DNA of 45,379 nt from positions 1-45,379 of the forward strand of contig JAIDPA010000150.1 of NCBI GenBank assembly GCA_029062985.1. The letters run 5' to 3'. Position 1 is the stretch's first letter, and the number at the start of each line of letters is the position of its first letter. The notes under the pieces were generated by a model. The model was given only the letters and a program-made list of their open reading frames with translations. It ran no database searches and had not been told where the DNA came from. The stretch comes from Muribaculaceae bacterium. GTDB taxonomy: Bacteria > Bacteroidota > Bacteroidia > Bacteroidales > Muribaculaceae. Shown here one piece after another: positions 1 to 45,379 of this stretch. Both the position numbers and the translations under genes were made by a program.

Positions 1-26
1 TGGCTCGGAGATGTGTATAAGATACA
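1..26. other. Nextera adapter-like sequence at contig edge
   Basis: Bases 2-22 are identical to the inner part of the Illumina Nextera read-2 transposase adapter (the stretch CTCGGAGATGTGTATAAGA and the two G/C bases before it). Bases 23-26 differ from the adapter at one position. The simplest reading is untrimmed adapter joined to genomic sequence near base 23-27, so these bases should not be interpreted biologically. Confidence 0.85.
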
Positions 27-267
27 TGTATTTGCCATATTGAGACCAACGCTCCAATTGATCTTTGATGGAAGTATAATTGTTAAAAGATTTATAGTCC
101 ATCATCTGAGAAATAGACGGATCGCCGTTACAGGGTTCGGATATTTTATATTCTGTTATCTTATGTGAAAACTCAGGCATCTTATCATTCGAGTTCTCCA
201 CTTTTTTTACTGTGAATTCTTTACTCCCATCTTTGTGGAGATAAAAAATAATAAAAAATTGTTCCAT
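1..267 (-). CDS. Unknown protein downstream of type III res (partial, 3' end missing)
   Basis: An ATG at 267 opens a frame that stays open to the contig edge (89 codons), starting 3 nt after the res stop (TAA-ATT-ATG), so it very likely shares the mod-res transcript. It begins MEQFFIIFYLHKDGSKEF and is rich in charged and aromatic residues; no signal peptide, membrane segment or known motif is visible. The last 7-8 codons are read through adapter-like sequence and are not real. I do not recognise the family. Its tight coupling to res suggests an accessory subunit or an unrelated cargo gene; nothing in the sequence decides this. It is missing from the ORF track because it has no stop. Confidence 0.55.
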   Translation of the reverse strand, partial: MEQFFIIFYLHKDGSKEFTVKKVENSNDKMPEFSHKITEYKISEPCNGDPSISQMMDYKSFNNYTSIKDQLERWSQYGKYMYLIHISEP

Positions 268-270
268 AAT

Positions 271-2637
271 TTATGCTTGTTGAGGATAAAAACTGTTCCA
301 ATTAAGGGTATCTGTTGTGTTCAGAATAGGAAGAGGGCTATATAGCCAATTAGAACCTTTCTGCAAAATCACACCACCAAAAAGCGGCTGCTCAGTTGTT
401 GAGTTAATTTTGATATATTCAAGGAGAGCATTATGTTTATCAGTTGCAAATATATCACTTCCTGCACTTTTGGTATCGAAAAGATATATGTGTCCGTTCT
501 TCATGCGGATAACGAAGTCAACATAAAAAAGAGCCTTTTCGCCTCCTTCCCCCTTATGGTATTCAATGGCGTAGTTGGCTTTGCCGCTATCTCCATTCTT
601 ATACCACCAGTCAATATATTGTGAATTTGCTTCAAGGAATTCGACAAATTCCTTTTCGGGATTGGAAGCGGAGTTAAGTTGGATAAACGGCAAGAGTGCA
701 TGATTTTCTGCCGGGGCAACTTGGTTGGTTTCGGCATCATATACGCGCTGTTCCGGCACTTCCCATTTGTGCTCTTTATATACACGTGTTGCGGCTGCTT
801 TAGCGGCTGCTACCTGACGCTTACGCGCATATTTTTCAAGTGCCGTTTCAAGCAGACGGTCAAATTTAGGGCGGTTCTCGTGATAGAGCACCACTTTCTT
901 TGCATCGGTTTCGTAGATACCGAAAAAGTCAGCGATTAACTCCGTGAGGAAACTTGCAATCTTATCGGTGCGACCTTTGCGTTCAAACTGACCTCCCTTG
1001 CCGTCGATATAAGCAAGAAAAACACCATCAATCTCGCCGGAGGTGCGGGCGAATTTCGCGCGTTCCACCGTCAAGGTCTGCACTTCGTTTTGGAAGTGAA
1101 CGTCCTTAGGAATTTCAATGTTAATCGTCTTTACATTGAGACGGATTGAGTTCTGAACACGCCGACGATTTTCATTTATGGTTAAATCGTCAGTTTCGGG
1201 GAGCGGTTGGTATTCATCTTCATCGCCATGCATAGCGGCAAGTTCAGCAATAGAGAACAACCCGGCGCCCTGTTCGAGCTTCCAAAAGTCGGTCGCTGTG
1301 TCGTAAAGTACCCTACGGAAGTCGGGACCGAGATAATTACGCTCAATGTTAGGTCGCTCGGAATATACTGATTTCAGCGACACATTACAAAGATTGGCGC
1401 GGCGATGCGCGGTGAGCGTATCATTCAAGATGTAACCAGCATCAGCCGTTACTATATCTATCTTCTCTTTGGCGATGTCGGTATAGACGTAGCCGACGTT
1501 AAGCAATTCGTTAGGATAATGCCTTTGTTCCGGCATACGGAGTATTCGCCCTACGGTCTGAATAGTGAACTGATCGCTTTGGAGTTTACGGAAGATAAGC
1601 AGAACTGCTGCTCGCGGACAATCCCAGCCGAGAGCGATAGCCTCTTTGAACAAAAGAACCTGTGCGAGATTGTTGGGATTTTCAATCCCGGCAAGGTTTG
1701 ATTTCTCGTTAGAGAGCCAAACGGCGAGTTTACCGTTTTCTTCGGTAATATCGCACATATATTTAAGGTAAGTCTTGACCTGCTCGGCTACCTTTTCATC
1801 TTCCGTAGTCATTGACTCTTTCTTGTCGTTGGGAAGTTGAATCAGAAGCAGAGGATTGATGTAAACACCCTCGGCTTTATAAGCCTCGGCTATTTGGTTG
1901 CGCTTTTCGAGTGCTATTTTTATAAGGCGCTCGTTGAGTGCAGTTTCATTTTCGGTGCTTCTAACCTCTATTTCAGGGTTAAGCACCACCTCTTTCTTGA
2001 TCATCTCGGCTGCTATCACATCCTGACGATACACTTTTGTTCGCTCGTCCGGGAAGGCGGTTTTTGGAGTAGCCGAGATGCGCAGTTCAACTGTGGGATT
2101 GATTCGCTCAAGCACCGCCTTTGTCTTGTCGGCAGTGTTTGACCAGAACATGTGTTCCTCGTCGATCACTGCGACAATGGGTAAGCCCAGTTCTTCTTGT
2201 GTGCGTCGGGTTATCTCATATAACGATGCACTGCTCTCACTATCTCGCACCATTATATTTTTCTCCTTATTGACGCTCTCCCAATTTACAAACAGTATCT
2301 CGCCCGGTTGAATACCCTCGCTTTGGTCAAGTTCGTCAAACATCACCGGGGTAAGTTTTCTGGTTTCTCCGAAAGCCCCTTTGAGGCTCATGTAACTTTG
2401 GAGATGCAGTTTACGGGGAGCAAACCATATGAAGGCGCACTCCTTGAAACGGCTGTCGCCGCGTGTGCGTAGTTCGTCAACTATATTGGCAAGCGTCTGA
2501 CAGGCCATTACGGTTTTTCCGGCACCTGTTGGAGCCTCGAAAACAATCTTACGTCTGGAGCCTCCGAGGTTAAGCAACTTAATGGTCTTGTCGGTGAGTT
2601 CGCTGATTGCGTCCTGTTGATATATCAGTGTTTTCAT
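271..2637 (-). CDS. res: Type III restriction enzyme, Res subunit (helicase-nuclease)
   Basis: The 788-residue protein is the ATP-dependent restriction subunit of a type III system. It acts with Mod, translocates on DNA and cuts near unmethylated sites. Visible motifs: Walker A APTGAGKT (residues 35-42), the DEEH box (159-162), SATPKT motif III (188-193), a motif VI-like QTVGRILRMPE near residue 370, and a C-terminal PD-(D/E)XK-like nuclease with YVDFVI and FDTKS (roughly 690-740). The ATG overlaps the mod stop by 4 nt (ATGA), indicating translational coupling. The length is at the short end for Res proteins but all core motifs are present, so it looks intact. Family assignment is secure; the cleavage activity is inferred. 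Confidence 0.92.
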   Translation of the reverse strand: MKTLIYQQDAISELTDKTIKLLNLGGSRRKIVFEAPTGAGKTVMACQTLANIVDELRTRGDSRFKECAFIWFAPRKLHLQSYMSLKGAFGETRKLTPVMFDELDQSEGIQPGEILFVNWESVNKEKNIMVRDSESSASLYEITRRTQEELGLPIVAVIDEEHMFWSNTADKTKAVLERINPTVELRISATPKTAFPDERTKVYRQDVIAAEMIKKEVVLNPEIEVRSTENETALNERLIKIALEKRNQIAEAYKAEGVYINPLLLIQLPNDKKESMTTEDEKVAEQVKTYLKYMCDITEENGKLAVWLSNEKSNLAGIENPNNLAQVLLFKEAIALGWDCPRAAVLLIFRKLQSDQFTIQTVGRILRMPEQRHYPNELLNVGYVYTDIAKEKIDIVTADAGYILNDTLTAHRRANLCNVSLKSVYSERPNIERNYLGPDFRRVLYDTATDFWKLEQGAGLFSIAELAAMHGDEDEYQPLPETDDLTINENRRRVQNSIRLNVKTINIEIPKDVHFQNEVQTLTVERAKFARTSGEIDGVFLAYIDGKGGQFERKGRTDKIASFLTELIADFFGIYETDAKKVVLYHENRPKFDRLLETALEKYARKRQVAAAKAAATRVYKEHKWEVPEQRVYDAETNQVAPAENHALLPFIQLNSASNPEKEFVEFLEANSQYIDWWYKNGDSGKANYAIEYHKGEGGEKALFYVDFVIRMKNGHIYLFDTKSAGSDIFATDKHNALLEYIKINSTTEQPLFGGVILQKGSNWLYSPLPILNTTDTLNWNSFYPQQA

Positions 2638-4487
2638 TCGTCGCCTCCTTCCTCTGAAAATAGTCCACCAATTTCATCATCATTTTCTATAGCGAGTGCA
2701 TCTTCTTCCTCTGATTCGAGCGGTTTACGCTTCGGTTTCGGAAGGATGCGCTTGTAAGTGTTGTAAATAGCCTGCGGTAAGGCGCAAAGTTCAACTTTGT
2801 CGTTGACCGGCTCGAAACTTGCCTCCCACGGGTCCTCACTCGGAGAGAATACATAGACCTTAATCTTCGAGTCGGTTTCCACCTTTTCTATCATCTTGAC
2901 GATTTCATCTACATATCGTTCGTCATATATAATGAGCATTTTCTTATTGCCATGCTCGAAGTAACGATATATGTTTTTGAAGGTCGGCAGACCGGCAAAA
3001 GTCTTCTTCTCTGCATAAAGGTTTTCCTTGATGCAGAGCATATCGGTAGAGAGTTGAACTAAGCAACGCATATTTTTGGTGGAGCGACTGCGTCCTACAA
3101 AGTCAGTGCGATAGTAGCGGAGATTATTGTTGTGAAGTCCCTCTACGTACTCGCCATTCGGTTTCGTATAGCCCTCGATAACACGCTTGTTTCGCTCGTA
3201 AGTAACATTCTCGCAGATACCATTTTCATTGTTGGTGCAGAGAATACATGTACGATTACCTCCATCTTCGGCATTAAGTTGCATGACAGCGTGAAGCGTA
3301 GTGCCTGAACCTGCGAAGAAGTCAATAACGGTAACCGCTTTATTGAAATAGCTATTTGCTAATATCAATTTTTTAACCAAATTTACTGGTTTAGAATATT
3401 GGAATGGTCTATCTGTTGCAAAAACTTCTTTTAGAAGTTCATAGGCATCTTCATTTGTAGCACCTTCTTCTCGTCCGTCTATAAATGAGGGCATTGCTTT
3501 AATGGATTCATTATTATGCCGTATGACACGAACTTGGAAATTTTTAGTGTTAACAATGACCTCAGTGCCATTTTTTAGTTCTTGTTCAAGAAATTCTTGA
3601 CCCCATACAAAAGGTGCTTTTATTTTTACTGGAGTAATAAATGTTCCTCCTTTAGCAATTACATCTTCTATAAGTTCGCTCGCACTCGTACCTACACCAT
3701 AAACACCTTTTTTATATACTCCATCAGGGAGTTTTGTCTTAATTATATTTGGAGGGAAAGTAAGAACTTTAGCAGTATTGGTTCTTTTAATAATAGGTTG
3801 CGATTCACTATTCCTGGGTAACCCACCAAATAACTGAATGTTTGGATTGCGGGTATAAATCAGGATATATTCTGTTAGAGATACGACTTTATTAGAAAGA
3901 AAAGATCCTTTTCTTTTCTTAAACCAGACCAATTGACCTACAAACTTATTCCCACCAAATCCGTAATCAGGATCATCGCAAAGAAGTTTCAAATTGGCTT
4001 GTTCGTTATCATCTATGGAGATGAATATAACGCCATTTTCACTAAGTAGTTTTTTTGCAATGCGGAGACGTTTAGACATAAACGACAGCCATTTTGAATG
4101 ACGGTAGCTATCCTCGTTATCAACGTAAGAGTCGTTATAGACGAAGTCTTTGTTGCCAGTATTATAAGGAGGATCTATATAGATTACGTCGATTTTCCCT
4201 GCGTGGGTGTACGCGAGGGTGGCAAGGGCTTCGAGGTTGTCCCCCTCGATTAGAATATGGTTAGGCGCATCAGGACCCGCCTCAGTCAATGCACGGTCTT
4301 TATCCTCTACAAGTATAGGAAGCTCTTCGCGTAGACGTTCCTCCACGGCTTCCGGTTTATCCTCCCATACAAGTCCGTAAGTTTTATGTTCGCGCAATAG
4401 TCCGAGAAGAGCAGAACGTTCATCATCTGTAAGTCCCTTAATAGTCTTTATACGCTCAATCAGTTTGTGTCGGTCAGTCGCTTTCAT
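2634..4487 (-). CDS. mod: Type III DNA adenine methyltransferase, Mod subunit
   Basis: The 617-residue Mod modifies adenine in the recognition site and supplies sequence specificity to the Mod-Res complex. The order DPPY (residues 105-108) then FAGSGTT (391-397) is the beta-class arrangement typical of Mod proteins. The region between them (about 175-385) should hold the target recognition domain and is encoded by DNA clearly richer in A+T than both ends of the gene, suggesting this part was exchanged. The gene is first in a mod-res-unknown operon. Its likely promoter lies in repeat copy 1 (4845-4910), leaving a leader of about 370 nt. No simple repeat tract suggesting phase variation was seen in the gene. 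Confidence 0.93.
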   Translation of the reverse strand: MKATDRHKLIERIKTIKGLTDDERSALLGLLREHKTYGLVWEDKPEAVEERLREELPILVEDKDRALTEAGPDAPNHILIEGDNLEALATLAYTHAGKIDVIYIDPPYNTGNKDFVYNDSYVDNEDSYRHSKWLSFMSKRLRIAKKLLSENGVIFISIDDNEQANLKLLCDDPDYGFGGNKFVGQLVWFKKRKGSFLSNKVVSLTEYILIYTRNPNIQLFGGLPRNSESQPIIKRTNTAKVLTFPPNIIKTKLPDGVYKKGVYGVGTSASELIEDVIAKGGTFITPVKIKAPFVWGQEFLEQELKNGTEVIVNTKNFQVRVIRHNNESIKAMPSFIDGREEGATNEDAYELLKEVFATDRPFQYSKPVNLVKKLILANSYFNKAVTVIDFFAGSGTTLHAVMQLNAEDGGNRTCILCTNNENGICENVTYERNKRVIEGYTKPNGEYVEGLHNNNLRYYRTDFVGRSRSTKNMRCLVQLSTDMLCIKENLYAEKKTFAGLPTFKNIYRYFEHGNKKMLIIYDERYVDEIVKMIEKVETDSKIKVYVFSPSEDPWEASFEPVNDKVELCALPQAIYNTYKRILPKPKRKPLESEEEDALAIENDDEIGGLFSEEGGDE

Positions 4488-4857
4488 GGAGATTCAAAAG
4501 AATCGCGGACTCTCCTCGCAATCAGTCTGGCAGGTTTATAAAAAAGACGTGAGAGTCTGTACTTCGCATATCTGTTCAATAGTGGTACCTGCCAGGGAAA
4601 CCCTTACAACCAGATTAGCTTTTCGAGACCTCACGCCGGTATATAACTATCCCAAACCCACTCCATGCCAATGAAGGCACAGAATGAGCCGGATAGGTAA
4701 ATACATACCCGTGAGCATCTACTTTAGCATTATTCCTGGTTGTAAATTCAAAAACTGGCAGGTTTTCTATTGAACAAGAATAAAGCGCGAGTAAACGCCT
4801 TTTACATTAATTAAACTCCCACCACGTTTCCTCTCTCGAAACCCGTCGGCGTGAGTC
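4488..4857 (-). promoter_or_regulatory. Long 5' leader of mod with mutually exclusive stems
   Basis: No convincing ORF occupies this stretch; the best reading frames are under 20 codons. If transcription begins in repeat copy 1, mod has a ~370-nt untranslated leader. On the mod strand the 9-mer ACCTGCCAG occurs at 4755-4763 and 4527-4535, and its exact complement CTGGCAGGT lies between them at 4587-4595. The middle arm can therefore pair with either flank but not both, a layout common in regulatory leaders. Function is inferred; it could also be the remains of a lost gene. Confidence 0.4.
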
Positions 4858-4910
4858 TTTCCGCAAAGTTAATAACTTTCCCCCATTTTACCCCCAAAAT
4901 ACCTCGGAAA
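4845..4910 (-). repeat. Promoter-like repeat cassette, copy 1 (upstream of mod)
   Basis: First of four same-orientation copies of a ~60-bp sequence with the shared core TCTTTCCGCAAAGTTAATAA as read on the plus strand. On the minus strand the core gives TTAACTTTGCGG, containing TAACTTTG, a perfect -7 box of the Bacteroidota type (4864-4871). A TTTTG lies 23 nt further upstream, slightly more than usual. Both the promoter part and the first ~20 nt of the transcript (GACTCACGCCG) are conserved. Confidence 0.7.
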
Positions 4911-5036
4911 ATATCTCCTTAATTTCTTCCTTTTCTCAATTATAGACGTGTTCTTACCGGAAACCAAATAAAAATTACTAATTTTTTGACCTTTTATAAA
5001 AATTTCAATGAAAATTAGACAATTTTTGATGAAAAA

Positions 5037-5147
5037 TTTGTCTAATTAAAAAAAAAATCTCAATTTTGCATTTGAAAAGCGCTTCATTAACCGAAAGGCT
5101 ACGTTTGACCGTAGTTGATTAGATGTAGGTTAATTGAGCGTTTTTTT
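5037..5147 (+). ncRNA. Candidate small RNA with own promoter and terminator
   Basis: On the plus strand TTTG (5037-5040), a 20-nt spacer and CAATTTTG (5061-5068) resemble a -33/-7 promoter with one mismatch. About 10 nt on, a 13-bp imperfect stem (5080-5092 with 5128-5140, one mismatch and one G-U) encloses a small hairpin (CTACG/CGTAG, 5099-5114) and is followed by seven T. This would give an RNA of about 65-70 nt. The structure may instead serve only as the terminator of the convergent DUF3800 gene, whose stop codon lies in the T run. Confidence 0.4.
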
Positions 5148-5970
5148 ATGGCTTTGCCTGTGAATAATCGCGACAATAATTACTTGGTTTAAATGACCAA
5201 TGCCGGTAAGGATATGTCCATTTATCTTTATATGACTGAATCCCCGTACTTACGCCTATATTGAAATTAGGTTTCAATTCATATATTTTTGAGAGAATGT
5301 ATTTATAAAGTTTTTCTTTTAAAACAGTGCGTTTCCCTCTTTTTCCGGTATCCGGTTGCTTGATTTTATGTTTATTATTGAGTCGGAAACACATTGCACC
5401 TAAAATAAGATCCAACAATTGTAAAGGAAGATGCTTGGATGAATCCACTTCAATAATATCATTCTCTTCAATTCGTATCTTATTAGCTTTAAAATTTACA
5501 TCGTTATTAAGATTAAGTATGTATTTCTTGAATTGTTCTACCTGAGAACCTCTTGCAGGAATATCGTCAATATATAACCTTACTCTCCTTTCATTCTCCG
5601 GCCAATCACAATATTTTAGACCAAATCCATGTTTTATGAATTCATAATAAAGAATTGTGAACTCATTTTCTTTGTGTCCTTCTGTAAGATAAACAGCCTT
5701 AAATTGATTGTTATGAAAGAAGATCCTTATCTTGGCATATCCTTTTTTTAGAATGTCAAAAATAAAGTCAACGATTCTAATATATTTTTCATAAGTGTAA
5801 CCATTAACCTTTTGCCATTTAATCTCCTCCTTAATACCTATTTCCTCACAAAGCTGAGTCAGATTAGAAATTATCTCCTCATAGTAGATACTATTTATAA
5901 GAATCCCACCATAAAAATTTGAAAAGTAGGCTCCTTTCTTATCACTTTCGTCTAACCAAATATATATCAT
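5146..5970 (-). CDS. DUF3800 domain protein
   Basis: The 274-residue protein begins MIYIWLDESDKKG and has the DUF3800 layout: an acidic DE pair near the N-terminus, a central YIDD (about residue 150), and a late segment LPLQLLDLILGAMCFRLNN. The family is predicted to have an RNase H-like fold with acidic catalytic residues; its biochemical role is not established, but members are common in phage-defence and mobile regions. It stands alone between the mod promoter region and the nucleotidyltransferase genes, preceded by repeat copy 2, and is AT-rich like the rest of the island. There is no signal peptide, so it is expected in the cytoplasm. Family call good, function unknown. Confidence 0.75.
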   Translation of the reverse strand: MIYIWLDESDKKGAYFSNFYGGILINSIYYEEIISNLTQLCEEIGIKEEIKWQKVNGYTYEKYIRIVDFIFDILKKGYAKIRIFFHNNQFKAVYLTEGHKENEFTILYYEFIKHGFGLKYCDWPENERRVRLYIDDIPARGSQVEQFKKYILNLNNDVNFKANKIRIEENDIIEVDSSKHLPLQLLDLILGAMCFRLNNKHKIKQPDTGKRGKRTVLKEKLYKYILSKIYELKPNFNIGVSTGIQSYKDKWTYPYRHWSFKPSNYCRDYSQAKP

Positions 5971-6070
5971 TTTTTTATCCTTTTAAAGGTGTTCCCAAAC
6001 CTCAAATAATTTCTTCGAAGGTAGTATTACCATTCTAAAACATAAAATGACTAAATTTATTATAACTCTC

Positions 6071-6127
6071 CGTCGGCGTGAGTCTTTCCACAAAGTTAAT
6101 AACTTTCCCCCATTTTACCCCAAAAAA
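6071..6127 (-). repeat. Promoter-like repeat cassette, copy 2 (upstream of DUF3800)
   Basis: Same cassette as copy 1, with one change in the core (CCACAAAG for CCGCAAAG). The minus-strand TAACTTTG -7 box is at 6091-6098, so the DUF3800 leader would be ~110 nt. It directly follows the broken HEPN remnant of the neighbouring module. Confidence 0.7.
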
Positions 6128-6154
6128 CAAAAAAATAATAGCAAGTTTTAATTA

Positions 6155-6211
6155 TCATCTGCTCTGAAAGATTCTTACAGCGAGTAATTTATTATCACGG
6201 TCAAGAGTCAT
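6155..6211 (-). pseudogene. Remnant of HEPN toxin gene (18 codons)
   Basis: An ATG overlaps the stop of the nucleotidyltransferase gene as ATGA and encodes MTLDRDNKLLAVRIFQSR before a stop. The overlap and the sequence resemble the N-terminus of the HEPN proteins (COG2250 type) usually encoded right after such MNT genes. The rest of the toxin is gone; the DNA runs into an A/T tract and repeat copy 2. The family match rests on only 18 residues plus position, so it is tentative. Confidence 0.45.
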
Positions 6212-6528
6212 AATAAAATAGCATCGTTTTGTACATTCATATAGAATGCGGTATGTTCCTCAGCAGCCCATTCGCTTTTTGTATACAGCACCGGAGTGAT
6301 TTGTTCTCCAAGTTTCCATCCTATTTCAGTGAAAGGGTACGCATATTTCTCAAACGCATTTTCAATATCCACACCATCTTCCGCAACAATCAAAAGATCC
6401 CAATCAGACGAATTCACAGCCTCCCCTCTTGCTCGTGAACCATATAGATATACAGAAACCTTGGAATCAACAAAAAGTTCTTTTGCTAAATCCCTTATTG
6501 CAGTCAATATTTTATTAAAACGAGTCAA
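6208..6528 (-). CDS. MNT-type nucleotidyltransferase (orphan antitoxin-like)
   Basis: The 106-residue protein has the minimal nucleotidyltransferase signature GS-x10-DxD (YGSRARGEAVNSSDWDLL, about residues 29-46). Such small proteins usually act as antitoxins that modify or neutralise a HEPN RNase toxin encoded next to them. Here the expected downstream HEPN gene survives only as an 18-codon remnant overlapping the stop, so this copy appears to be orphaned. Repeat copy 3 supplies a likely promoter (TAACTTTG at 6591-6598, leader ~55 nt). It could still counter a related toxin elsewhere, including the adjacent HepT, but it is less similar to the neighbouring MntA than true duplicates would be. 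Confidence 0.75.
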   Translation of the reverse strand: MTRFNKILTAIRDLAKELFVDSKVSVYLYGSRARGEAVNSSDWDLLIVAEDGVDIENAFEKYAYPFTEIGWKLGEQITPVLYTKSEWAAEEHTAFYMNVQNDAILL

Positions 6529-6572
6529 AATAAGATGTCATTTGAGTTATTCCTCCTACCACATAAATGGAG

Positions 6573-6637
6573 CCGGCGTGAGTCTTTCCGCAAAGTTAAT
6601 AACTTTCCCTCATTTTACCCCCAAAATACCCAGGGAA
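6573..6637 (-). repeat. Promoter-like repeat cassette, copy 3 (upstream of orphan MNT)
   Basis: Matches copy 1 almost base for base, including the trailing CCCCCAAAATACC segment. It lies between the HepT stop (6645) and the orphan MNT start (6528), separating the two nucleotidyltransferase modules into different transcripts. Minus-strand -7 box at 6591-6598. Confidence 0.7.
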
Positions 6638-6644
6638 AAAAGTT

Positions 6645-7016
6645 CTATATCAGACCTTGTTCTTTACATCTTTCCTCATATTCCTCAATAAGAATTAAAA
6701 TATCTTTCTTCAATTCCGGAATATGACGTATCACTAATCCCCACAGGAACTCCGGACGAACAGAATCATAGCCATGTATGATTCTATTTCTGGTATTTAT
6801 TATTTCCTTGGCATGCGGCAACGGGAAATCGGTTTTAATCTTCAATATCCTATTTATAGCCTCTCCCATAATTTCTGTTTTTCTTTCAACAGCACTAATT
6901 CGGAGAATATCCTTCTCAAACACATCAAATCTTTTGGGATAATCTTCAAAAAAACTTTCAACTGCCCTAATGGCATCAAGCACATCATTAAGATAAACTA
7001 AAATATAATCATCCAT
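6645..7016 (-). CDS. hepT: HepT-like HEPN RNase toxin (DUF86)
   Basis: The 123-residue protein carries the HepT hallmark R-x4-H-x-Y as RNRIIHGY (residues 76-83), the catalytic motif of HEPN RNases, together with the family's ERKTEIMGEAINRIL segment. HepT toxins cut RNA; in studied pairs MntA silences them by attaching AMP to the tyrosine of this motif. The gene overlaps the upstream mntA by 8 nt, the usual antitoxin-first order, and all key residues are present, so this pair looks functional. It acts in the cytoplasm. The homology and pairing are clear; actual toxicity is inferred. Confidence 0.88.
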   Translation of the reverse strand: MDDYILVYLNDVLDAIRAVESFFEDYPKRFDVFEKDILRISAVERKTEIMGEAINRILKIKTDFPLPHAKEIINTRNRIIHGYDSVRPEFLWGLVIRHIPELKKDILILIEEYEERCKEQGLI

Positions 7017-7314
7017 AAATCACTTTTTTTCTCTTGTCTATCATTTTTTTAAAGATTGGATTCAATCGCTTTCCATCTTCAATAAGATCCACCTTACGAT
7101 TAAACAGCTTTTCTAATGCGTAGCGAAGGGAAAAATAATTTGCAACATAATCAAATTTATCCGGATCCTGAGGCTCAAAATCTACAAGCAAATCAACATC
7201 ACTTCCTTCATTGAATCTTTCTGTAAGAATAGATCCAAAGACAGCAAGCGATCTGACCTTATGTTTCCGACATAAGTCAAAAATACGCTGTATGTTTAAT
7301 TCTATCAATCGCAT
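7009..7314 (-). CDS. mntA: MntA-like nucleotidyltransferase antitoxin
   Basis: The 101-residue protein has the complete MntA signature GS-x10-DxD (FGSILTERFNEGSDVDLLVDF) and a third acidic residue in RKVDLIED, as expected for an active minimal nucleotidyltransferase. It would adenylylate and neutralise HepT, encoded immediately downstream with an 8-nt overlap (type VII toxin-antitoxin). The start is the ATG at 7314, about 30 nt below the predicted start point of repeat copy 4. The short leader and the lack of other genes in between suggest that copy 4 drives this pair. Confidence 0.88.
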   Translation of the reverse strand: MRLIELNIQRIFDLCRKHKVRSLAVFGSILTERFNEGSDVDLLVDFEPQDPDKFDYVANYFSLRYALEKLFNRKVDLIEDGKRLNPIFKKMIDKRKKVIYG

Positions 7315-7333
7315 AGTATGCTAATTCCCCTTC

Positions 7334-7395
7334 AGCGTGAGTCTTTCCGCAAAGTTAATAACTTTCCACCATTTTAACCCCAAATACCTTGAAAA
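7334..7395 (-). repeat. Promoter-like repeat cassette, copy 4 (upstream of mntA-hepT)
   Basis: Most divergent of the four copies (TTCAGCG for CGGCG; CACCATTTTAACCCC for CCCCATTTTACCCC), but the TAACTTTG box is intact (7350-7357 on the minus strand). It is the copy closest to its gene, ~30 nt from predicted start point to ATG. Confidence 0.65.
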
Positions 7396-8071
7396 TTAAA
7401 AACAATTTTACTCAAAAACTATAAAACACCATTTTTTAAATGCAAAACTTGTATCCGTTGCAAAATAAAATTGTCTCTTCCCTTTTATTGCCTACCTTTG
7501 ATGCTTAATCTGCCCCTCATACTAAAACCTATACCCCTCCTCTCTCTCAAAATCCGAACGTTGAACCAGGGGGTATCTCTCTTGCAAAGTGAACCGGACC
7601 AAACTCCGAACCAACTCCGTAAACCTCTGGAATATAGCCGGTAAGATGATATAAGGAAAGAAAATCTTGGTCCACAAGTGGACCATAACTACATCTTTAG
7701 GAAAGAAAAAATCAACTTTTGCGATTGTAAGTAACTCAAATCCCTCCCATCCGCTTTGCTATAATTGCGAAAGTAAAAAATTCAACTAATACATAAATCC
7801 TAACAACCATAAAGGGATCTTATTGCCGACACCATATTCAAGGTTATCTGCCAAGACGCTGCGATATTTAGTAAACACGTTCCATAACTTACTAATTTTC
7901 GCAATGATATAAAAATCTTTCTTTCTAAAGAAAGATTTTTACTGATTTTTTTCTTTCCAAAGAAAGATTTTTATAATAATCAGACTGTCAGAGCTCTATA
8001 TCTATATTTCTGTTCAATTACTTTAATTTCTAACAAATCTCAAAAAACATATCTCTAAGGGATGCTTATAC
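7396..8071. other. Gene-poor stretch with orphan promoter and palindromes
   Basis: No supported gene lies here. A well-formed plus-strand promoter, TTG-N19-TACCTTTG (7471-7500), is followed at once by a 47-codon ORF (7501-7644) that looks like low-complexity sequence and matches nothing I know. GGTCCACAAGTGGACC (7669-7684) is a palindrome except for its centre. At about 7915-7975 two hairpins built on AAATCTTTCTTT/AAAGAAAGATTT arms follow each other and probably terminate the RelE/Phd transcript. Confidence 0.5.
7915..7975 (-). terminator. Tandem hairpins after the phd-relE operon
   Basis: Two successive inverted repeats share the arms AAAATCTTTCTTT and AAAGAAAGATTTTT. They lie ~100 nt downstream of the original toxin stop on the minus strand and are T-rich on both strands, so they could terminate in either direction. 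Confidence 0.5.
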
Positions 8072-8424
8072 TCATAACCCTAAGTCTTTTACAATTTTTT
8101 GAATCAGTGCTACATCAACAGTAGAAAAATCTGCTTTGTCATATATGTCTATAAGGTAAATTCTCCCCATACTTTCATTTACAACTTTTCATTTACAACT
8201 AAAGTATATGTAATCACTCTTGCACCTCCTGATTTTCCTCTTCCCTTTGACTTAATCGACATCCTTATTTTACGGATTCCAGGAGTGAGTTCATCTCCTT
8301 GAAAGGGATTTTCCTGTAATGATTGTGAAAAGTCAATGAGATCCTGTTTTAATGATCTGTGCCTTTTTGATAAAGCCTTAAACGCTTTTTCAAAATCAGG
8401 AGTAGGTATTATATCATAATTCAT
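8072..8424 (-). pseudogene. RelE/ParE-type toxin, frameshifted by 14-bp tandem duplication
   Basis: The N-terminal 81 residues (MNYDIIPTPDFEKAFKALSK ... SKGRGKSGGARVITYTLVVN) are a typical Bacteroidales RelE-family toxin but stop early at 8179. The missing C-terminus continues in another frame directly after it as GRIYLIDIYDKADFSTVDV to a stop at 8072. The break is a perfect tandem copy of a 14-mer (8173-8186 and 8187-8200); removing one copy restores a normal ~110-residue toxin. RelE toxins are ribosome-dependent mRNA nucleases, and loss of the C-terminal catalytic part should inactivate it. The ATG at 8424 is preferred to 8469 because it overlaps the antitoxin end by 11 nt and fits the family. 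Confidence 0.88.
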
Positions 8425-8647
8425 CAAACATATCTTGAATAGTCCTACGGGGAAGTTTCCCCTCTTCAATCATCTTTACCTGCTCAAGACCCTTACAAAT
8501 TCTGGTTGTCAACGAGTCTTCTTTTGAAACCGGAGTTATCTTAAATATACCCAGACGGGAGGAAATCAACACAGATTCTCCCTCAAGAGCCTTTGTCAGT
8601 ATTTTTGTCTGATTAGCTCTAAAATCTCTTGCACTTATTATTTCCAT
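8414..8647 (-). CDS. Phd/YefM-type antitoxin
   Basis: The 77-residue protein begins MEIISARDFRANQTKIL and continues with GESVLISSRLGIFKITPV, the usual DNA-binding N-terminal half of Phd/YefM antitoxins; the C-terminal part would wrap the toxin. It is the first gene of a two-gene operon, overlapping the RelE-type toxin by 11 nt. A near-perfect palindrome just upstream overlaps a possible -7 box and is a good candidate operator for autorepression. Because the toxin is frameshifted, the antitoxin may now be relieved of selection or may neutralise related toxins. Confidence 0.85.
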   Translation of the reverse strand: MEIISARDFRANQTKILTKALEGESVLISSRLGIFKITPVSKEDSLTTRICKGLEQVKMIEEGKLPRRTIQDMFDEL

Positions 8648-8661
8648 ATAATTAAAATTTA

Positions 8662-8681
8662 GTTATTTTTGCAAATATAAC
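8662..8681 (-). promoter_or_regulatory. Palindromic operator/promoter of the Phd-RelE operon
   Basis: GTTATTTTTGCAAATATAAC matches its own reverse complement at 18 of 20 positions. On the minus strand it contains TATATTTG, fitting the TAnnTTTG -7 box, 15 nt before the antitoxin ATG. Overlap of palindrome and promoter is the usual design for autoregulated antitoxins. Confidence 0.6.
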
Positions 8682-8768
8682 AAATGGTAGCCAATTTGGT
8701 ACACAAATTACTAAATTTTATTTTTTGTTTTTACCCCTGCCGAGGAAAGAGATTTGACGTTTTTTTAT

Positions 8769-8776
8769 TACTTTTG
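8769..8776 (+). promoter_or_regulatory. -7 box upstream of pyrC
   Basis: TACTTTTG fits the Bacteroidota -7 consensus; no clear -33 TTTG at the usual distance. It implies an ~80-nt leader ending in the AT-rich run TTTTTCAATTTTCAATTCATC before the pyrC ATG. Confidence 0.5.
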
Positions 8777-8857
8777 CAATTGAGGAGCGAGGCTTAAGGC
8801 TTCTCCGCAAAAGCTATTATAATTTTCAAATCTCATTTTTCAATTTTCAATTCATCT

Positions 8858-10156
8858 ATGCCTTCTATACTTATAAAAAATGCCAACGTCTGGACCGAAG
8901 GACGCTTCATCAATGCCGACGTGGAGATAAGAAACGGTGTCGTTACCGCTCTTGACCCCGTTGCCTCCTCCCCTCTAAATTCCTCCCGTCATCTCCCTCC
9001 GTCTGCCGAAATCATCAATGCCAAGGGCATGTATATCCTGCCCGGACTCGTAGACATGCACGTCCATTTCCGCGAACCCGGCTATTCATATAAGGAAACT
9101 ATCAAGACAGGCTCCGAAGCTGCCGCTGCCGGAGGATTCACAACTGTCTGCACCATGCCCAACCTGAATCCAGCCCCCGACTCTCCCGAGAACCTCCTGA
9201 AGCAACTGGAAATAATACGTCGTGATGCAGTTGTCGAAGTGCTTCCTTACGCTACAATCACACGCCTGCGTATGGGCAAGGAACTTGTCGACTATGAGGC
9301 TGTCGCTGCTGATGTCTGCGGTTTCTCCGACGACGGCACCGGCGTGCAGGATGATGAAGTCATGCGTCGCGCAATGACTGAAATCGCAAAAACCGGAAAG
9401 ATTCTTGCTGCCCACTGTGAAGTGGAGGCTCTCCTCAACAAAGGGTATATCCACGACGGAACATACGCTCAGAAAAACAACCACCGCGGAATATGTTCGG
9501 AATCGGAATGGAAGGAAGTGGAACGCGATATAAAATTGGCTGAAGAAACGGGCTGCCGTCTCCACGTCTGCCACATATCCACCAAAGAGAGCGTAGCATT
9601 GATTCGCGATGCGAAAGCACGCGGAGTCAGAGTCACCTGCGAGACGGGTCCGCATTATCTGACTTTCTGCGATGAAGATCTGAAGGAAGATGGTCGCTTC
9701 AAGATGAATCCTCCTATCAGAAGCCGTGCTGACCGCGATGCCCTGCGTGAGGGAGTAGCCGACGGAACTATCGACGTCATTTCTACCGACCATGCTCCTC
9801 ATTCCGAAACAGAGAAAGCTAAGGGGCTTGAGAAAAGCGCGATGGGAGTGGTCGGTCTTGAAACCTCTTTCGCCGCAGTCTACACGACAATGGTGAAACC
9901 GGGTCTTATTTCCATGGAGCGTCTTGCCCATCTGATGTCGACCAACGCACGTGCCATCCTCGGTCTCCCTGCCGCCGGCGGTATAAAACCCGGAGTGCCT
10001 GCCGACCTCACACTGCTTTCCGGCGCCGGCACATCAATCGTCGACCCCCTGACCTTCCGCTCAATGGGGAAAGCCACACCCTATGCCGGACTCGAACTTT
10101 CCGGACACGTCGCTGCCACAATGTGCGCCGGGGAATGGGTCTTTAATAGGCTTTAG
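8858..10156 (+). CDS. pyrC: Dihydroorotase
   Basis: The 432-residue protein cyclises carbamoyl aspartate to dihydroorotate, the third step of UMP synthesis, in the cytoplasm. Metal-binding and active-site motifs of the amidohydrolase fold are present: DMHVHFREPG (around residue 67), the loop DDGTGVQDDEVMRRAM, and STDHAPHS near residue 310. The length is normal for the bacterial class I type. It begins the pyrimidine block but has its own promoter, and is separated from carA by a repeat-derived hairpin and a second promoter, so it is probably a separate transcript. The stop codon lies inside the first unit of the downstream repeat array. Confidence 0.95.
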   Translation: MPSILIKNANVWTEGRFINADVEIRNGVVTALDPVASSPLNSSRHLPPSAEIINAKGMYILPGLVDMHVHFREPGYSYKETIKTGSEAAAAGGFTTVCTMPNLNPAPDSPENLLKQLEIIRRDAVVEVLPYATITRLRMGKELVDYEAVAADVCGFSDDGTGVQDDEVMRRAMTEIAKTGKILAAHCEVEALLNKGYIHDGTYAQKNNHRGICSESEWKEVERDIKLAEETGCRLHVCHISTKESVALIRDAKARGVRVTCETGPHYLTFCDEDLKEDGRFKMNPPIRSRADRDALREGVADGTIDVISTDHAPHSETEKAKGLEKSAMGVVGLETSFAAVYTTMVKPGLISMERLAHLMSTNARAILGLPAAGGIKPGVPADLTLLSGAGTSIVDPLTFRSMGKATPYAGLELSGHVAATMCAGEWVFNRL

Positions 10157-10266
10157 GCTCAAGGCTTTAGGCTTTAGGCTCAAGGCTTTAGGCTCAAGGA
10201 TTTAGGCTCGAGCCTAATGCCTAATGCCTAATGCCTAATGCCTAACACCTACAGCCTAATGCCTAA
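10147..10266. repeat. Heptamer repeat array forming a long hairpin (pyrC 3' end)
   Basis: The first half consists of TTTAGGC-type units (AGGCTTTAGGCTCAAGG...), the second of GCCTAAT units repeated about five times. The halves are complementary and meet at the perfect palindrome TTAGGCTCGAGCCTAA. Short tandem heptamers of this kind vary in copy number, and the folded transcript could act as a terminator or mRNA stabiliser for pyrC. There are no spacers, so this is not a CRISPR array. Confidence 0.75.
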
Positions 10267-10283
10267 AAAATTTGTATTAGATT

Positions 10284-10313
10284 TTGGCATGTCGTGTTTT
10301 TTCATTAACTTTG
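10284..10313 (+). promoter_or_regulatory. Promoter of the carA leader
   Basis: TTG (10284-10286), a 19-nt spacer and TAACTTTG (10306-10313) form a textbook Bacteroidota promoter. Transcription should begin near 10318-10321, some 240 nt before carA. Confidence 0.75.
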
Positions 10314-10321
10314 CACGCAAA

Positions 10322-10463
10322 ATGAATGACATGACGACATCAATCACAGGTCGATACTTGTTGGTTCTGCTTAACGCGCAGTCTTTTAACGGAAGCTTTT
10401 GCCGTCCGGCAACTTCCTTTTTTTGATATTTCAGGGCAACTCGTCTGAGGGTTGCCCTTTTTT
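10322..10463 (+). promoter_or_regulatory. Attenuator-like leader with leader ORF and two terminators before carA
   Basis: A 34-codon ORF (10322-10426; an inner ATG at 10331) ends ...CRPATSFF, with its last codons formed by the T run of the first terminator. Hairpin 1 (10391-10417) has stems GGAAG/CTTCC and TTGCC/GGCAA around a GTCC loop and is followed by seven T. Hairpin 2 (10434-10457) has stem GGGCAAC/GTTGCCC followed by six T. The 3' arm of hairpin 1 (GGCAAC) can also pair with GTTGCC of hairpin 2, so the folds may exclude each other. A ribosome on the leader ORF would open hairpin 1, the logic of enteric pyrBI attenuation. Mechanism is inference. Confidence 0.65.
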
Positions 10464-10561
10464 GTATCCTGCGCTCAGGTAAGTATCCCTCGAGGTAGTG
10501 TCAGAAAGTCTGAATGGATTAAGCGGCAGAAAAAAGAAACAAATCAATATACACTTTGAAA

Positions 10562-11638
10562 ATGAAACCCTACACAAAAAAACTTGTCCTTGAGGACGGC
10601 AGCGAATTCCCCGGCTACGGATTCGCATCCGACACCGAAAGAGTGGGTGAACTCGTCTTCAACACTTCTATGGTGGGCTATCAGGAAATCTTATCAGACC
10701 CCTCATACGCCGACCAGATTATTGTGATGACGTATCCCCTGATAGGAAACTATGGAATCACCGATGAAGACTACGAAACCAAGTTTCCATCTATCGGAGG
10801 CATGATTGTGAAGGAAAATAATGATTCTCCCTCCAACTTCCGCTACACCAAAACCCTCTCGGAAACCCTTGAGGAAAACAATATACCGGCTATCAGCGGA
10901 ATCGACACAAGAAAACTTACCCGCATTCTGCGGGATGCACAGGGCATCAGAGCCATAATCACCGACATCTCCACTCCTACCGAAGAGGCTGTCAGCAAAA
11001 TCAAAGCAAAGGAGCGTCCGCGCAATCTTGTCAGCCGTGTCAGCTGCAAGAAGCGCTGGTTTGCACGCACGACAGGCTACAAATATGATATCGTGGCGAT
11101 TGACTGCGGAATGAAATACAACATGGTGAGAAGTCTGAACGCTCACAACTGCAACGTGACAGTCGTGCCTTGGAACACCTCTGCCGAACAGATTCTTGCT
11201 TTTAATCCAGACGGAGTGCTCATCTCAAACGGTCCGGGTTCTCCCGAAGATGTGCCTGAAGTGGTGGAGACTATCCGGCAGCTTCGTGGCAAGGTCCCCA
11301 TGTTCGGCATCTGCCTCGGTCATCAGCTCATTGCCCTTGCCTACGGCGCGAAGATCAACCCTATAAACCCGGGGCATCGCGGAGGCAACCATCCCGTAAA
11401 AGACCTCACCAACGGGAAAGTGCTTATCACCGCACAGAATCATGGCTATGCAGTCGATAAGGATTCCGTAAAAGACACTCGTCTGGAAATCACCCATATT
11501 AATCTCCTTGACAACACTGTCGAAGGTTGCCGCTGTGTGGCTGACAAGGTGATGTCGGTGCAATTCCATCCCGAGAGCGCTCCCGGTCCGCAGGATTCAA
11601 TTCATCTGTTTGAGAATTTCATTGATCTCGTGAAATAA
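10562..11638 (+). CDS. carA: Carbamoyl-phosphate synthase, small (glutaminase) subunit
   Basis: CarA takes ammonia from glutamine and passes it to CarB for carbamoyl phosphate, shared by pyrimidine and arginine synthesis. The N-terminal CarA domain (LVLEDGSEFPGYGF, TSMVGYQEILSDPSY) is followed by a class I glutamine amidotransferase domain with NGPGSPED, the nucleophile loop FGICLGHQ and VQFHPES, giving an intact Cys-His-Glu set. Length (358) is normal. The ATG at 10562 is preferred to the TTG at 10556 in the ORF track, because the family starts close to MKPYTKKLVLEDG. It heads a carA-carB-pyrKDFEB run 45 nt before carB, under control of the attenuator-like leader. Confidence 0.95.
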   Translation: MKPYTKKLVLEDGSEFPGYGFASDTERVGELVFNTSMVGYQEILSDPSYADQIIVMTYPLIGNYGITDEDYETKFPSIGGMIVKENNDSPSNFRYTKTLSETLEENNIPAISGIDTRKLTRILRDAQGIRAIITDISTPTEEAVSKIKAKERPRNLVSRVSCKKRWFARTTGYKYDIVAIDCGMKYNMVRSLNAHNCNVTVVPWNTSAEQILAFNPDGVLISNGPGSPEDVPEVVETIRQLRGKVPMFGICLGHQLIALAYGAKINPINPGHRGGNHPVKDLTNGKVLITAQNHGYAVDKDSVKDTRLEITHINLLDNTVEGCRCVADKVMSVQFHPESAPGPQDSIHLFENFIDLVK

Positions 11639-11683
11639 TTCCCTGTTTTAAATTTCATCTTTAATTTTTCAATTTCATAGGCT

Positions 11684-14600
11684 ATGCCGAAACGTAAAGA
11701 TATAAAGAAAGTAATGGTGATTGGCAGCGGACCGATTGTCGTAGGTCAGGCTGCGGAATTCGATTATGCCGGCACTCAGGCTTGCGCTGCCCTCAAGGAA
11801 GAGGGGTATGAGGTGGTGCTTGTCAACTCCAACCCGGCTACCATCATGACTGACCCCGAGATTGCCCACAAAGTGTATATGGAACCCCTTACTCTCGAAT
11901 ATGTGGCTAAGATCGTGCGCTACGAACGTCCCGATGCCATCGTGCCGGGTCTCGGAGGTCAGACCGGTCTTAACCTTGCCGTGCAGCTTGCAAAGAAGGG
12001 TGTGCTTGAAGAATGCGGAGTGGAGATTCTCGGCACATCTTTCGACAGCATCGAGCGTGCCGAAGACCGCGAACTTTTTAAAGAACTTTGCGAAAGCATC
12101 GGCGAACCGGTGCTCCCCAGCGACGTTGCCTCAAGCATCGACCATGCTGCGGAGATTGCTGAAAAGATAGGCTACCCGGTGATTCTGCGTCCTGCATTCA
12201 CCCTCGGAGGCACCGGCGGCGGCTTTGCCGACAATGAGAAGGAACTGCGCGAACTGATGCGAACTGCCCTCGACCTCTCCCCCGTGCATCAGGTCCTCGT
12301 AGAGAAGAGTATAAAGGGTTTTAAGGAAATTGAGTTTGAGGTGATGCGCGATGCCAACGACACGGTAATAGCCATCTGCTCGATGGAAAACCTTGACCCC
12401 GTCGGCGTGCATACGGGAGATTCAATCGTTGTGGCGCCCGCTCAGACACTTTCCAATAAGGAATATCAGCTCCTGCGCGACAGTGCCCTCAAGCTTATAC
12501 GCGCCCTGAAGATTGAAGGAGGCTGCAATGTTCAGTTCGCTCTTGATCCCCTATCTTTCGATTATTATCTTATCGAGGTCAATCCTCGTGTGTCGCGTTC
12601 TTCAGCGCTTGCCTCCAAAGCATCGGGCTATCCCATTGCTCGTGTCAGCGCGAAAATTGCAGTCGGGCTCCACCTTGATGAAATTGACCTCGGGCATATT
12701 CCGGCAAGCTTCGAGCCGACGCTTGATTACGTCGTGACCAAGATTGCACGCTTCCCCTTCGATAAATTCGCTGACGCCTCCAATGAACTCGGCACTCAGA
12801 TGAAAGCCACGGGCGAGGTGATGAGTATCGGACGCACAATGGAGGAATCCCTTCTGAAAGCTGTCCGTTCGCTTGAGACGGGTGTATGCCATCTCCATAA
12901 CAAGAAATTTGACGAGATGCCCACCAATGAGATGCTTGACTACATCCGTCACGCCACAGACGACCGCATCTATGCCCTTGCCGAACTCATGCGCCGCGAT
13001 GTTGACGCCGGAATTATCTATAACCGCACCAAAATCGACATGTTCTTCCTTGATAAAATCAAAAACATTGTTGATTTCGAAAATGTATTGCGTGCGAACC
13101 CTGTCGACATAGAAGTGCTCAAAGAGGCAAAGGAAATTGGGTTCAGCGATAAATTCATTGGTCAGGTCTGGGGCAAGACTGAAGCGGAAATATATCAGCT
13201 GCGTAAGGAAGCAGGCATCCGCCCTGTCTATAAGATGATTGATTCCTGCGGTGCGGAATTTCATGCCAAGACCAACTATTTCTATTCCACCTACGACAGC
13301 GAGAACGAATCAGTGCCGTCTGAGAGGAAAAAGATTGTCGTGCTCGGTTCCGGTCCGATCCGAATCGGTCAGGGCGTGGAATTTGATTATTCCACAGTGC
13401 ATGCCATCTGGTCAATACGCAAGGCGGGCTACGAGGCAATCATCATCAACAATAACCCGGAGACTGTATCGACCGACCATACGACAGGCGATAAGCTCTA
13501 TTTTGAGCCTCTGACCGTGGAAGACGTCATGAATGTGCTCGACCTCGAAAAACCGGTTGGCGTGATTGTCTCCCTTGGCGGACAGACAGCCATTAATCTT
13601 GCGGAACCTCTCGCTGCCCTCGGAGCGCCCATAATCGGCACCGGAATCGAGGCTATAAGAAATGCGGAAGACCGCGGCTGTTTTGAAGCCATCATGGAGA
13701 AGCTCGGCATCCCGCAGCCCGAAGGTGTGGCAGTCACTCACATTGAAGAGGGTGTCGAGGCTGCTGCACGCATCGGCTATCCCGTGCTTGTGCGCCCGAG
13801 CTATGTGCTTGGCGGACGCGCAATGCAGATTGTCAGCAACGAGGAGCAGCTGCGCCATTACCTTCACACTGCCGTTGAAATCAACGTCGAGCATCCCGTG
13901 CTTGTCGATAAATATATCATGGGTAAAGAACTCGAGGTCGATGCCGTATGCGACGGAACAGATGTCTTCGTGCCCGGCATAATGGAGCACGTAGAGCACA
14001 CAGGTGTACACTCCGGCGACTCCATCAGCGTCTACCCCACTTTCAGCGTAAGCCACGAAGTGAAGCAGAAAATACTCGACTACACCGTGCGTCTCGGGCG
14101 TGAGATAGGAATAAAGGGTCTCTATAACATCCAGTTTATTGTTGACTCTAAGGATAATGTCTATGTGATTGAGGTCAATCCCCGCTCATCGCGCACAGTG
14201 CCCTTCCTGTCGAAAGCCACCGGTGTGCATCTCGCCGACATAGCCACAAGAGTGATGCTCGGACACTCCCTTAAAGAACAGGGCATAGATATTCTCTATC
14301 CCGAAGAGAAAAAGCGCTGGTTTGTCAAGACCCCTGCCTTCTCATTCTCCAAGTTGCGCGGAATGGATTCCTACCTCTCTCCGGAAATGAAATCCACGGG
14401 TGAGGCTATCGGTTACGACAAATCGCTCAAGCGCGCTTTGTATAAATCACTCCAGGCGTCAGGTATGACTGTCGCAAACTACGGCACTATCCTCGTGACC
14501 ATCGGCGATTCCGATAAACAGCGTGCCCTCCCCCTCATCCGCCGCTTCTATCAGCTCGGTTTCAACGTGGAAGCTACTTGCGGCACAGCCAATTTCCTGC

Positions 14601-14869
14601 GTGCCAACGGAATCCGCACACGCTTACTGCATAAGCTCAGCGAGGGGAGCGACGACATCACGGCTTCTCTTCGTCAGGGTCACGTCAACTACGTCATCAA
14701 CACCATGGAGCTTGCCGCCGACCATTCTCACCGTGACGGCTTCTATATCCGGCGGACGGCTGTCGACAATAATATTACCGTCTTCACCTCTCTGGAGACT
14801 GTGGAGGTGCTCCTTGATGTGCTTGAAGATATAACCATGAAGGTATCCACTATTGATGCCGAAGATTAA
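11684..14869 (+). CDS. carB: Carbamoyl-phosphate synthase, large subunit
   Basis: The 1061-residue protein has the duplicated ATP-grasp structure of CarB: the first half begins [20 protein letters not shown], the second repeats it as [20 protein letters not shown] near residue 550, and a C-terminal allosteric domain follows (from about 930). It makes carbamoyl phosphate from bicarbonate, ATP and ammonia delivered by CarA. The length is full and no disruption is seen. It lies 45 nt after carA and 11 nt before pyrK. The AT-rich tract ending TTTTTCAATTTCATAGGCT before its ATG replaces a Shine-Dalgarno site, as common in Bacteroidota. Confidence 0.96.
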
Positions 14870-14880
14870 AATCAGTTATC

Positions 14881-15633
14881 ATGAATATCAGAAACATATA
14901 TACTGTGGTCAGCAACCGCCAGCTCACCTATAAGACATGGGTGATGACTCTGAGGGGCGACACTGGCGCAATCACCGCTCCGGGACAGTTCGTAAACGTG
15001 GCAATTCCCGGGAAATATCTCCGCCGCCCAATCTCTATATGCGATTATTCGCATGAGCGCGGAGAAATTGTTCTCCTCTACGATGTCGTAGGAGAAGGGA
15101 CAAAGGCAATGAGCGGCATGAAGGAAGGGGAAAATGTGGATATGCTTGTCGGACTCGGAAACGGATTCACCGTTTCCGGTTCGTTCCGGCGCCCTATCCT
15201 TCTCGGAGGCGGCATAGGATGTGCCCCACTGCTTAACCTTGCACGCACATTGGTAAGAAACGGGAAAAATCCCGTTGCAATACTGGGCTATAACACTGCT
15301 GCCGACAGCTTCGGAATGGATCGCTGGTTTGAGGAAATCGGTGTGGAGGCATACATAGCTACTGTCGACGGTTCGGCAGGCACTAAAGGATTCGTAACCG
15401 ATGTCATAACTTCCAAAAGAATAAAAGGTGATTATTTCCATTCCTGCGGACCGATGCCTATGCTCAAAGCGCTCTGCAACTCTCTGGAAATGCCGGGCGA
15501 AGTAAGCATTGAAAGTCGCATGGGTTGTGGGTTCGGAGCTTGTGTCTGCTGCACGGTGGAAACACGCGACGGCGCCCGCAGGATTTGTAAGGATGGTCCT
15601 ATTTTCAGAAAGGAGGAGTTGATATGGAAATGA
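14881..15633 (+). CDS. pyrK: Dihydroorotate dehydrogenase B, electron transfer subunit
   Basis: The 250-residue PyrK carries FAD and a 2Fe-2S cluster and passes electrons from the PyrD FMN to NAD. The N-terminal flavin-binding part (PGQFVNVAIP, RRPISICDY) is followed by an NAD-binding segment (LLGGGIGCAPLLNLA) and the C-terminal cluster ligands in GCGFGACVCCTVE plus a later Cys in RRICKDGP. Start at ATG 14881, 11 nt after carB. The 3' end overlaps pyrD by 10 nt, matching the two-subunit PyrD-PyrK complex. Presence of PyrK shows the NAD-linked class 1B enzyme is used, suited to anaerobic growth. Confidence 0.94.
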   Translation: MNIRNIYTVVSNRQLTYKTWVMTLRGDTGAITAPGQFVNVAIPGKYLRRPISICDYSHERGEIVLLYDVVGEGTKAMSGMKEGENVDMLVGLGNGFTVSGSFRRPILLGGGIGCAPLLNLARTLVRNGKNPVAILGYNTAADSFGMDRWFEEIGVEAYIATVDGSAGTKGFVTDVITSKRIKGDYFHSCGPMPMLKALCNSLEMPGEVSIESRMGCGFGACVCCTVETRDGARRICKDGPIFRKEELIWK

Positions 15634-16550
15634 AAAACGCATCTTTCGATTTGAGCGTATCGCTCAGCGGAGTTACTCTGAAAAACCCTGTTGTGCCCGC
15701 TTCAGGATGCTTCGGCTTCGGCTATGGAATGGCAGAATTCTATGATGTCGACATGTTAGGGTCAATATCATTCAAAGGCACCACCCGTGAGGCGCGTTTC
15801 GGCAACCCTCTTCCAAGAGTGGCAGAATGTCCTTCCGGACTTATCAATTCAGTAGGTCTCCAGAACCCGGGTATTGACGAAGTCATAGCTGTCGAACTCC
15901 CCAAAATGCGTGAGGCATTCCATCAGCCGATCATTGCCAACATCAGCGGCTTCTCTATCGACGAATATGTCGAGTGTTGTGAAAAAATAGATAAAGAGGA
16001 GCAGGTGGCTATAATCGAGCTTAACGTAAGCTGCCCTAACGTCCATGGAGGCGGAATGGCATTCGGCACGTGCGCTTCATCAGTTTCGGAAGTTGTCAGA
16101 GAAGTTAAGAAAGTAGCATCCAAACCCCTATATGTGAAGCTCTCTCCCAATGTTACGGATATAGTTGCGATAGGCAGCGCGGCAGTGGAAGCGGGAGCTG
16201 ACGGATTGTGTCTGATTAATACCCTTCTCGGAATGCGTATCGACATAAAGACCCGGCGTCCGGTGATAGCAAACCGCATGGGTGGTTTTTCAGGACCTGC
16301 TGTTTTCCCGATTGCCGTGAGAATGGTCAATCAGGTTGCCCACAGCTGCGGAGTGCCCGTTATTGGTTGCGGAGGAGTCTCGTCGGCTGAGGATGTCATT
16401 GAAATGATGATGGCAGGCGCTTCGGCAGTAGAAGTCGGGGCAGCCAATCTGGTTAATCCCTACGCATGCAAGGAAATAGTGGAGAATCTCCCGGAAGTGA
16501 TGGAGCGTCTCGGCATCAAATCCTTAAAGGAAATAATAGGGATTGTGTAA
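15624..16550 (+). CDS. pyrD: Dihydroorotate dehydrogenase B, catalytic subunit
   Basis: The 308-residue FMN protein oxidises dihydroorotate to orotate as a complex with PyrK. Family marks include NPVVPASGCFGFG, GLQNPG, the active-site loop LNVSCPNVHGGG with the catalytic Cys of class 1 enzymes, and a phosphate-binding VIGCGGVSSAEDV. The ATG at 15624 is supported by AAGGAGG 7 nt upstream, an unusually clear Shine-Dalgarno for this genome and placed inside pyrK; this should keep subunit amounts matched. A second ATG at 15630 overlaps the pyrK stop and is possible. Confidence 0.95.
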   Translation: MEMKNASFDLSVSLSGVTLKNPVVPASGCFGFGYGMAEFYDVDMLGSISFKGTTREARFGNPLPRVAECPSGLINSVGLQNPGIDEVIAVELPKMREAFHQPIIANISGFSIDEYVECCEKIDKEEQVAIIELNVSCPNVHGGGMAFGTCASSVSEVVREVKKVASKPLYVKLSPNVTDIVAIGSAAVEAGADGLCLINTLLGMRIDIKTRRPVIANRMGGFSGPAVFPIAVRMVNQVAHSCGVPVIGCGGVSSAEDVIEMMMAGASAVEVGAANLVNPYACKEIVENLPEVMERLGIKSLKEIIGIV

Positions 16551-16593
16551 TTTATTTCGACTAATTATCGTTACTAAAAGAAAAACCTGACTT

Positions 16594-17304
16594 ATGAACG
16601 CAAAAGACGTTATAATAGCCTGCGACTTCGGTTCTGCTGAAGATTGCCTCGCTTTTCTCGACAAGTTTAAGGATGAAGATAGAAAACCTTTCCTTAAAAT
16701 CGGCATGGAGCTTTTTTATGCTGCCGGACCTGAAATTGTCAAAGAACTCAAGAAACGCGGATTCAAAATTTTTCTTGACCTCAAGCTTCACGATATTCCA
16801 AACACAGTCAAGAAGGCAATGAAAGTGCTTTCAGGGCTGGATGTTGACATGGTCAACGTGCATGCTGCCGGCACTGTCGAAATGATGCGTGCCGCTCTTG
16901 AAGGACTCACTCGTGAAGACGGCTCCCGTCCTCTTCTGATCGCAGTCACTCAGCTGACATCTACATCTGAAAAAGCTATGCGTGAGCAGCTCCTCATTGA
17001 TGCCACCATCAACGACACCATTGCCAAGTATGCACAGAATGCCAAAGAGGCAGGTCTCGACGGAGTCGTTTGCTCTCCGCTGGAATCTGCTCTCGTGAAG
17101 GAGGCATGCGGAAACGAATTCATGACCATCACTCCGGGAATACGTTTTGCTGATTCCAAAGCGGACGACCAGGTGCGTGTGACAGATCCGGCTAAAGCGC
17201 GTGAAATTGGCTCCGACTATATCGTTGTCGGACGTCCCATCACGGCTGCGGAAGACCCTGTGGCTGCTTACCGCCGTTGTGTAAAAGACTTTCTCGCTGA
17301 ATGA
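16594..17304 (+). CDS. pyrF: Orotidine 5'-phosphate decarboxylase
   Basis: The 236-residue protein converts OMP to UMP, the last step of the pathway. The catalytic Asp-Lys-Asp cluster is visible in [13 protein letters not shown] (about residues 59-71), with VNVHAAGT after it and the phosphate-binding [10 protein letters not shown] near the C-terminus, the compact type 1 enzyme. It starts 43 nt after pyrD. The stop overlaps an upstream alternative ATG of the pyrE frame (ATGA), but pyrE most likely starts 53 nt later. Confidence 0.95.
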
Positions 17305-17357
17305 AGGTGAGGTCCCCAAACCCCTATCAACCTAAACCCCAATCAACCCGAATTAAT

Positions 17358-17993
17358 ATGGAAACTGCAAAAAAAGTAGCTGCTGAATTACTCGGCATCA
17401 AGGCTGTTTTCCTCAGCCCCGCTAACCCTTTCACCTGGGCAAGCGGCATAAAGAGCCCCATATATTGCGATAACCGTCTTATCCTTACTGCTCCGAAGGC
17501 TCGTAAGGTGGTGGAAGAAGCTATCGCGGCGACTGTAAAAGATAAATTCCCCGAAGCTGAGGTGCTCATGGGCACTTCCACCGCAGGCATAGCCCACGCT
17601 GCTATTGCTGCATGGATTCTCGATATGCCTATGGGATATGTGCGCAGCGGAAACAAAGACCACGGAAGAGGAAACCGCATCGAGGGAAAACTCGAAAAGG
17701 GTCAGAAAGTTGTAGTGATTGAAGATCTGATCTCAACTGCCGGAAGCTGCATTGAAGTGGTCGAAGCTTTGCGCGAGGCGGGTGCCGACGTGTTGGGTGT
17801 TGTCAGCATCTTCACCTACGGAATGCAGAAAGGTATTGACCGTCTGGCTGCTGCAAACGTCACCAACTACTCCCTCTCCAATTTTGACACTCTCTGCGAA
17901 GTGGCAGTTGAAGAGAAATACATAACTCCTGAAGAAGAGGTGAAGCTAAAGAAGTTTATGGCTAATCCTTCAGATGAATCCTGGATGGCATGA
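17358..17993 (+). CDS. pyrE: Orotate phosphoribosyltransferase
   Basis: The 211-residue protein joins orotate to PRPP to make OMP. Visible are the N-terminal [18 protein letters not shown], the catalytic loop region [15 protein letters not shown], and the PRPP-binding motif [13 protein letters not shown]. The ORF track starts it at 17301, but those 19 codons are translated C-rich repeat-like spacer; the ATG at 17358 matches the family start. The gene overlaps pyrB by 4 nt (ATGA), indicating coupling. Confidence 0.95.
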
Positions 17994-19078
17994 AACATCT
18001 TATCGACCCTACCGACCTCTCCAAAAATGAATTGGAAGAGATTATAGATCTTGCCCTTGACATTATTGACAACCGCCAGAAATATTCGGAAGTCTGCAAG
18101 GGAAAGAAACTCGCCACCCTGTTTTATGAACCCTCCACACGCACTCGCCTCAGTTTCACGGCTGCCATGATGGAATTAGGGGGCAACGTGCTCGGTTTTT
18201 CAGATGCAAAGAATTCTTCTGTCAGCAAAGGGGAAACATGTGCCGACACAACTAAGGTGATCAACTGCTTTGCCGACATCATAGCCATGCGTCATTTTGA
18301 GGAAGGTGCCGCTACCGTTTCAGCAATGAACTCCAATATTCCGGTCATCAATGCAGGCGACGGCAGCCATAGCCATCCTACTCAGACCCTCACTGACCTT
18401 CTCACCATCAAACGTGAAATAGGGCGTTTCGATAATATCACAATAGGCTTCTGCGGAGACCTGAAATTCGGACGCACCGTGCATTCTCTCATCAAGGCTC
18501 TCTCAATGTATTCAGGAGTAAAGGTGATTCTGATTGCTCCCGAACAGCTCCGTCTGCCCGACTACATGAAGGAGGAGGTGTGCGACCGCTACGGTGTGGA
18601 ATACCGTGAGGTAGACACAATGGAGGAAGTGATGGGAGACCTTGACGTGCTTTATATGACACGTGTGCAGAAAGAGCGGTTCTTTGATGAAGATGAATAT
18701 GACAGAGTCAAGGATTTCTTCATCCTGGATGCTGAAAAACTGAAACTCGCACGCCCCGAAATGCGAATCCTACACCCCCTCCCCAGAGTGAATGAGATAA
18801 GCACCGATGTAGATGCCGATCCTCGGGCTGCTTATTTCCGTCAGGTTGAGAATGGCAAATTCGTGCGTATGGCTCTCATTGCCAAACTCCTCGAATGGGC
18901 TAAAGACCCCTCTAAAACCACTAAGCTTGTACCTGACGACGCTGTGCGCGGGAAGTTTATATGTCGTAACAAACGTTGCATATCCAACATGGAGACCGGT
19001 GTGGAATCACTCTTCCGCCCCGCTCATGACAATTCCGGAGGTTATCGCTGCGTTTATTGCGAATCAAAACCGAAATAA
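17990..19078 (+). CDS. pyrB: Aspartate carbamoyltransferase with C-terminal PyrI-like zinc domain
   Basis: Residues 1 to about 310 are a standard catalytic chain: carbamoyl-phosphate loop [11 protein letters not shown] (STRTR at 49-53), [20 protein letters not shown] and the late HPLPRVNEI. It forms carbamoyl aspartate. The protein continues to 362 residues with a tail that matches the zinc domain of the regulatory chain PyrI: Cys325-x4-Cys330 and Cys354-x2-Cys357, with 23 residues between the pairs, the same spacing as E. coli PyrI. The nucleotide-binding allosteric domain of PyrI is not present and no separate pyrI follows. The tail may stabilise the trimer or dock another chain. A strong terminator follows. 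Confidence 0.93.
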
Positions 19079-19101
19079 CTATAAATTTCATACCATTCCA
19101 G

Positions 19102-19145
19102 GAGCTGCTTATCAGGGTTGATCTGAATAAGCAGCTCTTTCTTTC
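19102..19145 (+). terminator. Terminator after pyrB
   Basis: GAGCTGCTTAT and ATAAGCAGCTC form a perfect 11-bp stem around a 14-nt loop, followed by TTTCTTTCT. It ends the car-pyr operon 24 nt after the pyrB stop. Confidence 0.85.
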
Positions 19146-19165
19146 TGAATATGGGTATTTTTTTG

Positions 19166-19173
19166 TAATTTTG
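19166..19173 (+). promoter_or_regulatory. -7 box before the YczE/YitT-like gene
   Basis: TAATTTTG fits the -7 consensus; a TTTC lies 20 nt upstream in place of TTTG. It sits only 2 nt before the ATG at 19176, which argues that translation really begins at 19194. Confidence 0.55.
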
Positions 19174-19193
19174 CAATGAAATTTCACTTCACT

Positions 19194-19949
19194 ATGCATA
19201 ATAAACATCAGGAATCTATCAAAGAGAAAGTTATCGGTTTTATCTGGCAACACATCTTATTGCTATTATCAATGTTTTTCATGACCCTTGGAGTTGCCCT
19301 TTGCGTGAGATCCAATCTTGGCAGCGGAGTCATATCTTCAATCCCTATGGCTTTTACCCTTGCCGGAGAAGCCGGACTTGCTCCCGGATGGACAATCGGA
19401 GGCTACACCAACATCATGAATATTATTCTTGTTGCCGCTCAGATTATAGTGCTTAGAAAAAAGTTCGAGCCGGTGCAGCTGTTTCAGCTCGTCGTCGGAT
19501 TCATATTTGGCGCTCTGCTTGACATTAATATGTGGCTGACGTCCTATTTCTCCTATTCTTCCCTCCTGAATCAGATTCTGGCACAGTTTATCGGCGCCTC
19601 CATTCTCGGCATTGCTGTCGCTCTTGAAATACGCTGCGGCTCGGTCACTATGCCCGGTGAAGGTATTCAGGTAGCCATTGCAAGAGTGACGGGAAAACCT
19701 TTTCCAATAATAAAAATAATGGTTGATACCACACTGGTTGTCATAGCTGTCATCTGTGGCTTCTGCTTCTTCGGCACCTGGCCCTGGACAGTGGTCGGCG
19801 CCGGAACTTTATTCGCAATGTTCTATGTGGGATATGTAGTGAAACTCGTCAATCCCCATCTGCGCTGGTTTGACCGATTGCTTGACTACCGACCCGGCTT
19901 CCGTCGCTACATATACGGACTGGCTCGTTTCATATATCCCAAAAAGTAA
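19194..19949 (+). CDS. YczE/YitT-like inner-membrane protein
   Basis: The ~251-residue protein has about five or six hydrophobic segments (e.g. HILLLLSMFFMTLGVALCV, VVGFIFGALLDINMWL, MVDTTLVVIAVICGFCFF) and the family pattern GVALCVRSNLGSGVISSIP with a later VTMPGEGIQVA. Proteins of this YczE/YitT (DUF6198-like) group are polytopic membrane proteins of unknown transport substrate. The ATG at 19194 is chosen because the ATG at 19176 lies at the predicted transcription start. It stands alone between the pyrB terminator and a degraded toxin module, and nothing links it to pyrimidine synthesis except proximity. Confidence 0.7.
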   Translation: MHNKHQESIKEKVIGFIWQHILLLLSMFFMTLGVALCVRSNLGSGVISSIPMAFTLAGEAGLAPGWTIGGYTNIMNIILVAAQIIVLRKKFEPVQLFQLVVGFIFGALLDINMWLTSYFSYSSLLNQILAQFIGASILGIAVALEIRCGSVTMPGEGIQVAIARVTGKPFPIIKIMVDTTLVVIAVICGFCFFGTWPWTVVGAGTLFAMFYVGYVVKLVNPHLRWFDRLLDYRPGFRRYIYGLARFIYPKK

Positions 19950-20056
19950 ATCAAGCGTATAAGTTGAGCATATAATAAGAAAGAATAGATTATTAATCAA
20001 CAAGACTTGAGTGGGAGAATAATTAAATTTGATAAAAGTTAAATTTATATATACTC

Positions 20057-20087
20057 TTGACAATCTGATGTTTTTTTCATAACTTTG
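20057..20087 (+). promoter_or_regulatory. Promoter of the antitoxin-like gene
   Basis: TTG (20057-20059), a 20-nt spacer and TAACTTTG (20080-20087) match the Bacteroidota consensus. The ATG of the 64-residue gene follows 37 nt later. Confidence 0.75.
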
Positions 20088-20124
20088 TATCTTAAAACAA
20101 TTTGCAAATCAAAATAATAGAAAA

Positions 20125-20319
20125 ATGGCATTACCGATAGCATCTATACCGGTACTTACCGGAGAAGTTGCTCAGAGATTTGAGACGGAAGCGCAGGCTA
20201 ACTATCAGCGAAATCTCAATCGTACTGAGGAAGAAAAAATAGCAGAGGAAGAAGCCCTTGAAAGAGGTTTCACCAAGCTTCGCCGGATCTTGAGTAAAGC
20301 ACATCTCAGCGGCAAATGA
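20125..20319 (+). CDS. Small antitoxin-like protein
   Basis: The 64-residue protein starts MALPIASIPVLTGEVAQRFE and ends in a charged helix (EEEKIAEEEALERGFTKLRRIL). This pattern, a short conserved PVLTGE-type start followed by a helical tail, is familiar from small Bacteroidales proteins encoded directly before GNAT or other toxins. Its stop overlaps the ATG of a truncated GNAT frame as ATGA, and a consensus promoter precedes it. I read it as the antitoxin of a broken toxin-antitoxin pair. The family has no well-established name; the role rests on position and pattern. Confidence 0.6.
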   Translation: MALPIASIPVLTGEVAQRFETEAQANYQRNLNRTEEEKIAEEEALERGFTKLRRILSKAHLSGK

Positions 20320-20414
20320 GTTTTTTAGAGGACAAATGTAGTCTCTTTCCCCTTTTATCACCAGAGGAGATAAGTGAATTTTCATGTGGTTTACCTAAAT
20401 TTTGGACTCATTGA
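20316..20414 (+). pseudogene. Truncated GNAT acetyltransferase toxin (32 codons)
   Basis: The frame begins at the ATG overlapping the antitoxin stop and reads MSFLEDKCSLFPLL ... EFSCG before diverging and stopping. The usual N-terminus of these GNAT toxins continues after the Cys-Gly with an acidic D-x-DLD-x-FF segment, which is missing here along with the whole acetyl-CoA-binding domain. The break lies about 55 nt left of the 107-bp direct repeat, so whatever removed the toxin may involve that repeat. Confidence 0.55.
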
Positions 20415-20442
20415 TTATAAGTTTTTGAAAAAAATTAATCAT

Positions 20443-20556
20443 GCATCAAACCATTTTAGGATTTCCTCTGTTATAATATCAGAAAATCGTTTCATGATGT
20501 TAGGTTAGTTATTGAAAAAGTAAGAACGCAGTCGATGTGAATCGGCTGCTTTTTAT
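20443..20556 (+). repeat. Long direct repeat, left copy, ending in a terminator
   Basis: This ~107-bp element matches 27840-27945: GCATCAAACC, 17 unmatched bases, a 44-bp perfect block (20470-20513), 13-14 variable bases and a 22-bp perfect hairpin (20528-20549). The hairpin GCAGTCGAT/ATCGGCTGC has a GNRA-type GTGA loop and is followed by a T run, so it works as an intrinsic terminator. The GSCFA stop codon lies in that T run, making it useful to both converging genes. Confidence 0.85.
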
Positions 20557-21534
20557 TTAAATATCAAGCATAGCGGGATGTGCTTTTCGGAAAGCCTCAA
20601 GTTTTCCCCTTATCTCCGTTAAACGTCTTTTCTCTGCTTCAAGGCTTGCTTCTGAAGGAGATAATGTGGCATTCGGAAGTGGACGATGATTAAAGGCTTT
20701 CCAGATTTTCTCCCCTTCTTTCAAAATTGCCATCCCCTTTTCATCAAGGTAATTTTCCCTGAATTTTTCCCATATATAATCTACTGCTTCTTCCGACGGA
20801 TGCACAAGATCTGATGCATAAAACCGATAATCGCGCAGGTCATCATTCATAATCTCATAGGCGGGGAAATAATGACAATTGGAAAACCTGTTACATAATT
20901 CGTCTACAGCCAGACGCAACACTGCCTTTGAAACCGAATTTCCCTCAAAGCCATCTTTTAAATGCCTCACCGGACTGACCGTGAAGCCAATATTCAGTGC
21001 CGGATAGCTTTCTGTCAGGTCATTGACAAGCCTTGCCCACACCTCAACTATCTCTGCGATACTGACACGCTTCCGCGTAAATATTCGTGCCGGCTGCTTA
21101 TGACAGTTTGCGACAACGTAATCCTTTTCCTCAGAGAGATAATAACACCATGACGTGCCGAATGTGATGAAAAGCGTCCTGCCCTTATCAAGCATTTCCC
21201 GAAGAGTTTTCTGTCTCAGTCTAAATTCACGCATGACATCATCAATTGTTTCCGCTGCCATGGAGCTGTCTGCCAGCCATGTGCGATATAATCCTCCTGC
21301 ATGAAAAATTGATTTCCTGAAGGAGCTCTCATCCTCCCGAAGAAACACACGCAAAGCAATGTCTATCGACAAAGGATTGTAGAGGGTACCAAGAGGATTA
21401 GCGGCATTCCAGAGCGAGCGTCGCATCCTGCCTACAATATTTTCTGCAAAACATGAGCCTAACATGACGACAGGCAAATCCGGAGTCAATGAGATACTCT
21501 TCCCCTTCAACTCAAGTTCTGTTCTAAATTTCAT
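20557..21534 (-). CDS. GSCFA domain protein
   Basis: The 325-residue protein has the namesake motif MLGSCFAENI (about residues 24-33), followed by NPLGTLYNPLSI, LFITFGTSWCY, FTVSPVRHLKDG and SDLVHPS. The order matches the GSCFA family, an SGNH/GDSL-like hydrolase fold with Ser in GSCF and an Asp/His pair in SDLVHPS as probable catalytic residues. Substrate is unknown. No signal peptide is visible. It is the only minus-strand gene between the two biosynthetic blocks and diverges from the efflux operon. Confidence 0.85.
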   Translation of the reverse strand: MKFRTELELKGKSISLTPDLPVVMLGSCFAENIVGRMRRSLWNAANPLGTLYNPLSIDIALRVFLREDESSFRKSIFHAGGLYRTWLADSSMAAETIDDVMREFRLRQKTLREMLDKGRTLFITFGTSWCYYLSEEKDYVVANCHKQPARIFTRKRVSIAEIVEVWARLVNDLTESYPALNIGFTVSPVRHLKDGFEGNSVSKAVLRLAVDELCNRFSNCHYFPAYEIMNDDLRDYRFYASDLVHPSEEAVDYIWEKFRENYLDEKGMAILKEGEKIWKAFNHRPLPNATLSPSEASLEAEKRRLTEIRGKLEAFRKAHPAMLDI

Positions 21535-21646
21535 AATGCTGATTTTTTTTGACAGTAAAATTATAAAAAATTGTTCTTATAATTACCTTTTTTGTTCTTC
21601 CTTTCCTAATGACGGCATTTCTTCCCCTTCAATCCCAAATTTTGTT

Positions 21647-21676
21647 TTGATGAATGATGGAATATTCATACCTTTG
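21647..21676 (+). promoter_or_regulatory. Promoter of the efflux operon
   Basis: TTG (21647-21649), a 19-nt spacer and TACCTTTG (21669-21676) fit the consensus. The leader before the tolC-like ATG would be ~100 nt. The 250-bp region to GSCFA also contains the divergent start but no regulator gene. Confidence 0.7.
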
Positions 21677-21784
21677 TCTGCTGAAGTGAAATTCTCACTT
21701 CCCGAATCTTCCCTCAGTCATATATATATGGGCTCATATTAAACTGATGGAATTACCTGACATCCTCATTTACAAAAAATTCCA

Positions 21785-23128
21785 ATGAGATTTTTATTAA
21801 AATTCCTTTCATCATCCGTATTTTTAGCATCTTTGGCTTTACCGGCTTTGGCTAACAATAGCTCCGACACATTACGCCTGTCAAGAACGGAGTGTATCAA
21901 GATTGCTCTTCAGGATAATCCTACAGTCAGGGTTGCTGACCTGGAAGTCAAAAAAATGGATTATGCAAAGAAAGAAGTCATCGGCTCGTTATTTCCCTCA
22001 ATCGACTTTTCTCTTTCATATCAACGCTCAATCGAACTTCAATCGCTGAGCATGAACATGGGCGGGCAGTCAAGCACCATCAAAATGGGCACTGACAACA
22101 ACTGGAACACCGGATTCTCGGCTGCAATGCCTCTGATTAATCCTACTCTCTGGAAATCAATCAATATTTCCGACACTCAGATTCTGGCTGCACTTGAGCA
22201 ATCAAGAGGATCGCGCATAGATCTTGTCAATAACCTTAATAAAGCCTACTATGCCCTTCTCCTTGCTATTGATTCGAGGGACGTCATACACCAGAATTTT
22301 GATGTCGCAAAGATGAATGCGGATATCTATCGCAAACAGTTTGAACAGGGTACGGCATCAGAATATGACGTGCTACGTTCTTCTGTGCAGGTGACTAATA
22401 TTGAACCCGAACTCCTTCAGGCTGACATAGCAATCCGCCAGTGTCAACTTCAGTTGAAAGTGCTTATGGGCATCGACTCTTCCGCTGAGGTATGGCCTGA
22501 CATATCTTTGTATGACCTGAAACGTGATATGTATGGTCTGCCGGAAGGATTTGACAAAGGAATCGGCAACAACACTTCCCTGCGCGAACTTGACATCAAC
22601 AAGAAACTCCTTGAGCAGAATGTCGCTTTGCGCAAGCTTGCATGGCTGCCCACTCTCGGCGTGCAGTTTAACCTCAACTGGAACGCAATGTCAAACGGAA
22701 ATGCACTCAGGAATCAGACGTTCAATCCTTACAGCAACGTAGCCCTCGCCCTCAGCCTTCCGATATTTTCCGGCGGCAAAAAACTTTATGCTCTACGGCA
22801 GGCCCAGGTGCAACTGACAGAAATGAAATTTCAGCGTGAAAATCTCGTGAACTCCCTGAATATGCAGGTGGAGCTCGCCGTCGACAATATCAACAGGCAG
22901 GTGCGTCAGATTGCTGCCAGCGAAGAAGGAATGAAACAGGCAGCAAAAGCCTACGACATCATGCAGAAAAGTTTTGAAATAGGCGCTGCCACGTATCTGA
23001 ATCTGCGCGACAGTGAACTCGCAAACACCTCCGCACGCCTCTCCTATCTTCAAGCGATATATAACTATCTTGTCTCAACAAGCGAACTGAATGCCCTCCT
23101 CGGAAAGGATGAGACAGGTGAAAAATAA
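21785..23128 (+). CDS. TolC-family outer membrane efflux protein
   Basis: The 447-residue protein starts with a signal peptide (MRFLLKFLSSSVFLASLALPALA) and has the two-fold coiled repeat of the outer membrane efflux family, with recognisable segments near residue 35 (LSRTECIKIALQDNPTV), 195-215 (YRKQFEQGTASEYDVLRSSV) and 385-420 (SFEIGAATYLNLRDSELA). It would form the outer membrane exit channel of the tripartite pump whose other parts follow 26 nt downstream. Length is normal. Substrate cannot be deduced. Confidence 0.9.
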   Translation: MRFLLKFLSSSVFLASLALPALANNSSDTLRLSRTECIKIALQDNPTVRVADLEVKKMDYAKKEVIGSLFPSIDFSLSYQRSIELQSLSMNMGGQSSTIKMGTDNNWNTGFSAAMPLINPTLWKSINISDTQILAALEQSRGSRIDLVNNLNKAYYALLLAIDSRDVIHQNFDVAKMNADIYRKQFEQGTASEYDVLRSSVQVTNIEPELLQADIAIRQCQLQLKVLMGIDSSAEVWPDISLYDLKRDMYGLPEGFDKGIGNNTSLRELDINKKLLEQNVALRKLAWLPTLGVQFNLNWNAMSNGNALRNQTFNPYSNVALALSLPIFSGGKKLYALRQAQVQLTEMKFQRENLVNSLNMQVELAVDNINRQVRQIAASEEGMKQAAKAYDIMQKSFEIGAATYLNLRDSELANTSARLSYLQAIYNYLVSTSELNALLGKDETGEK

Positions 23129-23154
23129 ACTTCTTCTCTAATTTTAACATCATT

Positions 23155-24240
23155 ATGCGAATAAAACATTTATCATCTGCCGTCTGTCTTTCCCTGTTGG
23201 CTTCACTCTCTGTTTTCACTGCCTGTTCAGGAGATGACAAAAAAGCTACTGAAGAAAAACAAGAAACTGCTCCTGTGGTGGAAGTCAAGACCGTTACCGA
23301 ACAGGATGTCGACCAGATCGGAGAATATACTGCCACTGTCGAACCGGAGCTTATCAACAATATATCCTCGGCAGCACCGAATCGTATTAAGGAAATATAT
23401 GTCGATGAGGGTATGAACGTCGCTAAAGGACAACGACTCGTCGTCATGGACGACGTAAATGCCGTTACGTATCAGACTCAGGTTGACAATGCCAGGGCAA
23501 ACCTGAATAATGTGCAGCTCAACTATGATCGTGCCGTCGAACTGTACAAAATCGGAGGTGGAACCAAACAACAGGTCGACCAGATGGAAACCCAGCTTAT
23601 AAGCGCTCGAAATTCTCTGGCAGCTGCTGAACGCACTCTCCGGAATGCAAGGGAGAACACGGTGCTGACAGCTCCTATTTCGGGTGTGGTCACTGCCCGA
23701 AATTATGATCCGGGCGACATGACAGGTGCCTTGCCTGTGCTGACGATAGCCCGCGTGCAGCCGGTCAAGATTGTAATAAACGTGACTGAAAGCGAGCTTT
23801 CAAACGTCAGGAAAGGGATGCCTGCGAATATCACGTTTGATACTTACGGAGATGAAGTCTTCAACGGCACTGTATCAATGGTAGCGCCTACGGTCGACCC
23901 TGCCAGCCATACATTCGGAGTGGAAATCACTTCGACAAACTCTGATAATAAAATCCTTCCCGGTATGTTCGGCAGAGTAACCCTTAATCATGGCACAAAA
24001 ACTCGTGTCGTCGTTCCCGACAAGGCTGTCATAAAGCAGCAAGGTTCAGGCGACCACTATGTGTATGTCTATAATCCCTCCGACGGAACTGTCTCCTACA
24101 ATAAAGTGGAGCTTGGCAGACGTCTGGGTGCGGAATATGAGCTCGTGTCAGGAGTGGAATCCGGCGCACAGGTAGTCATTTCAGGCGCAAGCCGTCTTGC
24201 AAACGGAAAAAAGGTCACACTTAAAAATGCAAAACAATGA
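23155..24240 (+). CDS. RND efflux membrane fusion lipoprotein (AcrA-like)
   Basis: The 361-residue periplasmic adaptor links pump and outer membrane channel. It has a lipoprotein signal peptide ending LSVFTAC|SG, so the mature protein should be lipid-anchored. The lipoyl/hairpin region includes VDEGMNVAKGQRLVVMDD and a coiled-coil segment (VDQMETQLISARNSLAAAERTLRNA), followed by APISGVVTARNYDPGDM and beta-barrel segments. The stop overlaps the pump ATG as ATGA, indicating coupled translation. Confidence 0.92.
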   Translation: MRIKHLSSAVCLSLLASLSVFTACSGDDKKATEEKQETAPVVEVKTVTEQDVDQIGEYTATVEPELINNISSAAPNRIKEIYVDEGMNVAKGQRLVVMDDVNAVTYQTQVDNARANLNNVQLNYDRAVELYKIGGGTKQQVDQMETQLISARNSLAAAERTLRNARENTVLTAPISGVVTARNYDPGDMTGALPVLTIARVQPVKIVINVTESELSNVRKGMPANITFDTYGDEVFNGTVSMVAPTVDPASHTFGVEITSTNSDNKILPGMFGRVTLNHGTKTRVVVPDKAVIKQQGSGDHYVYVYNPSDGTVSYNKVELGRRLGAEYELVSGVESGAQVVISGASRLANGKKVTLKNAKQ

Positions 24241-27200
24241 GTATTTACGGTTCGGCGGTAAAACGCCCCATTATGACCACCCTTTGCTTCGTCACGGTGA
24301 TCATATTAGGTCTTTTCTCGCTTGCAAAACTTCCCATTGACCTTTATCCGGACATCGACACCAATTCAATAATGGTCATAACGATGTATCCCGGAGCGAG
24401 TGCGAAAGATATAGAACAGAATGTGACGAAACCTCTTGAGAATACTCTCAACTCCGTAGAGCATCTTAAACATATCACATCCACATCAAGAGAGAATACA
24501 TCAGTAATCACCCTCGAATTTGAATACGGATATGACATCGACGTTCTGACTAATGACGTGCGCGATAAGCTTGACATGGTGAAGTCAATGCTTCCGGATG
24601 ATTCGGAAAACCCTATCATTTTCAAATTCTCCACTGACATGATTCCAATCTGTCTCCTTTCTGTCGAAGCAAAGGAGAGTATGAACGGTCTTTACAAGAT
24701 TCTTGACGATGCGGTTGCCAATCCGCTTGCCCGAGTTGACGGTGTAGGTTCGGTCTCTATTTCCGGTGCGCCTAAACGCGAGATACATGTTTATGTGGAT
24801 CCAGCCCGTTTAGAGGCTTATAACCTGTCAGTGGAGGCTATATCTTCGGTCATAGCGGCTGAGAACAGGAACGTGCCCGGTGGTTCGTTCGATATCGGCT
24901 CCAACACTTATGCACTTCGTGTGCAGGGTGAGTTTGACGACTCCTCCCAGCTTGCCGCGCTCCCCGTCGGCTCTTACGGAGGCAAGACAATATTCCTCAG
25001 AGATGTGGCGCGTGTGGCTGACAGTCTGGAGGAACGCACTCAGCAGACGTATATCAACGGCAATCAGGGAGCGATGATTATCATCCAGAAACAGAGCGGA
25101 GCCAACTCTGTCGAGATTTCAAACAAGGTGATGAAGATGCTTCCGACCCTTGAAAAAAATCTCCCTTCAGATATTAAGATAGGGGTAATCGTCGACACTT
25201 CCGACAATATCCGCAACACAATTGCCTCTCTCGTGGAGACGGTAATGTATGCGCTCCTGTTCGTAATGATTGTGGTGTTCCTTTTCCTCGGAAGATGGAG
25301 AGCGACGATGATTATCATCATCACTATTCCGGTGTCGCTCATTGCTTCTTTCATCTATCTTTTCGCAACAGGCAACTCATTGAATATCGTGTCGCTCTCA
25401 GCGCTATCGATTTCAATAGGTATGGTGGTCGACGATGCCATAGTGGTGCTTGAAAACGTAACCACTCATATCGAACGCGGCTCGGATCCTAAACAGGCAG
25501 CCGTACACGGCACCAACGAGGTGGCAGTCTCAGTAATTGCCTCCACCCTCACGCTTATTGCAGTGTTCTTCCCTCTCACTCTGGTCACGGGCATGACAGG
25601 CGTCCTTTTCCGTCAGCTCGGATGGATGGTCACCATCATGATGATTATTTCCACGGTCTGCGCTCTTTCTCTCACACCCATGCTATGCTCCCAATGGCTG
25701 AAACTGCGTAATCGCAACAGCAAAGGAATGAGCTGGTATCGCCCCATAGAGAAAGCTCTCGATAAGTTTGACGCAGCCTATGCAAGACTCCTTCAAAGAG
25801 TAGTCACCCACAAGACTGTCACCATCATTGTCTGTCTCGGCATATTTGTCGGCTCATGTTTCCTTATGAAATTTGTGGGCACAGAGTTTTTCCCGACACA
25901 GGATGACGGACGTCTCGGCGTAAATCTCGAACTTCCTATCGGTTCGCGTGTGGAAGAGGCTGAAGCTTCCATGGCGCGTCTTGACTCTTTATGGCGCAAG
26001 AAATATCCTGAAATAATGGTCCAGAGTTACACGGTCGGTCCGGCAAGTTCCGACAACACCTTTGCATCTCTTTCAGACAATGGTCCGCATATTATATCCA
26101 TGAACATACGTCTATCCGACCCCGGAGACCGTAAACGCCGTATTACTGAGATTGCCGATGAAATGCGAAAAGATCTCAATCAGGATTTTCCGGAATTCAA
26201 GAAAGCTCAGGTGATGGTCGGTGGCCGTCAGGGTGGCGGAATGGGTGGTCAGTCGGCTGTAGACTTCGAAATTTACGGCTATGATTTTGACAATACTGAT
26301 AAAGTGGCTCGCGAGCTTGCCGAGATATTGCGCGGCATAAACGGCACTGCCGATGTCATCATTTCTCGTTCGGATTACCAACCGGAATATCAGGTGGATT
26401 TTGACCGTGAAAAACTTGCAATGCACGGCATCTCCCTGCAGACAGCTGCCTACTATCTGCGTAACCGTATCAATGGAGCGACAGCTTCTCAGTTCCGTGA
26501 AGACGGTGAGGAATATGACATAAAGGTGATGTATGCTCCCGATAAACGCACACAGATTTCGGACATCGAAAACATCATGATATATTCCTCTACCGGTCAG
26601 GGTGTGCGTCTGAAGGAACTTGGGACAGTCGTAGAACGTTTCACACCCCCGACTATCGAGCGTAAGGACCGCGAACGTCTCATTACTGTTTCAGCTGTAG
26701 TGGATGGTGTGCCGATGAGTCAGGTCGTAGCCGATGCGGAAGCACAGATTGATTCCCTCGACCTCCCGCAGGGCATCTCTATTCAGATTGCCGGCAGTTT
26801 TGAAGACCAGCAGGATTCTTTCGCCGACCTCATGCTGCTCGGGTTGCTGATAATTATACTCGTGTATATCGTAATGGCTGCCCAGTTTGAATCGTTCACC
26901 TATCCGGGCATTATCATGACCTCTCTTCTGTTTGCCTTCTCAGGTGTGTTCCTGATTTTATGGCTGACAGGGCATACGCTCAACATCATGTCAATGATCG
27001 GGGCAATCATGCTTATCGGTATAGTTGTGAAGAACGGTATTGTGCTTATCGACTATATATCTCTCAACCGTGAACGCGGCATGGGAATACGTACAGCAGT
27101 GGTCGACGGCGGCAGGTCTCGTCTGCGTCCGGTGGTGATGACCACTCTGACCACAATTCTCGGTATGGTGCCGATGGCGCTTGGTTCAGGTCAAGGTTCG

Positions 27201-27353
27201 GAAATGTGGAAACCTATGGGTGTCGCCGTCATTGGCGGTCTGACATTCTCCACAATTCTCACTCTCCTTTTCGTGCCGACACTTTACTGTGTGTTTGCCG
27301 GAAATGGTGTTAAGAATCAGAGGAAAAAATTACGTAAGAAACTATTAGGGTGA
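24237..27353 (+). CDS. RND efflux pump, AcrB-like (HAE1 family)
   Basis: The 1038-residue inner membrane protein starts with YGSAVKRPIMTTLCFVTVIILGLFSL and has two sets of membrane helices with large periplasmic loops. Proton relay residues are present: adjacent Asp residues in GMVVDDAIVVLEN (around 405) and the Lys in GIVVKNGIVLIDY (around 925). Periplasmic segments such as YPGASAKDIEQNVTKPLE fit drug exporters rather than metal pumps. It forms a tripartite complex with the preceding adaptor and channel. The stop codon is embedded in a GATTAGGT repeat run. Substrates unknown. Confidence 0.95.
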   Translation: MSIYGSAVKRPIMTTLCFVTVIILGLFSLAKLPIDLYPDIDTNSIMVITMYPGASAKDIEQNVTKPLENTLNSVEHLKHITSTSRENTSVITLEFEYGYDIDVLTNDVRDKLDMVKSMLPDDSENPIIFKFSTDMIPICLLSVEAKESMNGLYKILDDAVANPLARVDGVGSVSISGAPKREIHVYVDPARLEAYNLSVEAISSVIAAENRNVPGGSFDIGSNTYALRVQGEFDDSSQLAALPVGSYGGKTIFLRDVARVADSLEERTQQTYINGNQGAMIIIQKQSGANSVEISNKVMKMLPTLEKNLPSDIKIGVIVDTSDNIRNTIASLVETVMYALLFVMIVVFLFLGRWRATMIIIITIPVSLIASFIYLFATGNSLNIVSLSALSISIGMVVDDAIVVLENVTTHIERGSDPKQAAVHGTNEVAVSVIASTLTLIAVFFPLTLVTGMTGVLFRQLGWMVTIMMIISTVCALSLTPMLCSQWLKLRNRNSKGMSWYRPIEKALDKFDAAYARLLQRVVTHKTVTIIVCLGIFVGSCFLMKFVGTEFFPTQDDGRLGVNLELPIGSRVEEAEASMARLDSLWRKKYPEIMVQSYTVGPASSDNTFASLSDNGPHIISMNIRLSDPGDRKRRITEIADEMRKDLNQDFPEFKKAQVMVGGRQGGGMGGQSAVDFEIYGYDFDNTDKVARELAEILRGINGTADVIISRSDYQPEYQVDFDREKLAMHGISLQTAAYYLRNRINGATASQFREDGEEYDIKVMYAPDKRTQISDIENIMIYSSTGQGVRLKELGTVVERFTPPTIERKDRERLITVSAVVDGVPMSQVVADAEAQIDSLDLPQGISIQIAGSFEDQQDSFADLMLLGLLIIILVYIVMAAQFESFTYPGIIMTSLLFAFSGVFLILWLTGHTLNIMSMIGAIMLIGIVVKNGIVLIDYISLNRERGMGIRTAVVDGGRSRLRPVVMTTLTTILGMVPMALGSGQGSEMWKPMGVAVIGGLTFSTILTLLFVPTLYCVFAGNGVKNQRKKLRKKLLG

Positions 27354-27486
27354 TTAGGTGATTAGGTGATTGGGTGTCAGGTGATTGGGTACCCAATCAT
27401 CCCAATCCCCCAATCTCCCAATACCCCAATCTCCCAATACCCCAATCTCCCAATACCCCAATCTCCCAATACCCCAATCTCCCAAT
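27353..27486. repeat. Tandem repeat array between pump and PG0541-type gene
   Basis: GATTAGGT-like units begin at the pump stop codon, meet the C-rich half at the palindrome GATTGGGTACCCAATC (27383-27398), and continue as five copies of the 16-mer CCCCAATCTCCCAATA. The G-rich and C-rich halves are partly complementary, the same architecture as after pyrC. The array fills the intergenic gap; the ORF track's N-terminus for the next gene is translated repeat. Confidence 0.8.
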
Positions 27487-27496
27487 AAAGATTATT

Positions 27497-27790
27497 ATGC
27501 AAGCAATATTCATATCATACGATCAGGCACATCATCAGGCAATCATCGATATTCTTGACAGATGCTCGTGCCGTGGATTCACTGCCTTCGGAAACGTGCA
27601 GGGACGTGGATCCTACAAAGGAGAACCTCATTATGGCTCACATGCATGGCCCTCATTGGCTCAGGCTATGCTGACATTTGTCGAAGATGATAAAGTAGAA
27701 AATCTGCTGGCGCGTTTGAAAGCTCTGGATTTGGAGAAACCGCGACTTGGTCTTCGGGCATTCGTATGGACTATAAATCAGACAATTTAA
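27497..27790 (+). CDS. PG0541-type transporter-associated protein (PII-like)
   Basis: The 97-residue protein (start MQAIFISYDQAHHQAIIDIL) resembles the small protein encoded directly after RND pumps in Bacteroidales, such as PG0541 of Porphyromonas gingivalis, with a PII-like ferredoxin fold; CRGFTAFGNVQGRGSYKGEPHYGSH corresponds to the loop region. It may sense a small molecule and tune the pump, but its role is not established. The start at 27497 replaces the track start at 27374, whose first 41 codons are repeat DNA (NLPIPQSPN and similar). It is fourth in the efflux operon. Confidence 0.75.
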   Translation: MQAIFISYDQAHHQAIIDILDRCSCRGFTAFGNVQGRGSYKGEPHYGSHAWPSLAQAMLTFVEDDKVENLLARLKALDLEKPRLGLRAFVWTINQTI

Positions 27791-27839
27791 GAGCTCCGAA
27801 AATAACTTTCCGCGATAAAAATGAAAAATTTTCCTGACA

Positions 27840-27955
27840 GCATCAAACCTTTTCACGAGTTATGATGTTATAATATCAGAAAATCGTTTCATGATGTTAG
27901 GTTAGTTATTAAAAAGCAAAAGCGCAGTCGATGTGAATCGGCTGCGTTTCTTTTA
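27840..27955 (+). repeat. Long direct repeat, right copy, ending in a terminator
   Basis: Same element and orientation as 20443-20556. The 44-bp perfect block is 27867-27910 and the 22-bp hairpin 27924-27945, followed by GTTTCTTTT, a weaker T run than in the left copy. It ends the efflux operon and sits just left of the purE promoter. Confidence 0.85.
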
Positions 27956-28013
27956 TGAATTAAATAAAATAAAACAATAGGCTTCATTAGTAGCGTATGT
28001 CAAAATTATTTAT

Positions 28014-28021
28014 TAATTTTG
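28014..28021 (+). promoter_or_regulatory. -7 box of the purE leader
   Basis: TAATTTTG followed by CACTTG fits the -7 element; no good TTTG is seen at the -33 distance. Predicted start near 28027-28030, giving a ~275-nt leader. Confidence 0.55.
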
Positions 28022-28026
28022 CACTT

Positions 28027-28299
28027 GCAACCGAACTATCCCCCTTCCCTGAGAGGAGGCTATGGAATTTGTTGAAACGAATGAATACACTTCTTGATTC
28101 ATACATATCCCGTTCCCGGCGAAAGCGAACCCTTACAGAGGGCTCGACGTGTATGAATGTGGTCTCTTTCTTTCAGTCAGTTTGTATTGACATTTTTAAA
28201 ATGTGCCATGTCATGTTCGGTTGTGCTCTAAAGATAAAAAACAGTAACAATATAACAGGACAGGACGCCTTGAGTTTTCATGGCGCCCTTTTCGTTTTT
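28027..28299 (+). promoter_or_regulatory. Structured leader RNA with terminator before purE
   Basis: An 11-residue leader ORF (28062-28097, MEFVETNEYTS) follows a strong AGGAGG. Next comes a three-way junction: a perfect 9-bp closing stem ATTCATACA/TGTATGAAT (28097-28105/28150-28158), a GTTC/GAAC hairpin capped by a GAAA tetraloop, and a CCCT/AGGG hairpin. Further on is ACATTTTTAAAATGT with an alternative TGACAT/ATGTCA pairing. A terminator-like hairpin GGACGCC/GGCGCCC (28263-28288) with TTTTCGTTTTT lies right before purE. I could not match it to a known riboswitch; in particular the guanine/adenine riboswitch junction sequences are absent. Confidence 0.6.
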
Positions 28300-28303
28300 A
28301 ATC

Positions 28304-28786
28304 TTGAATAACAAAGTGAAAATAGGTGTTGTTATGGGCTCCTCCAGCGACTGGGGAGTTATGAAAGCCGCTCCTGAGACGCTTGCTCAGTTTGGCGTTG
28401 AATATGAAACTAAAGTGCTGAGTGCGCACCGCACTCCGGCAGAACTTGAAAAATGGGTCTCTTCCCTGCGCGACCGAGGATTCGGTGCTGTTATTGCTGC
28501 TGCCGGCGGCGCAGCTCACCTTGCGGGAGTTGTGGCTGCATTCACAACTCTCCCCGTTATCGGAGTCCCCATCAAGGCTAAAACTCTCGACGGACTTGAT
28601 TCTCTCCTGTCTATGGTGCAGATGCCTTCCGGAATACCGGTGGCTGTGGTGGCTATTGACGGCGCTAAGAATGCTGCCCTCCTGGCAATTGAGATGCTGG
28701 CTATCACGGATCCTCAACTAAAAGAGAAAATGGATCTCTTCCGCAAACAGCAGGCGGAAAAAGTGCTCGCATCCACTCTCGAATAA
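28304..28786 (+). CDS. purE: N5-carboxyaminoimidazole ribonucleotide mutase
   Basis: The ~160-residue protein has the class I PurE pattern [20 protein letters not shown] and [24 protein letters not shown]. It converts N5-CAIR to CAIR; its usual partner PurK is not in the window. The start is uncertain: the track's ATG at 28280 lies in the loop of the leader terminator and adds a non-conserved [11 protein letters not shown] 28304 ([12 protein letters not shown]) or GTG 28316 fit the family better. If 28280 were used, the hairpin would also hide the start codon. First gene of the purine block, 64 nt before purL. Confidence 0.9.
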
Positions 28787-28850
28787 ATGAGAGGGACAGT
28801 TTTCACTGCCCGGTTTCCAATTTTCATCTTTCATCTTTCAATTTCTTATA

Positions 28851-31800
28851 ATGACTCCATATAGAATTTTTGTTGAGAAACGCGAGCCTTACCGCATTGA
28901 GGCAGAGAGTCTGCGCAATGAGCTTAACTCCAATCTCGCAACCAACATAAAAGACCTGCGTCTCCTTTGCGTATATGACCTTTTCGGTTTTTCTCCCGAA
29001 CTGGTGGAAAAAAGTGCATATAAGGTGTTTGGAGAACCTGCCACCGATTCCGTTTCAAAGGATATAGATCTCAACGGCAAGAAATATCTTGCTATTGAAT
29101 CTCTTCCCGGTCAGTTCGATCAGAGAGCTGCCGCTGCGGAAGAGTGTGTGAAACTCATTCAGCCTGATGCCGACATTGAAATCAGAAGCGCCAAGCTACT
29201 TATATTTGATGATGACCTGACTGAGGAAGACCTCAAAAAAATAGCCCACTATTCTATCAATGCTGTGGAAAGCAGAGAGAAAGATCTCTCCATTCTCGCC
29301 GCTCCGGAGCGTGCTGCTGCAAAACCGGTGGCTCTGCTTGAAGGCTTCCGCAACATCACTCCCGAACAGGCTCCCGAATGGTGTAAGGCTCACGGACTTG
29401 CCATGAATGGCGATGACCTGATGGAGGTGGTGAAATATTTTACTGCCGAAGGTCGTGACCCTAATGAAACAGAACTGCGTATTCTCGATACATACTGGAG
29501 CGACCACTGCCGACACACCACATTCACTACTGAGCTTACTGACATAAAAGTGGACGATTCTTTTGCAACTGCCGATATTGAAGAATCGCTGCGCCAGTGG
29601 CATAAAATCCGTAAGGAACTCGGACGCGAGAATAAACCTCTGTGTCTTATGGATCTTGCGACAATCGGCGCTCGCTATCTCAAGACCATCGGAAAACTTG
29701 ATGACCTTGAGCAGAGTGAGGAAAACAATGCGTGCAGCATATATGTCGATGTTGACGTCGACGGAAACACAGAAAGATGGCTCCTTCAGTTTAAAAACGA
29801 AACACACAATCATCCCACAGAGATTGAACCCTTCGGCGGCGCCTCTACTTGTCTGGGCGGTGCAATCCGCGACCCGTTGAGCGGACGAAGCTACGTATAT
29901 CAGGCTATGCGCGTGACAGGCGCGGGAGATATCTATAAACCAGTAAGCGAGACAATGGAGGGTAAACTTCCTCAACGTGTGATATCTCTGAGAGCTTGTG
30001 CCGGATATTCTTCCTACGGCAACCAGATCGGACTTGCGACAACTCATGTGCGTGAAATATATCATCCCGATTATGTTGCGAAGCGTCTTGAAGTCGGTGC
30101 TGTGGTAGGCGCTGTAAAGGCTGAGGACGTAAGACGCGAAAGCCCTGCTCCGGGCGATGTCGTACTGATGTTCGGTGGCAGAACCGGACGTGACGGCATC
30201 GGCGGCGCAACCGGCTCCTCTAAAGAACACACCACTTCTTCCCTTGAAGAATGCGGAAGCGAAGTGCAGAAGGGAAATGCTCCTGAGGAAAGAAAGATTG
30301 CTCGCCTGTTCCGCCGCCCGGAAGTGACACGCCTGATAAAGAAATCAAACGATTTCGGTGCAGGTGGCGTCAGTGTCGCAATCGGTGAACTCACAGACGG
30401 TCTTGACATTCATCTTGACCGTGTGCCTACAAAATATTCCGGTCTGAATGCCACTGAGCTTGCAATCAGCGAAAGTCAGGAAAGAATGTCTGTCGTGGTG
30501 GAAGCCAAAGATATGGAGGAATTCATGAAGTATTGCCATGAAGAGAATCTTGAGGTCAACCATGTGGCAGACGTGACTGACTCAGGCAGAATGCGTATGT
30601 TCTTCGGTGATAAAGTCGTTGCTGACCTCTCCCGTGAATTTATTGACTCTGCTGGTGCGCGTCATTTCGCGGAAGCGACAATTGGCACCATCGAGCCTAT
30701 TGACCCCTTCGAGCGTGAAATTAATGGCTCCGGGGTCAAGGAAAAATTCTTGAATATTCTTGCTGATGACAATGTTACTTCTCAGAAGGGACTTATCGAA
30801 CATTTCGACTCTTCCATCGGAAAATCTACCGTGCTGATGCCTTTCGGAGGAAAGACACAACGCACGGAAGCACAGGTTTCCGTGCAGAAACTCCCTGTGG
30901 GCAGTCATCAAACCAACACAGCCTCTATGATGGCATTCGGATTCAATCCGTTCCTGACATCATGGAGTCCGTATCATGGAGCTGCTTATTCAGTGATTGA
31001 GGCAGTGGCAAAGGCAGTGGCTGCCGGAGCTGACTATGAGAGAATGAGATTCTCATATCAGGAATATTTCGAAAGAATGAATTCAAGGAAGTCATGGGGT
31101 AAACCTTTGGCGGCTCTGTTAGGCACTCTGAGAATGCAGACTGAACTCGGACTTGCATCTATCGGCGGCAAGGATTCAATGAGCGGAACGTTTGCCAATA
31201 TAAGCGTTCCTCCGACTCTTATTGCATTTGGAGTCGCTCCCGTTGACGCTCGCAGCGTTATTTCTCCTGAATTCAAGACTCCCGGCAATTTCCTTTACAT
31301 TGTGCGCCATACTCCCCTCCCATCCCTTATGCCTGACACAGAGTCGTTAAAGCGCAATTATAAAATGCTGCATCGTCTGATTGGCGAAGGCACTGTTGTC
31401 GCTGCCTACGCTCTCGGGTTCGGCGGTCTTGCGGAAGCTCTTGCAAAAATGAGTTTCGGCAACGAAATAGGAGCAGAAGTGAAAGTGACGGAAAACGACC
31501 TGTTCAACTATGGCAACGGCTCAATTTTAGTAGAGAGCAAGGATATTCTGGAGCTTCCCGGATTTGAACTCATAGGAAAGACTATTGAATCTGCTGAGCT
31601 GAAAGTGAACGGAGAAACTATATCCATCGCCGAAGCATTTAAAGCCAACCGCGATAAATTCACTGCCGTATATCCTGACAAGACTTCCGTCAGCGGAAAA
31701 GTGGAAAACGCAGTCTCAGGTGAAAATACAGCTGTCTATAAAGGGGAGCCTAAGGAACATCCTGTGGTGTATCTGCCGATTTTCCCGGGCACTAACTGTG

Positions 31801-32558
31801 ACTACGATATGAAAGCTTCTTTTGAAAAAGAGGGAGCTGAGGTGACGACAAGTGTATTCATCAATCTCTCACCGGAAGATATCGAGAAATCCACCACTGA
31901 CATGGCAGCCCATATTGATGCCTGCGATATCCTTGCATTCTCAGGAGGCTTCTCTGAAGGCGATGAGCCTGACGGCAGCGGTAAGTTTATTGCAAGCGTA
32001 ATCATGAACGACAAGGTCAAAGCTGCTATTGAGCGCCTTCACGCACGCGGCGGTCTTATTCTGGGCATCTGCAATGGCTTCCAGGCTCTTGTGAAATCCG
32101 GACTGCTGCCATTCGGGAAAATAGGCGAACTCTCGACAGAATCCCCCACTCTTTTCCATAATGACATCAACCGCCACATATCTCAGATTGTGACCACACG
32201 TGTGGCTTCCGTAGCATCTCCCTGGCTCGATGGATTCTCCCTGGGAGAACTGCATTCCATCGCAGCCTCACACGGTGAAGGTAAGTTTGTCGCTAATGCG
32301 CAACTCGCTGCCACTCTCCGTAAGAACGGACAGATTGCATTCCAGTATGCTGACAGCGAAGGGAACGCCACAATGGATTCTCCTGCAAATCCAAACGGCT
32401 CGACGGAAGCTATCGAGGGTATTATCTCTCCTGACGGACTTATCCTTGGAAAGATGGGACACTCCGAACGTTATGAGGAGGGTCTGATGAAAAATATATC
32501 CGGCAACAAGCGTCAGAATCTCTTCGCTAATGCCGTGAAATATTTTCGTGGCAAATGA
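28851..32558 (+). CDS. purL: Phosphoribosylformylglycinamidine synthase (large single-chain type)
   Basis: The 1235-residue enzyme makes FGAM from FGAR, glutamine and ATP. It is the single-chain form: an N-terminal PurS-like part, two AIRS-like synthase halves (e.g. DHCRHTTF near 220, NETHNHPTEIEPFGGA near 320) and a C-terminal glutamine amidotransferase with FPGTNCDYD, the nucleophile loop GICNGFQALV and the late ASHGEGKF. No separate purS/purQ is needed. Start ATG at 28851 after a CATCTTTCATCTTTCAATTT tract. It is 36 nt upstream of purM. Confidence 0.95.
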   Translation: MTPYRIFVEKREPYRIEAESLRNELNSNLATNIKDLRLLCVYDLFGFSPELVEKSAYKVFGEPATDSVSKDIDLNGKKYLAIESLPGQFDQRAAAAEECVKLIQPDADIEIRSAKLLIFDDDLTEEDLKKIAHYSINAVESREKDLSILAAPERAAAKPVALLEGFRNITPEQAPEWCKAHGLAMNGDDLMEVVKYFTAEGRDPNETELRILDTYWSDHCRHTTFTTELTDIKVDDSFATADIEESLRQWHKIRKELGRENKPLCLMDLATIGARYLKTIGKLDDLEQSEENNACSIYVDVDVDGNTERWLLQFKNETHNHPTEIEPFGGASTCLGGAIRDPLSGRSYVYQAMRVTGAGDIYKPVSETMEGKLPQRVISLRACAGYSSYGNQIGLATTHVREIYHPDYVAKRLEVGAVVGAVKAEDVRRESPAPGDVVLMFGGRTGRDGIGGATGSSKEHTTSSLEECGSEVQKGNAPEERKIARLFRRPEVTRLIKKSNDFGAGGVSVAIGELTDGLDIHLDRVPTKYSGLNATELAISESQERMSVVVEAKDMEEFMKYCHEENLEVNHVADVTDSGRMRMFFGDKVVADLSREFIDSAGARHFAEATIGTIEPIDPFEREINGSGVKEKFLNILADDNVTSQKGLIEHFDSSIGKSTVLMPFGGKTQRTEAQVSVQKLPVGSHQTNTASMMAFGFNPFLTSWSPYHGAAYSVIEAVAKAVAAGADYERMRFSYQEYFERMNSRKSWGKPLAALLGTLRMQTELGLASIGGKDSMSGTFANISVPPTLIAFGVAPVDARSVISPEFKTPGNFLYIVRHTPLPSLMPDTESLKRNYKMLHRLIGEGTVVAAYALGFGGLAEALAKMSFGNEIGAEVKVTENDLFNYGNGSILVESKDILELPGFELIGKTIESAELKVNGETISIAEAFKANRDKFTAVYPDKTSVSGKVENAVSGENTAVYKGEPKEHPVVYLPIFPGTNCDYDMKASFEKEGAEVTTSVFINLSPEDIEKSTTDMAAHIDACDILAFSGGFSEGDEPDGSGKFIASVIMNDKVKAAIERLHARGGLILGICNGFQALVKSGLLPFGKIGELSTESPTLFHNDINRHISQIVTTRVASVASPWLDGFSLGELHSIAASHGEGKFVANAQLAATLRKNGQIAFQYADSEGNATMDSPANPNGSTEAIEGIISPDGLILGKMGHSERYEEGLMKNISGNKRQNLFANAVKYFRGK

Positions 32559-32594
32559 TGAAAAATAAAATAAGGCAAAAAATATATATCCAAC

Positions 32595-33620
32595 ATGGCA
32601 AAAAGTTATGAAGCCTCCGGTGTGAATCTCGAAGCCGGATATGAAGTAGTAAGCCGAATCAAGAAACACGTAGCTTCCACCAACCGTAAAGGTTGCATGG
32701 GTAATATCGGTGCTTTCGGCGGTATGTTCGACCTCGGCTCGCTTGGCTATAAGCATCCGATTCTCGTGAGCGGCACTGATGGAGTCGGCACAAAACTGAA
32801 GATTGCTTTTGCTCTCGGCAAACATGACACTATCGGCATTGATGCCGTGGCAATGTGTGTCAATGATGTGCTTGCACAGGGCGCCGAGCCCCTCCTCTTC
32901 CTTGACTATGTGGCTGTAGGCAAGAATCATCCTGAAGTAGTTGAGGCTATCGTGTCCGGTGTGGCTGAGGGCTGCCGCCAGGCAGGATGTGCATTAGTCG
33001 GCGGTGAGACCGCTGAAATGCCGGGCATGTATGATGAGGATGATTATGACATCGCAGGCTTTACTGTAGGAGCGGTGGAGAAGGATAAACTCATCGACTG
33101 TTCAAAAGTGAAAGTTGGCGATGTGCTCGTGGGAATAGCTTCTTCAGGCGTTCATTCCAACGGTTTCAGTCTCGTCCGTAAGGTAGTTGCCGACAATAAT
33201 CTCGATCTGAATGCCAAACTTGAAGAAACAGGCGATCAGACTTTAGGAGAAATGTTGCTTACTCCAACAAAAATCTACTGCCGCCAGGTGCATGAAGTGT
33301 TGGATAAAGTAGATGTCCACGGGATAGCTCACATCACGGGCGGAGGTTTCGATGAAAACATACCCCGTATCCTTAAAGAGGGTCAGGGAGTGGAAATTGA
33401 GGAAGGCTCATGGGAGATACTTCCCGTGTTCCATCTTCTGGAGAAATATGGAAAGATTCCTCATAGGGAGATGTTCAATATCTACAATATGGGTATTGGC
33501 ATGGTTCTTGCGGTTGATGAAAAAGATGCTCCCGAGGTGATTGAGATCCTTACCCGTGCCGGAGAAAAGGCATCTGTCATCGGGCGTATTGTCGAAGGCA
33601 GCGGAGTCACAATAAAATAA
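32595..33620 (+). CDS. purM: Phosphoribosylformylglycinamidine cyclo-ligase
   Basis: The 341-residue AIR synthetase closes the imidazole ring of FGAM to give AIR. Family marks: [68 protein letters not shown] and [13 protein letters not shown]. Length normal. It follows purL by 36 nt and precedes purN by 9 nt, the common purM-purN order. Confidence 0.96.
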
Positions 33621-33629
33621 TCTCCTGAG

Positions 33630-34202
33630 ATGTCGAAAAAAAGAATAGCTGTCTTTGCAAGTGGCAACGGCTCAAATTTCGAAGCTATTGTAAAGGCTTG
33701 TGTAGAGGGAGTAGTGAATGCCGAGGTGGTGCTTTGCGTCACTGACCGCCCGGGAGCATACGTCACGGAAAGGGCAGCGCGTGCAGGTGTCCCCATGATT
33801 GAATTTCGTCCGAAAGATTATTCTTCAAAGGCTGAATTCGAGAGTATGCTCCTCTCTCATCTTCGTGAGAAAAAAGTGGAGCTTATCTGTCTTGCCGGAT
33901 ATATGAGGATTATCGGAGAAGTTCTTCTGGAAGCCTACGCAGGAAGAATCCTCAACATTCATCCCTCTTTACTTCCGGCTTTCAAGGGGGCTGACGCAGT
34001 CGGACAGGCTCTGGCTTACGGAGTGAAAGTTTTTGGAGTGACAGTGCATTATGTCGATTCTTCCCTGGATGGAGGAAAAATCATTGCTCAGGCGGCAATC
34101 CCTTACGAAGGGACAGACCGTGATGATCTCGAAGCGATGATTCATGCCCGCGAACATATCATCTATCCTGAGGCAATCAATAAGGTGCTCCCTTTGATTT
34201 GA
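33630..34202 (+). CDS. purN: Phosphoribosylglycinamide formyltransferase
   Basis: The 190-residue protein transfers a formyl group from 10-formyl-THF to GAR. The PRPP-amine site FASGNGSNFEAI (residues 8-19), the catalytic Asn-His in NIHPSLLPAFKG and the Asp in HYVDSSLDGGKII are present. The cofactor comes from FolD, encoded in the same block. It starts 9 nt after purM. Confidence 0.95.
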   Translation: MSKKRIAVFASGNGSNFEAIVKACVEGVVNAEVVLCVTDRPGAYVTERAARAGVPMIEFRPKDYSSKAEFESMLLSHLREKKVELICLAGYMRIIGEVLLEAYAGRILNIHPSLLPAFKGADAVGQALAYGVKVFGVTVHYVDSSLDGGKIIAQAAIPYEGTDRDDLEAMIHAREHIIYPEAINKVLPLI

Positions 34203-34270
34203 TTTATTTCAATCCCATATCTAATAATAAAGATTTCGTAAATCTGCTTAATTACAACTGATTTTATTAT

Positions 34271-35800
34271 ATGAGAGCTTTAATAAGCGTAAGCGACAAG
34301 ACAGGCATTGTGGAGTTTGCCACTGCCCTTAAGAATCTCGGATGGTCGCTCATTGCGACCGGAGGCACTCTGAAAGTGCTTCGCGAAAGCGGTCTGGAAG
34401 TGGCAGACATTCAGGACATCACAGGATTTCCTGAAATTTGTGAAGGTCGTGTCAAAACCCTCCATCCGAAAGTACACGGAGGTTTGCTCGCCCGCCGCGA
34501 CAAAGAGGATCATATCCGCCAGATCACTGAAAACGGCATTGAGACTATCGAAATGGTGTGCGTCAATCTTTATCCTTTTGAAGCAACCATCGCGAAAGAA
34601 GGTGTGACTATGGAAGATGCTGTGGAGAATATCGACATAGGCGGTCCGTCCATGCTCCGCAGCGCTGCAAAGAATTTCAGAGATGTGACTGTCGTGTGTG
34701 ATCCTGCTGATTATTCCATGATAATTGAGGAGATAGCTGCCAACGGCAATACTCTTCCTGAAACACGCCTGAAGCTCTCAGCAAAAGCTTATACCCACAC
34801 TGCGCTCTACGACAGCCATATCGCAACCTACATGCGTAAGGCTGCCGGTCTTGACGAAAAGCTTTTCCTGGCTTTCGATTCTATCCAGACCCTCCGCTAC
34901 GGCGAAAATCCTCACCAGGCTGCCACTTTCTATCGTGCGCCTGAAGAGGTCTCTTATTCTGTGGCTCATGCACGTCAGTTAGGCGGCAAGGAATTAAGCT
35001 ATAACAACATCCAGGACGCTAACGCTGCCCTTAATATTGTCCGTGAATTTTCAGAGCCATTCTGTTGCGCCCTGAAGCACATGAATCCGTGTGGCGCCGG
35101 CGTCGGGAAAGATCTTCTCGAGGCATGGACCCGTGCATACGAGGCTGACAAAGTGAGCATCTACGGCGGTATAGTCGCTATGAACCGTCCTCTGACAGCC
35201 GAGGTCGCACGTCTGATGAAGCCTATTTTCCTCGAAATTGTAATGGCGCCTTCTTTTGAGCCGGAAGCTCTTGAAGTGCTTGCCTCTAAAAAGAATCTGC
35301 GTCTGCTTGAAGTGAAGATGGATAATATCCGCCAACCTCAGAAACAGTATGTAGGTGTCAATGGCGGACTTCTCGTGCAGGATTCAGATGTGGATTGCAA
35401 GGATATTACAGCCGATATGTGTGTGACTGAACGTAAACCGACCGAGAAAGAACTCAAAGAGATGGATTTCGGCTGGAAAATCGTGAAGCATGTGAAAAGT
35501 AATGCCATCGTTGTGGTAAAAGACGGTGCGACTGCCGGTGTCGGCGCAGGACAGATGAACCGTGTCGGCTCTGCCGAGATTGCACTTGAAGAAGCAAAGG
35601 CTGCCGGAATCACTGAAGGGCTCGTGCTTGCTTCAGACGGTTTCTTGCCTTTCGGCGACACAGTGGAACTCGCTTCCAAATACGGAGTGACTGCCATCGT
35701 ACAGCCCGGAGGAAGCATTCGTGACGAAGATTCCATCAAGGTAGCAAATGAAAAGGGCATCACAATGCTCTTCACGGGAATGCGTCATTTCAAACATTAA
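34271..35800 (+). CDS. purH: Bifunctional AICAR formyltransferase / IMP cyclohydrolase
   Basis: The 509-residue protein carries out the last two steps to IMP. The N-terminal cyclohydrolase domain shows LISVSDKTGIVEFA, ATGGTLKVLRESG and GRVKTLHPKVHGGLLARR; the transformylase domain has RYGENPHQAA and the catalytic KHMNPCGAGV, ending MLFTGMRHFKH. All expected motifs are intact. It lies 68 nt after purN and 20 nt before purD. Confidence 0.96.
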   Translation: MRALISVSDKTGIVEFATALKNLGWSLIATGGTLKVLRESGLEVADIQDITGFPEICEGRVKTLHPKVHGGLLARRDKEDHIRQITENGIETIEMVCVNLYPFEATIAKEGVTMEDAVENIDIGGPSMLRSAAKNFRDVTVVCDPADYSMIIEEIAANGNTLPETRLKLSAKAYTHTALYDSHIATYMRKAAGLDEKLFLAFDSIQTLRYGENPHQAATFYRAPEEVSYSVAHARQLGGKELSYNNIQDANAALNIVREFSEPFCCALKHMNPCGAGVGKDLLEAWTRAYEADKVSIYGGIVAMNRPLTAEVARLMKPIFLEIVMAPSFEPEALEVLASKKNLRLLEVKMDNIRQPQKQYVGVNGGLLVQDSDVDCKDITADMCVTERKPTEKELKEMDFGWKIVKHVKSNAIVVVKDGATAGVGAGQMNRVGSAEIALEEAKAAGITEGLVLASDGFLPFGDTVELASKYGVTAIVQPGGSIRDEDSIKVANEKGITMLFTGMRHFKH

Positions 35801-35820
35801 TTTCCAGACTTAAAAATTTT

Positions 35821-37074
35821 ATGGAGAGGAATAAAAAGGTTCTTGTAGTCGGAAGCGGAGGTCGTTGCCATGCCATAGTGAAGGCTCTCAGGCGTTCCCC
35901 ACAGGTAGAAAAAATCTTTTGCGCTCCCGGCAATGCCGGGATTGCAGAAGATGCTGAATGTGTGGCAATAGGTGTGGAGGATGTAGACGCACTTGTAGAG
36001 TTCGCTAAAAATAATGACATAGATCTTACTGTTGTCGGTCCGGAAGCTGCCCTCGCAAAAGGTCTCGTCGATGCTATGGAAGCTAACGGACTGAAAGCAT
36101 TCGGTCCGACAAAAGCTGCCGCACGCATCGAAAGCAGCAAGGAATTTGCCAAGCAGATTATGTCAAAATATAATGTCCCGACTGCTGCTTACGAAGCTTT
36201 CGATGATTTTGACAAAGCGTGGGAATATGTGAAGTCACGCCCTCTGCCGGCTGTCATAAAATATGACGGATTGGCTGCCGGGAAAGGTGTAGTGGTAGCT
36301 CTCTCTTATGAGGAAGCTGAGAATGCACTGCGCGACATGCTCCTTGATGAAAGTTTCGGTAAAGGAAGAGTGGTCGTTGAGGATTTTCTCGATGGTCCTG
36401 AATTCTCCTTCATGTGTGTGGTGTCTGGAAATAAAGTTTATCCCCTCGCGGTTGCGCAAGACCATAAACGAGCATTCGACGGCGATAAGGGTCCTAATAC
36501 CGGGGGTATGGGTGCTTACTCTCCTGTTCCATTCGTTACGGAAGAGATCAGACAGCAGGCTCTCACAGAAATCATTCAGCGCACTGCAGATGCTCTTGTC
36601 AAAGAAGGCGTTCCGTTCAAGGGAGTGCTTTACGGCGGCTTGATTCTCACTAAAGACGGTCCGAAGGTCATTGAATTTAATGCCCGTTTCGGCGATCCTG
36701 AGACAGAAGTGGTGCTGCCCCGTCTCGAAAGCGACATCTATGAGCTATTTGAGGCTGCCGTGGAAGGTCGCGATTGCGCGACTAAATGGAGTGATGACGC
36801 TTATCTTGGTGTCGTGCTTGCTTCTGAAGGATACCCCGGAAAGTATGTCAAGGGTGCCGAGATTAAAAATCTTGACAAAGTGAATGGAGAAGTATATCAC
36901 ATGGGCACAAAAAGAGACGGCGACAAACTGCTGACAGCAGGCGGACGAGTGCTCATGGTGGTCGGTAAAGGAAAAACCGTTGCGGAAGCTAATGAAGCTG
37001 CCAAGGCTGAAATCGAGAAAATCGACTGTTCTTCCCTTTTCCATCGCACAGACATCGGCAAGGCGTCTCTCTGA
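35821..37074 (+). CDS. purD: Phosphoribosylamine-glycine ligase
   Basis: The 417-residue ATP-grasp enzyme forms GAR from phosphoribosylamine and glycine. Motifs: APGNAGIAEDAECVAIGVED, VVGPEAALAKGLVDA, KYDGLAAGKGVVVA, PNTGGMGAYSP and EFNARFGDPETEVVLPRL. One oddity: the otherwise nearly invariant N-terminal GGREHA reads GGRCHA here (Cys16, codon TGC at 35866-35868). The rest of the protein is normal and placed in an intact pathway, so activity is likely. It lies 35 nt before folD. Confidence 0.94.
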   Translation: MERNKKVLVVGSGGRCHAIVKALRRSPQVEKIFCAPGNAGIAEDAECVAIGVEDVDALVEFAKNNDIDLTVVGPEAALAKGLVDAMEANGLKAFGPTKAAARIESSKEFAKQIMSKYNVPTAAYEAFDDFDKAWEYVKSRPLPAVIKYDGLAAGKGVVVALSYEEAENALRDMLLDESFGKGRVVVEDFLDGPEFSFMCVVSGNKVYPLAVAQDHKRAFDGDKGPNTGGMGAYSPVPFVTEEIRQQALTEIIQRTADALVKEGVPFKGVLYGGLILTKDGPKVIEFNARFGDPETEVVLPRLESDIYELFEAAVEGRDCATKWSDDAYLGVVLASEGYPGKYVKGAEIKNLDKVNGEVYHMGTKRDGDKLLTAGGRVLMVVGKGKTVAEANEAAKAEIEKIDCSSLFHRTDIGKASL

Positions 37075-37109
37075 TTCATTCCCACAACTCGAAATCATGC
37101 TTTATTATT

Positions 37110-37961
37110 ATGACAATAAGCGGAACTCAATTAGCTAAAGAACTAAAGCAAGACGTCGCACGCCGTGTTGCGGAAGTTAAAGAAAAATATGGGCGTGCTC
37201 CTCATCTGGTGGTTATTCTTGTGGGAGAAGACCCTGCAAGCCAGTCCTACGTGAAAGGTAAAGGACGTGATGCTGAAGAAGTAGGGTTCAAAAGCACAAC
37301 AATACTCCGTCCTGCAGACATTACGGAGGAAGAACTCCTGGATATGATTGCTCAGCTCAACGCTGATGATTCAGTGGACGGTGTTCTCGTGCAGCTCCCT
37401 CTCCCGAAACATATAAATGAAGACAAGGTGATTGAGGCTATTGCCAAAGAAAAAGACGTTGACGGGTTCCATCCTGCTAATGTCGCGGCTCTCTGGCAGA
37501 AACTTCCCTGCACTCTCCCTTGCACTCCGAAAGGAATTATCAAACTCCTTGATAAAGCCGGAGTTGAGATTGAAGGTAAAAAAGCTGTGGTCATCGGCAG
37601 AAGTAATATTGTAGGGCTTCCTGCTTCTAAATTGCTTCTTGACCGTAATGCCACAGTCACTATCGCTCATAGCCGCACAAAAGATCTGGCAAAGGTCGCT
37701 GCGGAAGCTGATATCCTCGTCGTAGCAATAGGACGTCCTAAATTTGTCACTGCTGATATGGTCGGCGACGGAGCTGCCGTGATCGACGTCGGTGTGAACC
37801 GTGACCCTGAAACCGGTAAACTCTGCGGCGACGTGGATTTTGAGGCAGTAAAGGATAAGGCAAGTGTGATAACTCCTGTGCCTGGAGGTGTGGGTCCGAT
37901 GACCAGAGCTTGTCTCATGGAAAATACTCTTGAATGTTTCATCCGCAAAATGGAGAAATAA
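37110..37961 (+). CDS. folD: Methylenetetrahydrofolate dehydrogenase / cyclohydrolase
   Basis: The 283-residue bifunctional protein turns 5,10-methylene-THF into 10-formyl-THF, the cofactor of PurN and PurH. Visible are VILVGEDPASQSYVKGK (about residues 32-48), DGVLVQLPLPKHI, KDVDGFHPANV, the NADP-binding VVIGRSNIVGLP and PVPGGVGPMTRACLMENT. Its position inside the purine run ties one-carbon supply to purine synthesis. 24 nt separate it from purB. Confidence 0.95.
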   Translation: MTISGTQLAKELKQDVARRVAEVKEKYGRAPHLVVILVGEDPASQSYVKGKGRDAEEVGFKSTTILRPADITEEELLDMIAQLNADDSVDGVLVQLPLPKHINEDKVIEAIAKEKDVDGFHPANVAALWQKLPCTLPCTPKGIIKLLDKAGVEIEGKKAVVIGRSNIVGLPASKLLLDRNATVTIAHSRTKDLAKVAAEADILVVAIGRPKFVTADMVGDGAAVIDVGVNRDPETGKLCGDVDFEAVKDKASVITPVPGGVGPMTRACLMENTLECFIRKMEK

Positions 37962-37985
37962 AACTACCCCTAATATTAAAAAAAA

Positions 37986-39284
37986 ATGATTGAAAGATAC
38001 GGAAGAGATATAATGCGTGAGGTGTGGACCGAAGAGAATAAATTCCGTGCATACCTCAAAGTGGAGCTTCTCGCTGCAGAAGCCTGGAGAGAATTAGGAG
38101 TAGTGCCTCCTGAAGACGTTGAAAAACTGAATGCCAACGCTACTTTCAATATCGACAGAATTAAGGAGATTGAGCTTCAGACACGTCATGACATCGTCGC
38201 TTTCACACGCACAGTCAGTGAAAGTCTCGGAGAGGAACGTAAATGGGTTCACTACGGGCTGACCTCTACCGATGTGGTTGACACTGCTAATGGCTATCTG
38301 TTCAAACAGGCTGATGCCATTTTGCTTCAGGATATCGAAGAATTTATTGAGATGCTTAAGAAGCAGGCAATAAGATTCAAGAAGCTCCCCTGCATCGGAC
38401 GCACCCATGGCATTCATGCCGATATAACTTCCTTCGGACTGAAGTGGGTTTTATGGCTTGCTGAAATGCGTCGCAATCTCGAACGCTTCAAAGAGGCTGC
38501 CAAAGGTGTTGAAGTAGGTAAGATAAGCGGTGCGGTTGGTAATTTTGCTAATATTCCTCCTTTCGTGCAGGATTATGTTTGTGAGAAATTAGGCATCGAA
38601 AGTTCTAAAGTAAGCACTCAGGTCATTCAGCGTGACCGCCACGCCTACTACATGGCTACTATTGCCCTGATCGGCGCAAGCCTTGAACAGATGGCTCTTG
38701 AAGTCAGAAATCTCCAGCGTACTGAAGTACATGAAGTGGAAGAAGCTTTCGGAAAAGGTCAGAAGGGCTCTTCAGCTATGCCGCATAAACGTAACCCTGT
38801 CAGCAGCGAAAATATATGCGGATGTGCCCGTGTGCTGCGCGGATACATGGCTACGGCTTATGAAAACGTAGCCCTCTGGCACGAACGAGACATCTCCCAC
38901 TCTGCGACAGAGCGTATCATCATGCCGGATGCTACCATCCTGCTTGACTATATGCTTAACCGCATGAAGGGAATACTTGAGAATATCGTAGTGTTTGAAG
39001 ACCAGATGATGGCAAACATTTATCGCACAAATGGTGTCATTTTTGCTCAGCGTGTCATGAATGCCCTTATTGATAAGGGATTCGCCCGCGAAAAAGCCTA
39101 CGACACTGTTCAGCCTATTGCAATGAAGGCTATGAGCATGGGAGCAAGCTATCAGGATCTCCTGAAACAGGATGCTACAGTCATGGGCGCATTGTCGGAA
39201 GAGGAGCTTGACAATTGCTTCACTCTCGATTATTATTTTAAAAATATCGACCACATATACAAACGCAATAACTTAGAAGAATAA
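37986..39284 (+). CDS. purB: Adenylosuccinate lyase
   Basis: The 432-residue protein releases fumarate from SAICAR and from adenylosuccinate, so it serves both the IMP and AMP branches. Fumarase/aspartase superfamily marks include RHDIVAFTRTV, HYGLTSTDVVDTANG, RTHGIHADI and the signature SSAMPHKRNPVSSE. The stop shares a base with the purA ATG (TAATG), indicating coupling to the next AMP-branch enzyme. Confidence 0.96.
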   Translation: MIERYGRDIMREVWTEENKFRAYLKVELLAAEAWRELGVVPPEDVEKLNANATFNIDRIKEIELQTRHDIVAFTRTVSESLGEERKWVHYGLTSTDVVDTANGYLFKQADAILLQDIEEFIEMLKKQAIRFKKLPCIGRTHGIHADITSFGLKWVLWLAEMRRNLERFKEAAKGVEVGKISGAVGNFANIPPFVQDYVCEKLGIESSKVSTQVIQRDRHAYYMATIALIGASLEQMALEVRNLQRTEVHEVEEAFGKGQKGSSAMPHKRNPVSSENICGCARVLRGYMATAYENVALWHERDISHSATERIIMPDATILLDYMLNRMKGILENIVVFEDQMMANIYRTNGVIFAQRVMNALIDKGFAREKAYDTVQPIAMKAMSMGASYQDLLKQDATVMGALSEEELDNCFTLDYYFKNIDHIYKRNNLEE

Positions 39285-40579
39285 TGTCGGAAAGATTAGT
39301 TGTAATCGGCTCTCAATGGGGCGATGAAGGTAAAGGTAAAATTACCGACTATTTTGCATGCCGTGCCGATATGGTGGTGCGTTATCAGGGGGGAAACAAT
39401 GCCGGACACAGTGTAATGTTCAACGGGCATAAATACTCTCTCCAGAGCATTCCTTCAGGCATCTTTAATCCTGCCACTGTCAACGTCATGGCTAACGGCA
39501 TGGTGGTCAATCCTGAAAGTGTGCTCGTAGAATTGGAAAAGCTGCATAATCAGGGCATAACTGATTATCAGCTCTACATTTCTGACCGCGCTGCTATGGT
39601 GATGCCCTGGCATGCTGATCTTGACGGTGCTTACGAGTCGCTTAAAGGGGGCAAACTTATCGGCACGACTAAGAAAGGTATCGGGCCGGCTTACTGCGAT
39701 AAGTATAGCCGTATCGGACTCCGCATGGGCGACCTTCTCGAGCCTGAATATTTTGCGGAACGTCTGCGCGACGCTATGCTTCAGAAAAATCTCGAACTCA
39801 AGGCGCTTGGTTTGCCGGAATATGATTTCCGTAAAGTCTACGACAGATATATGGAAATTGCCGCTATCCTCGGTCCGCGTATCGTCGACACTTCTGCTCT
39901 TATCAATAAGGCTCTCCGTGAGGAAGGAAAGAAAATCCTTTTTGAAGGCGCTCAAGGAATGATGCTCTGCATTGATCACGGCACATATCCTTTCGTGACA
40001 TCTTCAACTCCTTCTTCCGCAAGCGTACCCGTCGGAGCCGGCATTTCTCCTAAATGGATTGAGAATGTCGTGGGCGTCGCAAAAGCATATTGTACACGCG
40101 TAGGTGAAGGTCCATTCCCGACCGAACTTCATGACAACATTGCTCATGAAATACGTGAAAGAGGTCATGAATACGGCACAGTGACAGGTCGTCCGCGCCG
40201 CGTCGGTTGGTTTGATGCCGTTGTTGCCCGCTATACAAGCCGTCTCGCCGGTATCGACTTCTGGGCGCTGATGCTCTTTGACGTGCTCTCCGGTCTTGAT
40301 AAAATTAAGATTTGCACTCATTATGAGCTTGATGGGGAAATAATCGACACTCCTCCCTCAACTATTGCCAAGCTTGCACGCTGCAAACCTGTGTATATCG
40401 AAATGGAGGGTTGGAAAGAAGATATATCGAATATCAAGAGCTTTGACGAACTCCCGGAATCTGCCAAAGCTTATGTTCGCAAAGTAGAAGAACTTACGGA
40501 AGTGCCCGTCGGTGTGGTCTCAGTAGGTCCCGACCGTTCTCAGACAATCCTTATTTCAGAAAAACTGAAGGAGTTCTAA
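39284..40579 (+). CDS. purA: Adenylosuccinate synthetase
   Basis: The 431-residue GTP-dependent enzyme joins IMP and aspartate, the first step toward AMP. Motifs: VVIGSQWGDEGKGKITDYF (residues 6-24), RYQGGNNAGHS, GTTKKGIGPAYCDK and ILFEGAQGMMLCIDHGTYPFVTS. It starts on the last base of the purB stop and is followed by an 84-nt gap with a perfect hairpin before guaB. Confidence 0.96.
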   Translation: MSERLVVIGSQWGDEGKGKITDYFACRADMVVRYQGGNNAGHSVMFNGHKYSLQSIPSGIFNPATVNVMANGMVVNPESVLVELEKLHNQGITDYQLYISDRAAMVMPWHADLDGAYESLKGGKLIGTTKKGIGPAYCDKYSRIGLRMGDLLEPEYFAERLRDAMLQKNLELKALGLPEYDFRKVYDRYMEIAAILGPRIVDTSALINKALREEGKKILFEGAQGMMLCIDHGTYPFVTSSTPSSASVPVGAGISPKWIENVVGVAKAYCTRVGEGPFPTELHDNIAHEIRERGHEYGTVTGRPRRVGWFDAVVARYTSRLAGIDFWALMLFDVLSGLDKIKICTHYELDGEIIDTPPSTIAKLARCKPVYIEMEGWKEDISNIKSFDELPESAKAYVRKVEELTEVPVGVVSVGPDRSQTILISEKLKEF

Positions 40580-40603
40580 TTTCAATTGTCGGCTCTTTTA
40601 ATG

Positions 40604-40622
40604 AAGTCGTTTTTAACGACTT
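40604..40622 (+). promoter_or_regulatory. Hairpin between purA and guaB
   Basis: AAGTCGTT and AACGACTT form a perfect 8-bp stem with a TTT loop, with no T run after it. It is more likely a processing or stability element than a terminator, and marks the border between the AMP and GMP branch genes. Confidence 0.45.
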
Positions 40623-40663
40623 AGTTGGCAAAGATATTTAAAAACCAAAATACCATATTCAGA

Positions 40664-42136
40664 ATGTCATTTTTAACGGAAAAAGTCAACGAAGAAGGAA
40701 TGACCTTTGATGATGTCCTTCTCGTCCCTGCATATTCAGAGGTGACTCCAAACATGGTGAATGTCCAGACACGCTTCTCTCGTAATATCACCCTCAACAT
40801 ACCTATCGTTTCTGCAGCTATGGATACAGTCACTGAAGCTGCAATGGCTATCGCTATTGCCCGCCAGGGTGGCATCGGTGTTATCCATAAAAATATGCCT
40901 ATAGAGGTGCAGGCTGCAATGGTCAGGAAAGTGAAACGTGCTGAAAGCGGTATGATTTTCGACCCCGTGACAATCACTCCTTCCCAGACTGTCGGCGATG
41001 CGCTCCGCATGATGCAGGAAAACCATATCGGCGGTATTCCGGTGGTGGATGAAGAAGGTAAACTTGTCGGTATCGTAACTAACCGCGATCTTCGTTTCCA
41101 GACAGATATGAATCTGCCTATTGACGAGGTGATGACCAAGGAAAATATCATCACTACAAAAAATCCTTCTCTGGTTGAGGCTTCAGAGATTTTGCTGAGA
41201 CATAAAATCGAAAAGCTCCCGGTAGTAGACGATAACAATAAGCTCATCGGGCTTATAACATACAGAGATATCACTAAAATCCAGGATTATCCCAACGCAT
41301 GTAAGGACGATAAAGGTCGTCTCCGTGTTGCAGGCGGTGTCGGCGTGACAAGTGATACTCTTAAGCGTGTTGAGGCTTTGGTCAATGCCGGGGTGGATGC
41401 AGTGGTCATTGACACTGCTCATGGTCATTCCGCAAATGTCGTAAATACCCTCAAGGCTGTTAAGCAACATTTCCCCCAGATTGATGTGCTCGTTGGAAAT
41501 ATTGCTACTGCTGAGGCTGCTGAATATCTTATTGCCAATGGCGCAGACGGTATAAAAGTGGGCATCGGTCCGGGTTCAATCTGTACCACACGCATTGTTG
41601 CCGGTGTCGGTGTTCCTCAGTTAAGTGCTATATTCAACTGTTCGCAGGTGGCTGCAAGACATGGTATCCCTGTTATAGGCGACGGTGGTCTCCGTTATTC
41701 AGGCGATGTGGTGAAAGCTATTGCTGCCGGCGCTGATTGCGTGATGATGGGTTCAATGCTTGCCGGTACGGAGGAAAGCCCGGGCGAGACTATTATTTAC
41801 AACGGCAGAAAATTTAAGGCTTACCGCGGAATGGGTTCAATCGAGGCTATGGAAGCCGGCTCCAAAGACCGTTATTTCCAGAGCGGCACTTCAGACAGCA
41901 GCAAGTTTGTTCCGGAAGGTATCGTTGCCCGCGTTCCATATAAAGGGACTTTAGCTGAAACTATCTATCAGCTTCTCGGAGGTCTTCGTTCAGGTATGGG
42001 CTATTGCGGAGCGAAGGACATTGATGCTCTCCACAATGCTCGTTTCGTAAGAATCACTTCCGCAGGTGTGATCGAAAACCATCCTCACGATGTAACAATC
42101 ACTAAAGAGGCTCCTAATTATTCACGCGCTGAATAA
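40664..42136 (+). CDS. guaB: IMP dehydrogenase
   Basis: The 490-residue protein oxidises IMP to XMP with NAD, the committed step to GMP. It has the N-terminal barrel segment [15 protein letters not shown], two CBS domains (about residues 95-210, e.g. [20 protein letters not shown]), the catalytic Cys loop [17 protein letters not shown] and the flap GMGSIEAM. The track starts at a TTG (40625); the ATG at 40664 ([15 protein letters not shown]) matches the family and is used here. 28 nt before guaA. Confidence 0.95.
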
Positions 42137-42164
42137 TTTCCGGGATCTCCTAAAGAAAGAAAAA

Positions 42165-43691
42165 ATGGAAAAAATACTGATTCTGGATTTTGGCTCTCAA
42201 TATACCCAGCTGATAGCACGCCGTGTGCGCGAACTGAACGTGTATTGCGAGATTCATCCATTCAATAAAATTCCGGAGCTTGACAGCGACATCAAGGGTG
42301 TAATCCTTTCAGGTTCTCCCTCTTCGGTGCGTGATGCGGATGCTCCAAAACCTGATCTCTCTGCCATAAAGGGACATTTCCCCTTATTAGGTGTATGTTA
42401 TGGCGCCCAGCTTCTTGCAAATGAATTCGGCGGAGAGGTTGAAGGTGCGCCTTCAAGAGAATATGGACGTGCCATGCTGACTGTGGTGGCTCCTGAAGAT
42501 CCTCTCATGCTTAATGTTCCCTCCCCTACTCAGGTCTGGATGAGTCATGGCGACACGATTACCCGTCTTCCTGAGAGTTACCGCATAATCGGTTCAACCG
42601 AAAATGTAAAAGCGGCGGCTTATCATATAGAGGGTGAGAAAACATGGGGTATTCAGTTCCACCCGGAGGTGTACCATTCAACTGACGGAACCCTCATTCT
42701 TTCAAATTTCGTTCTCGGAATTTGTGGCTGCTCCGGCACATGGAGTCCCGCCTCATTCATTGAGACCACTGTGGAAGACCTTCGCAGCAAGATCGGAGAT
42801 GAAAGAGTGATTCTTGGCTTGTCAGGCGGTGTGGATTCATCTGTGGCAGCGATGTTGCTACATAAGGCAATCGGCGACAGACTGACCTGTATTTTCGTAA
42901 ACAATGGCTTGTTGCGTAAGAATGAGTTCAGCGATGTGCTTGATTCTTATAAGCACATGGGGCTTAACGTAATCGGAGTGGACGCTTCTGAACGCTTCTA
43001 TAATGACCTTAAGGGTGTCACTGATCCTGAACAGAAGCGCAAAATAATTGGACGTGATTTTGTGGAGGTATTCAATGCGGAAGCCAAAAAGATTAAGGAT
43101 GCTAACTGGCTTGCTCAGGGCACAATCTATCCTGACGTTATTGAAAGCTGTTCCGTAAAAGGACCGTCTGCCACTATCAAGAGCCATCATAACGTGGGTG
43201 GTCTTCCCAAAGAGATGAATCTGAAGATTGTGGAGCCTCTGCGTCTTCTCTTCAAAGATGAAGTTCGCCGTGTCGGCAAAGCGATGGAAATGGATCAGCG
43301 TCTTCTGGGGCGTCATCCTTTCCCCGGTCCAGGGCTGGGAATCCGCATCTTAGGCGAAGTTACGCCTGAGAAAGTACGAATCCTTCAGGAAGCGGATGCC
43401 ATTTTCATCAATGGTCTGAGGGAAGCCGGTCTCTATGATCAGGTCTGGCAGGCGGGAGTGATGCTTCTCCCTGTGCAAAGTGTAGGGGTCATGGGAGATG
43501 AGCGTACATACGAGAATTGCGTTGCCCTGCGTGCCGTTATCTCCACTGACGGAATGACAGCCGATTGGGTTCATCTTCCCTATGAATTCCTTGCCAAGGT
43601 CAGCAACGAAATCATCAATAAAGTGCGCGGTGTAAACCGAGTTGTCTACGACATCTCCTCAAAACCACCAGCCACCATCGAGTGGGAGTGA
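42165..43691 (+). CDS. guaA: GMP synthase (glutamine-hydrolysing)
   Basis: The 508-residue protein aminates XMP to GMP. The N-terminal amidotransferase domain has [15 protein letters not shown] with the nucleophile Cys and [12 protein letters not shown]; the ATP-pyrophosphatase domain has the P-loop [15 protein letters not shown] near residue 225, and the C-terminal dimerisation domain ends KPPATIEWE as in most GuaA proteins. It is the last gene of the block and is followed by a strong terminator. Confidence 0.96.
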
Positions 43692-43743
43692 TAAAGGCTC
43701 TTTCAGACCCCTCTGAACTATAGTCAATTACACCCCATTGAAG

Positions 43744-43820
43744 CAATCCACACGGATTGATACCAACCACTTACAAGCAATCCACGGTTAACTCGCTGAG
43801 TTTTCCGTGGATTGTCGCTT
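43744..43820 (+). terminator. Terminator region after guaA
   Basis: A long hairpin with arms CAATCCACGG/CCGTGGATTG and an inner AACTC/GAGTT stem (43778-43814) is followed by TCGCTTTT. A shorter hairpin CAATCC-ACAC-GGATTG lies just before it (43744-43759) and shares the CAATCCAC arm, so alternative pairings are possible. Together they close the purine block. Confidence 0.75.
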
Positions 43821-43917
43821 TTGCCCGATTTGAGAGAATCGCCCCCGCTATTCATCCCCGATGGGAGAAAATGACCCCGATTCTGGTAACTCTGAATTTT
43901 TATGTGGTAATTTGTGC

Positions 43918-44871
43918 ATGAAACTATTTGAAGCAAATATTCGACAAATCCAAAATTGGAAAAAAGATTCATGGGAATCAGTAGAATACTATAATAATTG
44001 GTTTATTTCCTTCGCCCCTTCTGCATTTTTAGAAGCTCGCAATGGTTCTTTAGAAAAAGTTTTGTTAACATTTTCTAAGACCAATGACCTAATGAATATT
44101 ACTGTAGATACGATTCTGCAAGCGCCTCAAATCATCGAAGTCTTAAGAATAATGACTGCACCTCCTTTAGCGCAAGACAGACTTGTCGGCTTATCATACG
44201 TCAAAAAATCACTTTTGAAAACTTTGGAAAACGGCAAACTACCTAGAACTGGAATTAATAAAGAGATTATTGATTCAGTATTTCGGATGGTAAAAATAAT
44301 AGAGAAAATGTTCGATAACGAATTATTTCCCTGGCTTCATTCAAAGAATAGTATAACACCTCAACAAAGAAAACGAAGTGCAGCCATAGTTGCTGATCGG
44401 CTAACTGGTGTACTCTCTGATCCTATAATAAGAAATGCTCAAGAGGCACGACAGCTAAAAGCGATATCTGATTATTTAATGTCCAAAGGCTACAATTTTG
44501 TCGAAAGGGTTGACTCCTTAACGACTATGCCTCCGAAGTCTTATTCATTTCACGTAAACGTTCCTACTGTGATTGGACAAGACAGAAAGGTAAATATACC
44601 TATAGATGTTATTATAAAAATTAATGAACATTGTAGGTACCCTTTATTATTTGAATGTAAGTCTGCTGGTGACTTCACGAATACAAACAAACGACGAAAA
44701 GAAGAAGCTACTAAATTCATTCAACTAAGGAACACTTATGGAAATGATATCAAATTTTGTCTATTCCTTTGTGGATACTTTGATACGGGTTATTTGGGAT
44801 ATGAAGCAGCTGAAGGAATCGACTGGATTTGGGAGCATAGGATTTCTGATTTTGAAAAGTTAGGTATATGA
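43918..44871 (+). CDS. XamI-like type II restriction endonuclease
   Basis: About 317 residues from MKLFEANIRQIQNWKKD. The segment RIMTAPPLAQDRLVGLS and the later IPIDVIIKIN ... LLFECKSAGDFTNTNKRRKEEATKF resemble the XamI family; Asp...Glu-Cys-Lys is a PD-(D/E)XK-type catalytic set. The start at 43918 is chosen because the 19 codons from 43861 look non-conserved; either is possible. The stop overlaps the methyltransferase ATG (ATGA). The gene is visibly more AT-rich than the purine block, fitting recent transfer. XamI itself cuts GTCGAC, but the site of this enzyme cannot be assumed. Confidence 0.7.
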   Translation: MKLFEANIRQIQNWKKDSWESVEYYNNWFISFAPSAFLEARNGSLEKVLLTFSKTNDLMNITVDTILQAPQIIEVLRIMTAPPLAQDRLVGLSYVKKSLLKTLENGKLPRTGINKEIIDSVFRMVKIIEKMFDNELFPWLHSKNSITPQQRKRSAAIVADRLTGVLSDPIIRNAQEARQLKAISDYLMSKGYNFVERVDSLTTMPPKSYSFHVNVPTVIGQDRKVNIPIDVIIKINEHCRYPLLFECKSAGDFTNTNKRRKEEATKFIQLRNTYGNDIKFCLFLCGYFDTGYLGYEAAEGIDWIWEHRISDFEKLGI

Positions 44872-45379
44872 CAAATATAGAAAGAAAGAGGCAACAATTA
44901 CAGGCTACTCTAGATTCGGATAAGACTCTGGAGGAGCGCAATAAAATGGGGCAATTTTCCACTCCATATCCCTTAGCTCGACAAATCTGTGAATATATGA
45001 AAACATTTACAGGAGATCATATTGAATCGTTTCTTGAGCCTTCAATGGGGACTGGTGTTTTCTTTTCCTCTCTTTCTGAAATATCAGAGATTGGGGAGTC
45101 GGTAGGATATGAAATAGACACACACTATTTCAATCCAACGAAAGAGTTATGGAAAAAATATAATATACAGATAATAAACGAGGATTTTTTAGATGCTGTC
45201 CCTGATAAAAAATTTTCTCTCATTATTACTAATCCGCCTTATTCACGTCATCATCATATTCCATTACAAATAAAGCATAAGCTATCAGAAACTATAAAAT
45301 CTCTTTATGGTATAAAACTATCAGCTCTTGCTGGATTACACATATATTTTATCATATTAGCTACTCAATGGCTTAAAGA
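44868..45379 (+). CDS. N6-adenine DNA methyltransferase of the type II system (partial)
   Basis: The ATG overlaps the nuclease stop and the frame is open for 170 codons to the contig end, so it is missing from the ORF track. It shows GQFSTPYPLARQI (motif X), FLEPSMGTGVFF (S-adenosylmethionine-binding motif I) and the catalytic ITNPPYSR, the order of gamma-class adenine methyltransferases. It should protect host DNA against the nuclease encoded before it. The target recognition domain lies beyond the contig. Confidence 0.85.
   Translation, partial: MTNIERKRQQLQATLDSDKTLEERNKMGQFSTPYPLARQICEYMKTFTGDHIESFLEPSMGTGVFFSSLSEISEIGESVGYEIDTHYFNPTKELWKKYNIQIINEDFLDAVPDKKFSLIITNPPYSRHHHIPLQIKHKLSETIKSLYGIKLSALAGLHIYFIILATQWLK

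Follow-up and report, generated by a model that had tools for sequence, protein, structure and literature searches.

In the pyrBI operon of E. coli, RNA polymerase pauses in a U-rich tract that precedes the terminator hairpin. At the E. coli pyrE (rph-pyrE) attenuator, translation up to the terminator decides on read-through into the pyr gene, and the PyrR-dependent pyr attenuators of Bacillus rely on a protein and a binding loop instead of a leader peptide. A terminator in E. coli is repressed when a stop codon lies no further than about 27 nt from it, and the pyrBI terminator is located inside its leader gene, whereas amino-acid attenuators hold leader gene and terminator more than 20 bp apart (PMC4824070, PMC5021804). 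For Bacteroidota, the Bacteroid-trp motif (RF01692) is a candidate for leader regulation (PMC2864571), a dRNA-seq study of B. thetaiotaomicron noted short ORFs, similar to attenuator leaders, within long 5′ UTRs (PMC7366714), and a Flavobacterium study proposed leader peptides for amino-acid operons (PMC9723704); the parts of the latter two reports considered here describe no pyrimidine attenuator. In the open-access literature that was searched, neither a control mechanism of de novo pyrimidine synthesis nor a pyrimidine attenuator was found for Bacteroidota, which agrees with the original prediction for this DNA, so that pyrBI-like attenuation, known from E. coli, is apparently undescribed in a Bacteroidota version.

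The locus analyzed here lies in the window, a stretch of 45,379 nt from a Muribaculaceae bacterium (GCA_029062985.1, contig JAIDPA010000150.1), in which a leader precedes carA. As far as its anatomy tells, this leader is a conserved leader-ORF attenuator of the pyrBI kind ahead of Bacteroidales pyrimidine genes, and it probably acts as a UTP-sensing attenuator based on coupled transcription and translation (about two chances in three). The likeness to the pyrE attenuator is that translation to the terminator would gate a pyr gene, with the difference that a full gene is translated at pyrE and a leader of 30–40 codons would be translated here, and with the Bacillus PyrR attenuators it shares terminator-based control of a pyr operon. 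In common with pyrBI (pyrL) of E. coli and Salmonella are an ORF that overlaps or abuts an intrinsic terminator, a U-rich tract before the hairpin, pyrimidine genes downstream, and no need for an antiterminator (PMC4824070, PMC5021804). In contrast to pyrBI, the leader has a Bacteroidota promoter, its 5′ UTR is predicted to span about 13 nt, its ORF in many cases ends at the base of the terminator rather than passing through it, it precedes pyrC-car-pyr or pyrB genes, and its UTP response is predicted from anatomy; there is so far no evidence of sequence homology to pyrBI/pyrL. No Rfam family, the PyrR binding-loop RNA included, matched the window or 15 related loci at gathering scores, rRNA and tRNA aside, and a known RNA family was thereby ruled out. 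RF01692 and the Flavobacterium leader peptides, which are candidate and suspected cases of leader regulation in Bacteroidota (PMC2864571, PMC9723704), differ from the present leaders in the genes concerned and in that the present leaders match no Rfam family.

Anatomy of the leader

The features are collected in Table 1. The promoter, the short ORF and both hairpins that had been predicted ahead of carA were all located. Transcription is predicted to start at about 10318, and the promoter elements were found in the leaders of nearly all relatives; for Flavobacterium, a promoter consensus of TAnnTTTG at −12 to −5 is given (PMC9723704). A longer frame runs from ATG 10322 to 10426 and encodes MNDMTTSITGRYLLVLLNAQSFNGSFCRPATSFF, its closing FF and stop being encoded by the T run. 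This ATG is in the same frame as the ATG at 10331 and is not conserved; because position 10322 reads ATA in relatives, the ATG at 10331 is regarded as the conserved start. From this ATG, the reading frame is kept up to hairpin 1, since in 15 of 15 relatives the ATG and ACGGA are 58 or 61 nt apart, with indels in frame only. The prediction that the ORF tail lies in the T run holds for the window and for L023, but not for L018 and L019, in which one T fewer leads to read-through of terminator 2. U7 in the window (10418–10424) versus U6 in L018 and L019 switches the frame between stopping at the hairpin and reading through, and transcript slippage at the U run could give a mixture of both leader forms.

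Table 1. Positions of the leader and of the pyrimidine genes in the window
Feature	Position	Strand	Remarks
pyrC	8858–10156	+	precedes the leader in the window, L018 and L019; follows it in other relatives
Bacteroidota-type promoter	10283–10313	+	TTTG 10283–10286, 19-nt spacer, TAACTTTG 10306–10313
Leader ORF, conserved start	10331–10426	+	MTTSITGRYLLVLLNAQSFNGSFCRPATSFF; stop TGA 10424–10426, 7 nt ahead of terminator 2
Hairpin 1	10391–10417	+	GGAAG/CTTCC and TTGCC/GGCAA; −10.6 kcal/mol; U7 directly after
U tract	10418–10432	+	U7 plus GATATTTC; proposed site of UTP-sensing pausing
Terminator 2 (attenuator)	10434–10463	+	GGGCAACTC-loop-GGGTTGCCC, then T6
carA	10562–11638	+	first gene after the attenuator here; ATG 10562; Pfam CPSase_sm_chain and GATase
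carB, pyrK, pyrD, pyrF, pyrE, pyrB-pyrI fusion	11684–19078	+	remainder of the controlled operon; Pfam

The fold of the 82-nt stretch that holds both hairpins is 4.7 sd better than the folds of its dinucleotide shuffles. Covariation of terminator 2, the stem-loop of which (10434–10457) has −15.9 kcal/mol, was computed on the window's group together with a sister group and amounted to 10 double-change cells, a value reached by 0 of 500 shuffles; it was best in register and lower in slid registers. When the 9-kb region was scanned for terminators alone, the site count was no higher than chance, and it is therefore conservation, not the scan, that marks the leader structure as more than chance. 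The scan result and the position of pyrC, which could drive carA in the window from upstream, would fit an unregulated leader, in which the double terminators are constitutive or transcription reads through from pyrC and the ORF is incidental. Such an arrangement is at odds with the covariation of a terminator placed between the leader and a gene that it would otherwise silence, and it becomes very unlikely with the recurrence of the ORF–terminator geometry described below.

Hairpin 1 showed no double changes within the window's group and is mispaired in several members, and the sister group has in its place a CGGAA/UUCCG hairpin, which precedes the U tract by about 11 nt. This spacing resembles that of hairpin-stabilised pauses. 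Hairpin 1 is probably a pause hairpin for RNA polymerase and possibly a first terminator; terminator 1 of the original prediction was ruled out as a conserved terminator beyond the window's group, as the stem lacks covariation and is replaced in the sister group.

Pairing between the two hairpins, which had been proposed as well, did not hold up as a switch. In the window, the 3′ arms can form a duplex of −11.7 kcal/mol, which is weaker than hairpin 2, and this pairing is lost in the closest relative (L018), in L025 and L034, and in the sister group; conservation and energy thus rule out an antiterminator of this kind, and the mechanism proposed below does not need one. The leader ORF and the complementary arms would be the components of a trp- or his-type attenuator, in which stalling at particular codons reports on an amino acid or tRNA and cross-pairing yields the antiterminator, and leader-peptide attenuation is suspected for amino-acid operons in Flavobacterium (PMC9723704). 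Besides the loss of the pairing, however, no common codon run was found in the aligned leader peptides, which vary between lineages, and a gap of 7 nt separates the stop codon and the terminator, as against more than 20 bp in amino-acid attenuators (PMC4824070), which makes this type of sensing very unlikely. Since the stop lies this close or the ORF reads through, the geometry is instead of the pyrBI kind.

Conservation across Bacteroidales

A search for CarA yielded 79 loci in named genomes, and 55 leaders were tabulated, a handful of start codons being set by hand from the alignment. In the tabulated leaders, the ORF mostly starts 5–34 nt past the −7 element, the distance from ATG to terminator is 96–119 nt in the majority of long leaders, as opposed to 58 nt in the short-leader group, and the ORF either ends at about −10 to +17 nt relative to the stem or continues through it. 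An ORF that starts just after the promoter and is open to the terminator was present in 14 of 14 representative leader lineages, against 4.1 expected from dinucleotide shuffles under the same selection rule (product of nulls 3e-9), and in a second, independent sample, consisting of the pyrB upstream regions of 28 Muribaculaceae-family and 60 order-wide genomes, in 19 of the 22 leaders with both promoter and terminator in range, against 5.0 expected (P about 6e-11), where the shuffle nulls presuppose that automatic selection picked the right promoter and terminator. Most of the remaining pyrB genes lack a leader of this type, and the device therefore appears to be common, not universal, ahead of pyrB. 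When related leaders were aligned, as suggested with the original prediction, the ORF, the U tract and terminator 2 proved to be conserved and hairpin 1 and the cross-pairing did not, and the predicted leader-peptide attenuator with pyrBI-like logic is supported by the parts that relatives keep. The leader sequences are too diverged to align even within Bacteroidales, and a design of the same shape in unrelated sequences would suggest that the E. coli solution was invented independently. One leader (L032, about 1–250) directly follows an apparent tRNA gene, has no recognisable promoter, and may be co-transcribed with the tRNA.

In 42 of 42 long leaders, the U tract has a higher U content than the remaining ORF, and it always lies immediately before the stem. 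Its U fraction is 0.40–0.60 in 12 lineages, compared with a mean of 0.28 in the 17 ordinary gene-end terminators used as controls (P = 2e-4). The U tract is absent from the short-leader group 2 (L067–L090), and the signal of this group must therefore differ or act otherwise. Ahead of pyrC, its members have an ORF of 15–17 amino acids (MRPIMQYIRNKHMAYMP-like), the stop codon of which closes a small varying hairpin (TATGGCA..TGCCGTA) located 4 nt before a C-rich terminator.

The amino acids of the leader are unconstrained in the window's group (synonymous changes 0.22 versus 0.27 expected) and in group 2 (0.04 versus 0.21 expected), and a free peptide with a fixed frame is the expectation if the position of the ribosome alone matters. 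In the leader groups P, A1, A2, A3, and G1b, synonymous changes are in excess, and the peptide may matter there. This excess, together with an NGxxFRxxTIF-like motif common to the window's group and the sister group, could be accommodated by nascent-peptide arrest, in which the leader peptide would bind a pyrimidine signal and stall the ribosome at its end. Arrest of this kind is nevertheless scarcely probable, given that the peptide C-termini are wholly different between lineages and that neither the window's group nor group 2 shows a synonymous excess. The alignments revealed no peptide motif shared across lineages, on which ground an arrest peptide and regulatory codons were both rejected. 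A query of related genomes with the leader peptide alone returned chance matches only, because the peptide diverges fast.

Proposed UTP-dependent attenuation

From this anatomy, we infer that the promoter is used, that the ORF is translated, and that the polymerase pauses in dependence on UTP. RNA polymerase would start near 10318, and a ribosome would enter the leader ORF almost immediately. When UTP is plentiful, the polymerase would clear U7 ahead of the ribosome, and hairpin 2 could form, with termination before carA. When UTP is scarce, the polymerase would stall at hairpin 1 and the U tract, and the ribosome would catch up and cover the RNA as far as the stop codon or, in leaders with a read-through ORF, into terminator 2. 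The folding of hairpin 2 would thereby be prevented, and the car-pyr genes would be transcribed. Pausing limited by UTP is the most economical explanation, because U7 lies just upstream of the stem and the genes downstream make UMP.

The same coupled attenuator may instead sense the general translation or nucleotide status, such that any slowing of the polymerase relative to the ribosome would open the operon. The retention of ORF and terminator by group 2, which lacks the U tract, and the similar ORF-into-terminator leader at the purE operon of the window and of the same-genus genome G030 are consistent with a general signal, but the presence of the U tract in every long leader, directly before the stem and above the level of control terminators, and the UMP-making role of the controlled genes argue for UTP and render the general signal unlikely. 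On close coupling of ribosome and polymerase in Bacteroidota, which UTP sensing of this type would involve, nothing decisive was found in the open-access literature searched.

In the window, the purE-purL operon (28010–28311) has a similar-looking leader with a Bacteroidota promoter and a 76-codon ORF (28081–28311), and a hairpin with T tract at about 28263–28292 lies inside this ORF, just before purE. In G030 (L147, about 2187–2530), the purE leader ORF ends 7 nt before a strong hairpin. It is possible, although more doubtful than the attenuator at carA, that ORF-into-terminator leaders control the pyrimidine (pyrC-car, pyrB) and purine (purE-purL) operons throughout Bacteroidales, nucleotide supply being read as the distance from the polymerase to the leading ribosome. 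If this order-wide extension were true, transcription and translation would be closely coupled in Bacteroidota.

Gene order and the car genes

Related leaders occur ahead of pyrC-carA in many Bacteroidales, and a leader between pyrC and carA was found only in the close relatives of the window, namely L018 and L019, the closest two (95% CarA identity). In the other relatives, carA directly follows pyrC and the leader stands ahead of pyrC, the first gene of the operon, so that the element is not specific to carA. The gene order in the window may be derived, or pyrC may have moved. Tandem palindromic repeats of the AGGCTTTAGGCTCA / CCTAATGCCTAATG type occupy 10148–10270, between pyrC and the leader, and pieces like them also occur on other contigs of the genome.

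CarA of the window (10562–14869 region) is about 42% identical to CarA of family members, the same genus included, and 60–95% identical to that of scattered Bacteroidales that have a pyrC-car operon. In a same-genus genome, pyrC is preceded by a related leader, and carAB lie outside the operon. The distribution of this CarA suggests that the car-in-operon type was either transferred or lost in a patchy manner. That the unusual CarA stems from a misbinned contig is less likely, since G030 shares the pyrK-pyrD-pyrF-pyrE-pyrB block and the following pur genes at 54–80%, with carAB missing from the block. Upstream of pyrC, genes for a HepT-like ribonuclease and a nucleotidyltransferase (6645–7314, minus strand) probably form a HepT/MNT toxin-antitoxin module.
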